This document shows positions 1 to 64,000 of a DNA stretch of 64,000 nt, in pieces. The notes under the pieces are model-generated. The model did no database searches. It was given only the letters and a program-made list of their open reading frames with translations, and was not told the DNA's origin. The position numbers and the translations under genes were made by a program. Origin of the DNA: Brachybacterium nesterenkovii (GTDB lineage Bacteria; Actinomycetota; Actinomycetes; Actinomycetales; Dermabacteraceae); the NCBI RefSeq assembly GCF_900163655.1, contig NZ_FWFG01000048.1:1-64000 (forward strand), read 5' to 3'. Position 1 is the stretch's first letter; every line of letters starts with the position of its first letter.

Positions 1-1396
1 CTCCCGCATCGGGCGCCCCCGCGCCCGCCCCTGACGTGCTCTCCCCTGACGGAGCAGCTCCCGAGCCCTTCGTCCCCAACAGCGCCTGCCCGAACATCGT
101 GTCGGAGTCCCCCACGCCGGGCAGGATCGCGAACAGGCCCGAGGCCACGTGCTGGAGGTACTCGGTCATGGCGTCGCTGCGCGTCATCCGATCCAGGATC
201 GGGTAGAACCCGACGCGCGGATCCCGCACGAAGGCCGCGAAGAACAGGCCCGCATCGATCTGGCCGAGGGCATCGGAGCCCTCGGAGTAGTTGTAGCCGC
301 GGCGCAGCATCCGGGCCCCGCCGTTGTTCTCGGGAGCGACGATGCGGATGTGCGAGTCCTCCGGGATGGCCGGACGACCGTGCACCGCCGCCGCGTAGTC
401 GGGCGCTTCGAACTCCTGGGCGCTCTCGGTGGGCTCCGCGATCGACAGCGGCGCCCCGTAGCGCTTGTCGCGCCCGGTGATCTCCTCCTGCTCGATCAGC
501 CGCAGGCGGTCCCAGGACTCCAGACGCATCTTGATCTTGCGCAGGGCCAGGTAGGTACCGCCCGCGAGCCAGTCGCCGCCCTCGTCCTCGGGCTGGACCC
601 ACAGGTGCTCGGCGAGCTGGGCCTCGCTGTCCTCGGCCTTCACGTTCACCGTGCCGTCCTTGAAGCCGAACAGGTTGCGCGGCGTCTCCTGCTCCGTCGA
701 GGTCGAGGAGGTGCGGCCGTGGCCCACCTGGGTCCAGCGCAGCGCGGCCGTGCCCATCGCGATGCGGGTCAGGTTGCGGATCGCGTGCATCGCGACCTGG
801 GTGTCGTCGGCGCAGGCCTGGACCAGCAGGTCCCCGTCGCTCTGCTGGGCGCGCAGGGCCTCGTTGGCGAACAGGGGCATGCCCTCGGCCAGCACGGTCG
901 TGGCCCGGGAGGCCAGCCCGAAGCGGTCCACGCCGTCGGCCGTGCGGAACAGCGAGGGCCCCACGCCGACGGTGATGGTGAGCGAGGACGGCGGATACCC
1001 CCACGCCTCCCCGGTGTCCTTGGGGGCCGCCTGGGGGTTCGCCAGCGGCTCCCCGCCGACGAGCTCCCCCGCGGTCATCTGCTGCGCGGCCACGCACCAG
1101 TCCTCCATGAGACCGCGCAGCTCGTCGAGGTCGTCCGTGGTCACGTCGAAGGCCGCGGTGAACAGGCAGTCCTGCGCGGGCGTGGTGATGCCCTGCTGGT
1201 GCTCGCCGCGGAACGGGTAAGTGCGCTGGATGGGATCCTCAGCCGCTGCGGTGCCGCCGCTCGCGCCGCCCGCGAGGTGCGAGGCGCCGAATCCGATCGC
1301 GCCACCGGCGGCGAGAGACGCCCCGGCCGCGCCCAGCAGCGTGCGCCGGCTGGTCCCGCGACGCACCGGCGTGCCGTCCTCCGTGCCCGTCATCAT
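1..1396 (-). CDS. efeB: EfeB, Tat-exported DyP-type haem peroxidase (3' end outside window)
   Basis: Third gene of an efeUOB ferrous-iron uptake operon. EfeB is a periplasmic or extracytoplasmic haem-dependent peroxidase of the DyP family, thought to oxidise Fe(II) or take part in haem iron release. The N-terminus has a twin-arginine signal (R17-R18 followed by TLLGAAGA), fitting export of a folded haem protein. The DyP GxxDG signature is seen as GFKDG with Asp at about residue 247. About 465 residues are visible, and the reading frame is still open at base 1. The last visible part is Gly/Ala/Ser-rich, so the true end is probably close. Start ATG 1396 follows GGAGGAAGG; ATG 1393 is equally possible. 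It lies 176 bases after efeO on the same strand, probably in one transcript. Confidence 0.93.
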   Translation of the reverse strand, partial: MMTGTEDGTPVRRGTSRRTLLGAAGASLAAGGAIGFGASHLAGGASGGTAAAEDPIQRTYPFRGEHQQGITTPAQDCLFTAAFDVTTDDLDELRGLMEDWCVAAQQMTAGELVGGEPLANPQAAPKDTGEAWGYPPSSLTITVGVGPSLFRTADGVDRFGLASRATTVLAEGMPLFANEALRAQQSDGDLLVQACADDTQVAMHAIRNLTRIAMGTAALRWTQVGHGRTSSTSTEQETPRNLFGFKDGTVNVKAEDSEAQLAEHLWVQPEDEGGDWLAGGTYLALRKIKMRLESWDRLRLIEQEEITGRDKRYGAPLSIAEPTESAQEFEAPDYAAAVHGRPAIPEDSHIRIVAPENNGGARMLRRGYNYSEGSDALGQIDAGLFFAAFVRDPRVGFYPILDRMTRSDAMTEYLQHVASGLFAILPGVGDSDTMFGQALLGTKGSGAAPSGESTSGAGAGAPDAG

Positions 1397-1550
1397 CGTC
1401 CTTCCTCCGTGTTCTTCGGGTGCGCGCGCATGGGCCGGGCCGTCCGCCCGGAGCGACCGTCCCGCCTCTTGACACGGCCCGCGGCCGATGGGCCGCCGTC
1501 TCGGGGCGGGCGACCCGCACCGCGCAGGCAATCCTTCCAGAGCAGACCTC

Positions 1551-1580
1551 CTGCTCAGGGCATGCGTACTGCTCAGTGCA
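1551..1580. repeat. Direct repeat at the efeO stop codon
   Basis: A 12-base segment that overlaps the end of efeO (1569-1580, containing the stop) recurs with one mismatch at 1551-1562, 18 bases further downstream of the gene. This is the shortest of six cases in the window where a stop-codon segment is copied just past its gene. Confidence 0.55.
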
Positions 1581-2931
1581 GGATCAGGCCCGCGATCTCG
1601 GACAGCGACTCCGCGAGCGCATTGACCGCGGTCGACAGGGCGCGCTGGGCGTCGGTGTAGTCGGCGTCGCCGGGGGCCTCGCCCGCGTCCTTCTGCACGG
1701 CCGCGATCGTCGAGTAGTCCACGAACTTCGGGTCGCCGTCGGGCGTGGTGCCGTCCTTGTGCTTGTCGAGCTCGGCCTGGACGTCCCCGAACTGCTTCTC
1801 GATGGTCTCGACCAGGTCCGCGTCCTTCGCCTTCACCAGCTCCATGACGTTGCCCCACGCGACTTTCGAGCCCTCGACGTTGGCCTGGAAGTCGTCGAGG
1901 TCGGTGTGGGAGAAGGTGTCCTCCTCGCCGACGATCTTGCCGGTGGCGACCTCGTTCATGAGGCCCGCCGCGCCCTGGACCACGTCCGCGAGCGTCACCT
2001 CGAACTTCCCGCCCGCGCCCTCGATCTTCCCGTAGACCAGGTCGTAGAGCTTCTGGGTGTCGGTGTTCAGCTGCTCGGCGGTCTTCTGGCGCGAGGCGTC
2101 GTCGGGGAAGCGGAAGGCCTCGTCGGCGCTGAACAGATCGGCCTCGATCCGGTGCCAGCCGGTCCACTCCGCGAGCACCTCGGGATCGGTGACGCTCTTG
2201 CCGGCATCGGCCGCGAGGTCCTGGATGCGCAGGTCCAGGGCGCCGTCGAGGTCGCCCGCCTCCTCGATGCCGAACGCCTCAGCGGTGGGCTCGATGCGCT
2301 CGTAGAAGCGACGGGCCTGCGGGAACAGCGCCTTGGCCTGCTCGGCGTTCCCGCCGATGTACGCGTCGGTGAACTCGCGCGTGGCGGTGACCTGCTGGCC
2401 CACCTGATCCTTGATGTAGGCCGTGTAGTTGGTGATGGCATCGGCCTCGAGCTTCGCGGTGTCCTCGTCGACCGCGGCGCCCTCCCCCTGGGTGACGGTC
2501 AGCTTGGTGACGCCCTTGAGCTCGCCGACCATGTTGGGCTTGCAGGCCGCGTAGTACTCCCCCTCGGGCAGGGCCGTGGTGACGTCGACGCTGGTGCCGG
2601 GCCCGATGTTCTCCTTCTCGGTGATGATCCGCAGCTTGTCATCGGCGAGGATCTCGAACTCGTTGGGCGCGCTGCCCGTGTTGGTGACCGCGAAGGTGAC
2701 CTGGCCGGCGGGGAACTCGGTGCTCGAGAGCTCGCAGCCGTCGTCAGTGATCGTCACCGTGATGGGGCCGTCCGCGCTCGCGCCGCCGCCGCCGTCGGAG
2801 GCCCCCGCGGCCGCGGACGGGTTGTCGGTGCAGGCCGTGAGGCCCGCGGAGGCCAGGACGGCGGTCGACAGGGCGCCCAGGCGCAGCACGGAGCGGCGGG
2901 TGGCGGGGGTCAGGGAGACGGAAGCGGACAC
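1573..2931 (-). CDS. efeO: EfeO, iron-binding lipoprotein with cupredoxin and imelysin (M75) domains
   Basis: Periplasmic or surface iron-binding partner of the EfeU permease. The 452-residue protein opens with a twin-arginine-like pair (R12-R13) and a lipobox LTAC ending at Cys34, so it should be a lipid-anchored protein. A cupredoxin-like domain covers roughly residues 60-150, and an imelysin/M75 domain fills the rest. The conserved HxxE motif is present as H260-R-I-E263, the metal-binding signature of the family. Start is GTG 2931, chosen because AGGAG sits six bases upstream; the frame continues upstream without a better start. It lies 50 bases after efeU. Family knowledge assigns it to ferrous or ferric iron delivery at low pH or under iron limitation. 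Confidence 0.94.
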   Translation of the reverse strand: MSASVSLTPATRRSVLRLGALSTAVLASAGLTACTDNPSAAAGASDGGGGASADGPITVTITDDGCELSSTEFPAGQVTFAVTNTGSAPNEFEILADDKLRIITEKENIGPGTSVDVTTALPEGEYYAACKPNMVGELKGVTKLTVTQGEGAAVDEDTAKLEADAITNYTAYIKDQVGQQVTATREFTDAYIGGNAEQAKALFPQARRFYERIEPTAEAFGIEEAGDLDGALDLRIQDLAADAGKSVTDPEVLAEWTGWHRIEADLFSADEAFRFPDDASRQKTAEQLNTDTQKLYDLVYGKIEGAGGKFEVTLADVVQGAAGLMNEVATGKIVGEEDTFSHTDLDDFQANVEGSKVAWGNVMELVKAKDADLVETIEKQFGDVQAELDKHKDGTTPDGDPKFVDYSTIAAVQKDAGEAPGDADYTDAQRALSTAVNALAESLSEIAGLILH

Positions 2932-2981
2932 GTTGAGCTCCTGGAAGAAGAGGTGGGAGGAAGGGGAACAGACGCCGGTCG

Positions 2982-3893
2982 TCAGCGCGAGGGCACGGCC
3001 TCGGGCGCCTCGGCGGCGCGGTCGGCGGGTGCGGACGCCGCCGTCGAGGCCGACCGCGGCGGGCCGGTACGACGGGTCCGCTGCCAGAAGATGACGGCCA
3101 CGGGCAGGAAGTACGCGAGCCAGGCGATCACCTGCAGCACTGTCGGCTGAGCGTTGACCTGGAACATCGCGTTGCCGATCGTGTACAGCCAGTTGATCGG
3201 CGACCCGGCACTGCCCACGTGCGCGGAGCAGTCCCAGGCGAGGGTGCCCCAGCCGGGCAGGACCGACGCCTCCTGCAGGTCGCCGATGCCGTAGGCGGTG
3301 ATGCCCGCGGCCACGAGGATCAGGAACGCCCCGGTCCAGGTGAAGAAGCGCCCGAGGTTCAGGCGCAGCGCCCCGCGGTAGATGAGCACCCCCAGCACGA
3401 TCGCGATCGCGAAGCCGACGACGATCCCGCCGGTCGTGGCCCAGACGCTGGACTCGATCGAAGACTTCACGGTGGCCCAGAGGATCAGCGCGGTCTCGAT
3501 GCCCTCGCGGCCCACGGCCACCATCGCGATGACGACGACGCCCCAGCCGTTCTCGCTGCGGCGCAGGGAGCGGTCGAGCTCGGTCTCGAGCCTGCCCTTC
3601 ATGGCCCGCGCATGCGTGGACATCCAGAAGATCATCCCCGTGGTCAGGGCGACGGCGAGCAGCGAGAGGACGCCGCCGATGATCTCCTGCGCCTGGAAGG
3701 TGAGGGTCTTGGGCCCCCAGGTGAGGATCACGCCCAGTACGAGCGGGACGGCGGCGGCGATGCCGATGCCGAGCCACAGCTTGGGCAGCACGTCGCGCCG
3801 ATCGGACTTCACGAGATAGGCCACGAGGATGCCGACCACGAGGGACGCCTCGAGGCCCTCGCGCAGTGCGATGAGCAGGTTGGGCAGGAACAA
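2982..3893 (-). CDS. efeU: EfeU, FTR1-family iron permease
   Basis: Inner-membrane iron permease, 303 residues. The two REGLE motifs of the FTR1 family are visible: REGLE near residue 11 and REGIE near residue 130. Both lie in predicted membrane helices and supply the Glu residues that bind iron. About seven hydrophobic segments alternate along the chain, and the last 35 residues are an Ala/Pro/Arg-rich cytoplasmic tail. The N-terminus closely resembles the start of E. coli EfeU. The start is an unusual TTG at 3893, supported by GGGGAG five bases upstream and by the fit of the residues that follow it. First gene of the operon efeU-efeO-efeB. Confidence 0.94.
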   Translation of the reverse strand: MFLPNLLIALREGLEASLVVGILVAYLVKSDRRDVLPKLWLGIGIAAAVPLVLGVILTWGPKTLTFQAQEIIGGVLSLLAVALTTGMIFWMSTHARAMKGRLETELDRSLRRSENGWGVVVIAMVAVGREGIETALILWATVKSSIESSVWATTGGIVVGFAIAIVLGVLIYRGALRLNLGRFFTWTGAFLILVAAGITAYGIGDLQEASVLPGWGTLAWDCSAHVGSAGSPINWLYTIGNAMFQVNAQPTVLQVIAWLAYFLPVAVIFWQRTRRTGPPRSASTAASAPADRAAEAPEAVPSR

Positions 3894-4003
3894 CGGGACT
3901 CCCCGGGTCGACGTGGGCGCCGCGGTCCCGACGCGCCGACCGGTGCTCGGCGCGCGGCCCGACGACGGGATCGCACGATGCCCGCCGACGGCGCGGCACG
4001 ACC

Positions 4004-4022
4004 TAAGGTATGCCTAACCTTG
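4004..4022 (-). promoter_or_regulatory. DtxR/IdeR-type iron box upstream of efeU
   Basis: The 19 bases TAAGGTATGCCTAACCTTG match the DtxR/IdeR consensus TWAGGTWAGSCTWACCTWA at 17 of 19 positions. The site is about 110 bases upstream of the efeU start. On the minus strand a possible -35 (TTGGAC, 4035-4030) lies just before it, so the box would cover the -10 region. This position fits iron-dependent repression of efeUOB. No DtxR/IdeR gene is in the window. Confidence 0.82.
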
Positions 4023-4397
4023 GTGGATTGTCCAACACCAGCGTTGCGAATTAGCGGCGCATGGGTGTGGGGGAGGCGAGATTCGCTTCCGTCGCAGCGT
4101 GCCCCGACAGACTCGCCCCACCCCGGGGCGGCAGCGCTCGGCCAGGCGTCACGAGACGACCGTCGGCGATCAGCACGCGAGCGCCGCCCCGGCGCCGGGC
4201 ACGGAGCGAGATCGCCGAAATGAGCCACCGACGTGGCTCGGAACGGCTATCTCGCCAACAGGGCGCTCGGAAGGGGCATGCAGGCGCAGGTTCCGGTGCA
4301 GGTGCAGAACCAGACCCGAAACCGGGCACGTAAGTGGTCACGACGAAGGAGAATCCCGCCGCAGATAGGACTCAGGCGGCATAACGCCTGGTCAGAG
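4023..4397. other. Intergenic stretch without a recognisable gene
   Basis: Apart from the candidate -35 of the efe promoter at 4030-4035, I see no gene, hairpin or repeat here. The short open frames look like by-products of high G+C. Confidence 0.6.
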
Positions 4398-4469
4398 AGC
4401 TGGAGACGGGAATCGAACCCGCAACCACCTGTTTACAAGACAGGTGCGCTACCGTTGCGCCACTCCAGC
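4398..4469 (-). tRNA. tRNA-Thr (anticodon TGT)
   Basis: A complete cloverleaf is visible on the minus strand. The acceptor stem is GCTGGAG paired with CTCCAGC, the T arm contains GGTTCGAATCC, and the D arm has GCGC repeated as stem halves. The anticodon stem CCTGT/ACAGG encloses the loop CTTGTAA, giving anticodon TGT, which reads ACA threonine codons. The gene is 72 bases long. CCA is not encoded. Confidence 0.96.
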
Positions 4470-4563
4470 GGAGCGGGGCCTTCCGGACGCCCGGTCGGCC
4501 CCGCGCTCCCGTGATCCTACGGGAGTCGTCGATCGCCGCCCGCCCCGCAGGCGGGCGCGACGG

Positions 4564-5436
4564 TCAGTTGCCGCCCGCGTCCGAGGCAGTCCCGGCCGCA
4601 CCGCCGGCGCCCGGGGCGCCGCCGGCATCGGAGGCGCCGCTCGCCGCCGAGGTGTCGGCCCCGGCATCGCCGAGGGCCTGCGTCAGGGCACCGGGCGTGG
4701 ACCAGTCCTGGAAGACCTCGCCGTCGATGAGGACCGTGGGCGTGCCGTTGGGCGCGCTCTTCTGCGCCTCCGGCTCGACCACGTCGTGCAGCCACGACAC
4801 GTGCTTCTTCGAGGAGATGCAGTCGGCCACCGCGTCGGAGGCCCCCGCCTGCTTGGCGTACTCGGTCAGCTGGGCGTTGGTCAGGCCCGCGGTGCGCTCG
4901 GCCGGCTGGTTCTCGAACAGCAGCGTGTTCATCGCCACGCGCTTGTCCTCGCCCTCGTCGGCCACGCAGGCCAGTGCGTTCGCGGCGCGGGTGGAGTAGT
5001 CGCCCGTGGTCGACATCGGGTCGAGGAAGGTGCGCGTGTGCTCGCGCAGCGTGATCTGGTCGGCATCGGCGAGCGCCTTCAGCTCGGCGCCGTTGAGCTG
5101 CTCGAACTGGTTGCAGATCGGGCACATGTAGTCGAGGTACACGTCGACCACCGGCTTCCCGGAGTCCGCACCCGACTGGTAGTAGGTCTGATCGGCGGCC
5201 ACGCCCTGGGGCGGCGTCACCGGTCCGGCGGGTCGGGTGCTCTGGTAGATGGCCCAGCCGATGCCGGCCGCGATCGCGAGGGCGACGACGGCCACGGCCG
5301 CGATGATCGTGGTGCGGATGCGCTTCTGGCGCTTCAGCTCCGCCTGGCGCTGGCGACGGATCTCCTCGCGCTGCGCGGCGCGGCGGTCCTTGTCGGAGCT
5401 CGCCTGGTCAGAGCTCGACGATCCGGACGGCGACAT
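4564..5436 (-). CDS. Membrane-anchored DsbA-like thioredoxin-fold protein
   Basis: Predicted extracytoplasmic thiol-disulfide oxidoreductase of the DsbA/Thioredoxin_4 type, 290 residues. A charged N-terminal segment rich in Arg, Gln and Lys precedes one transmembrane helix (about residues 44-65), so the catalytic domain lies outside. The redox motif is CPIC at about residue 110, and the cis-Pro loop appears as GTPTV near residue 232. The C-terminal 35 residues are an Ala/Gly/Ser/Asp tail with repeated SDAGG units. Start ATG 5436 follows GGAGG. The tRNA-Thr gene lies just downstream, so it is probably transcribed alone. The substrate is unknown. Confidence 0.88.
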   Translation of the reverse strand: MSPSGSSSSDQASSDKDRRAAQREEIRRQRQAELKRQKRIRTTIIAAVAVVALAIAAGIGWAIYQSTRPAGPVTPPQGVAADQTYYQSGADSGKPVVDVYLDYMCPICNQFEQLNGAELKALADADQITLREHTRTFLDPMSTTGDYSTRAANALACVADEGEDKRVAMNTLLFENQPAERTAGLTNAQLTEYAKQAGASDAVADCISSKKHVSWLHDVVEPEAQKSAPNGTPTVLIDGEVFQDWSTPGALTQALGDAGADTSAASGASDAGGAPGAGGAAGTASDAGGN

Positions 5437-5617
5437 GGAACCTCCAGGGGCTTCGGGGACGGGCGCGCACAGGCCGAGAGGGCCGTGCGACCTGTCGGTC
5501 GGGTCGGGGCGAGTCTACGGGGAGGCCGATGACAGGGGCTCCCAGCCGGGCGCGCGGCCCCACGACGCCCGGGCGCGGCCACCGCGCCCACCGCGGCCAC
5601 GCCACGTCCGGATGACG

Positions 5618-8236
<2,619 letters not shown>

Positions 8237-8307
8237 GCTAGAGGCCGCATCTGCGCCCCGCCTCCCCCTGCGGTATGCCCTCGCGGCGTGATCCCGGACC
8301 CTCCGCC

Positions 8308-8336
8308 TTGATGGGCATACCCCCGAGGGGTATCGT
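8308..8336 (+). promoter_or_regulatory. copZ-copA promoter with CsoR-like operator
   Basis: A promoter-like pair, TTGATG at 8308-8313 and TATCGT at 8331-8336, has a 17-base spacer. Within the spacer and touching the -10 lies the palindrome ATACCCC-CGA-GGGGTAT (8317-8333), with 7-bp perfect arms. This G/C-tract palindrome flanked by ATA/TAT is the type bound by the copper repressor CsoR. The arrangement would let CsoR block RNA polymerase until Cu(I) is bound. The csoR gene itself is not in the window. Confidence 0.75.
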
Positions 8337-8454
8337 TCTGGGCATTGGTCCCGGGAGCTCCCGAACCCGCCCCGGGTTCGGAGACCTCCCCGGACCCGTC
8401 CACACCGGTGCCTGGCAGATCGGGCACCCGCACATCTGATTTCAGGAGGCACGC

Positions 8455-8691
8455 ATGACCGCTCAGCCCACCACCACCGTCCACGGCCTCACCGGCCTCA
8501 CCTGCGGGCACTGCGTCAACGCGGTGACCGAGGAGGTCGAGGCGATCGACGGCGTGACCTCGGCGCAGGTCGAGCTCGTCGTCGGCGGCACCAGCCGCCT
8601 GACCGTCGCCGCCGAGGGCCCCGTGGCCCGCGAGGACCTCGCCGCCGCGATCACCGAGGCCGGCGAGAGCTACGCGCTCACCGATATCTGA
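8455..8691 (+). CDS. copZ: CopZ-like copper chaperone (HMA domain)
   Basis: A 78-residue single heavy-metal-associated domain. The Cu(I)-binding motif is LTCGHC at about residues 16-21, and the expected ferredoxin-like pattern follows. Its role is to carry cytoplasmic Cu(I) to the CopA pump. A perfect ribosome site, AGGAGG, precedes ATG 8455. It is the first gene behind the CsoR-like operator and is followed by copA after 166 bases that contain a tandem repeat beginning at its own stop codon. Confidence 0.93.
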   Translation: MTAQPTTTVHGLTGLTCGHCVNAVTEEVEAIDGVTSAQVELVVGGTSRLTVAAEGPVAREDLAAAITEAGESYALTDI

Positions 8692-8762
8692 GCACCCGCG
8701 CCGGCTTCTGAGCACCCTCGCCGGAATCTGAGCGCCCGCGCCGCTACCTGAGCGCCCGGGCC
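8687..8762 (+). repeat. 20-bp tandem repeat, 3.8 copies, starting at the copZ stop
   Basis: Units begin at 8687, 8707, 8727 and 8747, each starting TCTGAGC or CCTGAGC and continuing with a CCCGCGCCGG-like core. The first unit contains the copZ stop codon (8689-8691). Units differ by three to five bases, so the array is not recent. It lies within the copZ-copA spacer, where it could influence transcript stability or spacing. Confidence 0.85.
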
Positions 8763-8857
8763 AGCCCGTCCGGCCGCGTCCGATCCCGGCGGCGCGCGCC
8801 CTGCCGCGCCCGAGACAGGTCCGCGCAGCATCACCCCCACGTCCCGAACGGAGCCCC

Positions 8858-11194
8858 ATGACCGCCACCGGCACCCGCCCCGACGCCGCTCCCGCAACAG
8901 ACCCGGGAACCCGCCGCGTCGACCTCGACATCTCCGGCATGACCTGCGCGTCCTGCGTGGCCCGCGTCGAGAAGAAGCTGCGCCGCGAGGGCGCCGCCGA
9001 GGCCGCCGTGAACCTCGCGCTCGAGCGGGCGACGGTGCTGGTGCCCGCGGACGGCCCGAGCGACGAGCAGCTCGTCGCGGCCGTCGAGAAGGGCGGGTAC
9101 GGGGCGCGCGTGCGCTCGGCAGCGGCGCCGGGATCCGCGCTCGAGGACGCGGTCGGCGCGACCGACGGCTCCGAGCTGGACCGGCATGAGGCCGATCAGC
9201 GCGAGGCCCTGCACCGCACGCTCGTCTCGGCCGCTCTCAGCGTGCCGATCGTGCTGGTGTCGATGGTCCCGCCGCTCCAGTTCCCGGGATGGCAGTGGGC
9301 GGCCCTGGCGCTCGCGACCCCCGTCGTCCTCTGGTGCGCCTGGCCCTTCCACCGCGCCGCGGCGATCAACCTGCGCCACGGCACCACCACGATGGACACG
9401 CTCGTCTCGCTCGGCGTGAGCGCCGCCTACCTGTGGTCGCTGTGGGCGCTCCTGTTCGGCGGCGCGGGCCGCATCGGCATGACGATGGACTTCTCGCTGA
9501 CACCGGCGATGCACGGCGGCCACCACGAGATCTACCTCGAGTCGGCCGCCGTCGTGACCACGCTGATCCTCCTGGGGCGCTGGGCCCAGGCCCGTGCCGT
9601 CCACCGCTCCTCCGCGGCGCTGCGCGCGCTCCTCGACCTCGGGGCCAAGGAGGCGACGGTGCTCGAGCTGGGACCCGACGGCCGCACCCTCGAGCGGACG
9701 GTCCCGGTGGGCGAGCTGCGCACGGGGGACGTGTTCGTGGTGCGCCCCGGGGAGAAGATCGCGACCGACGGCGTGGTCGTCACCGGGTCCAGCGCCGTGG
9801 ACCGCTCGATGCTGACCGGCGAGTCCGTGCCCGAGGAGGTCTCCGCGGGCGACGAGGTCGCCGGTGCCACCGTCAACGCGCACGGCCGCCTCGAGGTCCG
9901 CGCCACCCGTGTCGGGGCCGACACGCAGCTCGCGCACATCGCGCGCCTCGTCGAGCACGCCCAGACGTCGAAGGCTCCCGTCCAGCACCTCGTGGACCGC
10001 ATCAGCGGCATCTTCGTGCCCGTCGTCATCGCGCTGTCGCTGCTGACGCTGGCCGGCTGGCTGCTGACCGGGCACGGCGCCGAGCAGGCGTTCACCGCGG
10101 CCGTGGCCGTGCTGATCATCGCCTGCCCCTGCGCCCTGGGGCTCGCGACGCCCACCGCGATCATGGTGGGCACCGGGCGCGGCGCCGAGCTGGGCGTGCT
10201 GATCCGCTCGGCCGAGGCGCTCGAGGCCAGCCGGGCCATCCGCACGATCGTGCTCGACAAGACGGGCACGCTCACCACCGGCGCGATGACGCTGCGTGAT
10301 GTCGCGGTCGCTCCCGGTGCCGATCGGGCCGAGATCCTCGCCCTGGCCGCCGCCGTCGAGCGCGGCAGCGAGCACCCGATCGCCCGCGCCGTCGTCGGCG
10401 CGGCCGAGTCCGAGGCGGATGCGGCCGCTCTCCTGCAGACCCTGACGGCGGAGGGCACGGCGGCCCGCGCGGGCTCGGGCGTCAGCGCGACGGTGGCCAC
10501 GCCGGGTCGCGCGGCCCGCGAGGTCACCGTGCGCCGCATCGAGGCCGACGACGTGCTGGACGACGCCGTCGCCGCGGCGGCGGCGCGCTCCGGCGACGAG
10601 GGCGCGACCGTCTCCGCCGTGGTCGTCGACGGTGCGGTGCTCGGAGTCCTGGCGCTCGGCGACGCGATCCGCCCCGAGAGCGCAGGCGCCCTCGCCGCGC
10701 TCCGCCGCCTGGGCATCCGCCCCGTCCTCGCCACGGGCGATGCCGCCCCGGCCGCGTGGCACGTGGCCCGGGCGCTCGGTATCGACGAGGTCCACGCCGG
10801 GGTGTCCCCCGAGGACAAGCTGCGGCTCGTGGAGGCCCTGCAGGCCGAGGGCGCCGGCGGCGTCGCGATGGCCGGCGACGGCATCAACGACACGGCGGCT
10901 CTCGCTGCGGCCGACCTCGGGATCGCGATGGGGACGGGCACCGACGCGGCGATGGCCAGCGGCGACATGGTCGTTTCCGACGGCTCGATCGCCACGATCC
11001 CGACGGCCATCCGCCTGGCCCGCGCCACGCTCCGCACGATCCGCTGGAACCTGTTCTGGGCGTTCATCTACAACGTGGTCGCGATCCCCCTGGCGATGGC
11101 CGGGTGGCTGGGCCCCCTCATCGCCGGAGCGGCGATGGCGTTCTCGAGCGTCTTCGTGGTCACGAACTCCCTGCGCCTGCGCCGCTTCCGCTGA
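8858..11194 (+). CDS. copA: CopA, Cu(I)-exporting P1B-type ATPase
   Basis: A 778-residue heavy-metal P-type ATPase that pumps Cu(I) out of the cytoplasm. One N-terminal HMA domain has MTCASC at residues 28-33. The intramembrane metal site CPC is at about 423-425, the phosphorylated Asp is D467 in DKTGT, the HP motif of the nucleotide domain appears as SEHPIA, and the hinge GDGIND begins near 673. The last two helices carry YN and MxxSS signatures that define the Cu(I) subgroup. Start ATG 8858 follows GGAG. It forms a unit with copZ behind the CsoR-like operator. Confidence 0.95.
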
Positions 11195-11410
11195 CGGCGC
11201 GGCGGGCGCCTCGCCGGATGAGCCGGATAGCGTTTCAGCGCCGGATCGGGTCCGCCGCTCGTGCGTCGGGCGCGCACTCTAGGATGTGACCGGGGAGACA
11301 CGCCGCACATGCCCGGCTTCGGCCCGCCTCATCGGCATCGGGCCACCGGCACCAGGCTGCGTCCGTCTCCTCGCATCCGCTGACCGCGCACACGATCCGA
11401 GGGGGAACCC

Positions 11411-12088
11411 ATGCGCTCCAACCTGTTCGACGCCTCCAACCAGGAGAAGCAGACCACCGACCGCTGGACGCTGCAGTCCAATAAGATGCTCCGCTGCGCC
11501 CTGACGCCGCAGGCGCCGGAGATCATCGCGGCGGCGGGCGCGATGGTCGCCTACCAGGGGCAGATGGAGTTCTCCTACCAGGGCTCCGGCGGCGGCATGA
11601 AGCTGCTGAAGAAGATGGCGACGGGCGAGGGCGGCAACATGATGCGCACGCGCGGCCAGGGCGAGGTGTTCTACGCCCGCCAGGCGCAGGAGATCTTCCT
11701 GCTCCAGCTCGAGGGGGACGCCATCACCCTGAACACCGGCAACATGCTCGCCTTCGACTCCTCGATCCAGTGGGACATCCGCTCCCTCGGCGGCGCGGGA
11801 TTCATGGCCGGCGGCCTGTTCAACCTCCTGCTGCAGGGACACGGCATGGTCGCCGTGACCTCCGACGGCCCGCCGATGCTGCTCGACTGCTCGCAGCAGC
11901 CCACCTACGTCGACCCCCAGGCCGCCGTCTGCTGGTCCGCGAACCTGCAGCCCACCATCAAGAACGACTTCAAGATGGGCTCGCTCATCGGCCGCGGCTC
12001 CGGCGAGTCGTTCCAGCTGGCCTTCCACGGCCCCGGCTTCGTGGTCGTCCAGCCCTCCGAGGGCATCCCGGTCGTCGCCGCGAGCTGA
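11411..12088 (+). CDS. AIM24 family protein
   Basis: A 225-residue protein of the AIM24 family (TIGR00266-like beta-sandwich). The family is widespread in bacteria and includes a yeast mitochondrial biogenesis factor, but its bacterial role is undefined. The chain is rich in Gly, Met and Gln, with alternating beta-type stretches, for example around the GQMEFSYQG and GEVFYARQ segments. It has no signal peptide and no clear membrane helix, so it should be cytoplasmic or membrane-peripheral. Start ATG 11411 follows GAGGGGGA. It stands alone, with 216 bases before it and 286 after. Confidence 0.85.
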   Translation: MRSNLFDASNQEKQTTDRWTLQSNKMLRCALTPQAPEIIAAAGAMVAYQGQMEFSYQGSGGGMKLLKKMATGEGGNMMRTRGQGEVFYARQAQEIFLLQLEGDAITLNTGNMLAFDSSIQWDIRSLGGAGFMAGGLFNLLLQGHGMVAVTSDGPPMLLDCSQQPTYVDPQAAVCWSANLQPTIKNDFKMGSLIGRGSGESFQLAFHGPGFVVVQPSEGIPVVAAS

Positions 12089-12154
12089 CCCCGCGCGACC
12101 AGGACGGCGCCGCGGACCGGGCACACCGCGGCGCCGTCGTCGTCCCCCGTCGCG

Positions 12155-12200
12155 GCGCCGTCACCACCCCCGATCCGCAGCGCCGTCACCGCCCCCGATC
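12155..12200. repeat. 21-bp imperfect direct repeat
   Basis: A 21-base segment ending in CCCCCGATC occurs at 12155-12175 and 12180-12200 with one mismatch, period 25. It lies between the AIM24 gene and the formate/nitrite transporter gene. No function is evident. Confidence 0.6.
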
Positions 12201-12374
12201 GACGGTGACGACTCCGCATCAGGGCACCCGATCAGCCTCATCGGCCCGCTCCGCCCCGTACACTGCGGAAGATCACGACCGGACACCCGTCCGGCCGTAT
12301 GTCGCGCCCGCACGCGGTGCGGGCGACTCGCTGCATCCCGTCACGCCCCAGCGGGCCCGTCGAAAGACCTCCCC

Positions 12375-13289
12375 ATGACTGATTTCTCCTCCAAGATCGT
12401 CATTCCGACGCCTGCCGCCATGGCCCAGGCGACGGAGGACGGCATGCTCGCCAAGGCCACCAAGCCCTGGTTCGAGATGTTCCTCCTGTCCCTCACCGGC
12501 GGCGCCTACATCGCCCTCGGCTTTCTCTTCTTCGTGACCTCGCAGCAGGGCCTCGGCGCCCCGTTCCCGGTCGGCCCCGCGAAGGTCCTCGGCGGCGTCG
12601 TCTTCAGCGTCGGCCTCATGCTCGTCGTCATATCCGGCTCGGACCTGTTCACCGGCACCACCATGACCGTCATGCCGCTGCTGTCCAAGCGCCTGGGCGT
12701 CGGTCGCTTCCTCGGCCACTGGGGCGTCGCGATCGTCGGCAACTTCATCGGCTCGGTGCTCGTGGCCCTGCTGGTGCTGTGGGCCGGCACCCCGTCGTCC
12801 AACAAGAGCGCCTGGGGCCTCGTGGTCCTCAACACGACGCTCGCGAAGGTGTCCCTGACCTGGGGCCACGCCTTCTTCCTCGCCGTCCTCGCGAACTTCG
12901 CCGTCTGCCTCGCGGTCTGGATGGCCAACTCCGGCCGCTCCACCGCGGACAAGATCCTCGCGATCGTCGGCCCCATCGCCCTGTTCGTCGCCTCCGGCTT
13001 CGAGCACTCGGTGGCCAACATGTTCATGCTGCCCATGGGCTGGCTGATCAAGAACTTCGCTCCCGACACCTTCTGGGCCGGCGAGGCCATCACCAAGGCG
13101 GGCAAGACCGCCGCGGACTTCGACGCGATCACGCCCGGCGCGATCTTCTTCGACAACCTGATCCCGGTGATCCTCGGCAACATCGTCGGCGGCGCCGTGT
13201 TCGTCGGCATCTACTTCTGGGCCTGCTACATCCGCCCGGCCCAGCGCGCCAAGGCGCTCGAGGCCGCCGGCGCGCACGCCGCGAGGTGA
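12375..13289 (+). CDS. Formate/nitrite transporter family channel
   Basis: A 304-residue FNT channel for small monovalent anions such as formate, nitrite or hydrosulfide. Six membrane helices are apparent. The family signatures are seen as SGSDLFTG in the third helix region and GFEHSVANMF in the fifth, which carries the pore His. The sequence does not let me separate FocA from NirC. Between helices five and six there is an extended segment (about residues 225-250) near the place where other members have a short loop. Start ATG 12375 has only a weak ribosome site. A strong hairpin follows the gene, so it is monocistronic. Confidence 0.9.
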   Translation: MTDFSSKIVIPTPAAMAQATEDGMLAKATKPWFEMFLLSLTGGAYIALGFLFFVTSQQGLGAPFPVGPAKVLGGVVFSVGLMLVVISGSDLFTGTTMTVMPLLSKRLGVGRFLGHWGVAIVGNFIGSVLVALLVLWAGTPSSNKSAWGLVVLNTTLAKVSLTWGHAFFLAVLANFAVCLAVWMANSGRSTADKILAIVGPIALFVASGFEHSVANMFMLPMGWLIKNFAPDTFWAGEAITKAGKTAADFDAITPGAIFFDNLIPVILGNIVGGAVFVGIYFWACYIRPAQRAKALEAAGAHAAR

Positions 13290-13332
13290 TCCTCCGGGGC
13301 TGCTGAGCAGCTCCGCACGAACGTCGCAGCAT

Positions 13333-13368
13333 CCGACAGCCCCCGTCCGAGCGGACGGGGGCTGTCGG
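13333..13368 (+). terminator. Hairpin terminator after the FNT gene
   Basis: A perfect 16-bp stem starting CCGACAGCCCCC (13333-13348 with 13353-13368) closes a GAGC loop 43 bases after the stop. No T tract follows, which is common for actinobacterial terminators. Confidence 0.85.
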
Positions 13369-13638
13369 CGTCCGCATCCGGCTCCGCCTCGCTCTCCGCC
13401 CGCGCGGCCGGCTCGCCCGATGCTCCGTCCGCACCTCCTCCACGTGATCCGCACCGCCTCCCCGCCCCTGCCCCGCGGCAGGCACGATTTCCGCGTATAC
13501 AGTGGTCCGTAAATCGTTCCCGGCCCCGCACGGCCCGCGGTCTCGCACGGCCTCCGCGCCCGGACAGCTCTCGGACTCGTGCAGCGCCCCGGTTCCCGTG
13601 CGGCGCGCCGACGCCCGACCAGACTCCTTCGAGGTGAG

Positions 13639-15123
13639 ATGTTCTCCCCCCAGCCGTTCCGCCTTGCCGTCATCGGATCCGGTCCCGCCGGCGTCTACGC
13701 CGCCGAGACCCTCGCCCGCACCCCGCAGGTGAAGTCCGGCGAGCTGACCGTCGAGTGCGACATCTTCGACGCCCTTCCCACGCCCTTCGGGCTCATCCGC
13801 TACGGCGTCGCGCCGGACCACCCGCGCATCAAGGGCATCATCACCGCGCTACACCGGATCCTGGGCCGCGGCGACATCCGCTTCCTCGGCGACGTCGAGT
13901 TCGGCCGCGACGTGACGCTCGAGGAGCTGCGCGAGCGCTATGACGCGATCGTCTTCGCCACCGGCGCCCTCAAGGACGCGCGCCTGGAGATCCCCGGCAT
14001 CGACCTCGAGGGGTCCTTCGGCGCCGCCGACTTCGTGGCCTGGTACGACGGCAACCCCGACTACCCGCGCACCTGGCCGCTGGCGGCCCAGCAGGTCGCG
14101 ATGATCGGCAACGGCAATGTGGCGCTCGACGCCGCGCGCATGCTCGCGAAGTCCGCCGACGAGCTCCTGCGCACCGAGATCCCCGCCAACGTCTACGAGG
14201 GCCTGAAGTCCGCCGCCACCACGGACGTCCACGTGTTCGGCCGCCGCGGCCCCGCGCAGACCAAGTTCTCCCCGCTCGAGGCCCGCGAGCTCGCTCACCC
14301 CAAGGGCGTGCAGATCGTCCTGGACCCGCGGGATTTCGAGCAGATCACCGACGCCGAGCGCGAGGTGATCCGCGCCGACAAGCGCACCGACCAGATCTTC
14401 ACCACCTTCGAGGGGTGGCTGGCCGAGCAGCAGCGGCGCGAGGCCGCGGGCGAGGAGCCGACGGACGCGCACGGCGGTCCCGTCCAGCGTCGCCTCCACC
14501 TGCACTTCTGGCACCGCCCCGTCGAGGTCCTCGGCGAGGACGGGAAGGTCGTCGGGATGCGCTTCGAGCGCACGAAGCTGGACGACGGCGGTGCCGTGGT
14601 CGGCACCGGCGAGATGGTCGACTACGACCTCCAGGCCGTCTACCGGGCCATCGGCTACCACGGCTCCGAGCTGCCGTGCGTGCCCTACGACGCCGAGCGC
14701 GGCGTGATCGTCAACGAGGCCGGGCGTGTGACCCGCGGCGTCGGCGAGCCGATCCCGGGCCTGTACGCCAACGGGTGGATCAAGCGCGGCCCCGTGGGCC
14801 TGATCGGCGCGACGAAGTCCGACGCCGTTGAGACCATCTCCTCCCTGCTGACCGACCTCGAGGAGGGCGTCATCACGCCCGCCCCGGACCGCGACAACGA
14901 CTCGATCCTGCGCCTGCTGGACGCCAAGGGCGTCGCGTACACGACGTGGGACGGCTGGACGGCCCTGGACGCGCATGAGATCGAGCGCGGCGCCGCCGAG
15001 GTGGACGCCGACGGCGAGCCGCGCCCGCGCATCAAGGTCGTCGAGCGCGAGGAGATGGTGCGCATCTCCCGCGAGGGCATGGAGCGCGCCGCTCCCACGG
15101 CGGAGGACTCCGCGAGCGCCTGA
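13639..15123 (+). CDS. fprA: FprA-type ferredoxin/adrenodoxin-NADP reductase
   Basis: A 494-residue flavoprotein that passes electrons between NADPH and ferredoxin or a related small carrier, similar to mycobacterial FprA and mitochondrial adrenodoxin reductase. The FAD-binding Rossmann motif GSGPAGVYAAE is at about residues 12-22, the family segment RYGVAPDHP follows near residue 54, and the NADP domain motif GNGNVALDAAR lies near 158. The C-terminal GWIKRGPVGLIG segment is also typical. Start ATG 13639 follows GAGGTGAG. A long bidirectional hairpin separates it from the convergent qorB-like gene. Confidence 0.93.
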   Translation: MFSPQPFRLAVIGSGPAGVYAAETLARTPQVKSGELTVECDIFDALPTPFGLIRYGVAPDHPRIKGIITALHRILGRGDIRFLGDVEFGRDVTLEELRERYDAIVFATGALKDARLEIPGIDLEGSFGAADFVAWYDGNPDYPRTWPLAAQQVAMIGNGNVALDAARMLAKSADELLRTEIPANVYEGLKSAATTDVHVFGRRGPAQTKFSPLEARELAHPKGVQIVLDPRDFEQITDAEREVIRADKRTDQIFTTFEGWLAEQQRREAAGEEPTDAHGGPVQRRLHLHFWHRPVEVLGEDGKVVGMRFERTKLDDGGAVVGTGEMVDYDLQAVYRAIGYHGSELPCVPYDAERGVIVNEAGRVTRGVGEPIPGLYANGWIKRGPVGLIGATKSDAVETISSLLTDLEEGVITPAPDRDNDSILRLLDAKGVAYTTWDGWTALDAHEIERGAAEVDADGEPRPRIKVVEREEMVRISREGMERAAPTAEDSASA

Positions 15124-15142
15124 CGCGTTCCGACGCAGGCAG

Positions 15143-15184
15143 ACGAGGGCCCCGCACGGCCGGATGACCGTGCGGGGCCCTCGT
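15143..15184. terminator. Bidirectional hairpin terminator between convergent genes
   Basis: A perfect 17-bp stem (15143-15159 with 15168-15184) and an eight-base loop CCGGATGA lie between the ends of fprA (plus) and the qorB-like gene (minus). Symmetry and position suit termination from both sides. Confidence 0.88.
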
Positions 15185-15220
15185 GCACCTCGGGCGCCCC
15201 GCATGCGGGGACGCCGTGGG

Positions 15221-16072
15221 TCACCACGTGCGCAGCGTGTCCTCGAGCGGGACGGTGGGGCGGCCGATAAGGCGCGACAGATCGCCCGGCGTCGCCGCGA
15301 GCAGGCCGCGCGCCGTGTCGGCGCTCAGCTGGGCGACGAACGCGGCGGTTCCCGCGTCGAGGCCGACGCCCTCGAGCATCTGCGCCTCCTCCTGCTGGGT
15401 GAGCGGACGGTACGTGACCTCGCGTCCCAGCACGCGCGACGCGGCCGCGGCGAAGTCGGCGAACGACCAGGCGGTGTCTCCGGAGAGCTCGTAGGCCGCG
15501 CCCTCATGGCCGTCCTCGGTGGCGACGACGGCGATCGCCTCGGCGTAGTCGGCGCGCGGTGCGCTCGCCGTGCGGCCCTCGCCCGCGGCGTTCGCGATGA
15601 CGCCCCGCTCGCGCGCGGCCGCGAAGTCGGCGACGTGGTTTTCGGTGTACCAGCCGTTGCGCAGCAGCGTCGCGGGGATCCCGGAGGCCGCGATGAGCTC
15701 CTCGGTGGCGCGGTGCTCCTCGGCGAAGGTGTGGTCGGACGCGGGGACGCCCAGCAGCGAGGTGTAGATGATGCGGCCGACGCCGGCATCCTTCGCGGCG
15801 TCGATCACGGCGCCGTGCTGCGCGAGGCGCTTGCCGGGCTCGCTCGCCGAGATGAGGACCACCGTGTCGGCGCCCTCGACGGCGGCGCGGACAGCGGCCG
15901 GATCGTCGAAGTCGGCCCGCGCGGTTTCGAACCCCTGCTCCTCGAGCTCGGCGAGCCGCTGGGCGCTGCGGCCGATCGCGCGGACATCGCTCGCGGCGAC
16001 GCCACGGCTGCGCAGGGATTCCAGGACGTGGCGGCCCAGCTGGCCGGTGGCTCCGAAGACGGCGATGGTCAT
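15221..16072 (-). CDS. qorB: QorB-like NAD(P)H:quinone reductase (NmrA-like SDR)
   Basis: A 283-residue atypical short-chain dehydrogenase. The sequence follows E. coli QorB (YtfG) closely: the Rossmann motif GATGQLGRHV at the N-terminus, an LISASEPGKR segment, YTSLLG, LLRNGWYTENH, and a RADYAEA block. QorB reduces quinones with NADPH. Start ATG 16072 is supported by AAGGAG seven bases upstream. In other genomes a HxlR-type regulator (QorR) is often divergent from it, but here none is adjacent. An interrupted palindrome about 50 bases upstream could be its operator. Confidence 0.9.
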   Translation of the reverse strand: MTIAVFGATGQLGRHVLESLRSRGVAASDVRAIGRSAQRLAELEEQGFETARADFDDPAAVRAAVEGADTVVLISASEPGKRLAQHGAVIDAAKDAGVGRIIYTSLLGVPASDHTFAEEHRATEELIAASGIPATLLRNGWYTENHVADFAAARERGVIANAAGEGRTASAPRADYAEAIAVVATEDGHEGAAYELSGDTAWSFADFAAAASRVLGREVTYRPLTQQEEAQMLEGVGLDAGTAAFVAQLSADTARGLLAATPGDLSRLIGRPTVPLEDTLRTW

Positions 16073-16118
16073 GGTGGTTCTCCTTCGAGGGGACGTGCGT
16101 CGGCTCATGCCGTCGCAC

Positions 16119-16138
16119 CGTTGTGTGAATCTTCAACG
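16119..16138 (-). promoter_or_regulatory. Interrupted palindrome upstream of the qorB-like gene
   Basis: CGTTG (16119-16123) and CAACG (16134-16138) flank ten A/T-richer bases, 47 bases before the start codon. The size suits a dimeric winged-helix repressor. Which protein binds it is unknown. Confidence 0.4.
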
Positions 16139-16249
16139 ATGCGTGCCGTCCGCGCATTCCCGGGGCACCCGGATGTGGCCCACGTCCCGATACGGGGTCC
16201 GCGCCCCGAACGGCCTGGTGCGATCCGGGGCGCCGGGGCCCGGGCTGTC

Positions 16250-16336
16250 GGGGCCCGGGCTCAGCGCCGGATGCCCGCTCTCGGCGCCGGAGCCCGGCCT
16301 CCGCGTCGGGGCCCGGCCTCAGCGCCGGATGCCCGC
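16250..16336. repeat. 29-bp direct repeat covering the aminotransferase stop
   Basis: Segment 16308-16336 includes the last codons and stop of the aminotransferase gene. It recurs at 16250-16278 with one mismatch, 58 bases away. Between the two lies a degenerate third copy, so the three form a rough tandem array. Confidence 0.8.
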
Positions 16337-17530
16337 CAGGAAGTCCGCGATCCGGTCCACCGCGTCCTCGATCATCTCCACGGGCGGCAGCGTCACCAGG
16401 CGGAAGTGGTCGGGGTCCGGGTAGTTGAAGCCGGTCCCCTGCGTGACCAGGAGCTTCTTGGCGCGCAGGAGGTCGAACGCGAACTGCTCGTCGTTCTCGA
16501 TTCGGTACATCTGACGGTCCAGGCGCGGGAACATGTACAGCGCGCCCTGGGCCTTCTCCACGCTCACGCCGGGGATCGAGGCGAGCCCCTCGTAGGCGGC
16601 GTCGCGCTGCTCGAGCAGGCGCCCGCCCGGCAGGATCAGCTCGTTGACGCTCTGGTAGCCGCCGAGCGCGGTCGCGACCACGTGCTGGGCGGGCACATTG
16701 GGGCACAGACGCATATTGGAGAGCACGTCGAGGCCCTCGATGAAGCTCGCCGCGTCGTCCTTGGGGCCGTAGATCGCCATCCAGCCGGCGCGGAAGCCCG
16801 CGACGCGGTACGCCTTGGACAGCCCGTTGTAGGTGATGGTCATGAGGTCCGGGGCGATCTTGCCCATCGGATGGTGCACGGCGTCGTCGTAGAGGATCTT
16901 GTCGTAGATCTCGTCGGACAGGATCAGCAGGGAGTGCTTGCGGGCGACCTCCGCGATCTCCTTGAGCACATTTTCGGGGTAGACGGCGCCCGTCGGGTTG
17001 TTGGGGTTGATGACGACGATCGCCTTGGTGCGCTCGGTGACCTTGTCGGCGATGTCGGAGACATCGGGCCACCAGTGGTTCTCCTCATCGCAGCGGTAGT
17101 GCACGGCCCTGCCGCCGGCGAGCGCGATCGAGGCGGTCCACAGCGGGTAGTCGGGCGAGGGCACGAGCACCTCGTCGCCGTCGTCGACCAGGCCCTGGCA
17201 GGTCATCTGGATGAGCTCGCTGACGCCGTTGCCCAGGTAGATGTCGTCCAGGCCCATGCCGGGCATGCCGCGGGTCTGGTAGTACTGCGCGACGGCGCGG
17301 CGGGCCGAGACGATGCCCTTGGAGTCGGAGTAGCCCTGCGCGGTGGGCAGCTGGCGGATCATGTCGACGAGGATCTCGTCGGGCGCCTCGAAGCCGAACG
17401 GGGCCGGGTTGCCGATGTTGAGCTTGATGACCTTGTGGCCCTCGGCCTCCATGCGTGCGGCCTCGGCGGGGACGGGTCCGCGGATCTCGTAGCAGACGTC
17501 CCGCAGCTTCGAGGACTGGGTGAGGATCAT
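16319..17530 (-). CDS. alaA: AlaA-like PLP-dependent aminotransferase
   Basis: A 403-residue class I/II aminotransferase, most like AlaA, which makes alanine from pyruvate with glutamate as donor. The PLP lysine is K239 in the block NGLSKAYRVAGFRAGW, the NPNNPTG motif binds cofactor, and SDEIYDK precedes it in the usual order. N-terminal IKLNIGNPAPFGF is characteristic of the AlaA/AspC-like branch. Start ATG 17530 follows AGGAGG. Length is normal for the family. It is probably monocistronic; the next gene on the same strand begins 247 bases downstream past the repeat array. Confidence 0.9.
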   Translation of the reverse strand: MILTQSSKLRDVCYEIRGPVPAEAARMEAEGHKVIKLNIGNPAPFGFEAPDEILVDMIRQLPTAQGYSDSKGIVSARRAVAQYYQTRGMPGMGLDDIYLGNGVSELIQMTCQGLVDDGDEVLVPSPDYPLWTASIALAGGRAVHYRCDEENHWWPDVSDIADKVTERTKAIVVINPNNPTGAVYPENVLKEIAEVARKHSLLILSDEIYDKILYDDAVHHPMGKIAPDLMTITYNGLSKAYRVAGFRAGWMAIYGPKDDAASFIEGLDVLSNMRLCPNVPAQHVVATALGGYQSVNELILPGGRLLEQRDAAYEGLASIPGVSVEKAQGALYMFPRLDRQMYRIENDEQFAFDLLRAKKLLVTQGTGFNYPDPDHFRLVTLPPVEMIEDAVDRIADFLAGIRR

Positions 17531-17655
17531 CGGGCGCCTCCTGGCATCGAGGGAGAGGCCAGGGTATGCCCTGGCGCCGGAGCGACGCGCACCCGCTGCG
17601 CCGCATAGGGTCGAGGTGCACTGGTCGTGTCCCGTGTCGGAGCACGCTGATCGGC

Positions 17656-17675
17656 GCCTGCTGATCAAAGCAGGC
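17656..17675 (+). promoter_or_regulatory. Short hairpin upstream of the alpha-galactosidase gene
   Basis: GCCTGCT (17656-17662) pairs perfectly with AGCAGGC (17669-17675) around GATCAA, 125 bases before the chosen start. It could be an operator or a leader hairpin. The evidence is only the symmetry and location. Confidence 0.3.
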
Positions 17676-17799
17676 TCGTCGGCGCAAGCTGGTCGACGAA
17701 CGCGGAATGGACACCGATCAGTGCACGACCGCTCATCCACGCCCGGCCACGCCGCACCGCCCTCGCTCCTCCCCCGAGATGTCTGGAGATCCTCTCGCT

Positions 17800-20190
17800 A
17801 TGACCGCCGCCGCCCGGCCCGCTGCCGCGCCCTCCGCCGACGTGCCGCCCGCCGACGCCCTTCCGATCCGCCGGGTGCACCTGAGCGCCGCGGGCGTCTC
17901 CCTCGTGATCGACGCGAGCGGGGACCGCATGCCCGCGATCGTCCACTGGGGCCGCGAGCTGGGCACGCTGACCGCGCAGGACGCCGCGACCCTCACGGAG
18001 ATCGCCGGGCCCGCGATCACCCACAACACGATCGACGTGCCGCTGCGCGTCGGCATCCTGCCGCAGCTCGCCGACGGCTGGGTCGGGACGCCCGGGATCT
18101 CCGGGGCGCGGGCCGACGGCTCCGCGTTCAGCCCGCTGCTGACGGTCCGCGACCTGCGGGTGGAGTCGTCCGTCGGTGCCGACGGGGAGGCCGATGCCGC
18201 GGGCTCTGCGGCCGACGAGCCTGCAGCCGCGGCGGACGGAACGCGCACTGCCGCGGCCGAGGGGTTCTGCGAGACCGGCGCGGCTCGCGTGGAGATCGAC
18301 CTGGCCGATGAGAGCGTCGGGATCGCCGTGCGCCTGGACGTGGAGATGCTGGCCTCGGGCCTGGTGCGCGTGCGCGCCGCCCTCACGGACACGACGGAGG
18401 CCGCGACGCCCGGCACGGACGCCGCGCGTGCCCCGTACGTGCTCGAAGCGCTCACGCCGATGCTGCCGATCCCCCTGGACGCCACGGAGCTGCTGGACTT
18501 CGGCGGCCGCTGGACCCGCGAGCGCACCCCGCAGCGCTCGCCGCTGGTGACCGGCACGCATCTGCGGGAGAACCGCCGCGGCCGCACGGGCCCGGACGCG
18601 GCGCACGTGCTGCACGCCGGGACCGCCGGCTTCGGCTTCCGCCACGGCGAGATCTGGGCGGTGCACACCGCGTTCTCCGGCGATCACCGCCACCTGGCCG
18701 AGCGCTCCAGCCGCGGGGTGCAGCTGCTGGGCGGCGGCGAGCTGCTGCTGCCCGGCGAAGGCCGCCTCGAGCCCGGCGGCGCGTACGAGACGCCGTGGCT
18801 GTACGGGGCGCATGCGAGCGACGGTCTCGACGGCATCGCCCGCCGCTTCCACACCCACCTGCGCTCGCGCCCGCAGCACGTCGACGCCCAGCGCCCGGTG
18901 ACGCTCAACGTCTGGGAGGCGGTCTACTTCGACCACGACCTCGAGCGGCTGAAGGACCTCGCCGACCGGGCCGCCGCGCTCGGAGTCGAGCGCTTCGTGC
19001 TCGACGACGGCTGGTTCGGCTCGCGCCGCGACGACACCTCGGGGCTGGGCGACTGGGTGGTCTCCGACGAGGTCTGGCCCGACGGCCTGACGCCGCTCAT
19101 CGAGCATGTGACGGGCCTGGGCATGCAGTTCGGGCTGTGGTTCGAGCCGGAGATGGTCAACGAGGACTCCGACGTGGCGCGCGCCCACCCGGAGTGGATC
19201 ATGGCGCCGTCCCCGGATCGCCTGCCGGAGGAGTCGCGCTCCCAGCAGGTGCTGAACCTCGCGATCCCCGAGGCCTTCGAGCACGTCCACTCCCAGATGC
19301 GGGCGATCCTCGCCGAGAACGACATCGCCTACATCAAGTGGGACCACAACCGCGACCTCATCGAGGCCGCGACCCGCGCCACCGGCGCCGCCGCGACGCA
19401 CGCGCAGACCCTCGCCCTCTACCGCCTGCTGGACGCGCTGAAGGAGGAGTTCCCGGACCTGGAGATCGAGTCGTGCTCCTCGGGCGGCGCCCGCGTGGAC
19501 CTCGGCGTCCTCGAGCGCACCGACCGCGTGTGGGTGTCGGACTGCATCGACCCCCTCGAGCGCCAGCTGATGAACCGCTGGACCGCGCAGCTGATCCCGC
19601 TCGAGCTCATGGGCACCCACATCGCCTCCGGCGCCTCGCACACCACCGGCTGCCTGCACTCCCTGTCGTTCCGCGCGGCGAGCGCCCTCTTCGGGCACCT
19701 CGGGATCGAGTGGGATCTCGCGCATGCGAGCGCGCAGGAGATGGACGAGCTGCGCGCCTGGATCGCGCTGTACAAGGCCCAGCGGGAGCTGCTGCTGACG
19801 GGCGAGTACGTGCGGGCCGACCGCGGCGAGGACTCCCTGTGGGTGTACGGCGTGGTCTCCCCCGAGCGCGACCGCGCGCTGTACGAGCTGGCAGCAGTGG
19901 GCCGCGCGGATGTGGCACCCATCGGCAGCGTGCGCCTGCCGGGCCTGGATCCCGCGCGCCGCTACCGGGTGCGTCCGCTGGTCGTCGGCGAGGCGCCCGC
20001 CGGGCTGTACTGGCCGGCGTGGGCACGGGAGGGCGCGAGCACGGCGACCGACCGCATCCATCCGGGCATCAGCGCGGATCCGCTGGTCGAGGCGGTGGAG
20101 CTGCCGGGCTCACTGCTGGTAGAGGCCGGTGTCGCAGCGCCGATCATGTACCCGGAGTCGGCGGTGCTGCTGGAGGTCACCGCGGTCTGA
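17800..20190 (+). CDS. GH36 alpha-galactosidase
   Basis: A 796-residue cytoplasmic glycoside hydrolase that removes terminal alpha-galactose from oligosaccharides such as melibiose and raffinose. The GH36 nucleophile is D515 in IKWDHNRD and the acid/base residue is D581 in WVSDCIDPLE. An N-terminal beta-sandwich, catalytic barrel and C-terminal sheet fit the length. An Ala/Asp-rich insert at about residues 125-150 looks like an unstructured loop. ATG 17800 has GGAG eleven bases upstream; ATG 17779 in frame is an alternative. No sugar transporter or regulator is adjacent, so the natural substrate cannot be read from context. Confidence 0.93.
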   Translation: MTAAARPAAAPSADVPPADALPIRRVHLSAAGVSLVIDASGDRMPAIVHWGRELGTLTAQDAATLTEIAGPAITHNTIDVPLRVGILPQLADGWVGTPGISGARADGSAFSPLLTVRDLRVESSVGADGEADAAGSAADEPAAAADGTRTAAAEGFCETGAARVEIDLADESVGIAVRLDVEMLASGLVRVRAALTDTTEAATPGTDAARAPYVLEALTPMLPIPLDATELLDFGGRWTRERTPQRSPLVTGTHLRENRRGRTGPDAAHVLHAGTAGFGFRHGEIWAVHTAFSGDHRHLAERSSRGVQLLGGGELLLPGEGRLEPGGAYETPWLYGAHASDGLDGIARRFHTHLRSRPQHVDAQRPVTLNVWEAVYFDHDLERLKDLADRAAALGVERFVLDDGWFGSRRDDTSGLGDWVVSDEVWPDGLTPLIEHVTGLGMQFGLWFEPEMVNEDSDVARAHPEWIMAPSPDRLPEESRSQQVLNLAIPEAFEHVHSQMRAILAENDIAYIKWDHNRDLIEAATRATGAAATHAQTLALYRLLDALKEEFPDLEIESCSSGGARVDLGVLERTDRVWVSDCIDPLERQLMNRWTAQLIPLELMGTHIASGASHTTGCLHSLSFRAASALFGHLGIEWDLAHASAQEMDELRAWIALYKAQRELLLTGEYVRADRGEDSLWVYGVVSPERDRALYELAAVGRADVAPIGSVRLPGLDPARRYRVRPLVVGEAPAGLYWPAWAREGASTATDRIHPGISADPLVEAVELPGSLLVEAGVAAPIMYPESAVLLEVTAV

Positions 20191-20242
20191 GCCCTTCGCC
20201 CGGCCGCCTGCACGCCCGGCTGCGGCCCGTTCAGGGCAGGGG

Positions 20243-20857
20243 TCAGGCGACCCCGACCTCGTCGGGCCCGACGGGCGCCCGCCTCTCCCGCGCCTTCCGC
20301 AGCCGTTCCTTGAGGTTCCGGTAGGCCCGGTGGATGCGGTAGACGAGGTACTTGCCCAGGGCGATCAGCACGATCGCGACGACGGCCGCGAGGACGGGCA
20401 GCACCAGGACGAGCGCACCCATGACCAGCGCCGAGACGTCCTCGATACCGGAGACGACCATGTTGGAGACGGGCTCCGGGGAGACGTTCACGGCGGCCCG
20501 CGCGGTGGCCTTGGTGACGTGCGCGCCGAAGGCGGTCGCACCGCCCAGCAGGGCCATGACGATCGCGTCGGTGGTGGAGGTCTCCCCGCCGAGGAGGAAG
20601 CCGATCGCGGCGCCCGCGACGGGGCGGATCACGGTGTTCAGCTGATCCCAGAAGGAGTCGAAGTACGCGATCTTGTCGGCCGCGAAGTCCACCAGCAGCA
20701 GGATGCCGGTGATGATGATGACGTCCCAGCGCTCGAGCACCTGCGGGACCTGATCGAGGTCGAAGATGCGGCCGGCCAGCCCCAGCAGGAAGACCATGAA
20801 GTACGGTCGGATCCCGCTGACCCAGCCGGAGCCGACGGTCATGAGCAGTGATTCCAT
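20243..20857 (-). CDS. DUF4126 membrane protein
   Basis: A 204-residue membrane protein matching the DUF4126 family. Four to five hydrophobic stretches are visible, with the family's SGIRPYFMVFLLGL block near the N-terminus and a Gly/Ala-rich GGATAFGAHVTKA segment in the middle. The last 30 residues are strongly basic and cytoplasmic. No function is established for the family. Start ATG 20857 follows GAGGGGA. It is convergent with the alpha-galactosidase gene and divergent from the conserved unknown gene at 20991. Confidence 0.8.
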   Translation of the reverse strand: MESLLMTVGSGWVSGIRPYFMVFLLGLAGRIFDLDQVPQVLERWDVIIITGILLLVDFAADKIAYFDSFWDQLNTVIRPVAGAAIGFLLGGETSTTDAIVMALLGGATAFGAHVTKATARAAVNVSPEPVSNMVVSGIEDVSALVMGALVLVLPVLAAVVAIVLIALGKYLVYRIHRAYRNLKERLRKARERRAPVGPDEVGVA

Positions 20858-20990
20858 GGGTCCCCTCCCCCTCTGTCCGACGCGGGTGCGCCGCCGATGT
20901 CCAGCGCGGCTGCGCCGCCGACCGGCGCTGGTGCACCGGGGCCGCCCCGGGGCGATGTCGGCGCGACGATGCCGAGCGTACAGTGGCGCC

Positions 20991-21611
20991 GTGCCTGCGC
21001 CCTTCCGCCGCCCCGCCTCCCTCTCGCCGACAGCACAGGACCAGCTGCCCGGCGATCCCGATCCTGCTCTCTCCACGGATCTGGCCCACCGCAGCGCCGA
21101 GGCGCTGCTGGCCGGGGTCCGCGGGTCCGCGGAGCCGGAGGTCGTCGAGCGCGTGGTGTCCCTGGCCCGCACCGAGGGCCTCGAGGACCTCGCCGCCCTG
21201 TGGTCGGCCTCCCCCGCCGGGACCCTTCCCGGGGCGCTGTGGCGTCTGTATGCCGTGCACACGTGGGTGCAGCGCGACAGCGATGAGGCCCTGCGGCGCT
21301 ACGCAGCGGGATCGCGCACCGTGCCGGGCCTGCGCTATCTGGCGGGCCTGTCGGAGCCGCCGGACGTCGCCTCGGTGCGGGCCACCCTCGATGAGATCCT
21401 GCGCGGCGCCTTCACCGGCGATCTGGCGGTGGCGCTCGGCCGGGCGGGTGCCGTGATGATGCTCATCGCCTACGGCACGGCGCATTCGGCCGACGACCAG
21501 CACGACCCGGCCGCCCAGCAGGACCTCACCTCCCAGGCATCGCGCCTGCTGGCCACCGGCGAGGAGCTCGCCGCCGCGGCACGCCTCGAGGCGGCCGGCG
21601 AGCTGTCCTGA
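20991..21611 (+). CDS. Conserved actinobacterial protein of unknown function
   Basis: A 206-residue, mostly helical protein without signal peptide or membrane segment. From memory it belongs to a family common in actinobacteria, often next to DUF47/PiT genes and sometimes mislabelled as an RNA polymerase subunit. Visible features are VVERVVSLARTEGLEDLA near residue 60, a PGALWRLY block near residue 80, and an EELAAAARLEA helix at the end. The start is GTG 20991, giving the sequence VPAPFRRPASLSPTAQDQ, which fits the family's N-terminus as I recall it. The final 22 bases, stop included, are copied 61 bases downstream. Confidence 0.72.
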   Translation: MPAPFRRPASLSPTAQDQLPGDPDPALSTDLAHRSAEALLAGVRGSAEPEVVERVVSLARTEGLEDLAALWSASPAGTLPGALWRLYAVHTWVQRDSDEALRRYAAGSRTVPGLRYLAGLSEPPDVASVRATLDEILRGAFTGDLAVALGRAGAVMMLIAYGTAHSADDQHDPAAQQDLTSQASRLLATGEELAAAARLEAAGELS

Positions 21612-21673
21612 GTCGGACCCGTCCGGATCCGCCCTGGCCATGCGCCCCGAAGCGGCCGGCGAGCTGTCCTGAG
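21591..21673 (+). repeat. Perfect 22-bp direct repeat of the gene end at 21611
   Basis: Bases 21591-21612, which encode the last six residues and stop of the preceding gene, recur exactly at 21652-21673. The period is 61 bases. The second copy is outside any recognisable gene. Confidence 0.85.
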
Positions 21674-21988
21674 CCTGGCCCCGCGCCATCGGCCCAGCGC
21701 CGGGAGGCCCCCAGCGCACGGGCCGTCGGCGTGCATTCCCGTCCCCGCGGGGAAGAACCTCACACGGCGACCGCCCCGCACGCCCGGCACGGCCCCTGCC
21801 CTGTGGCCTACAGTGGACGTGCGTCGGGCCGCGGTTGCCCCGGGCTCCACACATCGCCGCTTCGAGCGGCCTTCGCGCCGACAGGCGCATCCCGGTCCGG
21901 CGCTTCTTCTTCCCTCCTCCATCCGGCCCGGTGCCGGATCCCTCTCCAACCTCGCGGGCCAGCCCCGCCCATGACATCGGGAGCATGA

Positions 21989-22609
21989 GTGCGGCTCTTC
22001 CCCCGTCGCTACGAGAAGCAGCTGTTCGACCTCTTCGCGGACAGCGCGCACCTCATCGTGGCCGGAGCCGAGGCCCTGGCCCGCTCCCTCGGCGAGGATC
22101 CCGAGGAGCGCCCCCGCCTGGCCGCCCAGCTGCATGAGCACTCGGCCGATGCCCTGGCCCTGTCGCGCCGCATCTCCAACCGCCTCGCCGAGGCCCTCAT
22201 CACGCCGTTCGAGGCCGAGGTGCTGCACGCGATGTCGCTGGCGATGTCCGACGTCCTGGACGCGATGGAGCGCACCGCGGACCTCGTGGTCCGCTTCCGC
22301 CTGGGCTCGATCCCGCTGCCCCTGCTCGAGACCGCCGAGCTGATCACGCGCGCCGCCGAGCTCACCGTCGAGGCGGCCTGGCACCTGGGCGACGTCGACG
22401 AGCTGCGCGAGTACCGGGCGGCGATGCGCCGTCTGGACACCCACGCCGAGCGGCTCATGCGCGGCGAGCTCGTCGACCTCTACGCCTCCGCCGCGCCCGC
22501 GGGCGAGATGATGCAGGTGCGCGAGGTGACGTTCGAGCTGCGCCGGGTCCTCGAGCGCTTCGAGGTCGTGGCCCGCTCCGCGGATCTGCTGCGCATCAAG
22601 GACTCCTGA
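21989..22609 (+). CDS. DUF47/PhoU-like phosphate transport regulator
   Basis: A 206-residue all-helical protein of the DUF47 (PhoU_div) family, usually encoded beside PiT phosphate permeases and thought to control them. The typical N-terminus MRLFPRRYEKQLFDLFADSA is visible, with heptad-like helices throughout. Start GTG 21989 is preceded by GGGAG. The stop is only five bases before the PiT gene, so the two are almost certainly co-transcribed and translationally linked. Confidence 0.88.
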   Translation: MRLFPRRYEKQLFDLFADSAHLIVAGAEALARSLGEDPEERPRLAAQLHEHSADALALSRRISNRLAEALITPFEAEVLHAMSLAMSDVLDAMERTADLVVRFRLGSIPLPLLETAELITRAAELTVEAAWHLGDVDELREYRAAMRRLDTHAERLMRGELVDLYASAAPAGEMMQVREVTFELRRVLERFEVVARSADLLRIKDS

Positions 22610-22614
22610 GGCCG

Positions 22615-23616
22615 ATGTCGCTCGGTCTCCTGGGCGTCGGCGCCCTCGCCCTCGCTCTCGCCGCCCTCAACGGACTGCACGACGCCTCGAACGCGGTGTC
22701 GACCACCATCGCCACCCGCACCCTCTCGGAGCGGGCGGCGCTGCGCCTGGCCGCCGGGCTGAACCTGCTGGGGGCGCTGCTGGGCCTGGGCGTCGCGGAG
22801 TCCGGGACCCGTCTCGCGCTCGACGGGCTGCGGCCCGCGCTCGAGCCCGCGGGCTCCGGGAGCACGGCGGTCGTGCTGATCACCGCGGCCCTGCTCGGCG
22901 GTCTCGCCTGGGGCCTGTTCACCTGGTGGCGCGGCACGCCGTCCTCCACCTGGCACGCCGTCTACGGCGGCCTCGCCGGGGCCACGCTCGCTCTGGGCCT
23001 GCGGGTCCCGTGGACGCACGAGATCGGCCTGGTCGCCCTGTCCCTGCTCATCTCCCCCCTGCTCGGGGGCGGCCTCACGTACCTGCTGGTGCTGGGCCTG
23101 GCGCGGGTGACGACCCGCACGCGCGTGCGCAATCGGCATCTGCGCGCCGCGCAGACGGTCTCGGCGGGGGCGGTGGCCGCGGGCCATGGCATGACCGACG
23201 TGCTGCTGCCGATGTCGGCGCTCGTGCTGGCGGCCGAGGCGACCGACTCGGCTCCCCTGCCGTGGTGGGCCGGCCCGCTGCTGGCGGTCGCGCTCGCGCT
23301 GGGGACCCTCGCGGGCGGACGACGGATCATCCGCACCCTCGTATCGCGCCTGACCGACCTGTCGACCGCGCAGGGCCTGGCCGCGGAGACCTCCGCGGCC
23401 GTGATGATGCTGGCCGCGAGCATCGGCCTGGGCGCGCCCGTGTCGACGTCGCACACGATCACGGCGGGCATCGTCGGCTCCGGCCTGGCCGTGGGGCCGC
23501 GCTCGGTGCGCTGGCCCGTCGTCGGCCGCATCCTGGCGACGTGGGTGGCGACGCCCGTGGTCGCGGGCGGTGCCGCGGCGCTCGCCGCGGCGGTCCTCTC
23601 CGTGCTCCCGGCCTGA
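22615..23616 (+). CDS. pit: PiT-family inorganic phosphate permease
   Basis: A 333-residue membrane permease of the PiT family, a low-affinity phosphate (metal-phosphate) symporter. About ten hydrophobic segments are seen. The first repeat signature reads NGLHDASNAVST near residue 19, and the second half contains the related AGHGMTDVLLPMSAL and STSHTITAGIVGSG blocks. In the second block the usual Asn-Asp pair reads Thr-Asp, a departure worth noting. It is directly coupled to the DUF47 gene upstream. Cytoplasmic loops are short, as in compact bacterial PiT proteins. Confidence 0.9.
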   Translation: MSLGLLGVGALALALAALNGLHDASNAVSTTIATRTLSERAALRLAAGLNLLGALLGLGVAESGTRLALDGLRPALEPAGSGSTAVVLITAALLGGLAWGLFTWWRGTPSSTWHAVYGGLAGATLALGLRVPWTHEIGLVALSLLISPLLGGGLTYLLVLGLARVTTRTRVRNRHLRAAQTVSAGAVAAGHGMTDVLLPMSALVLAAEATDSAPLPWWAGPLLAVALALGTLAGGRRIIRTLVSRLTDLSTAQGLAAETSAAVMMLAASIGLGAPVSTSHTITAGIVGSGLAVGPRSVRWPVVGRILATWVATPVVAGGAAALAAAVLSVLPA

Positions 23617-23793
23617 CCTCCCGCCGGCGCGCCTGGCCCCGGCTCTCCCGCCTCCCGGCTCGGCCCGCGCTCCCGGACTGGGTCCAGAGCGCGGTCCTAT
23701 CCTGGCGGCCCCGCCCGCGGCCGCCGCCGTCCCGGCGGGACGCCCGGCGCCGGGCCCTGTGCCCGAGCGCGCGACCCCGACCCCGGAGCGACC

Positions 23794-24558
23794 GTGACCG
23801 ACGATCCCAGCACCCGCCCGTCCCGCCCGCGCCCCTCCTACGGGCTGCCCGGGCCGACGCCCGCACCCGGTACCGCGTCGCCTGCGGGCTCCCCCGGCGG
23901 ACCGGACGCTGCGGTCGGCGCGTACGGCGCTCCCGCGCCGCAGCGATCGCCCGCGCCGTGGACACCGGCTGATGGCACCTCCGGCGCGTCGGGCGGCGTC
24001 GGGCCCGGTGACGCGCCAGGCTCCGGTGATGCCCGAGGCTCCGGCGCCCCGAAGCGCCGCGGCGCCATCCCCCTCGTGCTCGGGTTCCTGTCGCTCGCCC
24101 TGTCCGTCGTCGCGCTCATCATCGGGCTGTTCGTCGGAGCCGGGTCGATGATGGGCGTCCTGTCCTCCGGGCTCACCCCCGTCTCCGGGCCGACGGAGGT
24201 CGCGGCGGAGAGCGGGCAGATGTACCTGGTGTACATCCCCGAGGGCTCTGCGACGACGTGCACGGCCGCCGGGACGACCCCCGACGCCGCGGTGACCGTG
24301 CCGGCGCAGGTCGGCAGCGCCCCGCTGGGTCCGAACGGGGAGACCTACGAGCCCGTCCTCGGGGTGCAGGCCTCCGAGTCCACGACGATCACGATCACCT
24401 GCACGGGCGAGGACGCCGGCTACATGGGGCCGGTGGACGCCCCCTCCGCGATGGTCCCCCTCGGCATCGGATTCCTCGTGGGCACCGTGCTCGGGATCCT
24501 CGGCCTGGTGCTGATCATCGTCGGGATCGTCCGCCTCGTGCGCTCGCGCCGCGCCTGA
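23794..24558 (+). CDS. Proline-rich two-span membrane protein, unknown function
   Basis: A 254-residue protein that I do not recognise beyond its general plan. Residues 1-88 are Pro/Gly/Ala/Ser-rich and unstructured. A first membrane helix lies at about 92-115, followed by an extracytoplasmic domain of about 100 residues with two Cys (one in TTCTAAG, one in ITCTGEDAG), possibly a disulfide. A second helix lies near the C-terminus (about 225-248), followed by basic residues. Start GTG 23794. The layout resembles actinobacterial small surface or septal proteins, but no family call is justified. Confidence 0.7.
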   Translation: MTDDPSTRPSRPRPSYGLPGPTPAPGTASPAGSPGGPDAAVGAYGAPAPQRSPAPWTPADGTSGASGGVGPGDAPGSGDARGSGAPKRRGAIPLVLGFLSLALSVVALIIGLFVGAGSMMGVLSSGLTPVSGPTEVAAESGQMYLVYIPEGSATTCTAAGTTPDAAVTVPAQVGSAPLGPNGETYEPVLGVQASESTTITITCTGEDAGYMGPVDAPSAMVPLGIGFLVGTVLGILGLVLIIVGIVRLVRSRRA

Positions 24559-24739
24559 CCGCATCCGGCGCGCTGCCCCGGGGGCGGCCATCGACCTGCC
24601 CCGCCACGCCGCCGCGACCGCCCTCCGGCGACCGTCTCACACCGTCGACATGCCCTCTCATCACCCCTGACGCTCCCCTAGAGTGGATGCGCGGGGCGGC
24701 GCAGTCGCCGCCCCACCCGTCGACAGGAAGAGCGGTTCC

Positions 24740-26377
<1,638 letters not shown>

Positions 26378-26383
26378 TCACGT

Positions 26384-26413
26384 TCCCCGGGCGCCTCACG
26401 GGGTGCCCGGGGA
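26384..26413 (+). terminator. Hairpin terminator after pgm
   Basis: A 12-bp stem with one G-U pair (26384-26395 with 26402-26413; TCCCCGGGCGCC on the left side) closes a six-base loop seven bases after the pgm stop. No U tract. Confidence 0.75.
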
Positions 26414-26707
26414 GCACGGAGCCCCGAGGGACCGTGCGGGGTTCCGGTGACGGAGACCGCGCTGCGGCGTGTGGCCACGGATCGCCGCGCGACCACCGAC
26501 GATGCCGAACGAAGCGCCGAGAGCTGTGACCTGCTTCACACAGGAAGGCGTGCTCGCGTCCACATCGGGTTGCACGTCGGTCACTCGAGGAGGACGCTGG
26601 TCGGGAAGGTCAAGAAACGGCAAGGTACGCTCCAAGGCCAGTCCGCCCCGCCAGCGCGCGGGGTCATGCCGGAGCCAGGGCACTGAGGACGCGAAGGGAG
26701 AGACCGC

Positions 26708-27652
26708 ATGCGTCGACGCATCACCACTGCCGCAGCGAGCACCTCCATGCTCCTCGCCGGGCTCATGCTGGCCGGGTCGCCAGCGGCGCTCGCAGTCGGT
26801 GAGTCTGGGACGACGGAGGGAACGACGTCCACAGAGTCGTCGCCGAGCACCACCACGTCGAGTTCGCCAGCGGAGCCGACGAAGCAGACGCCCACCACCG
26901 GCCCGACGACGAAGACGCCCACCTCGGATCCGACCACGTCGACGAAGACGCCCACCACCGACCCGACGACGCCCGAGTCCACGACGACGAAGCCCCCGGC
27001 CACGGACCCGACCACCACGCCGACGGATCCGACGACGTCCGAGCCCACGACGACGAAGACCCCGGCCACGGACCCAACCACCACGAGCGGCGGCGCCGAC
27101 GAGACCACCGATTCGCGCCCCGCGCCGACCGAGGACGATTCCACGTCGAACACCACGGTCCCCACCCGGGATCGCGAGACGTCCTCGTCGACCGCGCCCC
27201 GCCGCGAGCAGACCACCGAGTCCGACCGCACCGCGTCCGACCGGACCACCTCGGATCGCACGACGCAGCCCGAGGGCACTCCGGTCACCCCCCGCACCAC
27301 GTCGGACACCCCGGTCGAGTCGCCCGCCCCCGCGACGACCTCATCATCGACGCCGGGCGGCGGTGCGCAGACCGAGGCGCCGTCGTCCAGCTCCTCGCTC
27401 GCCTCGGTGCCGGTGACCACGACGACGCCCCCGTCCTCGAACGGCGGCGCCTTCCACGATCTGCTGTCCGCGTTCACCACGAACGACGGCACGACCTTCG
27501 GGCGTCTGCGCCAGATCCTCATGGTCACGTTCGGCGCGGGCTTCCTGACCGCCGCGGGGTTCATCGCCGCGACGTGGCGCTCCCGGTCCCGGATCGCGAA
27601 GGCCGAGCGCGAGCGGCGCCCCCTGGGCGACGTCGACGACCTCTTCGGCTGA
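26708..27652 (+). CDS. Secreted Thr/Pro-rich stalk protein with C-terminal membrane anchor
   Basis: A 314-residue surface protein. A signal peptide covers residues 1-29 (basic start, hydrophobic core, AALA cleavage site). About 200 residues then consist of Thr, Ser and Pro, with repeated TTDPTT, TKTPTT and SDRTT units, like a mucin-type stalk that could be O-mannosylated. A membrane helix at about 273-292 and a charged cytoplasmic tail end the chain. There is no LPXTG motif. Start ATG 26708 follows GGGAGAGA. The repeats are degenerate at both DNA and protein level. No adhesive or enzymatic domain is visible, so its role is likely structural. Confidence 0.82.
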   Translation: MRRRITTAAASTSMLLAGLMLAGSPAALAVGESGTTEGTTSTESSPSTTTSSSPAEPTKQTPTTGPTTKTPTSDPTTSTKTPTTDPTTPESTTTKPPATDPTTTPTDPTTSEPTTTKTPATDPTTTSGGADETTDSRPAPTEDDSTSNTTVPTRDRETSSSTAPRREQTTESDRTASDRTTSDRTTQPEGTPVTPRTTSDTPVESPAPATTSSSTPGGGAQTEAPSSSSSLASVPVTTTTPPSSNGGAFHDLLSAFTTNDGTTFGRLRQILMVTFGAGFLTAAGFIAATWRSRSRIAKAERERRPLGDVDDLFG

Positions 27653-27655
27653 GCG

Positions 27656-28186
27656 TCAGCGCGCGGCGTCGATCGCCCGCAGGCGCGAGCGCAGGTGCAT
27701 GACGAGGCTCGGCACCGCACGCTCCATGCTCAGCACCGTCCTGTCGAAGGCCTTCTGACCCGAGTACCACGGGTCCTTGACCGCGAGGTCCTCCTCGCGC
27801 GCGTTCGCAGGGGCGGTCGGGTCGAACTGGCGCCACAGGTACAGCTCGGGCCGTGACGCCTCCGGCGGCAGCTCGTCGATCTTGCGGCGGAGGGTCTGCG
27901 CATGCTGCGCCGTCATCGGGAGCACCAGGTCCCACTCGCACATCTCGGACTGATGGATCACCCGCGACGTGTGCTCGAAGGGCTCCTCATAGCCCGCCCG
28001 GACGAGCGCGAGGACGATCCGCTCGTCCATCGCCTGGCCCGCGGCCTCCCAGCTGGTCCCGCCCGACTGCACCTCGACGCGGTCGGCGATGCCCGCCGTC
28101 TCGAGACCGCGGCGCAGGATCACGGCGGCGGCCGGCGACCGGCAGACGTTGCCGGTGCAGACGGTCAGGACACGGATGTCGGGCAC
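27656..28186 (-). CDS. Low-molecular-weight protein-tyrosine phosphatase
   Basis: A 176-residue phosphatase of the LMW-PTP/Wzb family. The active-site P-loop is C10-TGNVC-R16-S, with both Cys and Arg in place. The general-acid segment reads KDPWYSG near residue 128. The start is GTG 28186, supported by GGAGG upstream and giving MPDIRVLTVCTGNVCRSP. Such enzymes act on tyrosine-phosphorylated regulators of exopolysaccharide export or, in pathogens, on host proteins. It is convergent with the stalk-protein gene (three bases between stops). Confidence 0.92.
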   Translation of the reverse strand: MPDIRVLTVCTGNVCRSPAAAVILRRGLETAGIADRVEVQSGGTSWEAAGQAMDERIVLALVRAGYEEPFEHTSRVIHQSEMCEWDLVLPMTAQHAQTLRRKIDELPPEASRPELYLWRQFDPTAPANAREEDLAVKDPWYSGQKAFDRTVLSMERAVPSLVMHLRSRLRAIDAAR

Positions 28187-28245
28187 GGGGATATCCTCCC
28201 AGGCCCGGGCGCTCCGTGCGCACTCAGGCACAGCGCGAGCGAGCG

Positions 28246-28353
28246 GCACGGCACGAGCCCTGCCCGCGGCGCGGGCGCGGTCGCACGGCACAGGCCCCGC
28301 GCGCGGCGCGGGCGCACGGCACAGGCCCCGCGCGCGGCGCGGGCGCACGGCAC
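28246..28353. repeat. 31-bp G/C-only-type tandem repeat, about three copies
   Basis: Units 28283-28313 and 28314-28344 are identical. A divergent unit lies at 28246-28276 and a nine-base partial unit at 28345-28353. Each contains GCACGGCACAGGCCCCGCGC or a variant. The array fills the spacer between the divergent phosphatase and GNAT genes. Confidence 0.88.
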
Positions 28354-28505
28354 TGCATAGCGCAGGCGCGAGCATCTGCGGACGGGCGGATCGTGCACGG
28401 GGGCCCGGCGCTGTGGCAAGGTGGGGCCGGGGCCGAGGGGGCTCCGCCGATCACATCGAGGCCAGCCCGACCGAGGCGACCGAGACGCCGGGAGAGAGGA
28501 CCGCC

Positions 28506-28991
28506 ATGGCACAGATCGTCAGGGCCCACGACGAGCACTGGGCACAGGTGCGAGAGATCCGCCTGCGCTCCCTGAGCACCGATCCGCAGGCGTTCGGCGC
28601 CACCTGGGAGACCGAGTCGACGTACGACGAGGCCCGGTGGCGCGAGCTGCTGACCGAGGCGGCCTGGTTCCTCGCGCTCGAGGACGGCACGCCCGTCGGA
28701 GTCGTCGCCAGCCGCCACGAAGCCGATTCCCCCGAGGACGAGCGGGAGCTGCAGGGCATGTGGGTGGCGCCCGAGAACCGCAAGACCGGCCTCGCCCAGC
28801 GCCTGACCGATGCCGTCCTGGACTGGGCGCGCGAGGACGGGGCGAGCACGGTCGCGCTCTACGTGAGCCCCGCCAGCAAGCCCGCGATCGCCCTGTGGGA
28901 GTCCCTCGGCTTCACCGACACCGGGGAGCGCTGGCAGGTCGACGACGAGGACCCGTCCACGACCTGGCCCAAGTTCGCACGGCCCCTCTGA
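28506..28991 (+). CDS. GNAT-family N-acetyltransferase
   Basis: A 161-residue acyl-CoA N-acyltransferase. The acetyl-CoA binding motif A reads MWVAPENRKTGLAQRLTDAV near residue 84, and the C-terminal part contains the typical ALWESLGFTDTGERW segment. Substrate is unknown; N-terminal residues resemble those of small-molecule or antibiotic-type acetyltransferases. Start ATG 28506 is preceded by GGAGAGAGGA. It is the first gene of a tight plus-strand group with the DUF2183 protein, a second GNAT and an aldo/keto reductase. Confidence 0.88.
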   Translation: MAQIVRAHDEHWAQVREIRLRSLSTDPQAFGATWETESTYDEARWRELLTEAAWFLALEDGTPVGVVASRHEADSPEDERELQGMWVAPENRKTGLAQRLTDAVLDWAREDGASTVALYVSPASKPAIALWESLGFTDTGERWQVDDEDPSTTWPKFARPL

Positions 28992-29005
28992 ACCGCAGCT
29001 TCCCC

Positions 29006-30166
29006 GTGACATCCGAGAATCCCCCTCGTCGCCGCCTGCGTCCCCGCGCAGCGCTCGCGGGCCGCCGCGCAGGCGGCGACGAGCACCGCGCCGTCTCCTC
29101 CGATCTCCCCTCGGCCCGCCCGCACTGGGCCGCCCGCATCGAGGACGTCAAGAACCGCCTGATCGCGAGCGGGCTGCGCGCCGTCGGCTGGGACGTGCGC
29201 CTGCAGCCCTACACCGGCTACGGGACTCCGTCCCGGGTGCGCGTGCTCGCGAAGGCCCTGTACGCCCCGCCGCGCACCCCGGCCGACCACCACGACCAGC
29301 CCGTGCACGACATGCGCACGATGGCCGTGCGCGGGTTCCGCAGCTTCGCCTCCCAGTGCGCCCCGCGGGAGCGCGTCCGCATCGACGTCGGCGAGCGCTC
29401 CTTCACGGTCCGGGCCGACCGCGCCGGGATCATTGACGCGATGCTCGACGTGGAGCTCACGCCAGGGCGCCACGAGGCCGTGCTGTCGACCCACGCGGGC
29501 AATGCGATCACGACGGATGTGCTCGTGTTCGACCCGGCGCAGCGCCTGGGCCTGGTCAGCGACATCGACGACACCGTCGTCATCACCTGGCTGCCGCGAC
29601 CGCTGCTGGCGTTCTGGAACGCGTTCGTGCTCCAGCAGTCCTCCCGCAAGGTCGTGCCGGGCATGCCCGCCCTGTACCAGGAGATCGCCCGGGCACGACC
29701 CGGCATCCCCTTCCTCTACCTCTCGACGGGCGCCTGGAACGTGTACCCCGTGCTGCGGCGCTTCCTGTTCAAGAACGGCTACCCGGATGGCCCCATGCTG
29801 CTCACGGACTGGGGCCCGACGAACACGGGCTTCTTCCGCTCGGGCATGCAGCACAAGCTGCGCTCGCTCGACCTGCTGCGCACCACGTTCCCAGAGCTGC
29901 GCTGGCTGCTGGTGGGCGACGACGGCCAGCACGACCCGGAGATTTACGGCGGCTTCAGCCGGGAGCACCCCGAGGCCGTCGAGGCCGTCGCGATCCGGCA
30001 GCTCTCGAACGCCGAGCAGGTGCTGTCCCACGGCGCCCGCCATGCCGAGGCCGATGAGCGCGCCGCCGGCCGCACCGCGGTGGAGGGGGCCGGCATCCCC
30101 TGGATGGAGGCTCCCGACGGGCACGGCCTCCTGCGCGAGATGCGCGAGCGGAGGGTGCTGCCGTGA
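29006..30166 (+). CDS. DUF2183 (App1-like) phosphatidate phosphatase-domain protein
   Basis: A 386-residue protein with the App1 catalytic domain (pfam09949, HAD-like). The nucleophile motif is D186-IDDTV, and later HAD elements are seen as STGAWN and LVGDDGQHDPEIY. In yeast App1 is a Mg-dependent phosphatidate phosphatase; bacterial members are uncharacterised. The N-terminal 150 residues have a beta-rich region (RIDVGERSFTVRAD). The start GTG 29006 is the first in-frame candidate after the upstream stop and has no clear ribosome site, so coupling is likely. Its stop overlaps the next start (GTGA). Confidence 0.82.
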   Translation: MTSENPPRRRLRPRAALAGRRAGGDEHRAVSSDLPSARPHWAARIEDVKNRLIASGLRAVGWDVRLQPYTGYGTPSRVRVLAKALYAPPRTPADHHDQPVHDMRTMAVRGFRSFASQCAPRERVRIDVGERSFTVRADRAGIIDAMLDVELTPGRHEAVLSTHAGNAITTDVLVFDPAQRLGLVSDIDDTVVITWLPRPLLAFWNAFVLQQSSRKVVPGMPALYQEIARARPGIPFLYLSTGAWNVYPVLRRFLFKNGYPDGPMLLTDWGPTNTGFFRSGMQHKLRSLDLLRTTFPELRWLLVGDDGQHDPEIYGGFSREHPEAVEAVAIRQLSNAEQVLSHGARHAEADERAAGRTAVEGAGIPWMEAPDGHGLLREMRERRVLP

Positions 30167-30762
30167 CGGCACTGCAGATCCGCGACGCCGTACCGGGCGA
30201 CGCGCAGGGCATGCACGCCGTCATCGAGGCCGCCTACCGGGGCGAGGGCGGCTGGACCGCCGAGGGGCATCTGGTCGACGGGGCGCGCATCACCCTCGAC
30301 GAGCTGCTGGTGCACATCGCCGATCCGGCGCGCATCGTCCTGGTCGCCGGGCGCCCCGTCGACGAGGGCCCGGTGGAGGAGGCGCCCCGGATCGTCGGCT
30401 GCTGCACGGTGCATCTGCCCTCTGACGCCCCCGACAGCCCCGACGCCACCGACGCCACCGACGCCACCGACGCCACCGACGCCACCGACGAGCGTCATCT
30501 CGCCGAGTTCGGGCTGTTCGCCGTGGACCCGCGCGTCCAGTCCGGCGGCATCGGGCGCAGCCTGCTCGAGGCGGCCCGGCAGCGGCTGCGCGAGCGCGGC
30601 ATCGACCGCCTGATGATCCAGGTGCTCCAGTCGCGGCCGGAGCTGCGAGCCTGGTACGAACGCCGCGGCTTCGAGGCCACCGGTGAGGTCCTGCCCTTCC
30701 CCGCCACCGGGCTCAAGGTCGCGGGCCTGGGGATGGACGTGCTGGTCGCGCCCGTCGACTGA
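30163..30762 (+). CDS. GNAT-family N-acetyltransferase with repeat-encoded linker
   Basis: A 199-residue acetyltransferase. The acetyl-CoA motif is GLFAVDPRVQSGGIGRSLL near residue 118, and the AWYERRGFEATGEVLPFP block near the end fits the fold. Between two core strands (residues 88-107) there is an Asp/Ala/Thr linker made of five Asp-Ala-Thr units, encoded by a 9-bp tandem repeat. The start is GTG 30163, overlapping the DUF2183 stop by four bases. Substrate unknown. Confidence 0.86.
   Translation: MTALQIRDAVPGDAQGMHAVIEAAYRGEGGWTAEGHLVDGARITLDELLVHIADPARIVLVAGRPVDEGPVEEAPRIVGCCTVHLPSDAPDSPDATDATDATDATDATDERHLAEFGLFAVDPRVQSGGIGRSLLEAARQRLRERGIDRLMIQVLQSRPELRAWYERRGFEATGEVLPFPATGLKVAGLGMDVLVAPVD
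30442..30486 (+). repeat. 9-bp tandem repeat (GACGCCACC x5) inside a GNAT gene
   Basis: Five exact copies of GACGCCACC, in frame, encode (Asp-Ala-Thr)5. Copy-number change would alter linker length by three residues per step without breaking the frame. Confidence 0.95.
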
Positions 30763-30785
30763 AGGCCCAGGACTACGCTCGGGCA

Positions 30786-31805
<1,020 letters not shown>

Positions 31806-31806
31806 G

Positions 31807-31837
31807 CCTCAGAGCACGGCAGGCCCTCAGAGCACGG
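31807..31837. repeat. 13-bp direct repeat at the ABC ATPase stop
   Basis: CCTCAGAGCACGG occurs at 31807-31819 and 31825-31837, period 18. The second copy contains the stop and last codons of the minus-strand ATPase gene; the first lies just past its end. Confidence 0.8.
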
Positions 31838-32621
31838 AGGCGAGGAAGGACTGCAGGCGCTCCGAGCGCGGGTCGTCGATGATCTGCTCGGGCGCGCCCT
31901 GCTCGACGATCTCGCCGTCGGCCATGAACACGACCTTGTCGGCGACCTCGCGGGCGAAGCCCATCTCGTGGGTCACGACCACCATGGTCATGCCGCCCTG
32001 GGCGAGGTCCTTGAGCACGGTGAGCACCTCGGCCACGAGCTCGGGGTCGAGCGCGGACGTGGGCTCGTCGAACAGCATCAGCTCGGGCTCTATCGCGAGC
32101 GCGCGGGCGATCGCGACGCGCTGCTGCTGACCGCCGGAGAGCTCCGAGGGGTAGTGGTCGGCGCGGTCGGCCAGGCCCACCCGCTCCAGCAGCTCGCGCG
32201 CGGTCGCCTCGGCCTCGGCCTTCGGCCTGCCGAGCACCTGGACGGGCGCCTCCATGACGTTGCCCAGCGCCGTGAGGTGCGGGAACAGGTTGAAGCGCTG
32301 GAACACCATGCCCACGCGGGAGCGCTGGGCCGCGATCTGCTTCGGGGACAGCCGCTGCCAGCGGCCGTCGGCCAGCGGCTCCTCCTCGTACCCCTGGGTC
32401 ACGCCGTCGATGCGGACGCGCCCGGCGGTCGGCTCCTCGAGCTGGTTGATGCAGCGCAGCAGGGTGGACTTGCCCGAGCCGGAAGGGCCGATGAGCACGC
32501 ACACCTCGCCCTCGGCGACGGTGAGCGTGTTGTCCTTGAGCACGTGGACGGGGCCGAAGGCCTTGTGGAGGCTCTCGATCTCGATGAGGGGACGGGTCGG
32601 GACGGCGTCGGGTGCGGTCAT
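31827..32621 (-). CDS. Polar amino-acid ABC transporter, ATP-binding protein
   Basis: A 264-residue ABC ATPase of the GlnQ/HisP group. Walker A is GPSGSGKST, the Q-loop sits in [13 protein letters not shown], the signature is LSGGQQQR, Walker B is [12 protein letters not shown] and the switch His is in [10 protein letters not shown]. The NLFPHLT block is typical of polar amino-acid importers. ATG 32621 overlaps the permease stop by one base (TGATG). It is the last gene of an SBP-permease-ATPase operon. Confidence 0.94.
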
Positions 32622-33598
32622 CACAGCTCCACCTCCGGGAGGGTGTCCTTGGGGGTCGTGCCGGCGCTGTTGACGGCGGCCTGGCGGGAGCGCTTGGCGG
32701 ACGGGCCCGTGTCGCGGTCGTCGAAGCCGCGGCCGAAGTAGCGCTCGAGGTAGTGCTGGCCCACCATGAGGATGCTGGTGATCGCGAGGTACCAGAAGGC
32801 GGCGACGATCAGCAGCGGCACGGGCGTAAACAGCTTGTTGGCGATCGCGTTGGTGGCGAACGTGAGGTCCAGGGTGAACGGCACCGCCAGCACCAGCGAC
32901 GTGGTCTTGAGCATGCCGATGGTCTCGTTGCCCAGCGGCGGGATGATCACCCGCATGGCCTGGGGCACGATGATGCGCCGCAGGATCCTCCCGTCGCTCA
33001 TGCCGAGCGCCTTGGCGGCCTCCGTCTGGCCGCGGTCCACCGAGTTCAGGCCCGAGCGGATGATCTCGGCCAGGTAGGCGCCCTCGTTCAGGCCCAGTCC
33101 CACGATCGCGCCGGCGAGCGCCGGGAACAGGTCGCGGGTGGAGAAGGAGAACAGCTCCGGACCGAAGGGCACGCCCAGGGCGATCTTGGGGACGATCACC
33201 GTGAACAGGCCCCAGAACACCAGCTGCGTGTACACCGGGGTGCCGCGGAAGACGAAGATGTACGCCCACGAGACGCCGCGGAGCACGGGGTTGGAGCTGC
33301 GCCGCATGATCGCCGCGGTGAGCGCGACGACGGTGCCCAGCACCATCGAGGCCGCGGTGATCAGCAGCGTCCAGCCGACGCCCTGGATCACCTTCACGTC
33401 CAGCAGGTAGGTGAACACCGTGGTCCAGTCGAAGACCGGGTTGACCACGAGGAAGCGGAGCAGCGCGGCGGCGAGCAGCGCGACGATGACGGCGCTGATC
33501 CAGGTGCCCGGGCGGGGGCTGCCCTTGGCGCGGATGCGGCCCGGGATCGGGTCGGCGCCCGGAGCGGGGGGCGGGGAGGAGGTCGTTGCGGTGCTCAC
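32621..33598 (-). CDS. Polar amino-acid ABC transporter permease (HisM/GlnP type)
   Basis: A 325-residue inner-membrane permease. The conserved ATPase-coupling loop is seen as [20 protein letters not shown] near residue 215, preceded by the family segment [13 protein letters not shown]. The N-terminal 45 residues are a Pro/Ala-rich cytoplasmic extension longer than usual. There is one permease gene for the system, which would work as a homodimer. The start is GTG 33598, overlapping the upstream lipoprotein stop by four bases (GTGA). Confidence 0.92.
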
Positions 33599-34539
33599 GG
33601 CTGGGGGTCCACTTCCGATCGTTCGATCATGCCGGACTCGTTGCCCCACGCGGCGAGGATCTCGCGCATGCGGCCGGAGTCGATGAGGTGCTGCACGGCG
33701 CCCTGGAGGGCGGCGGCGAGCTCGGGCTGGTCCTTGGCGACGACGATCCCGTTCAGGGCCGAGTCCTCGATGCCGCCGATCTGCTCGAGCTCGCCGCGGG
33801 AGCGGTCGACGGCGTACGCCACGACCGGGGAGTCCGCGAGGAGGATGTCGGCCTTGCCGCCGGCGACAGAGGTCGCGGCATCGGCATTGCCCATGTACGG
33901 GAGGTCCGTGACGCCCTTGCCGCCGGCGTCCCGGCAGGCGGCGTCGAGCTCGACGACGACGTCGTCCATGTAGGTGCCGACCTGGTGGGCGGCGCGCGTG
34001 CCGCACAGGTTCTTCGGGTCGATCCCGTAGGGGTTGCCGGTCTTGACGGCATACGACATGCCGGCCCGGAAGTACGAGACCATCGAGACGGTCTGCAGGC
34101 GCTCCTCGTTGACGGTGAAGCTGGACATCCCCACGTCGTACTTCGATCCGATCGCCGGGATGATCTGCGCGAACACCGCCGACTCGGTGCGGGTGGCCAA
34201 CCCCAGGACGCGACCGATCGCGGCGAGGATGTCCATGTCGTAGCCGACCGCCTGACCGTCGTCGCCCACGAACTCGCCCGGCGCGTAATTCAGCGCGGCG
34301 CCGTTGACGAGCTCTCCCCTGTCGCGGATGGCCGGGGGCAGGAGGGCGGCGAGCTCGGGGACCTCGGCGATGTCGGAGACGTCGACGACGGGGATCGCGT
34401 TCGATTCGGCGTCGAGGCGCTCGGAGGCGTGGGTGCAGGCCCCCAGCGCCGGGGCGGCGGCGAGGCCGAGGGCGCCCAGCGGGATCGCGCGCAGGAGCGT
34501 GCGCCGCGAGGCGGTCGGGGCGGGACGATCGATCACCAC
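33595..34539 (-). CDS. Amino-acid ABC transporter substrate-binding lipoprotein
   Basis: A 314-residue solute-binding protein (SBP_bac_3 fold). A twin-arginine-like SRRTLLRAI stretch and a lipobox LGAC (Cys35) mark export and lipid anchoring. Family elements include [16 protein letters not shown], the [19 protein letters not shown] block and the C-terminal MREILAAWG. The ligand should be a polar amino acid, but residues alone do not specify which. Start is GTG 34539 (GTG 34536 possible); the promoter is so close that the mRNA may be leaderless. Confidence 0.92.
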
Positions 34540-34543
34540 TGAC

Positions 34544-34572
34544 TGTTATTCAGTAGGACGCATAGTTTTCAA
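34544..34572 (-). promoter_or_regulatory. Promoter of the amino-acid ABC operon, possibly leaderless
   Basis: On the minus strand, TTGAAA (34572-34567) and ATAACA (34549-34544) are separated by 17 bases in a clearly A/T-richer patch. The start codon at 34539 falls where transcription would begin, so the mRNA may have no 5' leader. A short palindrome ACTG-AATAA-CAGT overlaps the -10. Confidence 0.5.
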
Positions 34573-34590
34573 ATCGTGTGGTCGGTCCCG

Positions 34591-34624
34591 CGGTGCGCCG
34601 GGTCCGATATCCGGCCGGGCACCG
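34591..34624 (-). terminator. Possible terminator after the YVTN protein gene
   Basis: CGGTGC (34591-34596) pairs with GCACCG (34619-34624), and GCCGG with CCGGC inside, with a three-base bulge. It abuts the stop of the beta-propeller gene. Confidence 0.4.
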
Positions 34625-36022
34625 TCATTCCTCCAGGTCCTCGGGCGCTCCCGAGGGCTCGCCCTCGGCCGGCGTCGTCTCGCCCGAGGACTCGCCAGCC
34701 TTCTTCGCTCTGTCCGAGTCGGCCGCGACGATGTCGAGCACGTCGATGCTGCCGCGGTAGTTCGCCACCCACACCCGGTGGTGCGCGGGCTCGTAGGCGA
34801 CGCCCACGGGGTGCTCCCCCACCTTCACCCGTTCGATCTCCTCGAGCGTGTCGGCGTCGAAGGCCGAGAGGGAGTTCTCGTAGTAGTTGACGACGTAGAG
34901 GACCGTGCCGTCGGCCGAGATGTCCATCGAGCGCGGCTCGCGCCCCGTCTCCGCGCTCTTGATCACCTCGCCCGTCGCGGCGTCCAGCGTCACGAGGCGA
35001 TCGGAGCCCGCCTCGGTCATGTGGATGCGCTTCCCGTCCGGGGACAGCACCAGGTGGCGGGGCTTGCGGCCCGTGTCCATCACCTTCTCGCTCGTCCCGG
35101 CCTCGAGGTCCAGGCGGTAGAGCTCATCGGCGTACATCGCCGTCACGTACGCGGTGCGGCTGTCCTCGAGCACGACGATCCCGCGCGGCGCCGCCTCGAC
35201 GGGGATCGTCGCGGTCTCCTTCGCCTGGGCGAGATCCACGACCGAGACCGTCCGGTCGCACCAGTTCGACACGAGCGCACGCGTCCCGTCGGGCGTCAGC
35301 GTCACGTACTTGGGCACGCGGCCCACCTCGATCACCTGGTCCCAGACGCCCTTATCGGCGTCGTAGCGGAACAGGGCCGAGCGGCCGATCGCGTCGCCGC
35401 CGGTGCACTTGTCGGTGCCGTCCTCGCCGCTGCCCGGACCGGTCAGCGAGTACTGCGAGACGTAGGCGTAGCGGCCGTCCTTCGTCCAGACGGCCTCGAC
35501 GGGGGCGCCGCGGGTCTCCCCCGCGCGCTCCGGGAAGCCGAAGTCGGCCAGGTCCACCGTGTCCTCGACGGTCCGCTCGAGCTCGAGGGTGCCCGCGTCG
35601 TACACGGTCATCGTGTGCTCGTAGAGCATGTTGTTGGCGATCACGCGGCCGTCGCCGCTGGCGACCACGGACTTGGGGCGGATGTCCCCCGTCAGGCGCT
35701 TGTGCCGCACCAGGCGGCCCTCGCGGGCGGGGAAGCCGAGCTCCTCCGCCTCCTGCTGCGCGTCGTCCCCGGCCGCGGCCTGGCTGTCGTCCGAGCCGGA
35801 CAGCCGCCCGGTGAGCGCGGCGACGCCGAGCCCCAGCACGAGCACCGCCATGAGGGCGAGGGCGATGAGCACGACGATGCCGCGGCGCGTCGGCGCGAGG
35901 TGCGGGCCGTGCTGGCGACGGGCGGTGCGAGCGGATCCTGCATGGCCCGGGCGCCGCGCGGCGGATGCCCGCCCGGGGGCCGGCTGGCGCGCGGAGCGGG
36001 CGGGTCGTCTCGTCGCGGCCAC
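34625..36022 (-). CDS. YVTN/YncE-type beta-propeller membrane protein
   Basis: A 465-residue protein with a basic N-terminal segment, one transmembrane helix at about residues 49-70, and an extracytoplasmic seven-bladed propeller-like domain. Repeated blade motifs are seen, such as VPKYVTLTPDGTRALVSN, KPRHLVLSPDGKRIHMTE and EPRSMDISADGTVLYVVN, the YVTN family pattern. A Glu/Ser/Pro-rich tail ends the chain. The start is GTG 36022, with GGGAG upstream. Propellers of this kind bind ligands or proteins at the cell surface; the partner is unknown. Confidence 0.86.
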   Translation of the reverse strand: MAATRRPARSARQPAPGRASAARRPGHAGSARTARRQHGPHLAPTRRGIVVLIALALMAVLVLGLGVAALTGRLSGSDDSQAAAGDDAQQEAEELGFPAREGRLVRHKRLTGDIRPKSVVASGDGRVIANNMLYEHTMTVYDAGTLELERTVEDTVDLADFGFPERAGETRGAPVEAVWTKDGRYAYVSQYSLTGPGSGEDGTDKCTGGDAIGRSALFRYDADKGVWDQVIEVGRVPKYVTLTPDGTRALVSNWCDRTVSVVDLAQAKETATIPVEAAPRGIVVLEDSRTAYVTAMYADELYRLDLEAGTSEKVMDTGRKPRHLVLSPDGKRIHMTEAGSDRLVTLDAATGEVIKSAETGREPRSMDISADGTVLYVVNYYENSLSAFDADTLEEIERVKVGEHPVGVAYEPAHHRVWVANYRGSIDVLDIVAADSDRAKKAGESSGETTPAEGEPSGAPEDLEE

Positions 36023-36130
36023 GGCTCTCCCTCGCTGCCCGTGCAGGGCCGCAGCCCTCGGTCCCGGTCGAGCCTACGGGCGCGCGGCGGTGCGGCCGGA
36101 GCGGACACGCGGGCGCGGGCGATCACCCCC

Positions 36131-36164
36131 AGCCGGGCACCTCTCAGCCGGGCACCTCTCAGCC
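36131..36164. repeat. 15-bp tandem repeat at the ABC exporter stop
   Basis: AGCCGGGCACCTCTC is repeated exactly at 36131-36145 and 36146-36160, with a further four bases at 36161. The stop codon of the minus-strand exporter gene (36159-36161) lies at the junction. Confidence 0.85.
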
Positions 36165-38213
36165 ACCCATGCCCGACGGCGCGGGCGCCGCGGACGCGAC
36201 GTGCTCCTCCTCGGTGTCGAGATCGGTGGCCGCACCCTCGAACTGGGAGGCGTACAGGCGCGCATAGGCGCCGTCCGCGGCGATCAGCTCGTCATGGCTG
36301 CCCTGCTCGACGATGTCGCCGTGCTCCATCACGAGGATGAGGTCCGCGTCGCGGATCGTCGAGAGCCGGTGGGCGATCACGAAGCTGGTGCGGCCCTCGC
36401 GCAGTCGGTTCATCGCGTTCTGCACCAGCAGCTCGGTGCGGGTGTCCACGCTCGAGGTGGCCTCGTCGAGGATCAGCAGCGACGGCTGGGCCAGGAACGC
36501 GCGGGCGATCGTCAGCAGCTGCTTCTCGCCGGCGGAGATGTTCGAGCCCTCGTCGTCGATCACCGTGTCGTAGCCCTCGGGCAGCTGGCGCACGAAGTCG
36601 TCGACGTGCGTGGCGCGCGCGGCCTCGAGCACCTCCTCGTCGGTCGCGTCGAGGCGGCCGTAGCGGAGGTTCTCGCGGATCGTGCCCTCGAACAGCCAGG
36701 TGTCCTGGAGGACCATGCCGGTGCGCTCGCGCAGCTGGCGGCGCGTGAGGTCGCGGATGTCCACGCCGTCGAGGGTGATGCGGCCGCCGTCGATCTCGTA
36801 GAAGCGCATCACGAGGTTCACGAGCGTCGTCTTGCCCGCGCCCGTGGGGCCGACGATCGCGACCGTCTGGCCGGGATCGGCCGTCAGCGAGAGGTCGGTG
36901 ATGAGCTCGCGCTCGGGGCTGTAGGAGAAGCGGACGTGCTCGAACTCGACGCGGCCCTCGCGGATGCGGGAGGCGGCCGCGGTCGAAACGTCGGTCGCGG
37001 ACTCCGGCTCCTGCTCCTCGGCGTCCAGCAGCTCGAAGACGCGCTCGGCGCTCGCGACGCCGGACTGCAGCATCGTGGCCATCGACGCGACCTGCGACAG
37101 CGGCTGGGTGAACTGGCGCGAGTACTGGATGAACGCCTGCACGTCGCCCAGCGTCATCGTCCCGGAGATCACCTTGAGGCCGCCCACGATCGCGACCGCG
37201 ACGTACGCCAGGTTCCCCACGAACATCATCAGCGGCATGATCAGCGAGGACACGAACTGGGCGCCGAAGGAGGCGCGGTACATCTCCTCGTTGCGCTCCT
37301 CGAAGGAGCGGGACACCTCACGACGGCGCCCGAACACGTTCACCAGCTCGTGACCGCTGAAGGCCTCCTCGACCTCGGCGTTGACCTTGCCGGTCGCATC
37401 CCACTGCTGCTGGAACAGCTTCTGCGAGCGCCTGCCCACGATGCCCGTGACGACGAGCGCGAGCGGGATCACCACGAGCGAGATCAGCGTGAGCTGCCAC
37501 GACAGGGTGAACATCATGACGATCACGCCGATGAGCGTGAGGATCGCGTTGATCAGCCCGGTGAGCGTGTTGATCAGCGTGTTCTGGATGTTGTCGATGT
37601 CGTTGGTGACGCGCGAGAGGATCTCGCCGCGCCGCATCCGGTCGAAGTAGGCCAGCGGCAGGCGGTGGATCTTCTCCTCGATCTGCCGGCGCAGGCGGTA
37701 GACCATGCGGAAGATGATGCGGTTGAGCAGCCAGCCCTGCAGCCACGTGAACACGGACGCCACGACGTACAGGCCGATCACCAGCAGCAGCACCCGGTGC
37801 AGGGCCGCGAAGTCGATGCCCTGACCGGGGGTCACGTCCATGCCGGTGAGCATGTCGGCCATCTGCGTCTGCCCCTGGGCGCGCAGGCCCGCGATGACCT
37901 GCTCCTTGGTGGTCCCGGCGGGCAGGTGCTGGCCGATCATCCCGGAGAAGATGAGGTCGGTGGCGCGGCCCAGGAGCTTCGGGCCGACGACCGTGAGGGC
38001 GACGCCGATGATGCCGACGAGGATGCCGCCGATCGCGTACTTCCCCTCCGGCCCCATCTCGCGCACGAGGCGCTTCGCCGACGGCCAGAAGTCCTTGGCG
38101 CTCTGGCCGGGCCGCAGGCCGCGCTCGGCGGCCTTCTCCGAGGCGAGCTCGGCGGCCTCCGCGGCCTCGTCGCCGCCGACGGGCGCGGTGGTGGCATTAG
38201 TCTGCTCGCTCAC
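36159..38213 (-). CDS. ABC exporter half-transporter with canonical catalytic site
   Basis: A 684-residue type I (type IV fold) ABC exporter: cytoplasmic N-tail, six-helix membrane domain (about residues 60-390) and nucleotide-binding domain. Walker A is VGPTGAGKTT, Walker B LLILDEATSS with the catalytic Glu, and the switch His is in VIAHRLST. The signature is degenerate, ISAGEKQ instead of LSGGQ. This is the complement of the upstream partner, as in heterodimeric exporters. The start is GTG 38213, overlapping the partner's stop by four bases. Substrate unknown; drugs, lipids or peptides are possible. Confidence 0.93.
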   Translation of the reverse strand: MSEQTNATTAPVGGDEAAEAAELASEKAAERGLRPGQSAKDFWPSAKRLVREMGPEGKYAIGGILVGIIGVALTVVGPKLLGRATDLIFSGMIGQHLPAGTTKEQVIAGLRAQGQTQMADMLTGMDVTPGQGIDFAALHRVLLLVIGLYVVASVFTWLQGWLLNRIIFRMVYRLRRQIEEKIHRLPLAYFDRMRRGEILSRVTNDIDNIQNTLINTLTGLINAILTLIGVIVMMFTLSWQLTLISLVVIPLALVVTGIVGRRSQKLFQQQWDATGKVNAEVEEAFSGHELVNVFGRRREVSRSFEERNEEMYRASFGAQFVSSLIMPLMMFVGNLAYVAVAIVGGLKVISGTMTLGDVQAFIQYSRQFTQPLSQVASMATMLQSGVASAERVFELLDAEEQEPESATDVSTAAASRIREGRVEFEHVRFSYSPERELITDLSLTADPGQTVAIVGPTGAGKTTLVNLVMRFYEIDGGRITLDGVDIRDLTRRQLRERTGMVLQDTWLFEGTIRENLRYGRLDATDEEVLEAARATHVDDFVRQLPEGYDTVIDDEGSNISAGEKQLLTIARAFLAQPSLLILDEATSSVDTRTELLVQNAMNRLREGRTSFVIAHRLSTIRDADLILVMEHGDIVEQGSHDELIAADGAYARLYASQFEGAATDLDTEEEHVASAAPAPSGMGG

Positions 38214-39946
38214 GCGGCCTCCTCCTGGGCGCCCTGGGAGGCGACGATCTCGCGGTAGGTGTCGCTCGTGGCCAGCAGCTCCTCGTGGCTGCCCTGGGCG
38301 ATCACGCGCCCGTGGTCGAGCACGAGGATCAGGTCTGCGGCGGTGATGGTCGAAACGCGCTGGGCGACGATCAGCACGAGGGCGTCACGGGTCTCGGGCC
38401 GCAGGGCGGCGCGCAGCTTCGCGTCCGTCGTGAGGTCGAGGGCGCTGAACGAGTCGTCGAACAGGTAGATCTCGGGGCGGGCCACGAGGGCGCGGGCGAT
38501 GCACAGGCGCTGGCGCTGACCGCCGGAGACGTTGGTGCCGCCCTGGGCGATCACGGAGTCGAGGCCGTCGGGCATCGCGGCCACGAAGTCGCGGGCCTGG
38601 GCGATGGTCAGCGCGTGCCACAGCTCCTCGTCGGTCGCATCGGGGCGCCCGAAGCGCAGGTTCGAGGCGACCGTGCCGGAGAACAGGTACGGCTTCTGGG
38701 GCACGAGGCCGATGCGGTCCCACAGCACCTGGGCCGACAGGTCCCGCACGTCGACGCCGTCGAGGCGCACCGTGCCCTCGGTGACGTCCATGAGGCGCGG
38801 CACGAGGTTCAGCAGGGTGGTCTTGCCGGCCCCGGTGCCGCCGATGATCGCGATCGTCTGGCCGGCCCGCCCGGTGAAGGAGATGTCTTCCAGGACGGGG
38901 TTCTCGGCGCCCGGGAAGGCGAAGGTGACGTCCTCGAAGGCGAGCTCGCCGCGGCCGGTGACCTCGGTGGCGCCGTGCGCGGGGACGACCACCGAGGTGG
39001 AGGTGTCCAGGACGTCGCGGATGCGCTCGGCGGAGACCATCGCGCGCGGGATCATCATCGTCATGAACGTGGCCATCATGACGGCCACGAGGATCTGGAT
39101 CAGGTAGGCGATGAACGCCGTGATCGAGCCGACCTGCATCTCGCCGGACTCCACGCGCGGCGCCGCGAACCACAGCACCAGCACGCTCGAGAGGTTCAGC
39201 ATGAGCAGGATGATCGGCTGGATGAGGATCATCAGCAGGCCCACGCGGCGGTTGGTGTCCGTGAGCAGCTCATTGGCCGTCTCGTAGCGGGCGCGCTCGT
39301 GGTCCTCGCGGGTAAAGGCCCGCAGCACGCGGATGCCGGTGATCTGCTCGCGCAGGATCAGGTTGATGCGGTCGATGCGCTCCTGCATGACGCGGAACAG
39401 CGGGGCGGCGCGCATGATGATCGCGCCGATGGCCAGCAGCATGATCGGGACCATCACGGCGATCAGCCAGGCCAGAGAGGCCTCCTCGCGCAGCGCCAGG
39501 ATGATCCCGCCGATGCCCGTGATCGGCGCCTGCACCAGGAAGTTGAGCCCGAAGAACACGAGCATCTGCACCTGCTGGACGTCATTGGTCGAGCGGGTGA
39601 TCAGCGAGGCCGTGCCGAAGCGGTGCATCTCCTGGCTCGAGTACGTGGCGACCTGGTCGAACACGCGCGAGCGCAGGTCGCGCCCCACCTGCATGGCCGA
39701 GCGTGCGGCGCAGTAGTTGGCGATCACGACGGCGACGATGTTGCCGAGGGTCACGAGGAGCATCCACGCGCCCAGGCGCCAGATCGTCGGGATGTCGCCC
39801 TGGGCGACGCCCTCGTCGATGATGTCGGCGTTCAGCGTCGGCAGGTACAGCGCGGCGAGCACGCCGAGCAGCTGGAAGAGCACGACGAGCACGATCCACC
39901 AGCGGTAGGGGCGCACGGAGCGCAGGATCAGGCGCAGCAGGGTCAC
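38210..39946 (-). CDS. ABC exporter half-transporter with degenerate catalytic site
   Basis: A 578-residue ABC exporter subunit. Walker A is GGTGAGKTT and the signature VSGGQRQR is canonical. Walker B ends in FDDSFSALD, with Asp where the catalytic Glu should be, and the switch His is Gln (LIVAQRVST). So its own ATP site should be inactive, while its signature completes the active site of the partner encoded next. I chose GTG 39946 because AGAGGA lies six bases upstream; ATG 39952 is directly after the AGAGGA and is too close. It is the first gene of the two-gene unit. Confidence 0.92.
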   Translation of the reverse strand: MTLLRLILRSVRPYRWWIVLVVLFQLLGVLAALYLPTLNADIIDEGVAQGDIPTIWRLGAWMLLVTLGNIVAVVIANYCAARSAMQVGRDLRSRVFDQVATYSSQEMHRFGTASLITRSTNDVQQVQMLVFFGLNFLVQAPITGIGGIILALREEASLAWLIAVMVPIMLLAIGAIIMRAAPLFRVMQERIDRINLILREQITGIRVLRAFTREDHERARYETANELLTDTNRRVGLLMILIQPIILLMLNLSSVLVLWFAAPRVESGEMQVGSITAFIAYLIQILVAVMMATFMTMMIPRAMVSAERIRDVLDTSTSVVVPAHGATEVTGRGELAFEDVTFAFPGAENPVLEDISFTGRAGQTIAIIGGTGAGKTTLLNLVPRLMDVTEGTVRLDGVDVRDLSAQVLWDRIGLVPQKPYLFSGTVASNLRFGRPDATDEELWHALTIAQARDFVAAMPDGLDSVIAQGGTNVSGGQRQRLCIARALVARPEIYLFDDSFSALDLTTDAKLRAALRPETRDALVLIVAQRVSTITAADLILVLDHGRVIAQGSHEELLATSDTYREIVASQGAQEEAA

Positions 39947-40148
39947 GGGCATTCCTCTCGAGCGCGCACGGAAGGGGCGTCCGCTCGCGGATCGGAGCCT
40001 ATCGGCGGGGTCCGACGAACGGCACGGGGAAATCCGCCATGTGTGGCGCGCGGTACGCGGCATTGCGCTGAGGGCGCACCGGCGGAGGTCTCCGGCCGGG
40101 GTGGCCGCGGTGGCGGTCAGCCCCGCGGAGCGCCTGGACTGCTCGGAG

Positions 40149-40223
40149 TGCTCGGAGCCGCCTGGGCGCCCGGAACCGCGCGGGCACCGGACCGAGCCTC
40201 GGCCTGCTCGGAGCCGCCTGGGC
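40149..40223. repeat. 19-bp direct repeat upstream of the DUF6318-like gene
   Basis: TGCTCGGAGCCGCCTGGGC occurs at 40149-40167 and 40205-40223, period 56, with a partial third copy (TGCTCGGAG) at 40140-40148. The second copy lies 12 bases before the start codon. Confidence 0.8.
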
Positions 40224-40235
40224 TACCGTGTCCGG

Positions 40236-40907
40236 GTGAGTCGTACAGCCCAGCGGATCGTCATCGCCGTCATCGCGCTCGCCCTCGTCGTCTCGATGGG
40301 GGCGGTCGGGCTCGCTGGCCTGTTCTCCTCCCCGGACGACACGCAGGCGCAGGACCCCGCCGACACCCGCGCCGCCGTCGACCCGTCGTCCCAGCCGCAG
40401 CCCTCCCCCACGGCTAAGCCCGAGGCGCCGGCGGAGATGGCGCAGCAGAGCCCCGAGGGCGCCCAGGCGACGCTACGCTACATGCTCGACTCCTACGCCT
40501 ACATGATGGCCACCGGCGACACCGAGTCCTGGGAGGGCTCGATCTCCCCCGAGTGCCAGGTGTGCGTGCAGTTCGTCGCCAACGCGAAGCAGCTGCACAC
40601 GCAGGGCGGCTGGTCCGTCGGCGGCGAGTTCACGGTCGGCGCGATGACGTTCCAGGGCAACGGCGAGCCCCCGGCCTCGGGCATCGCCACCGCCGAGTTC
40701 CACCAGGCCGAGCAGCGCATCATCGACGATCCCGCGAAGGAAGCGGCGACGATGCCCGAGGTCGACGCACAGATCCAGGCGTCGATGGTCTGGGACGGCG
40801 AGCGCTGGCGCGTGGGCGACATGTCGATCATCGAGCCGGGCACCGGGCCCTCGGACGCGGGCGGCGGTGCGGGCGCGGCCTCGGACGCGGGCGGCGCGGC
40901 GGGCTGA
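40236..40907 (+). CDS. DUF6318-like secreted or membrane-anchored protein
   Basis: A 223-residue protein with an N-terminal hydrophobic helix (residues 8-30) that acts as signal anchor, then a Pro/Gln/Ala linker and a domain of about 115 residues. The domain begins PEGAQATLRYMLDSYAYM, has a CxxC pair (CQVC) and a GDTESW motif, resembling DUF6318 as I recall it. The C-terminus is an Ala/Gly/Asp tail with repeated SDAGG, encoded by a 17-bp DNA repeat (40850-40866 and 40880-40896). Start GTG 40236. Function unknown. Confidence 0.7.
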   Translation: MSRTAQRIVIAVIALALVVSMGAVGLAGLFSSPDDTQAQDPADTRAAVDPSSQPQPSPTAKPEAPAEMAQQSPEGAQATLRYMLDSYAYMMATGDTESWEGSISPECQVCVQFVANAKQLHTQGGWSVGGEFTVGAMTFQGNGEPPASGIATAEFHQAEQRIIDDPAKEAATMPEVDAQIQASMVWDGERWRVGDMSIIEPGTGPSDAGGGAGAASDAGGAAG

Positions 40908-41000
40908 CCGACGGGCGGGCGCGTCGGGCGCTCGTCCCGCCCAGCAGTCCGAGCGCGGCAGTACAGGTCACGGTCCTGGTCGGGACCGAGGTGGTGTTCG

Positions 41001-41987
41001 TCAGACGTCGGCGCGCAGCAGGAACAGGTCGGTCCGGTACGGGATGCCGACGATGCTCCCCGGCGCGTACCCCAGGTGCTCGTGGACGTACCAGTCGAGG
41101 TTGGCGAGCACCTTCTCGCGGCGCTCGGGCGATGCGGTGATGACGTAGCTGCGGGTGCGCGCGAGGTCAATCAGCTCCGGCGTGGGCCGCGGATCCTCCC
41201 AGCGGTGCACCACCCGCTCGACGATCCGCAGCCCGGCCGCGGTCGGCGGCGTGAAGTCGTCGCGCAGCACATCCCCGGCGTGCATGATCCGGCTGTAGCG
41301 GTGGACCCAGCCGATCGCGACATCGAGCGTGTTCCACACGAGGGCGAGGGTTCCGCCCGGGCGCAGGATCCGCGTCACCTCGGCGCTGGCGGCCTCGGTG
41401 TCGAACCAGTGCCAGGCCTGGGCGGCGGTCACGAGGTCGACGGAGTCGTCGGGCAGGCCCGTGGCCTCGGCGGTGCCCACGAGGGTGCGCAGGCGGGGCC
41501 GGGCGGGGCCTGGGCCGTCAGCCCCGTCCGCATCCGTGCGCGTGGGCGAGATGCCGGGGCCCGCGGCGAGGGCCGCGTCGAGCATCGAAGCACTGGGGTC
41601 GATCGCGATGACGTCCAGACCGCGGTCCGCCAGCGCCCGGGAGAGCTTGCCCGTGCCGGCCCCGAGGTCGGCGACCGTGGTGGTCGCCCGTGCGGGTGGC
41701 AGCTGCGGGCGCTCCTGTGAAGGAAGGGACATCGCCGCAGGGCTGAGCAGCGTCGAGGGGCCCGGCGAGGTCGAGTACCTGGACCTCGCTGTGTCGACCG
41801 CGTGCACGGCATCGAGGATCGCATCGATCACCGGGGCCGGGTAGCCGGGGCGCAGACGGTCATAGTCATCCCCCTGCCCGGCGAACGCCGAGGCCAGCTC
41901 GCGGTGCCGCTCGGGCGTGCCGAACACCGGGGCACTGCGCCGCGACACCGGCGGGACGGGCGGGTGCGAGCGGTCGGGGGCAGGCAT
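41001..41987 (-). CDS. Class I SAM-dependent methyltransferase
   Basis: A 328-residue methyltransferase (Methyltransf_11 type). Motif I reads VADLGAGTGKLS near residue 103, the acidic residue ending the next strand is in VIAIDPSASML, and the motif IV region is VDLVTAAQAWHWFD, which is typical of the UbiE/COQ5-like or TMA-like group with HWFD. A Ser/Pro-rich insert of about 30 residues precedes motif I and is not in usual members. Start ATG 41987. It is on the opposite strand to the DUF6318-like gene and apparently monocistronic. Substrate unknown. Confidence 0.86.
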   Translation of the reverse strand: MPAPDRSHPPVPPVSRRSAPVFGTPERHRELASAFAGQGDDYDRLRPGYPAPVIDAILDAVHAVDTARSRYSTSPGPSTLLSPAAMSLPSQERPQLPPARATTTVADLGAGTGKLSRALADRGLDVIAIDPSASMLDAALAAGPGISPTRTDADGADGPGPARPRLRTLVGTAEATGLPDDSVDLVTAAQAWHWFDTEAASAEVTRILRPGGTLALVWNTLDVAIGWVHRYSRIMHAGDVLRDDFTPPTAAGLRIVERVVHRWEDPRPTPELIDLARTRSYVITASPERREKVLANLDWYVHEHLGYAPGSIVGIPYRTDLFLLRADV

Positions 41988-42519
41988 GCCTCCGATCCTA
42001 GGTGCGCGATCTCGGACGCCCGCGGCCCCGGTGCGGCATGCGCACCGGGCTGCTCCCCTGACGGACGGTTCCGGCGCGACGGCCGACCCGGTCTGCCGCG
42101 ACGGCCCGTGACGGCAGGCCCCCACCTGCCGCCACGGATGCGGGCTCCCCCGATGCCCGCGCCGCGGCGATCTCGACGGGCCCCGGACCCCGTGGGGTCA
42201 GCCCCCGGCAGACGCCGTCTCGAACTGGTCACAACGCTAAGCGGCGGCGCGACCAGCGTCGATGGGGACAACTCCCCTGGGGAGAGGTGCCCATCGCGGC
42301 GCTGGGCTGCCCCGCCACGGCATCGCCCCCTGTCCCCCGCACCGAGTGCCAGCCTGCGACTCATCCGCGCCCGAATCTGAGTCCCAGCGTGACACTCGGC
42401 ACCGACGGCGGGCGCCACACGGACATCTACCCGCACCACTGCCGAGGGCACCCCCGGCGGCGCGGCGGCACGGCGACCCGGTAGCCAGCGAGACGACGAC
42501 GGGCCGAGCCTCCCTGGCG
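41988..42519. other. 530-bp intergenic stretch, no gene recognised
   Basis: It lies downstream of the DUF456 gene and upstream of the methyltransferase gene. Codon-like third-position bias is weak in every frame and there are no conserved motifs. I see no clear hairpin. Confidence 0.55.
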
Positions 42520-43029
42520 TCAGAGGCTGATGAAGTGGACCGTCGCCGCGATCGCGAAGGTCAGGGTCGACAGGAAGCCGAGGCCCAGCTCGGCGAGGAT
42601 GCCCAGGCCCAGCGACTTCACCGCGATCCACGAGGAGTCCCATGCGAGCTTCGGGTCCTTGCGGCGCGCCCACTCGGCCCCGTACAGGCCCAGCAGGAAG
42701 CCGATGAACAGCCCCAGGAACGGGATGACGAAGATGCCGACGATGCCTGCGGCGATGCCCACGAGGATCGGCCAGGTCGGGACCTCCGCGTCCTTCAGCC
42801 GTTTGCCCGTCAGCACATAGCTGCAGGTCATGCCCGCGATCGAGAAGACGGCGACGAGGGCGAAGGCGACCCATGAGGTCCAGCCGCCGGTGAGGATCGC
42901 CCACACGAGCATGGTCACGAGGATCGTGATGGAGCCCGGGAGCACGGGGACGACGATGCCGGTCAGACCCACCAGGAACAGGATCCCCGCGATGATCGTC
43001 GCGAGGATGTCGATGGTCAGGGAATCCAC
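42520..43029 (-). CDS. DUF456 membrane protein
   Basis: A 169-residue membrane protein of the DUF456 family, with about five hydrophobic segments. The glycine-rich GLFIGFLLGLYGAEW helix-loop and the preceding GIFVIPFLG block are typical. No function is established. The start GTG 43029 follows GGAGG at four bases and gives an N-terminus that begins directly with the first helix. It stands alone. Confidence 0.83.
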   Translation of the reverse strand: MDSLTIDILATIIAGILFLVGLTGIVVPVLPGSITILVTMLVWAILTGGWTSWVAFALVAVFSIAGMTCSYVLTGKRLKDAEVPTWPILVGIAAGIVGIFVIPFLGLFIGFLLGLYGAEWARRKDPKLAWDSSWIAVKSLGLGILAELGLGFLSTLTFAIAATVHFISL

Positions 43030-43183
43030 GGGACCTCCGGTCGATGGGGCGGGCGCGGCTCTCGCGCCGAGCGGGGCCATCGTAGCGGGGCGCTCCGCAC
43101 GGCTCCCGATGCGTGCTCACCGCCTCAGCGCCCGGCCTGCAGGGCCCGCCCCAACGGCGCTCGCACCGGGCCTGCCACCGTCA

Positions 43184-43219
43184 GCGCACGACTGCCGCGG
43201 TGCGCACGACTGCCGCGGC
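43184..43219. repeat. 18-bp tandem duplication downstream of sbcC
   Basis: GCGCACGACTGCCGCGGT (43184-43201) is followed by the same sequence with one change (43202-43219). It lies 80 bases past the sbcC stop. Confidence 0.8.
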
Positions 43220-43298
43220 GCTCACGATGATCGCCGCGCTCGCGCCGGACCTGCCGCGTCGCCGTCGGGCTCCCCGCACAGGCTCGCGGCTCTGCTCC

Positions 43299-46200
43299 TC
43301 ACGCGGTCACGGCCACCGCCGAGGTCCGGTCCGGGAGGCGGCGCACGTGGACCTGCTCGGGGATGCGCGCCTTGAGCTCGCCGACGTGGGAGACGATGCC
43401 GACCACGCGGCCCGTCTCGGACAGGCGGCCGATCTCCCCGATCACGGCGTCGAGGCGCTCGGGGTCCAGGCTCCCGAAGCCCTCGTCGATGAACAGGGTC
43501 TGCATCTGCACGCCGCCGGCCTCGGCGGTGACGATGTCCGCGAGCCCGAGCGCGAGGGCGAGGGACACGAAGAAGGTCTCGCCGCCGGACAGGGTCGCGG
43601 GGTCGCGCGGCAGGTCGGTGCGGCGGTCGATGACGCGCAGGTCCAGGCCGGTGCGCTGCGCGCCGCGACCGGTCGTGGCCCGCACGAGCTCGAGGTCCGC
43701 CCCGGACAGCAGCGACAGACGCGCGTTGGCCGCGGACACGACGTCCTCGAAGCGGCGCATGAGCACGTAGGTCGACAGGCGCACGCGCTCCCCGTCAGCG
43801 GAGCCGCCGGTGGCGAGGTCCGCGACGCGCAGGATGACGCCCGCCGTGGCCTGCACCGACACCACGGCGTCGCTCGCGCGGGCGAGGGACTCGCGGGCCG
43901 TCGCGGTCCGCGCGGCGGTGGCCGCACGACGCCCCGCCTCGGCCTGGGCCAGGCGGGCGGTCTCGGCCGCGACAGTGAGAGCCGTCTCGGCGTCCTCGAC
44001 GGCCGTGCGGGCGGCGGCCTCGGCCTCGTCGCTCGGGTCGGCGTCGGCGATGCCGGGCTCGGCCATCCCGTCGGTCAGGCGCGAGGCGTCGACGGCGCGT
44101 CGCTGGGCGGCCTCGGCGATGCCGGTGCGCTCGGCGGGGGCGAGCGCGGCGGCCCGGGCCTCCGCGGCGTCGGCGAACGGCTCGAGGTCCTCGTCGCCCA
44201 GCGCCACCGCGGCCGTCTCCAGCGCGGCATCGAGCTCGGTGCCCGCCTCGGCCGCACTGGCCGCGGCCTGCACGGCGGCATCGACGAGGCCCTGGAGCGC
44301 GACGGCGGCGCGGGCGCGACGGCTGTGGTGGTCGCGGCGGGCGGCGACGCTCGCATGCTCGCCGCGCGCTGCGCGGATGCGCTCGGCGTCTCGCGCGAGG
44401 GCCTCGGCCGCTGCGGCGATCGCGGTCGCCTGCTCCCGCGCGGCCAGGGCGCGCCGCTGCTGCGCCTCCTGCATGGCGGCGGTGCGGCGGTCGTGCTCCT
44501 CGACGGCTGTCCCGAGCTTCTCCGCGTCGCGGGCACACGACTCCGCGTGCGCGAGCGCGGTGCGGGCGGCCTTGAGCGCGGCCTCGGCGTCCTCGATGGA
44601 GAGCCCGCCCGCGGCCTCGGCAGCGGCGTGACGGCGGGCCTGAGCGACCTCGAGCGCGGTGCGTGCGGCGGCCGCGGCGGCATCGGCGGCGCGGCGCGTC
44701 TCCTCCGCCTCGGCGACGGTCTCGGCGTTCACATGGTGGGCGTCGGGAGCGGCGGGCCGCGGGTGCTCGAGCGCGCCGCACACGGGGCATGCCTCCCCGT
44801 CGGCGAGGTCGAGGGCGAGCTCGGCCGCGAGGCCCTCGGTGCGGCGTCGCCGCAGGTCGGCCTCGGTCTCCTGGGCGCGAGCGGCCGCCCGCAGCACGTC
44901 CTCGGCGCGGGTCTGAGCGGTCTCGACCGCGGCCTCCTGTCGGGCGGCATCCTTCGCCGCCGCGGAGCGCTCCTGCGCCGTCTGCACGGCCACGGCGGCG
45001 GCGGCGCGGTGCTCGGCCTCGGCCTGGGCCTCCCGCTGCCGCGCGATGAGCTGCTCGCGCTCGGCGGGGCGGGCGGCGAGGGCTTCGGCGTCGGCGGCGG
45101 AGCGGGCCTCGAGCGCGGACTGCTCCTCGCGCCGGGCCGCGAGGTCCTTCTCCCGTGCGGGCAGCTCGGCCTCGAGGGCGACGAGGGCGGTGAGCTCGCC
45201 TGCACGCCCGGTCTCCGCCTCGGCGAGCGCGGCGAGGGGCCGGGCGGCAGCCGAGCCGTCGCCCGGGGCCTCCGCCTCTCCCCCGGCCCGTCGCGCGGCG
45301 TCGGACGAGGTCGGAGCCTCCACCGCCCCCTCCCCTGCGATCGCGCCCTGTGCCCCTGCCGTCTCCGCGAGGTCCGGGTCCTCGGTGCGGGTCGCTTCGA
45401 CGGCGCGGTCGAGCTCCTCGCGCGACCGCGCGGCTGCGGTCTCGGCTCGTCCGCTGCGCTCGGCGGCGGCGATGACCGGGGCGGCGGCACGGTCGCGCAG
45501 CAGTCGGCGCGCGCCCTCGTCGTGGGCGGGAGCCTCATCGGCGAGACGTGCGGCGAGGGCGTCGAGCTCCCGGCGGCGCCGGATCCGCGCGAGCGCCTCG
45601 CGGGCGGCATCGCGGGCGCCCCGGCGCTGCACCTCGTCCTCGGTCGCCGCGGTCGCCGCCGTCTGGGTCGTATCGCGCGCGGACTGCGCCGCCGCGAGCG
45701 CGGCATCGGCGGTCTCGGCGATCTGCTCGAGCTCGAGCGCGCCGGCATGCGCCTCGAGGGCCTCGCGGGCATCGTCGTCCAGGGCCGCGGCCTCGGCGAA
45801 GCGCGCGACGGACGCCGTGAGCACGCCCGCGGCCTCCGTGACGGACCGCTTGGCGTCCTTGCGCATCTCCACCAGGCGCGCCTCGACGTCCTCGTAGATC
45901 GCGGTGCCGAACACGCGGGTCAGCACGGCCTGGCGCTCGGCGGTGTCGGCGGTGAGGAAGCGCGCGAACTCGCCCTGGGGCAGCAGCACGGTCTGGGTGA
46001 ACTGCTGGCGGGTCAGGCCGATCGCGCGGGTGATCTCCGCGCCGATCTCGTCGAGCCGGCTCGAGATCGGCGTGAGCCCCGCCCCGGCGCCCGCGCCGTC
46101 GGCGATGACCTGCTCGATGAGGTCGGGCGAGCCCAGGCGCCACAGCACGCCCTTGGCGTTCTCCCGGGTGGTGCCGCTGCCGCGCCGCTTGGCCCGCTGG

Positions 46201-46499
46201 TACTCCGGCTCGCGGCGCACACGGTAGATGCCTGAGCCGGTCTCGAAGATGAGGTCGACGACGCTGGGCTCGGTGGGCGGCGCGAACTGGGAGCGGATGC
46301 GCTCGTTGCCGCGCTTCATGTCCGCACCGGCGATGCTCCCGTAGAGCGCGTAGACGATCGCGTCGAGGATCGTGGACTTGCCCGAGCCGGTGGGCCCCTC
46401 GAGCAGGAACAGCCCGCTGGCCCCCAGGGCGGCGAGGTCCAGGGAGACCTCGTCGCGGAAGGGGCCGATGCCCTTGAGGCGCAGGTGGTGCAGTCGCAT
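43299..46499 (-). CDS. sbcC: SbcC, SMC-like ATPase subunit of the SbcCD nuclease
   Basis: A 1066-residue ATPase that works with SbcD to cut DNA hairpins and protein-blocked ends. The N-terminal Walker A is GPTGSGKST near residue 36. Long Ala/Glu/Arg-rich coiled coils flank a zinc hook C571-PV-C574. The C-terminal half has the signature LSGGETFFVSLALALGLAD and Walker B LFIDEGFGSLD. Start ATG 46499 follows GAGGAGA. It begins 11 bases after sbcD in a two-gene operon. Alanine content is extreme, in line with the host's composition. Confidence 0.95.
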   Translation of the reverse strand: MRLHHLRLKGIGPFRDEVSLDLAALGASGLFLLEGPTGSGKSTILDAIVYALYGSIAGADMKRGNERIRSQFAPPTEPSVVDLIFETGSGIYRVRREPEYQRAKRRGSGTTRENAKGVLWRLGSPDLIEQVIADGAGAGAGLTPISSRLDEIGAEITRAIGLTRQQFTQTVLLPQGEFARFLTADTAERQAVLTRVFGTAIYEDVEARLVEMRKDAKRSVTEAAGVLTASVARFAEAAALDDDAREALEAHAGALELEQIAETADAALAAAQSARDTTQTAATAATEDEVQRRGARDAAREALARIRRRRELDALAARLADEAPAHDEGARRLLRDRAAAPVIAAAERSGRAETAAARSREELDRAVEATRTEDPDLAETAGAQGAIAGEGAVEAPTSSDAARRAGGEAEAPGDGSAAARPLAALAEAETGRAGELTALVALEAELPAREKDLAARREEQSALEARSAADAEALAARPAEREQLIARQREAQAEAEHRAAAAVAVQTAQERSAAAKDAARQEAAVETAQTRAEDVLRAAARAQETEADLRRRRTEGLAAELALDLADGEACPVCGALEHPRPAAPDAHHVNAETVAEAEETRRAADAAAAAARTALEVAQARRHAAAEAAGGLSIEDAEAALKAARTALAHAESCARDAEKLGTAVEEHDRRTAAMQEAQQRRALAAREQATAIAAAAEALARDAERIRAARGEHASVAARRDHHSRRARAAVALQGLVDAAVQAAASAAEAGTELDAALETAAVALGDEDLEPFADAAEARAAALAPAERTGIAEAAQRRAVDASRLTDGMAEPGIADADPSDEAEAAARTAVEDAETALTVAAETARLAQAEAGRRAATAARTATARESLARASDAVVSVQATAGVILRVADLATGGSADGERVRLSTYVLMRRFEDVVSAANARLSLLSGADLELVRATTGRGAQRTGLDLRVIDRRTDLPRDPATLSGGETFFVSLALALGLADIVTAEAGGVQMQTLFIDEGFGSLDPERLDAVIGEIGRLSETGRVVGIVSHVGELKARIPEQVHVRRLPDRTSAVAVTA

Positions 46500-46510
46500 G
46501 GCGTCTCTCC

Positions 46511-47671
46511 TCAGGAGGCCTCGGCACGGCGGGCGCGCACGGCGGCGTAGGCGTCCTCGAGCACGGCATGCTCGGCGGCGTCGGGGGCGGCACCGGTGAC
46601 GTGGGCGAAGAACTCGTCCATCACCTCGACGGGGTCGGCGCCCTGGCGCACCACCGGGGTGATCGCGACGGCGTCCCGGCCCTCGGGGGCGAACTCGGTG
46701 AGCAGCAGGTGCGGGAGGGCCGCCCGGAGGGTCTCCTGCAGGTGCGCAGGGCGCGCCGGATCGGTGACGACGGCCTTGACGCGGTCCTCCGCGTGCCCGG
46801 GGGCGCGCTCGAGGATCTGCGCGAGCGTGCCGCGCAGCTCGACGAGACGGCGGCCGGCCGGGGTGGGACGACGGTCGACCGCGACCTCGCCGCCCGCGCC
46901 CAGCTCGACGAGCAGGACGGACTTGCGCTGGTCCTTCTCGGAGAAGGAGAAGGCGAGCGGGGAGCCGGAGTACCAGGCCGGGGCGCCGACGGTCCGGGTC
47001 ATGTCCTGGCAGCCGTGGAGGTGCCCGAGCGCCAGGTAGTCGATCCCGCCGAGCAGGGCGCCGGGCACCGAGTCGACGCCGCCGATGCGCAGGTCCCGCT
47101 CGGAGTCGCTGCCCGTCCCGCCGGTCACGAACGTGTGGGCCAGGACGACGGAGCGGGCGCCCGGGTGGTCGGCCAGGCGGGAGCGCACGCGGTCCAGCGC
47201 CGCGACGGTCACGGCCTCGTGGGAGCGAGCCAGGGGCTCGCCGCCCTCCGGCGCGAGGGTGAAGCGGGCGATGTCGGGCTCCAGGTAGGGCAGGCCGAAG
47301 AACAGCACCTCCCCGTGCGCGTCCTCGAGGATCACCGGGTGGTCGAGCCCCGGGGTGTCCGCGAGGATGTGCACGCCCGCGCGCATGAGCTCGGCGCCGA
47401 AGCCCAGGCGGGTCGCGGAGTCGTGGTTGCCCGGGGTGAGGATCACCGTCGAGACCTCCGCGAGGCGCGCGAGGGTGCGCGAGAGCAGCCGGACCGCGTC
47501 CACGGGCGGGACCGCGCGGTCGTACAGGTCGCCGGGGATGACGACTGCGTCGACCGCCTCCGTGGCCGCGAGCTCCACCAGCCAGTCGTGGAATCGGACC
47601 TGGTCATCGTGCAGATCGACGCCGTGCAGGGTGCGCCCCAGGTGCCAGTCCGAGGTGTGCAGGATCTTCAT
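46511..47671 (-). CDS. sbcD: SbcD, nuclease subunit of SbcCD
   Basis: A 386-residue Mre11-type metallophosphoesterase. Phosphodiesterase motifs are seen in order: HTSDWHLGR at the N-terminus, VIPGDLYDRA, TPGNHDSATR, LAHTFVTGG, and the late ALGHLHGCQ. All metal ligands are present. The start ATG 47671 has AGGGTGA upstream at good spacing; GTG 47680 in frame is the alternative. It is divergent from the NADH dehydrogenase gene. Confidence 0.95.
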   Translation of the reverse strand: MKILHTSDWHLGRTLHGVDLHDDQVRFHDWLVELAATEAVDAVVIPGDLYDRAVPPVDAVRLLSRTLARLAEVSTVILTPGNHDSATRLGFGAELMRAGVHILADTPGLDHPVILEDAHGEVLFFGLPYLEPDIARFTLAPEGGEPLARSHEAVTVAALDRVRSRLADHPGARSVVLAHTFVTGGTGSDSERDLRIGGVDSVPGALLGGIDYLALGHLHGCQDMTRTVGAPAWYSGSPLAFSFSEKDQRKSVLLVELGAGGEVAVDRRPTPAGRRLVELRGTLAQILERAPGHAEDRVKAVVTDPARPAHLQETLRAALPHLLLTEFAPEGRDAVAITPVVRQGADPVEVMDEFFAHVTGAAPDAAEHAVLEDAYAAVRARRAEAS

Positions 47672-47984
47672 GGTGATCACCCTAAAAGAGGGGTCCGACG
47701 AACGAAGCGCGCCGGACAGGGCTGCTACTTTTCAACACTCCCTTGTGCTAATGAGTCGAAGTGGGTTGCGATCCCTTGTACGGCTCGGGTGCCCTGTGAC
47801 CCCGCATCCCCGCCGCCTTAGGCGACCGTGCAATCCCCCATCGGCCTGCCCCGACCCCGCCGCGTCGCCTACCCTCGAGGCAGAGGCGCCGATGCCGTCG
47901 CCCCGTCCGCCCCGTCCCCGATCGGCCGCGGCCCGCAGATCGCCCCCGATCACGGGATCCGAGCCGCCCAAAGGAGCATCCGCC
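47672..47984. other. Divergent promoter region between sbcD and ndh
   Basis: An A/T-richer patch at about 47728-47762 stands out from the G/C-rich background and probably holds the promoters of both genes. On the minus strand TTAGCA and GTAGCA are 17 bases apart, a weak promoter candidate for sbcD. I see no operator palindrome. Confidence 0.4.
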
Positions 47985-49382
47985 ATGCCCGCGTCGCCCG
48001 TGGTTTCCCGTCCCCGTCGTCGGACCATGCCGTCCCTCCGCCGCCGCACCGTCCCCGCGCCCGACGGGGCGCACTGGCCCCACGTCGTCGTGGTCGGCGG
48101 CGGCTTCGCGGGGGCGAACGCCGTGCTGGGGCTCACGGACACGAAGGTCCGCATCACCCTCATCGACCGCAACCTGTACAAGACGTTCCAGCCGCTGCTG
48201 TACCAGGTGGCGACGGCGGGGCTGAACCCGGGCGACGTCACGATGATGCTGCGCGGGCTGTCGCTGAAGGTGCCCAACATGCGGTTCCGCCAGGGCGTCG
48301 TGACGGGCGTCGACCCGCAGGCGAAGACCGTCACGGTCGAGGGGGCGTCGGAGCCGTGGACCCTCGCCTACGACTACCTGGTGCTCGCCAACGGCGCCAC
48401 CACCACGTTCTTCGGCACCCCGGGCGCCGAGGAGAACGCGATGCCGATGTACACGCGCGCGCAGGCCCTGCGGATGCGCGACCGGATCTTCGCCGAGCTC
48501 GAGCGCACGAGCCGGGCGGGCGACGGGGATCGCCTGTGCGTGTCCGTCGTGGGCGGCGGCCCGACGGGCGTGGAGATCGCGGGCGCGCTGGCGGACTTCC
48601 GCCGTCAGGAGCTGGACATCCTCTACCCGGAGATGGACCCGGGCACGCTGCACATCCGCCTGATCCAGCGCGGCACCGAGCTCATCAAGGAGTTCGACCC
48701 GGGGCTGCGGGAGTATGCGGCCGATGAGCTCGAGGCCCGCGGCGTCGAGCTGAGCCTGGGGCACGGCGTGAAGTCCGTCGGCTACGACTACGTGGAGCTC
48801 GACGACGGCTCGATCCTCGAGTCCGACATCACCGTGTGGGCCGCGGGCGTGGCGATCCCGGACTGCGTCGCCGACTGGGGCCTGCCGCAGGTCAAGGGCG
48901 GGCGCCTCGACGTCGAGGAGGACCTGCAGGTCAAGGGCTTCCCCGGGGTGTATGCGGCGGGGGACATGGCCGCGCAGGCCGATCCCCTCCCCCAGCTCGC
49001 GCAGCCCGCGATCCAGACCGGCTGCCACGTCGCGGAGATGATCCACGCGGACGTCCACGGCGGGGCGCACAAGCCCTTCCGGTACAAGAACCTGGGCACG
49101 ATGGCGACGATCGGACGGCGCGCCGCGATCGCGGACATCCCCGGGGTGGGGAGCCTGACGGGCACCGCGGGCTGGTTCGCCTGGCTGGGCGTGCATGTGG
49201 CCAAGCTGCTGGGCCACCGCAATCGGCGGGCCGTGACGATGAACCTGCTGTCGCTGTACACGGGGACGCGCTCGACCCATCAGCCCAACCCGATCCTGGG
49301 CGATATCGACTCCGTCGCCGCGCAGCGCGAGTTCGAGAACCACGCCGGCGATCGGAAGTTCGGGCCCGGTTACCTCTCCTGA
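47985..49382 (+). CDS. ndh: Type II NADH:quinone dehydrogenase
   Basis: A 465-residue flavoprotein that passes electrons from NADH to menaquinone without pumping protons. The FAD motif VVGGGFAGANA is at about residue 30, the NADH motif VVGGGPTGVEIAGAL near 185, and the GVYAAGDMAAQ block near 320 completes the FAD site. The quinone-site motif AQPAIQTG is also present. The last 100 residues include the membrane-associating region. Start ATG 47985 follows AAGGAG. The frame continues upstream but there is no better start. Confidence 0.94.
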   Translation: MPASPVVSRPRRRTMPSLRRRTVPAPDGAHWPHVVVVGGGFAGANAVLGLTDTKVRITLIDRNLYKTFQPLLYQVATAGLNPGDVTMMLRGLSLKVPNMRFRQGVVTGVDPQAKTVTVEGASEPWTLAYDYLVLANGATTTFFGTPGAEENAMPMYTRAQALRMRDRIFAELERTSRAGDGDRLCVSVVGGGPTGVEIAGALADFRRQELDILYPEMDPGTLHIRLIQRGTELIKEFDPGLREYAADELEARGVELSLGHGVKSVGYDYVELDDGSILESDITVWAAGVAIPDCVADWGLPQVKGGRLDVEEDLQVKGFPGVYAAGDMAAQADPLPQLAQPAIQTGCHVAEMIHADVHGGAHKPFRYKNLGTMATIGRRAAIADIPGVGSLTGTAGWFAWLGVHVAKLLGHRNRRAVTMNLLSLYTGTRSTHQPNPILGDIDSVAAQREFENHAGDRKFGPGYLS

Positions 49383-49493
49383 CCTCAGCTGACAGATCGA
49401 CCAGGTCCCTCCGTCCGGTGCGGCCGGCGTTCTCGGCCTGCGCCCGGTCTTCGGCGTCGGTCCCCGCTTCGGCGTCGATCCCGTTCCCCCGCG

Positions 49494-51824
49494 TCAGCCG
49501 CGGTCGCGCCGAGGCCGTGCGGACAGGCGCTCGGCATCGGCGCGGATCGCGGCGAGACGCTCGACCGCACCGCTCGACCGCGACGGCGCGTAGCGGGCGC
49601 GGGCGACGGCGGCACCCAGGTGAGCGGCCGCGGCGCGGTCCTCGTCCTCGACCGCCAGCCCGGCCCGTTCCCGCTGGGCGAGCAGGTCGGCGAGCGCCGC
49701 ACGCGGCGGCAGCGACGGGTCCAGCCGCTCCGGCGACCCGCCACCACGAGCCCCACGGCCGGGAGCCCCTGCCCCGGGAGTCCCTGCGCCGCGGGGCCGC
49801 CAGCGTCGGCGCCGTGCGAGCGTCCGCTCGAGCTCGTCCCAGGCCAGCAGCGCCGTCGCGCGCTCCGGCTCTGTCGCCGCGGCGGCCTGCTCCCAGCGCC
49901 GCTCGACGGCCCGGCGTCGTGCACGCACCAGCGCGATCGCCCCGCCGGCCAGCGCGAGCAGTCCGAGGACGGCCCCGAGGGCGGCCTGCGGGATGCGCCC
50001 CGCCGTCGACGGAGACTGCGTCGCCGCGGCGCTCGTGCTCGAGGCCGTCGGCGCCGGAGCGGTCGGCGCGGCGCCCTCGGGTGTCGGGTCCTGGGCGGCC
50101 GACGTGGTCGGCTCGGGGGTCGCGGTGGGCTCGGCGGCGTCGGCGGACGCATCGCGGTCGGGTCGGTCGATGCCGCTGGGCGCGGCCGCCGGGGTGGGCT
50201 CGAAGCGGATCCACCCGAGCTCGGGTCCGAACCACACCTCCGGCCACGCGTGCGCGTTGCGGCTGGTCACCACGTGCTCGTCGCCCTGCGCTGTGCCCGC
50301 GGTGAAACCGATCGCGACGCGCGCGGGATGCCCCTCGGCGATCATCATCAGCGCGAACGTGGCGGCGAACTGCTCGCAGTAGCCGCGGCGGTCGTGGAGG
50401 AACGAGACGACGGGGTCCTCGCCGAGCGGCGTGCGCGCCTGCAGGTCGTAGGCGAAGGAGCCGCGGAAGTAGTCCTCGTAGGCGAGCGCGAGGTCGTAGA
50501 CGGTCTGCGCGCCGGAGTCCTCGCGGACCTGGCGGGCGAGGGAGGCGACGAGCGGGGGCACCTCGGCGGTGATCTCGCCGGAGTCGAGGGGCCCGGTGAG
50601 GTCCTCGGGGGCGACGGCGCGCAGGGACTCGGCATCGGCCGGGGCGGGGGCGGCGGCGACCGCGTAGGTCGTCCCGGCCAGCGGACGCGGCTCGCGGGAG
50701 TCGAGCGCGAGCTCCCCGCGCCCGTCGCGGTCGGCGGGGATGCCGAGGGTCCCTGTGTCGGCCCAGCGGATCCGGTCCGGGGCCGGCAGGGTGTCGGAGG
50801 CCAGGTCGGTCACGGACAGGTCGTAGCGGTGGGTGCCCTCGGGCGGCTCCGGCGCGCTCATGCGGTCGGAGGAGGCCTGCTGGCCCGGGGAGCCGAGGCC
50901 GCGCTGCCAGTCGCCGTCGGCGTAGGCGGTGAGGGTGTGCAGGCGCAGGTAGCCGGGCTGCGGGTCGTCGGTGCGGTAGCGCAGCACCTCCGTCTCCTGC
51001 GCCTGCTGGAGGTCGCGGCGCACTGAGACGCTGTCGTCGATCATCACCGGGCCCGCCGAGCCGCCCAGCCCCCATTGTGCGAGCATGCCCGCGGTCACGG
51101 GCCCCTGGGGGACCGCGGCGGTCGGGAGCACCGGGGCGAGGACGGGGCCCAGGCCCAGCACGGCGGCGCTCGCGACGGCGGCGACGACGGTGCCGCGGAT
51201 CGAGGCGAGCGAGGGCAGCAGCCACAGCAGCAGGGCTCCGGCGATCGGGCCGGCGATGGTCCACCAGGGGCCGCCGTCGGGGACCATGAGCACGGGGGCC
51301 AGGGCGAAGGCCGTCAGCGTCAGGCCCGCAGGACCGGGCCGGTCGAGGTCGACCACCAGCGTGTCGAGGACCAGGGCGATGAGGCCCAGCAGGAGGATGA
51401 GGGTGATGAGGCCGCCGCCGTGGACGCGGGCGGGCGGCGCGGCGCTCCCCAGCTGCAGCAGCCCGCGGCCGATGAGGTCCACCTGGCCGGTGATGGCGGA
51501 GGTGAGAGAGGGGCCGAGGGCGAGGGTGCCGGTCGCGGCTTCGGTGGCGAGGATCGCGAGCCCGAGGCCCAGCATCTGGGCGAGCGGCACCGGCAGCCAC
51601 CGCGGCCCGAGGGCGCGCACGAGCAGGCCGGGGGCGGTGATCGCGAGGCCCCCGACGGCGGTGACCAGCAGCGGGCCCGGGGGCTCGAGCAGCAGCGCCA
51701 GCGGGGGGCACGCCAGGAGCAGGGCGATCAGCACGGCGAGCGCGCGCAGGGCGGGGCGGAGACGGTCGGCGGCGCCGGGTCGGTCGGTGCTGCGACGGTC
51801 GCCCGTGCGGGTCGCGGCGCTCAT
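49494..51824 (-). CDS. TgpA-like membrane transglutaminase (DUF3488)
   Basis: A 776-residue membrane protein. Six or more helices occupy the N-terminal 250 residues (DUF3488), followed by an external transglutaminase-like domain. The catalytic Cys is C483 in RRGYCEQFAATFALM and the His is H525 in NAHAWPEVW. The third residue, usually Asp, is Glu in GWIRFEPTP. After a Thr/Pro/Ala-rich stalk comes another helix and a cytoplasmic C-terminal tail. ATG 51824 overlaps the DUF58 stop by four bases. Third gene of a MoxR-DUF58-TgpA unit; the target is unknown. Confidence 0.9.
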   Translation of the reverse strand: MSAATRTGDRRSTDRPGAADRLRPALRALAVLIALLLACPPLALLLEPPGPLLVTAVGGLAITAPGLLVRALGPRWLPVPLAQMLGLGLAILATEAATGTLALGPSLTSAITGQVDLIGRGLLQLGSAAPPARVHGGGLITLILLLGLIALVLDTLVVDLDRPGPAGLTLTAFALAPVLMVPDGGPWWTIAGPIAGALLLWLLPSLASIRGTVVAAVASAAVLGLGPVLAPVLPTAAVPQGPVTAGMLAQWGLGGSAGPVMIDDSVSVRRDLQQAQETEVLRYRTDDPQPGYLRLHTLTAYADGDWQRGLGSPGQQASSDRMSAPEPPEGTHRYDLSVTDLASDTLPAPDRIRWADTGTLGIPADRDGRGELALDSREPRPLAGTTYAVAAAPAPADAESLRAVAPEDLTGPLDSGEITAEVPPLVASLARQVREDSGAQTVYDLALAYEDYFRGSFAYDLQARTPLGEDPVVSFLHDRRGYCEQFAATFALMMIAEGHPARVAIGFTAGTAQGDEHVVTSRNAHAWPEVWFGPELGWIRFEPTPAAAPSGIDRPDRDASADAAEPTATPEPTTSAAQDPTPEGAAPTAPAPTASSTSAAATQSPSTAGRIPQAALGAVLGLLALAGGAIALVRARRRAVERRWEQAAAATEPERATALLAWDELERTLARRRRWRPRGAGTPGAGAPGRGARGGGSPERLDPSLPPRAALADLLAQRERAGLAVEDEDRAAAAHLGAAVARARYAPSRSSGAVERLAAIRADAERLSARPRRDRG

Positions 51825-53245
51825 CGTGTCGCCGTCCCGGTGGCGCCGAGGGCCTCGAGGGCGTCGGCGAGCGGCGTCCCGACCGTCAGCTCGACCACGT
51901 CCCAGCCCCCGCCGCGCCCCGCCTCGGGGGCGGTGCGGGCACCCGGGGCGACGGCGACCGCGAGGCGCCGGCCCGCCCGTCCCGTGAGCGGGGAGAGCTC
52001 CGCCAGGTGCGCGGGCAGCCCGGCACCGCCGAGGGTGCCGTCGTCCGCAGCGCCCCGTTCGCCCCCCTGGGAGACGCGGTGCTCCGCCGCGCCCGTCGGA
52101 CGGGGCCCCAGGCTTGTCGATCCCACGACGACCGCGAGGCCCACCCCGCCGGTGGTGATGCCGCCGGACGGGGCGGCGTGCAGAAGCGCCCCTGCAGGGC
52201 CGGGGCCGACGGCGCCACCACCGCGGTCATCGCGGCCGCTTTCGCCACCGCCGCCCGCGTGATCGCCGCCGCCGTCGTCCTCGGCGGTGCGGAAGCGCAG
52301 GCGGGCGAGCGCGAGCAGGGCGGCGCGGACGGCCTCGGCATCGGCGGCGAGGGCCGGGGCGCCCGCCTCCCCCGTCGCGGCCAGCGGCGGGGTCTCGGCC
52401 ACGATCTCCTCGCCGCGCGCATCGAGCATCCGCACGCCCCAGCCCTGCGCGCGCAGGATGGTCCACAGGCTCGCGGCGAGGGAGACGATCCGCTCGCGCA
52501 CGGCCTCGTCCGCCCCGGCATGGGAGCGGTCGTCGAGGACGATCGCGGCGGTCGCGGCGGCGGCCGGCTCGTCCTCGCGCGTCATCAGGCGGTCCGTGCG
52601 GGCGCTCGCCCGCCAATGGATGCGGCGCAGGTCGTCGCCGGGGACGTAGGGCCGGGCGAGGGGGCCGATGTCCCCGGCACCGGGCGCGGCGGCGCTCATG
52701 CGTCCATCGGCGGCGAGGCCCGCGCGCCGCGGCAGCGCGTCGGGGACGGCCTCGATCCGCGGGAGCGCGGTGATGCTGCCGCCGGGGTGCTCGGTGCGGC
52801 TCAGGCGCCACATCCCCAACGGGTCGACGGCGCGGATCCGGCAGGCGCCGAGGTCGTGCTCGCCGCGGCCCTGCGCGATCAGCCGGTGGGACATGTCGGC
52901 GCCCAGCGGAAGCACCCCGGGGCCGCCGAGCGCGGGTGGGAGGGCGCAGCGCACGGTCCCGCGGGCGAGGGGGATGCGGGCGATGACGGCGCGCGGGGCG
53001 AGCGCGAGGTCCACGCGGACGCCGTCGCCGACGGGCACCGCGTCCTCCTGGACGCGGCGGTGCAGGCGCAGGCCCGGCAGCGCCAGGGCGAGGCAGAGGG
53101 CGGAGACGGCCAGGACCACGCAGAGCGCGGCGGCGACGTCGCGCGGCGCCCGCAGCCCCAGGCCCGCGGAGCCGGCCAGGAGCACGACGGTCGCGAGGAT
53201 CACGGCGAGGCCGCGGGCGATCGGCCGCAGGGTCGTGCCGCGCAC
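51821..53245 (-). CDS. DUF58 protein
   Basis: A 474-residue protein with two membrane helices near the N-terminus and a cytoplasmic domain. The DUF58 signature appears as GDDLRRIHWRASARTDRLM (near residue 210), preceded by the PLGMWRLSR segment. The C-terminal half carries an Ala/Gly-rich insert (about residues 330-420) beyond the usual length. The start GTG 53245 is six bases past the MoxR stop. The conserved pairing with MoxR suggests chaperone-assisted assembly of a membrane complex. Confidence 0.86.
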   Translation of the reverse strand: MRGTTLRPIARGLAVILATVVLLAGSAGLGLRAPRDVAAALCVVLAVSALCLALALPGLRLHRRVQEDAVPVGDGVRVDLALAPRAVIARIPLARGTVRCALPPALGGPGVLPLGADMSHRLIAQGRGEHDLGACRIRAVDPLGMWRLSRTEHPGGSITALPRIEAVPDALPRRAGLAADGRMSAAAPGAGDIGPLARPYVPGDDLRRIHWRASARTDRLMTREDEPAAAATAAIVLDDRSHAGADEAVRERIVSLAASLWTILRAQGWGVRMLDARGEEIVAETPPLAATGEAGAPALAADAEAVRAALLALARLRFRTAEDDGGGDHAGGGGESGRDDRGGGAVGPGPAGALLHAAPSGGITTGGVGLAVVVGSTSLGPRPTGAAEHRVSQGGERGAADDGTLGGAGLPAHLAELSPLTGRAGRRLAVAVAPGARTAPEAGRGGGWDVVELTVGTPLADALEALGATGTATR

Positions 53246-53250
53246 CGGGA

Positions 53251-54267
53251 TCAGGCCCGGACGGGGGTGCGCTCGAGCACCTCGGCGAGGACCCCGGCCC
53301 CGGTGGCGCCCTGGGACAGGGCGCGCGGCGCGAGGTGCAGGCGGTGGCCCCACACGGGCTCGATCACGGCGCGCACGTCCTCGGGCTCCGTCCACGGGCA
53401 GCCGGCGACGGCCGCATGCGCCTTGGCGGCGCGCAGCAGGTGCACCCCGGCGCGCGGCGAGGCCCCGAGGGCCAGCTGCGGGTGCGAGCGCGTGGCCTCG
53501 GCCAGGCGCACGACGTAGGAGGCGACCTGCGCATCGACGTGGACTCGGCGGACGTCGCGGATCGCCGCTGCCACGGCGCTCGGCTCGGTCACCGCACGGA
53601 TCGCGTCGACGGGCGAGCGGTCGGCTCCGGGCAGCGCGCCCGTCTGGTGCAGGAGCATGCGCGACTCGGCCTCCGCGACGGGGTAGCCGATGGAGATGCG
53701 GGCGGTGAAGCGGTCGCGCTGGGCCTCGGGCAGGCGGTACGTGCCCTCCATCTCGACGGGGTTGGAGGTCGCGATGACGAAGAACGGGTCCGGCAGCGCG
53801 TACGTGGTGCCGTCCACGCTCACCTGGTGCTCCTCCATCGCCTCCAGCAGCGCCGACTGCGTCTTGGGCGAGGCGCGGTTGATCTCATCGGCCAGCAGCA
53901 CCTGGGTGAACACGGCGCCGGGCCGGAACTCGAAGGCCCGGGAGGCCTGGTCGAAGATGCTCACGCCCGTGATGTCCCCGGGCAGGAGGTCCGGGGTGAA
54001 CTGGATGCGGTGGCGCTCGGCTCCCAGCGCGGCCGCCAGCGACGTGGCCAGGACGGTCTTGCCCACGCCGGGGATGTCCTCGATGAGCAGGTGCCCGCCG
54101 GACAGCAGCACCAGCAGCGTGCGGTCGACCACCTCCCGCTTGCCCTCGACGACGGTCGCGACCTGTTCGCCGACGGACTGCGCCAGGCGCGCGATCCGCT
54201 CGGCCCCGGCGTCATCCAGCGGCCGGGGCTCTGCGGCGGCACCGGTGTCGGCGGTGGTCTCGGTCAT
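53251..54267 (-). CDS. MoxR-family AAA ATPase
   Basis: A 338-residue AAA+ ATPase. Walker A is GVGKTVLA near residue 70, Walker B LLADEINRA, and sensor 1 IATSNPVEMEGTY, all in the MoxR pattern, followed by the C-terminal lid. MoxR proteins act as chaperones for metal insertion or complex assembly. ATG 54267 has GAGGAG ten bases upstream; ATG 54288 in frame is the alternative. It leads the MoxR-DUF58-TgpA group. Confidence 0.92.
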   Translation of the reverse strand: MTETTADTGAAAEPRPLDDAGAERIARLAQSVGEQVATVVEGKREVVDRTLLVLLSGGHLLIEDIPGVGKTVLATSLAAALGAERHRIQFTPDLLPGDITGVSIFDQASRAFEFRPGAVFTQVLLADEINRASPKTQSALLEAMEEHQVSVDGTTYALPDPFFVIATSNPVEMEGTYRLPEAQRDRFTARISIGYPVAEAESRMLLHQTGALPGADRSPVDAIRAVTEPSAVAAAIRDVRRVHVDAQVASYVVRLAEATRSHPQLALGASPRAGVHLLRAAKAHAAVAGCPWTEPEDVRAVIEPVWGHRLHLAPRALSQGATGAGVLAEVLERTPVRA

Positions 54268-54313
54268 CGCTGCGCTGCTCCTCGTCATCGCGTCAGGTGC
54301 ACTCCGGGCGGAT

Positions 54314-55711
54314 TCACGCCCCCAGGTAGGCCCGCAGCGCCGCGTCCTGGTCGCGCGGGGCGAAGCCCGTCGCCCGGATCCTCGCGAGGTCGAGGGCGGA
54401 GTGCTCGGGCCGGGGCGCGATGCCCTCCTTGCCCGCGTAGTACTCGGCCGTCGTCACCGGGGTGACGCGGGAGGGATCCGCCCCCACCAGCTCGAACACG
54501 CGCTGCGCGATATCGGCCCAGCTCAGGACTTCGCCGTCGCAGGAGACGTTGTAGGTCCCGTACGGCGCGTCCGCCTCGAGCAGATGGTCGATGGCGCCGG
54601 CGAGGTCCTCGGTGAACGTCAGGCGCCCCAGCTGGTCCGAGACGACCGACGGGTCGATGCCGCGCTCGGCGAGGGACGCCATCGTGCGCACGAAGTTGTT
54701 GCCGTCGCCGACCACCCAGCTGGTGCGGGCGATGTAGTGCTCCGGGAGCGTCGCGACGGCGAGGTCGCCGGCGGCCTTCGTCTGGCCGTAGACGCCCAGC
54801 GGGCTGAAGCCCTCGTCCTCCGTGTGGAGCTCGGCGGTGCCGTCGAAGACGTAGTCGCTCGAGACGTGCACCAGGCGGGCGCGATGGGCCCGCGCGGCCT
54901 CGACCAGGCGGGCGACGCCGTGGACGTTCGTGGCCCAGGCGTCCCGGCGCCCCTGCTCCGTCTCGGCGGCGTCGACCGCGGTGTACGCCGCGGCGTTGAC
55001 GATGGTCCCGTACGGCGCGAAATCGAAGGCCGCCACGCTCGCGGCGTCGGACATGTCCAGCGTGTCGCGATCGACCACGTCGACGTCCGCGCGCCCGGTC
55101 CACTGCGTCGTGAGCGCCCGGCCCAGCTGCCCTCCCCCGCCGACCACGAGGGTGCGGCGCGGCGGCACCGGCACCACGTCGGCCAGACGCGGATGCGCGC
55201 GGTCCTTGTCGGACAGCTCCGCCTTCTCCAGCGGGACCGGCCACGGGATCGCGACGGTCTCGTCGGCCAGGTTCAGGAAGGTGTACTGCGCCTGCGCGGC
55301 CTCCGACCAGTGGTCGTTGACCAGGTACGTGTACGCGGCCGGGGCCTCGATCGTCTGGAACGCGTTGCCCACGCCGCGGGGCACGAAGATCGCGGTGTCC
55401 GGGCCGATCTCGTGCCAGTAGGCGGTGCCGAACGTCGGCCCCTCGCGCAGGTCCACCCAGGCGCCGAACACGCGGCCCGTCGCCACCGAGATGTACTTGT
55501 CCCACGGCTCGGCATGGATGCCGCGGGTCACGCCCTCGACCTGGTTGAACGAGATGTTGTTCTGCACCGGGCCGAAGTCCGGCAGCCCCGCCTCGACCAT
55601 CTTGGCCCGCTGCCAGTTCTCCTTGAACCAGCCGCGGTTGTCCCCCGGCAGCGGGAGGTCGATGACGAGCAGCCCCGGGATCGAGGTGGTGTGGACGGCG
55701 AGCTGCTTCAT
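54314..55711 (-). CDS. RmlC-RmlD fusion, dTDP-rhamnose epimerase/reductase
   Basis: A 465-residue two-domain protein. Residues 1-185 are an RmlC-like cupin (dTDP-4-keto-6-deoxyglucose 3,5-epimerase) with H66 and K72 in RGIHAEPWDKY. Residues 187-465 are RmlD (dTDP-4-keto-rhamnose reductase): NADPH motif GGGGQLGRAL and catalytic Y308xxxK312 in YGQTK. In the RmlC half the usual PxGFAHGF segment reads VPRGVGNAF, so the His of that site is absent. Start ATG 55711 follows AGGAG. It would carry out the last two steps of dTDP-L-rhamnose synthesis after RmlA and RmlB. Confidence 0.9.
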   Translation of the reverse strand: MKQLAVHTTSIPGLLVIDLPLPGDNRGWFKENWQRAKMVEAGLPDFGPVQNNISFNQVEGVTRGIHAEPWDKYISVATGRVFGAWVDLREGPTFGTAYWHEIGPDTAIFVPRGVGNAFQTIEAPAAYTYLVNDHWSEAAQAQYTFLNLADETVAIPWPVPLEKAELSDKDRAHPRLADVVPVPPRRTLVVGGGGQLGRALTTQWTGRADVDVVDRDTLDMSDAASVAAFDFAPYGTIVNAAAYTAVDAAETEQGRRDAWATNVHGVARLVEAARAHRARLVHVSSDYVFDGTAELHTEDEGFSPLGVYGQTKAAGDLAVATLPEHYIARTSWVVGDGNNFVRTMASLAERGIDPSVVSDQLGRLTFTEDLAGAIDHLLEADAPYGTYNVSCDGEVLSWADIAQRVFELVGADPSRVTPVTTAEYYAGKEGIAPRPEHSALDLARIRATGFAPRDQDAALRAYLGA

Positions 55712-55795
55712 GCGGGAGATCTCCTGTGGGCGGATGCGAAGCGGATGGGGCGGAGGAAGGGCGGGGCGCTGGCCGGGAGCGGCCGGCACCGGGGC

Positions 55796-55861
55796 GGATC
55801 AGAGCTCTCGGATCAGAGCTCTCGGATCAGGGCTCTCGGGGCAGCGCTCTCGGATCAGCAG
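55796..55861. repeat. 14-bp tandem repeat, four to five copies
   Basis: Units GGATCAGAGCTCTC start at 55796 and 55810 (identical), 55824 (one change) and 55838 (more changed), with a partial unit at 55852. The array lies between the rmlB stop and the rmlC-rmlD start. Each unit contains a self-complementary AGAGCTCT core, so each could form a small palindrome. Confidence 0.88.
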
Positions 55862-55903
55862 ACGCCGGCGCGGATCGGAGATGACCCGGCGAGCACCGGG
55901 CGA

Positions 55904-56944
<1,041 letters not shown>

Positions 56945-57025
56945 CTAGTCGAGGGACGGCGGCACGGCCCGCCCGCCCGGCCGCACCCCAGGGCGCCGCG
57001 GCGGGGCCCGATGGGCCCCGGTGGC

Positions 57026-57093
57026 AGAACTGGTAGCCATGGGTGCAGACGCTCCCTCTGGAGGGCTCGTCTTCCTGCATGACTACCAGTTCT
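57026..57093. repeat. Hairpin element, copy 1 (between rmlB and the DUF559 gene)
   Basis: An imperfect palindrome of 68 bases. The outer stem AGAACTGGTAG (57026-57036) pairs perfectly with 57083-57093; CATG and AGACG segments pair further in; the tip is CCCTC-TG-GAGGG (57054-57065). The left arm matches copy 2 at 23 of the first 26 bases. It lies 120 bases upstream of the rmlB start and 140 bases before the DUF559 gene start. Confidence 0.88.
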
Positions 57094-57232
57094 TGCAGCG
57101 CCTCCGCCCACCCGCAAAGCCATGACGCACGGCGGACCGGATCGCGGCCCCGTCTTTCCCGCACATGCAGAGTTCTCCACAGCCGAGCGCTCGGCGGGAG
57201 ACACCAGAGCGCGCGACGGCGAGGCTCCCGAC

Positions 57233-58289
57233 ATGCACTCAGCCAGCACCCTTCGCATCCCTGCGGATGCGATCCCCACACCGAGGCCCCGTCGGGCTCC
57301 AGGATCACCGCATCTGTCTCCTGAGGTATCCGGCATCTGGGACCGTCGCTCCCTGCTCCGCAGCGGGTTCACAGACGCCGAGGTCAGGTCGCAGCTCCGG
57401 CTCGGCAGACTCGTTCCCGCCGGGCGCGGGAGGTACGCGAGCGGAAGCGCGGACCCGCGCGCTGCGGGCGCTTCGCGCTGGCTATCGTCCGACCTGCGTC
57501 GACGCCGCGTTCGCCCACAAGCTGTGGATCCCCGACGGCGCTCGAGATCAAAGGGCCCACGTCTATCGCAAGCGCGACGCTGGTCCCGCCCCGCGGTGGG
57601 CCGCCCCCCATAGACCGTGGCTCACCTCGTGGCCCGAGGCGGATCCGATCGCATCAGTGCCGGTGCTCCTCGCCCATGCTCTGCGCTGCCAGGAGCCCGA
57701 GACGACTGCCATCCTGATGGAGTCGGCGCTGCATCAGGGTCTGATCCTCCCCGACGACCTCATGTCCCTGATCCACGAAGCTCCCGTCGCCGCCCGACGC
57801 ACCTTCCACAGCCTCTCGACGGCCAGCGAGTCCGGCTCGGAGACACGCGTGGTGCGCTGGCTGCGGCACCGCGGCTTCCAGGTCGAGCAGCAGGTCTTCA
57901 TCGAGGAGGTCGGCTACGTCGATGCCTATGCAGGCGGAGTGGTCCTGGAGATGGATGGGCGTACGTATCACAGCTCTCCGGAAGCCTTCGCCGAGGATCG
58001 CCGACGCGATCTCGTCATGCGGCGACTCGGCCTCCAACCGATTCGCCTGAGCTACGGACAGATCTGGCACGACTGGCGGCGCACCCGTGTCGGCACTGCT
58101 CGACGCTATCACCGAAGCGGGGGCCACGGGCCGCAGGGCGTTCGAGCGAGCAACGACAGTCTGAACCGAGAACATCGCGCGGGCAGCGTATCCAGCTGGC
58201 CCGGCTCTACGTTGCGAGAACTGGTAGCCATACATGCAGACGGGTCCCGCAGAACGGGTGTCTGCACGTATAGCTACCAGTTCTCGTAG
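57233..58289 (+). pseudogene. Frameshifted AbiEi-like/DUF559 nuclease-like gene
   Basis: The N-terminal part (from ATG 57233) has the winged-helix pattern common in AbiEi-like proteins: WDRRSLLRSGFTDAEVRSQL, then RLVPAGRGRYA. The frame shifts by a net one base at about 57440-57444, and the homologous sequence continues in another frame as ARTRALRALRAGYRPTCVDAA. The C-terminal part is DUF559/Vsr-like, with SGSETRVVRWLRHRGF, VLEMDGRTYH and EDRRRDLVMRRLG, which include the metal-site Asp and charged residues of the fold. The second frame then runs through hairpin copy 2 and stops inside it. G+C looks lower than in the neighbouring genes. A sequencing error or programmed shift could also explain it. 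Confidence 0.72.
58215..58286. repeat. Hairpin element, copy 2 (3' end of the DUF559 gene)
   Basis: A 72-base near-perfect palindrome. Positions 58215-58241 pair with 58260-58286 at 25 of 27 positions, and the tip is CCCG-CAGAA-CGGG (58246-58258). The outer arms are close to those of copy 1, while the apical stem is of different sequence. It lies between the DUF559 gene and the convergent rmlA gene, and covers the last codons of the open frame. Confidence 0.92.
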
Positions 58290-58321
58290 CCCGCCGGGCA
58301 GGCGCTCGAACGCCCGGCCCG

Positions 58322-59200
58322 TCAGCGCTCCGCGCGCTCGCGCTCCAGCGTGTCCAGCAGATACTTGCCGTACCCGGACTTCACGAGCGGCTCCGCCTTG
58401 GCGCGCAGCTCGTCGTCGCTGAGGAAGCCCATCCGCCAGGCGACCTCCTCGGGGGCACCGATCGACAGGCCCTGGCGCTTCTGCACGGTGCGGATGAAGT
58501 CTCCCGCCGCCGCGAGGTCGTCGAAGGTGCCGGTGTCCAGCCACGCGGTGCCGCGGGTCAGGACCTCGACGTGCAGCGATCCGTCGTCCAGGTAGGTGCG
58601 GTTGAGGTCGGTGATCTCGAGCTCGCCGCGCGGGGACGGCTCGAGCGCCTTGGCGCGCTCGGAGACGGTCGCGTCATAGAAGTACAGGCCCGGGACGGCG
58701 AGGTTGCTCTTGGGCTGAGCCGGCTTCTCCTCCAGCGAGATCGCCCGCCCGTCCTCGCCCATCTCCACGACACCGTAGGCGGTGGGGTCCGCGACCCAGT
58801 AGCCGAACACGGCGGCGCCGTCGACCTCGGTGTAGCGGCGCAGCTGCGAGCCCATACCCTGGCCGTAGAACAGGTTGTCGCCCAGCACCAGCGCGGCGCG
58901 GTCGCCGTCGAGGAACTCCTCGCCCAGGATGAACGCCTGCGCGAGCCCGTCCGGGGAGGGCTGGACCTTGTACTGGAGGTTCACGCCGAAGGCGGAGCCG
59001 TCGCCGAGGACGCGCTGGAAGGCGCTCTGGTCCTGCGGCGTGGTGATGACGAGGATGTCGCGGATGCCCGCGAGCATCAGCGTGCTCAGCGGGTAGTAGA
59101 TCATCGGCTTGTCGTACACCGGCATGAGCTGCTTGGAGACGCCGATGGTGAGCGGGTGCAGTCGGGAGCCGGTACCGCCGGCCAGGATGATTCCACGCAT
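58322..59200 (-). CDS. rmlA: RmlA, glucose-1-phosphate thymidylyltransferase
   Basis: A 292-residue nucleotidyltransferase that makes dTDP-glucose from glucose-1-phosphate and dTTP. The signature [11 protein letters not shown] is at residue 8, followed by [18 protein letters not shown], and later [11 protein letters not shown] and [14 protein letters not shown] in usual order. Start ATG 59200; GTG 59206 is an in-frame alternative. It is on the same strand as rmlB and the fusion gene but separated from them by the hairpin-flanked DUF559 gene, which is on the opposite strand. Confidence 0.95.
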
Positions 59201-59354
59201 GGGCACAGTATGGCAGGCGACGACGCTCCGGCCGGGGCGTTCGGGGCGGATGGGGCCGCGGCGCGCAACGGGGCGGACGCCGGGGGATCAGCGACGTGGA
59301 CCGGGGCTCATCCCGGAGAGGACGGGGAGCGGCACCCGCGATGCCCCGCAGTCG

Positions 59355-59927
59355 TCAGCGTCCGGTTCCGGCGCCCTTCAGCACGCCGTCCCGCACGGCA
59401 CCGTCCCCGAGCACGCCGCTCGTGCACGCACCGTCCCCCAGCGCGGCCAGCTCCTCCCCCGTCAGATGCCCCGTCACCGGAGCCTCGGGGGCGTCCTCGA
59501 GCGGCCCTGTGGAGGGGTCGAGGACCAGACGGCCGGAGCCCGCGGGACTGAGACGGTCCGCGGCGACGAGCACGATCCGCCCTCCCCAGCGCCCGATCGC
59601 GACCGACAGCGCCGCGACCTCCCCCGTCCTGTCGACGCGGAAGACGTCGTGGACGCGGCCGAGTCGACGTCCGCGCACGTCGACGACGGTCGCGCTCGAC
59701 AGGGTGCCGGGGTCCGGCGCTGCCGCGCTCGATCCGGTCACCGCCCGGGTCCCCGCATCTCCGGCGGTCGAGCCCGCCCCGGTCGAGCCGACCCCCGCAG
59801 GGTCCGTCCCGGTCGAGTGATACCCAGCCGCAGCGGCCGGGCCCGGTACCGGCCGGGAGCTCACCGCATCGTCCGACCGTCCGCGCGCGGCCGCCGCGTC
59901 ATCCGCGGACTGCTCGGCGCCTGCCAT
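59355..59927 (-). CDS. PRC-barrel domain protein
   Basis: A 190-residue protein. A low-complexity Ala/Gly/Ser/Thr-rich stretch (about residues 1-75) precedes a PRC-barrel domain: LSSATVVDVRGRRLGRV, VAALSVAIGRWGGRIVLV and a following VLD strand. PRC barrels serve in RNA processing (RimM), photosynthesis and protein-protein contacts. There is no signal peptide. ATG 59927 comes one base past the TetR stop (TGACATG), so translation is coupled to it. Confidence 0.7.
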   Translation of the reverse strand: MAGAEQSADDAAAARGRSDDAVSSRPVPGPAAAAGYHSTGTDPAGVGSTGAGSTAGDAGTRAVTGSSAAAPDPGTLSSATVVDVRGRRLGRVHDVFRVDRTGEVAALSVAIGRWGGRIVLVAADRLSPAGSGRLVLDPSTGPLEDAPEAPVTGHLTGEELAALGDGACTSGVLGDGAVRDGVLKGAGTGR

Positions 59928-59928
59928 G

Positions 59929-60744
59929 TCAGCGGCGCATCAGCGCCAGCAGCGCGAGGTAATCGGGCCCCGCGACGCCGGCGCTCGAGGACTGCACCGC
60001 GCCGATCGTCGCCTCCCGCGTGGCCAGGGAGATGGTGGCGCTGACGAGCATGCGCGCCGCCCAGGCCAGATCGAGGCCCTCGCGCAGCTGCTCGCGCTTG
60101 TCGAAGGTGCGCAGGACGTGTTCGAGGATGTGCTCGTAGACGCGGCGCAGGCGGATGATCCGCATCCGGCCCGGGAACTCCGGGTCGATGGCCTCGGTCG
60201 CGAGCACCGCGAGCAGGAGGATCTGGTGGGCGTCAGTGGCGAAGTCCCGGGCCACGGTGCGCTCGAAGCGCTCCACCGAGGTCTCGATGCTCTGGATCTG
60301 GTCGATGGCGTGCTGGGCGTGGCCCTCGAGGTCGTCGATCACCGCGTCCAGCAGGGCGTCCTTGGACTTGAAGTAGTGGAGCATCCCCGGGTGGGAGATG
60401 CCGACCCGGGCGGAGATCTCGCGCAGGCTCGCCCCGCGGTATCCGTGGATCGCGAAGAGCTCCGCGGCGGCGTCGATGATCTCCCGGCGGCGGCCGTTCG
60501 ACGCTCCCTGGCGCGGCCGGACACCGGCCGTCGGGGCGGGGCCGGAGCCCGAGGCGGAGTCGAGGGTCGCGATGGCGTGCGCCATCCAGCCCGGGGACAC
60601 GGCGAAGCCGTGGTCCTGGACGCCCAGCGCGTCACCGGCCCGGTCGCTCATCGCGGTCGCGGGGTCAGCCACGGACGGGGAGTGGGGGAATTTGCCCGGG
60701 TCGAGCGGCGCGATGCCGCCCTCGGAGTCGAGTGGAGTGCTCAT
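59929..60744 (-). CDS. TetR-family transcriptional regulator with long N-terminal extension
   Basis: A 271-residue regulator. The helix-turn-helix begins at about residue 84: REIIDAAAELFAIHGYRGAS, then LREISARVGISHPGMLHYF. The C-terminal ligand domain is helical. About 80 Gly/Pro/Ala-rich residues come before the DNA-binding domain, which is unusual for TetR proteins; internal Met codons (for example at MAHAIAT) could be the true start. It is co-transcribed with the PRC-barrel gene. A candidate operator lies 35 bases upstream. Confidence 0.86.
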   Translation of the reverse strand: MSTPLDSEGGIAPLDPGKFPHSPSVADPATAMSDRAGDALGVQDHGFAVSPGWMAHAIATLDSASGSGPAPTAGVRPRQGASNGRRREIIDAAAELFAIHGYRGASLREISARVGISHPGMLHYFKSKDALLDAVIDDLEGHAQHAIDQIQSIETSVERFERTVARDFATDAHQILLLAVLATEAIDPEFPGRMRIIRLRRVYEHILEHVLRTFDKREQLREGLDLAWAARMLVSATISLATREATIGAVQSSSAGVAGPDYLALLALMRR

Positions 60745-60778
60745 CGTCCCGCCACCATAGCGCCGGGGGAGGCCGATC

Positions 60779-60793
60779 TACCGGTCGGTCGGA
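60779..60793 (-). promoter_or_regulatory. Possible TetR operator
   Basis: TACCGGTCGGTCGGA contains overlapping ACCGGT and CGGTCGG elements seen in many TetR-type operators (for example ACCGACCGGTCGGT). It lies 35 bases upstream of the TetR start, so autoregulation is plausible. Symmetry is incomplete. Confidence 0.3.
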
Positions 60794-60823
60794 ACTGCTC
60801 GCGCCGACGCCCGCGATCGGGTA

Positions 60824-64000
<3,177 letters not shown>

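Follow-up and report, generated by a model that had tools for sequence, protein, structure and literature searches.

Two long hairpins enclose a single nuclease-like gene between rmlB and rmlA of Brachybacterium nesterenkovii. Do these hairpins belong to the gene between them, and if so, what kind of unit do they form? Within the window, by which we mean the whole 64,000-nucleotide stretch of DNA analysed here, the features of the locus are as follows.

55904..56920, minus strand: rmlB, flanking gene, given for context only
57020..57099, no strand assigned: hairpin 1 of family 1, stem 57026-57093 plus a CTG-like/CAG foot, 5' of the nuclease gene, 79.1 bits
57233..58164, plus strand: nuclease gene, N-terminal AbiEi-like winged helix and C-terminal Vsr/EDxHD-type (PF18741) domain
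58211..58290, no strand assigned: hairpin 2 of family 1, stem 58217-58284, 80.2 bits
58322..59206, minus strand: rmlA, flanking gene, given for context only

Both hairpins reported in a preliminary description of this DNA proved real, with folds much stabler than those of shuffled sequences (z -4 to -5 and -9), and the second stem was corrected from 58215-58286 to 58217-58284. Each stem is 68 nt long, or about 80 nt including the outer CTG-NN / NN-CAG foot. The nuclease start codon comes 140 bp after hairpin 1; hairpin 2 follows the gene at about 50 bp and has the end of rmlA about 36 bp away. Their left arms are identical at 23 of 26 positions, as had been described, the sole difference being GGG/ACA. 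An Rfam search of the window returned a single tRNA and nothing else, and phage and plasmid collections gave no match to the hairpin DNA. In most relatives rmlB and rmlA lie close together without a hairpin-nuclease unit; among the loci examined, the unit occurs between them only in B. nesterenkovii and genome G012. The rmlB-rmlA spacer of another genome, G007, is short and holds two other long palindromes (L070:2726-2781 and 2824-2885), and there is no nuclease gene between rmlB and rmlA. The window also contains a short tandem array at 55795-55858 (4.6 copies of a 14-nt unit, CGGATCAGAGCTCT), located between an rmlC/D-like gene and rmlB.

We collected 60 solitary PF18741 nuclease loci of Brachybacterium with about 10 kb of flank each. 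Long palindromes cluster in two bins, -1200 to -700 and +180 to +600 relative to the nuclease domain. These two flank bins hold 64 of the 100 long palindromes at the 60 loci, with an expected fraction of 0.046 (binomial p about 2e-59, which overstates certainty because the loci are partly orthologous and hence not independent). Palindrome density reaches 1.07-1.27 per kb in the flank bins versus 0.02-0.05 in most other bins, and control loci (a helicase with the same domain, and rmlB) stay at the background of about 0.04-0.05 per kb. Under a less strict threshold, 34 of the 60 loci have a palindrome on each side; some have no or only weak hairpins, six having none even at the lowest threshold. 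Hairpin similarity has a median of 0.67 within a locus versus 0.14 between loci, and the true partner ranked first in 30 of 34 cases. The two hairpins of one locus belong together. A chance association was also considered, as the other B. nesterenkovii nucleases lack a family 1 hairpin, and was rejected: other hairpin families are found there.

The bracket is not confined to Brachybacterium. A scan of 84,980 species gave 51 nuclease loci in other genera, with flank-bin densities of 0.69-1.02 palindromes per kb versus mostly 0.02-0.08 elsewhere. A flank palindrome is present at 30 of these loci, while 21 have none or only a weak one; 13 loci carry one on each side, and most of these pairs are alike. 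Two-sided brackets were found in Desertihabitans, Mobiluncus, Janibacter, Enemella, Tessaracoccus, Salinibacterium and Arcanobacterium, and also in Propionibacteriaceae; the bracket is present in Gordonia as well. Among DUF559 loci drawn from the class, it occurs in some (L277, L291, L297) and is absent from most. The hairpin-nuclease module first suggested from a single locus is thus backed far beyond it, since brackets with hairpins matched locus by locus recur in the genus and also in further actinobacterial families. A 4.9-kb scaffold deposited as a bacteriophage (L322, MT839994.1) carries the same nuclease type with hairpins like those of genome G004 (L163); it looks like a fragment of a Brachybacterium chromosome rather than a phage.

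The nuclease gene in the window, whose stop is read at 58162-58164, is probably a pseudogene, because it reads in two frames against its G012 orthologue. Residues 1-83 of the orthologue correspond to 57233-57478; a different frame, at 57447-58130, supplies the match to residues 74-301 and places a frameshift near 57447-57478. A second one probably lies near 58085-58110. The G012 orthologue is intact (314-326 aa) and also sits between rmlB and rmlA, in the opposite orientation and with one adjoining hairpin. The gene had been described as an AbiEi-like N-terminus joined to a DUF559 C-terminus; the AbiEi-like winged helix stands, and the direct Pfam match of the C-terminus is to REase_MTES_1575 (PF18741), a relative of DUF559. 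Across the family, PF18741 is matched by 30 of 30 members and DUF559 by 20 of 30. The N-terminal region matches AbiEi_4/AbiEi models, and its similarity to the AbiEi antitoxin structure 6y8q (Foldseek E about 1e-3) is where the N-terminal fold match rests, as VIA-align structure matches cover mainly the nuclease domain. The predicted structure of the nuclease (mean pLDDT 86.5) resembles I-Bth0305I (3r3p; Z 12.8, rmsd 2.4 over 95 residues), NGO0050 (Z 11.3) and Vsr (1vsr; Z 10.2). Residues of catalytic type, E205, E241, H248 and D257, are invariant in 30 sequences, D232 nearly so, and dN/dS values of 0.23-0.35 in four pairs indicate purifying selection. These two observations indicate that the family is maintained as a protein, most likely an enzyme. 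Two enzyme subgroups, of ECDS and EYDG type, are both bracketed; ECDS-type hairpins are mostly 55-95 nt and EYDG-type hairpins mostly 44-69 nt long, several of the latter having a CTTCC-N6-GGAAG apex.

Are the bracketing hairpins the only ones of their kind in a genome? The genome-wide covariance-model search proposed in the preliminary description was run with a model built from the first 14 copies, and it found 18 strong copies of family 1 in the B. nesterenkovii genome (65-96 bits, all about 80 nt, near-perfect palindromes) and two weak matches; this and the other copy numbers given here are counts from searches of the genome. Two of the 18 lie in the window, which as first stated holds no further copy, and 16 elsewhere. 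The arms are conserved, and the apex varies while still pairing, as had been noticed in the first two copies: two-sided changes affect 18 of 37 pairs over the 18 copies versus 12.9 +/- 1.5 in shuffles, none of 500 of which reached that value. The arms could also owe their symmetry to template switching at palindromes instead of selection. Family 1 ends in a symmetric CTG-NN/NN-CAG foot, and other families end otherwise. Because the enzyme gene is frameshifted, the 18 hairpins of family 1 are probably a relic population.

Dispersed copies occur in the same genome for all three bracket families searched genome-wide. Besides family 1, these are the one that brackets the C21 nuclease of B. nesterenkovii, which has about 11 copies in that genome, and a bracket family of Gordonia alkaliphila with about 10. 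The C21 bracket reads as follows.

L134:8785-8867 and 10777-10857: C21 bracket hairpins, third B. nesterenkovii family, CGTCCAGAA...TTCTGGACG

Both B. nesterenkovii families tested have one enzyme gene each. At distances of 2-10 kb from other nucleases there are several lone hairpins that match one of the bracket hairpins in their own genome. Among 38 genomes of the genus, family 1 is restricted to B. nesterenkovii, and G012 has a related ten-copy family; outside the rml locus we saw no hairpin site common to these two genomes.

Further palindromes were seen along the way. A second B. nesterenkovii family (TGGGAAG...CTTCCCA; L067:5166-5240, L025:66-142, L175:9065-9141) is represented by lone copies and by one copy 5' of the C27 nuclease. 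Gordonia alkaliphila has three hairpin copies in a row at about 0.5 kb spacing, 3' of its nuclease (L254:8645-9772). In genome G017, a 2.6-kb insertion absent from its close relative G006 (L140:12662-15243 vs L141) holds a palindrome repeated elsewhere in G017. Two B. nesterenkovii contigs start with a long near-perfect palindrome (L066:1-84 and L019:1-73); the assembly may therefore be prone to breaks or fold-backs at hairpins and could lack some copies.

The hairpins might be operator sites. AbiEi antitoxins bind inverted repeats in their own promoter, and an AbiEi-like winged helix could likewise bind the palindrome as duplex and control its own gene, the dispersed copies being a regulon or decoys. 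The N-terminal matches to AbiEi_4/AbiEi models and to 6y8q are in line with this, as is the place of hairpin 1 ahead of the start codon. However, the 3' hairpin is at least as regular as the 5' one, and autoregulation leaves unexplained both the long extrudable stem, with its free but pairing apex, and the conserved nuclease active site. We consider this explanation unlikely.

Alternatively, both hairpins and the gene might move together as one autonomous element, similar to an insertion sequence or to a free-standing homing gene, and lone hairpins would be its relics or targets. The kinship to the homing endonuclease I-Bth0305I would suit such an element, and so would the rmlB-rmlA unit, present only in B. 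nesterenkovii and G012 and inverted between the two. Against it, synteny over about 12-16 kb is seen at two nuclease loci, in nine genomes for the first and ten for the second, the nuclease copies within one genome are diverged rather than recent, and paired hairpins occur in both direct and inverted orientation. We found neither a clean empty site nor a target duplication: lone hairpins aligned to syntenic relatives gave only broad unaligned spacers, because the relatives are too diverged between genes. In the closest pair, G017 and G006, an orthologous lone hairpin has its stem changed on both arms and there is no presence/absence difference. The enzyme gene appears mostly vertically inherited. 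With two ancestral loci of such wide synteny, movement of the unit as a whole is improbable, and that suggestion of the preliminary description lacks clear support here, as does its comparison with MITEs. Set against the corresponding locus of eight other genomes (L183 vs L137 and seven others), G012 has an inverted segment that comprises the nuclease and one further gene. Inversion through the hairpins was rejected, only one breakpoint being near a hairpin.

The syntenic loci also reveal how the hairpins change. Their flanks are 78-81% identical and the nucleases 70-71%, and the hairpins are unlike between genomes, with the pair staying alike within most genomes where both hairpins were found. 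Turnover of this kind, with the pairs still matched, would be expected if a recogniser and its site co-evolved; the two bracket copies might also be held alike in part through gene conversion between them.

A role in defence, with the nuclease directed at foreign DNA and the hairpins serving as marks of self or as sensors of invading single strands, seems to us decidedly improbable: AbiEi is known from abortive infection and the domain has relatives in anti-phage proteins (PDC-S37, Hhe), but these two matches are domain-level only and the nuclease genes are solitary, without a partner. Least credible are ordinary transcription terminators or insulators at gene ends. Where gene context was read, family 1 copies do lie between genes, often directly after stop codons or between convergent genes; yet none of the 18 has a T-run beside it on either strand (at most two T per 8-nt window), and the locus-specific matched pairs and the sharp tie to one gene family would go unexplained. 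The preliminary description had held that arms at gene ends away from DUF559 genes would speak against a module. Sixteen of the 18 copies are of this kind; they do not dissolve the association with the nuclease, because a REP-like family predicts such copies.

The arrangement is best compared with REPtrons, where a TnpA_REP (RAYT) gene has REPs of its own type on its flanks, REPs are also scattered through the genome and inheritance of the gene is mainly vertical, in general with one full-length enzyme gene per repeat family and co-evolution of enzyme and repeat (PMC6006769; PMC3733652). Our loci likewise have an enzyme gene flanked by cognate palindromes, the same repeat dispersed between genes (18 copies in one family, about 11 and about 10 in the two others), mostly vertical inheritance, and enzyme and repeat co-evolving as judged from hairpin turnover at syntenic loci. 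The REP/REPIN comparison made at the outset was therefore right as a likeness, borne out by this turnover, by the scattered cognate copies and by the single enzyme gene of each of the two B. nesterenkovii families tested. REPtrons rely on an HUH Y1 transposase, whereas our loci encode a Vsr/EDxHD-type nuclease carrying an AbiEi-like winged helix, and the palindromes here span 45-95 nt without a constant GTAG or CGTC foot; atypical REP subclasses lacking that foot do exist (PMC6006769). Copy number here, set against REPtrons, is about ten to twenty per family in the three families counted. A Y1/RAYT transposase (PF01797) is absent from all 38 Brachybacterium genomes, and the profile was detected in control genomes. 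Because the genus has no Y1 transposase and the hairpins no usual REP foot, these are not REPtrons.

Other relatives share parts of the system. The catalytic fold and the key acidic and His residues are those of I-Bth0305I, other EDxHD homing endonucleases, Vsr and NGO0050; unlike these, the gene is free-standing, was not seen in an intron or intein, is fused to a winged helix and is bracketed by hairpins. The N-terminal winged-helix region is shared with the AbiEi antitoxins of the type IV toxin-antitoxin system AbiE. Unlike in AbiE, no AbiEii toxin gene adjoins at the window locus, where one gene lies between the hairpins and rmlB and rmlA are the neighbours, and a nuclease domain is fused instead. 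The nuclease belongs to the PF18741 REase_MTES_1575 / PF04480 DUF559 superfamily, described by domain only, MTES_1575 as a Vsr-type domain within a large helicase protein that has multiple domains (PMC3710099). We found no account of such nuclease genes with flanking hairpins in the open-access papers searched. The system lacks two defining features of REPtrons, its only known look-alike, with which it has the arrangement alone and no homologous part in common.

We put forward, with confidence and doubt in about equal measure, a REPtron-like module in which a winged-helix plus Vsr/EDxHD nuclease has its own family of long palindromes. The single-copy nuclease gene would recognise one palindrome family (45-95 nt, with a family-specific stem), two members of which bracket the gene while others are dispersed between genes of the same genome. 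From this arrangement we infer that the enzyme binds, cleaves and actively spreads its hairpins. The N-terminal winged helix, the nuclease domain or both would bind the cognate stem as an extruded hairpin, cruciform or duplex, and the nuclease would nick or cut at or beside it. Repair would then copy hairpins to new sites and keep the bracketing copies alike, and enzyme and hairpin would change together. A little more tentatively, we suggest that actinobacteria possess an enzyme-repeat system in which EDxHD/Vsr plus winged-helix enzymes propagate or depend on their own hairpins and change along with them, a non-HUH counterpart of REPtrons.

These results connect a widespread family without an assigned role, the AbiEi-DUF559/MTES_1575 proteins, to a particular DNA partner and provide an enzyme for a set of palindromes in actinobacteria. 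If the enzyme acts on its hairpins, REP-like systems would have arisen at least twice, from unrelated nucleases. A second system would then be at hand for asking why such enzymes are retained by bacteria, along with many cognate enzyme-hairpin pairs for studying how the DNA specificity of a nuclease changes.
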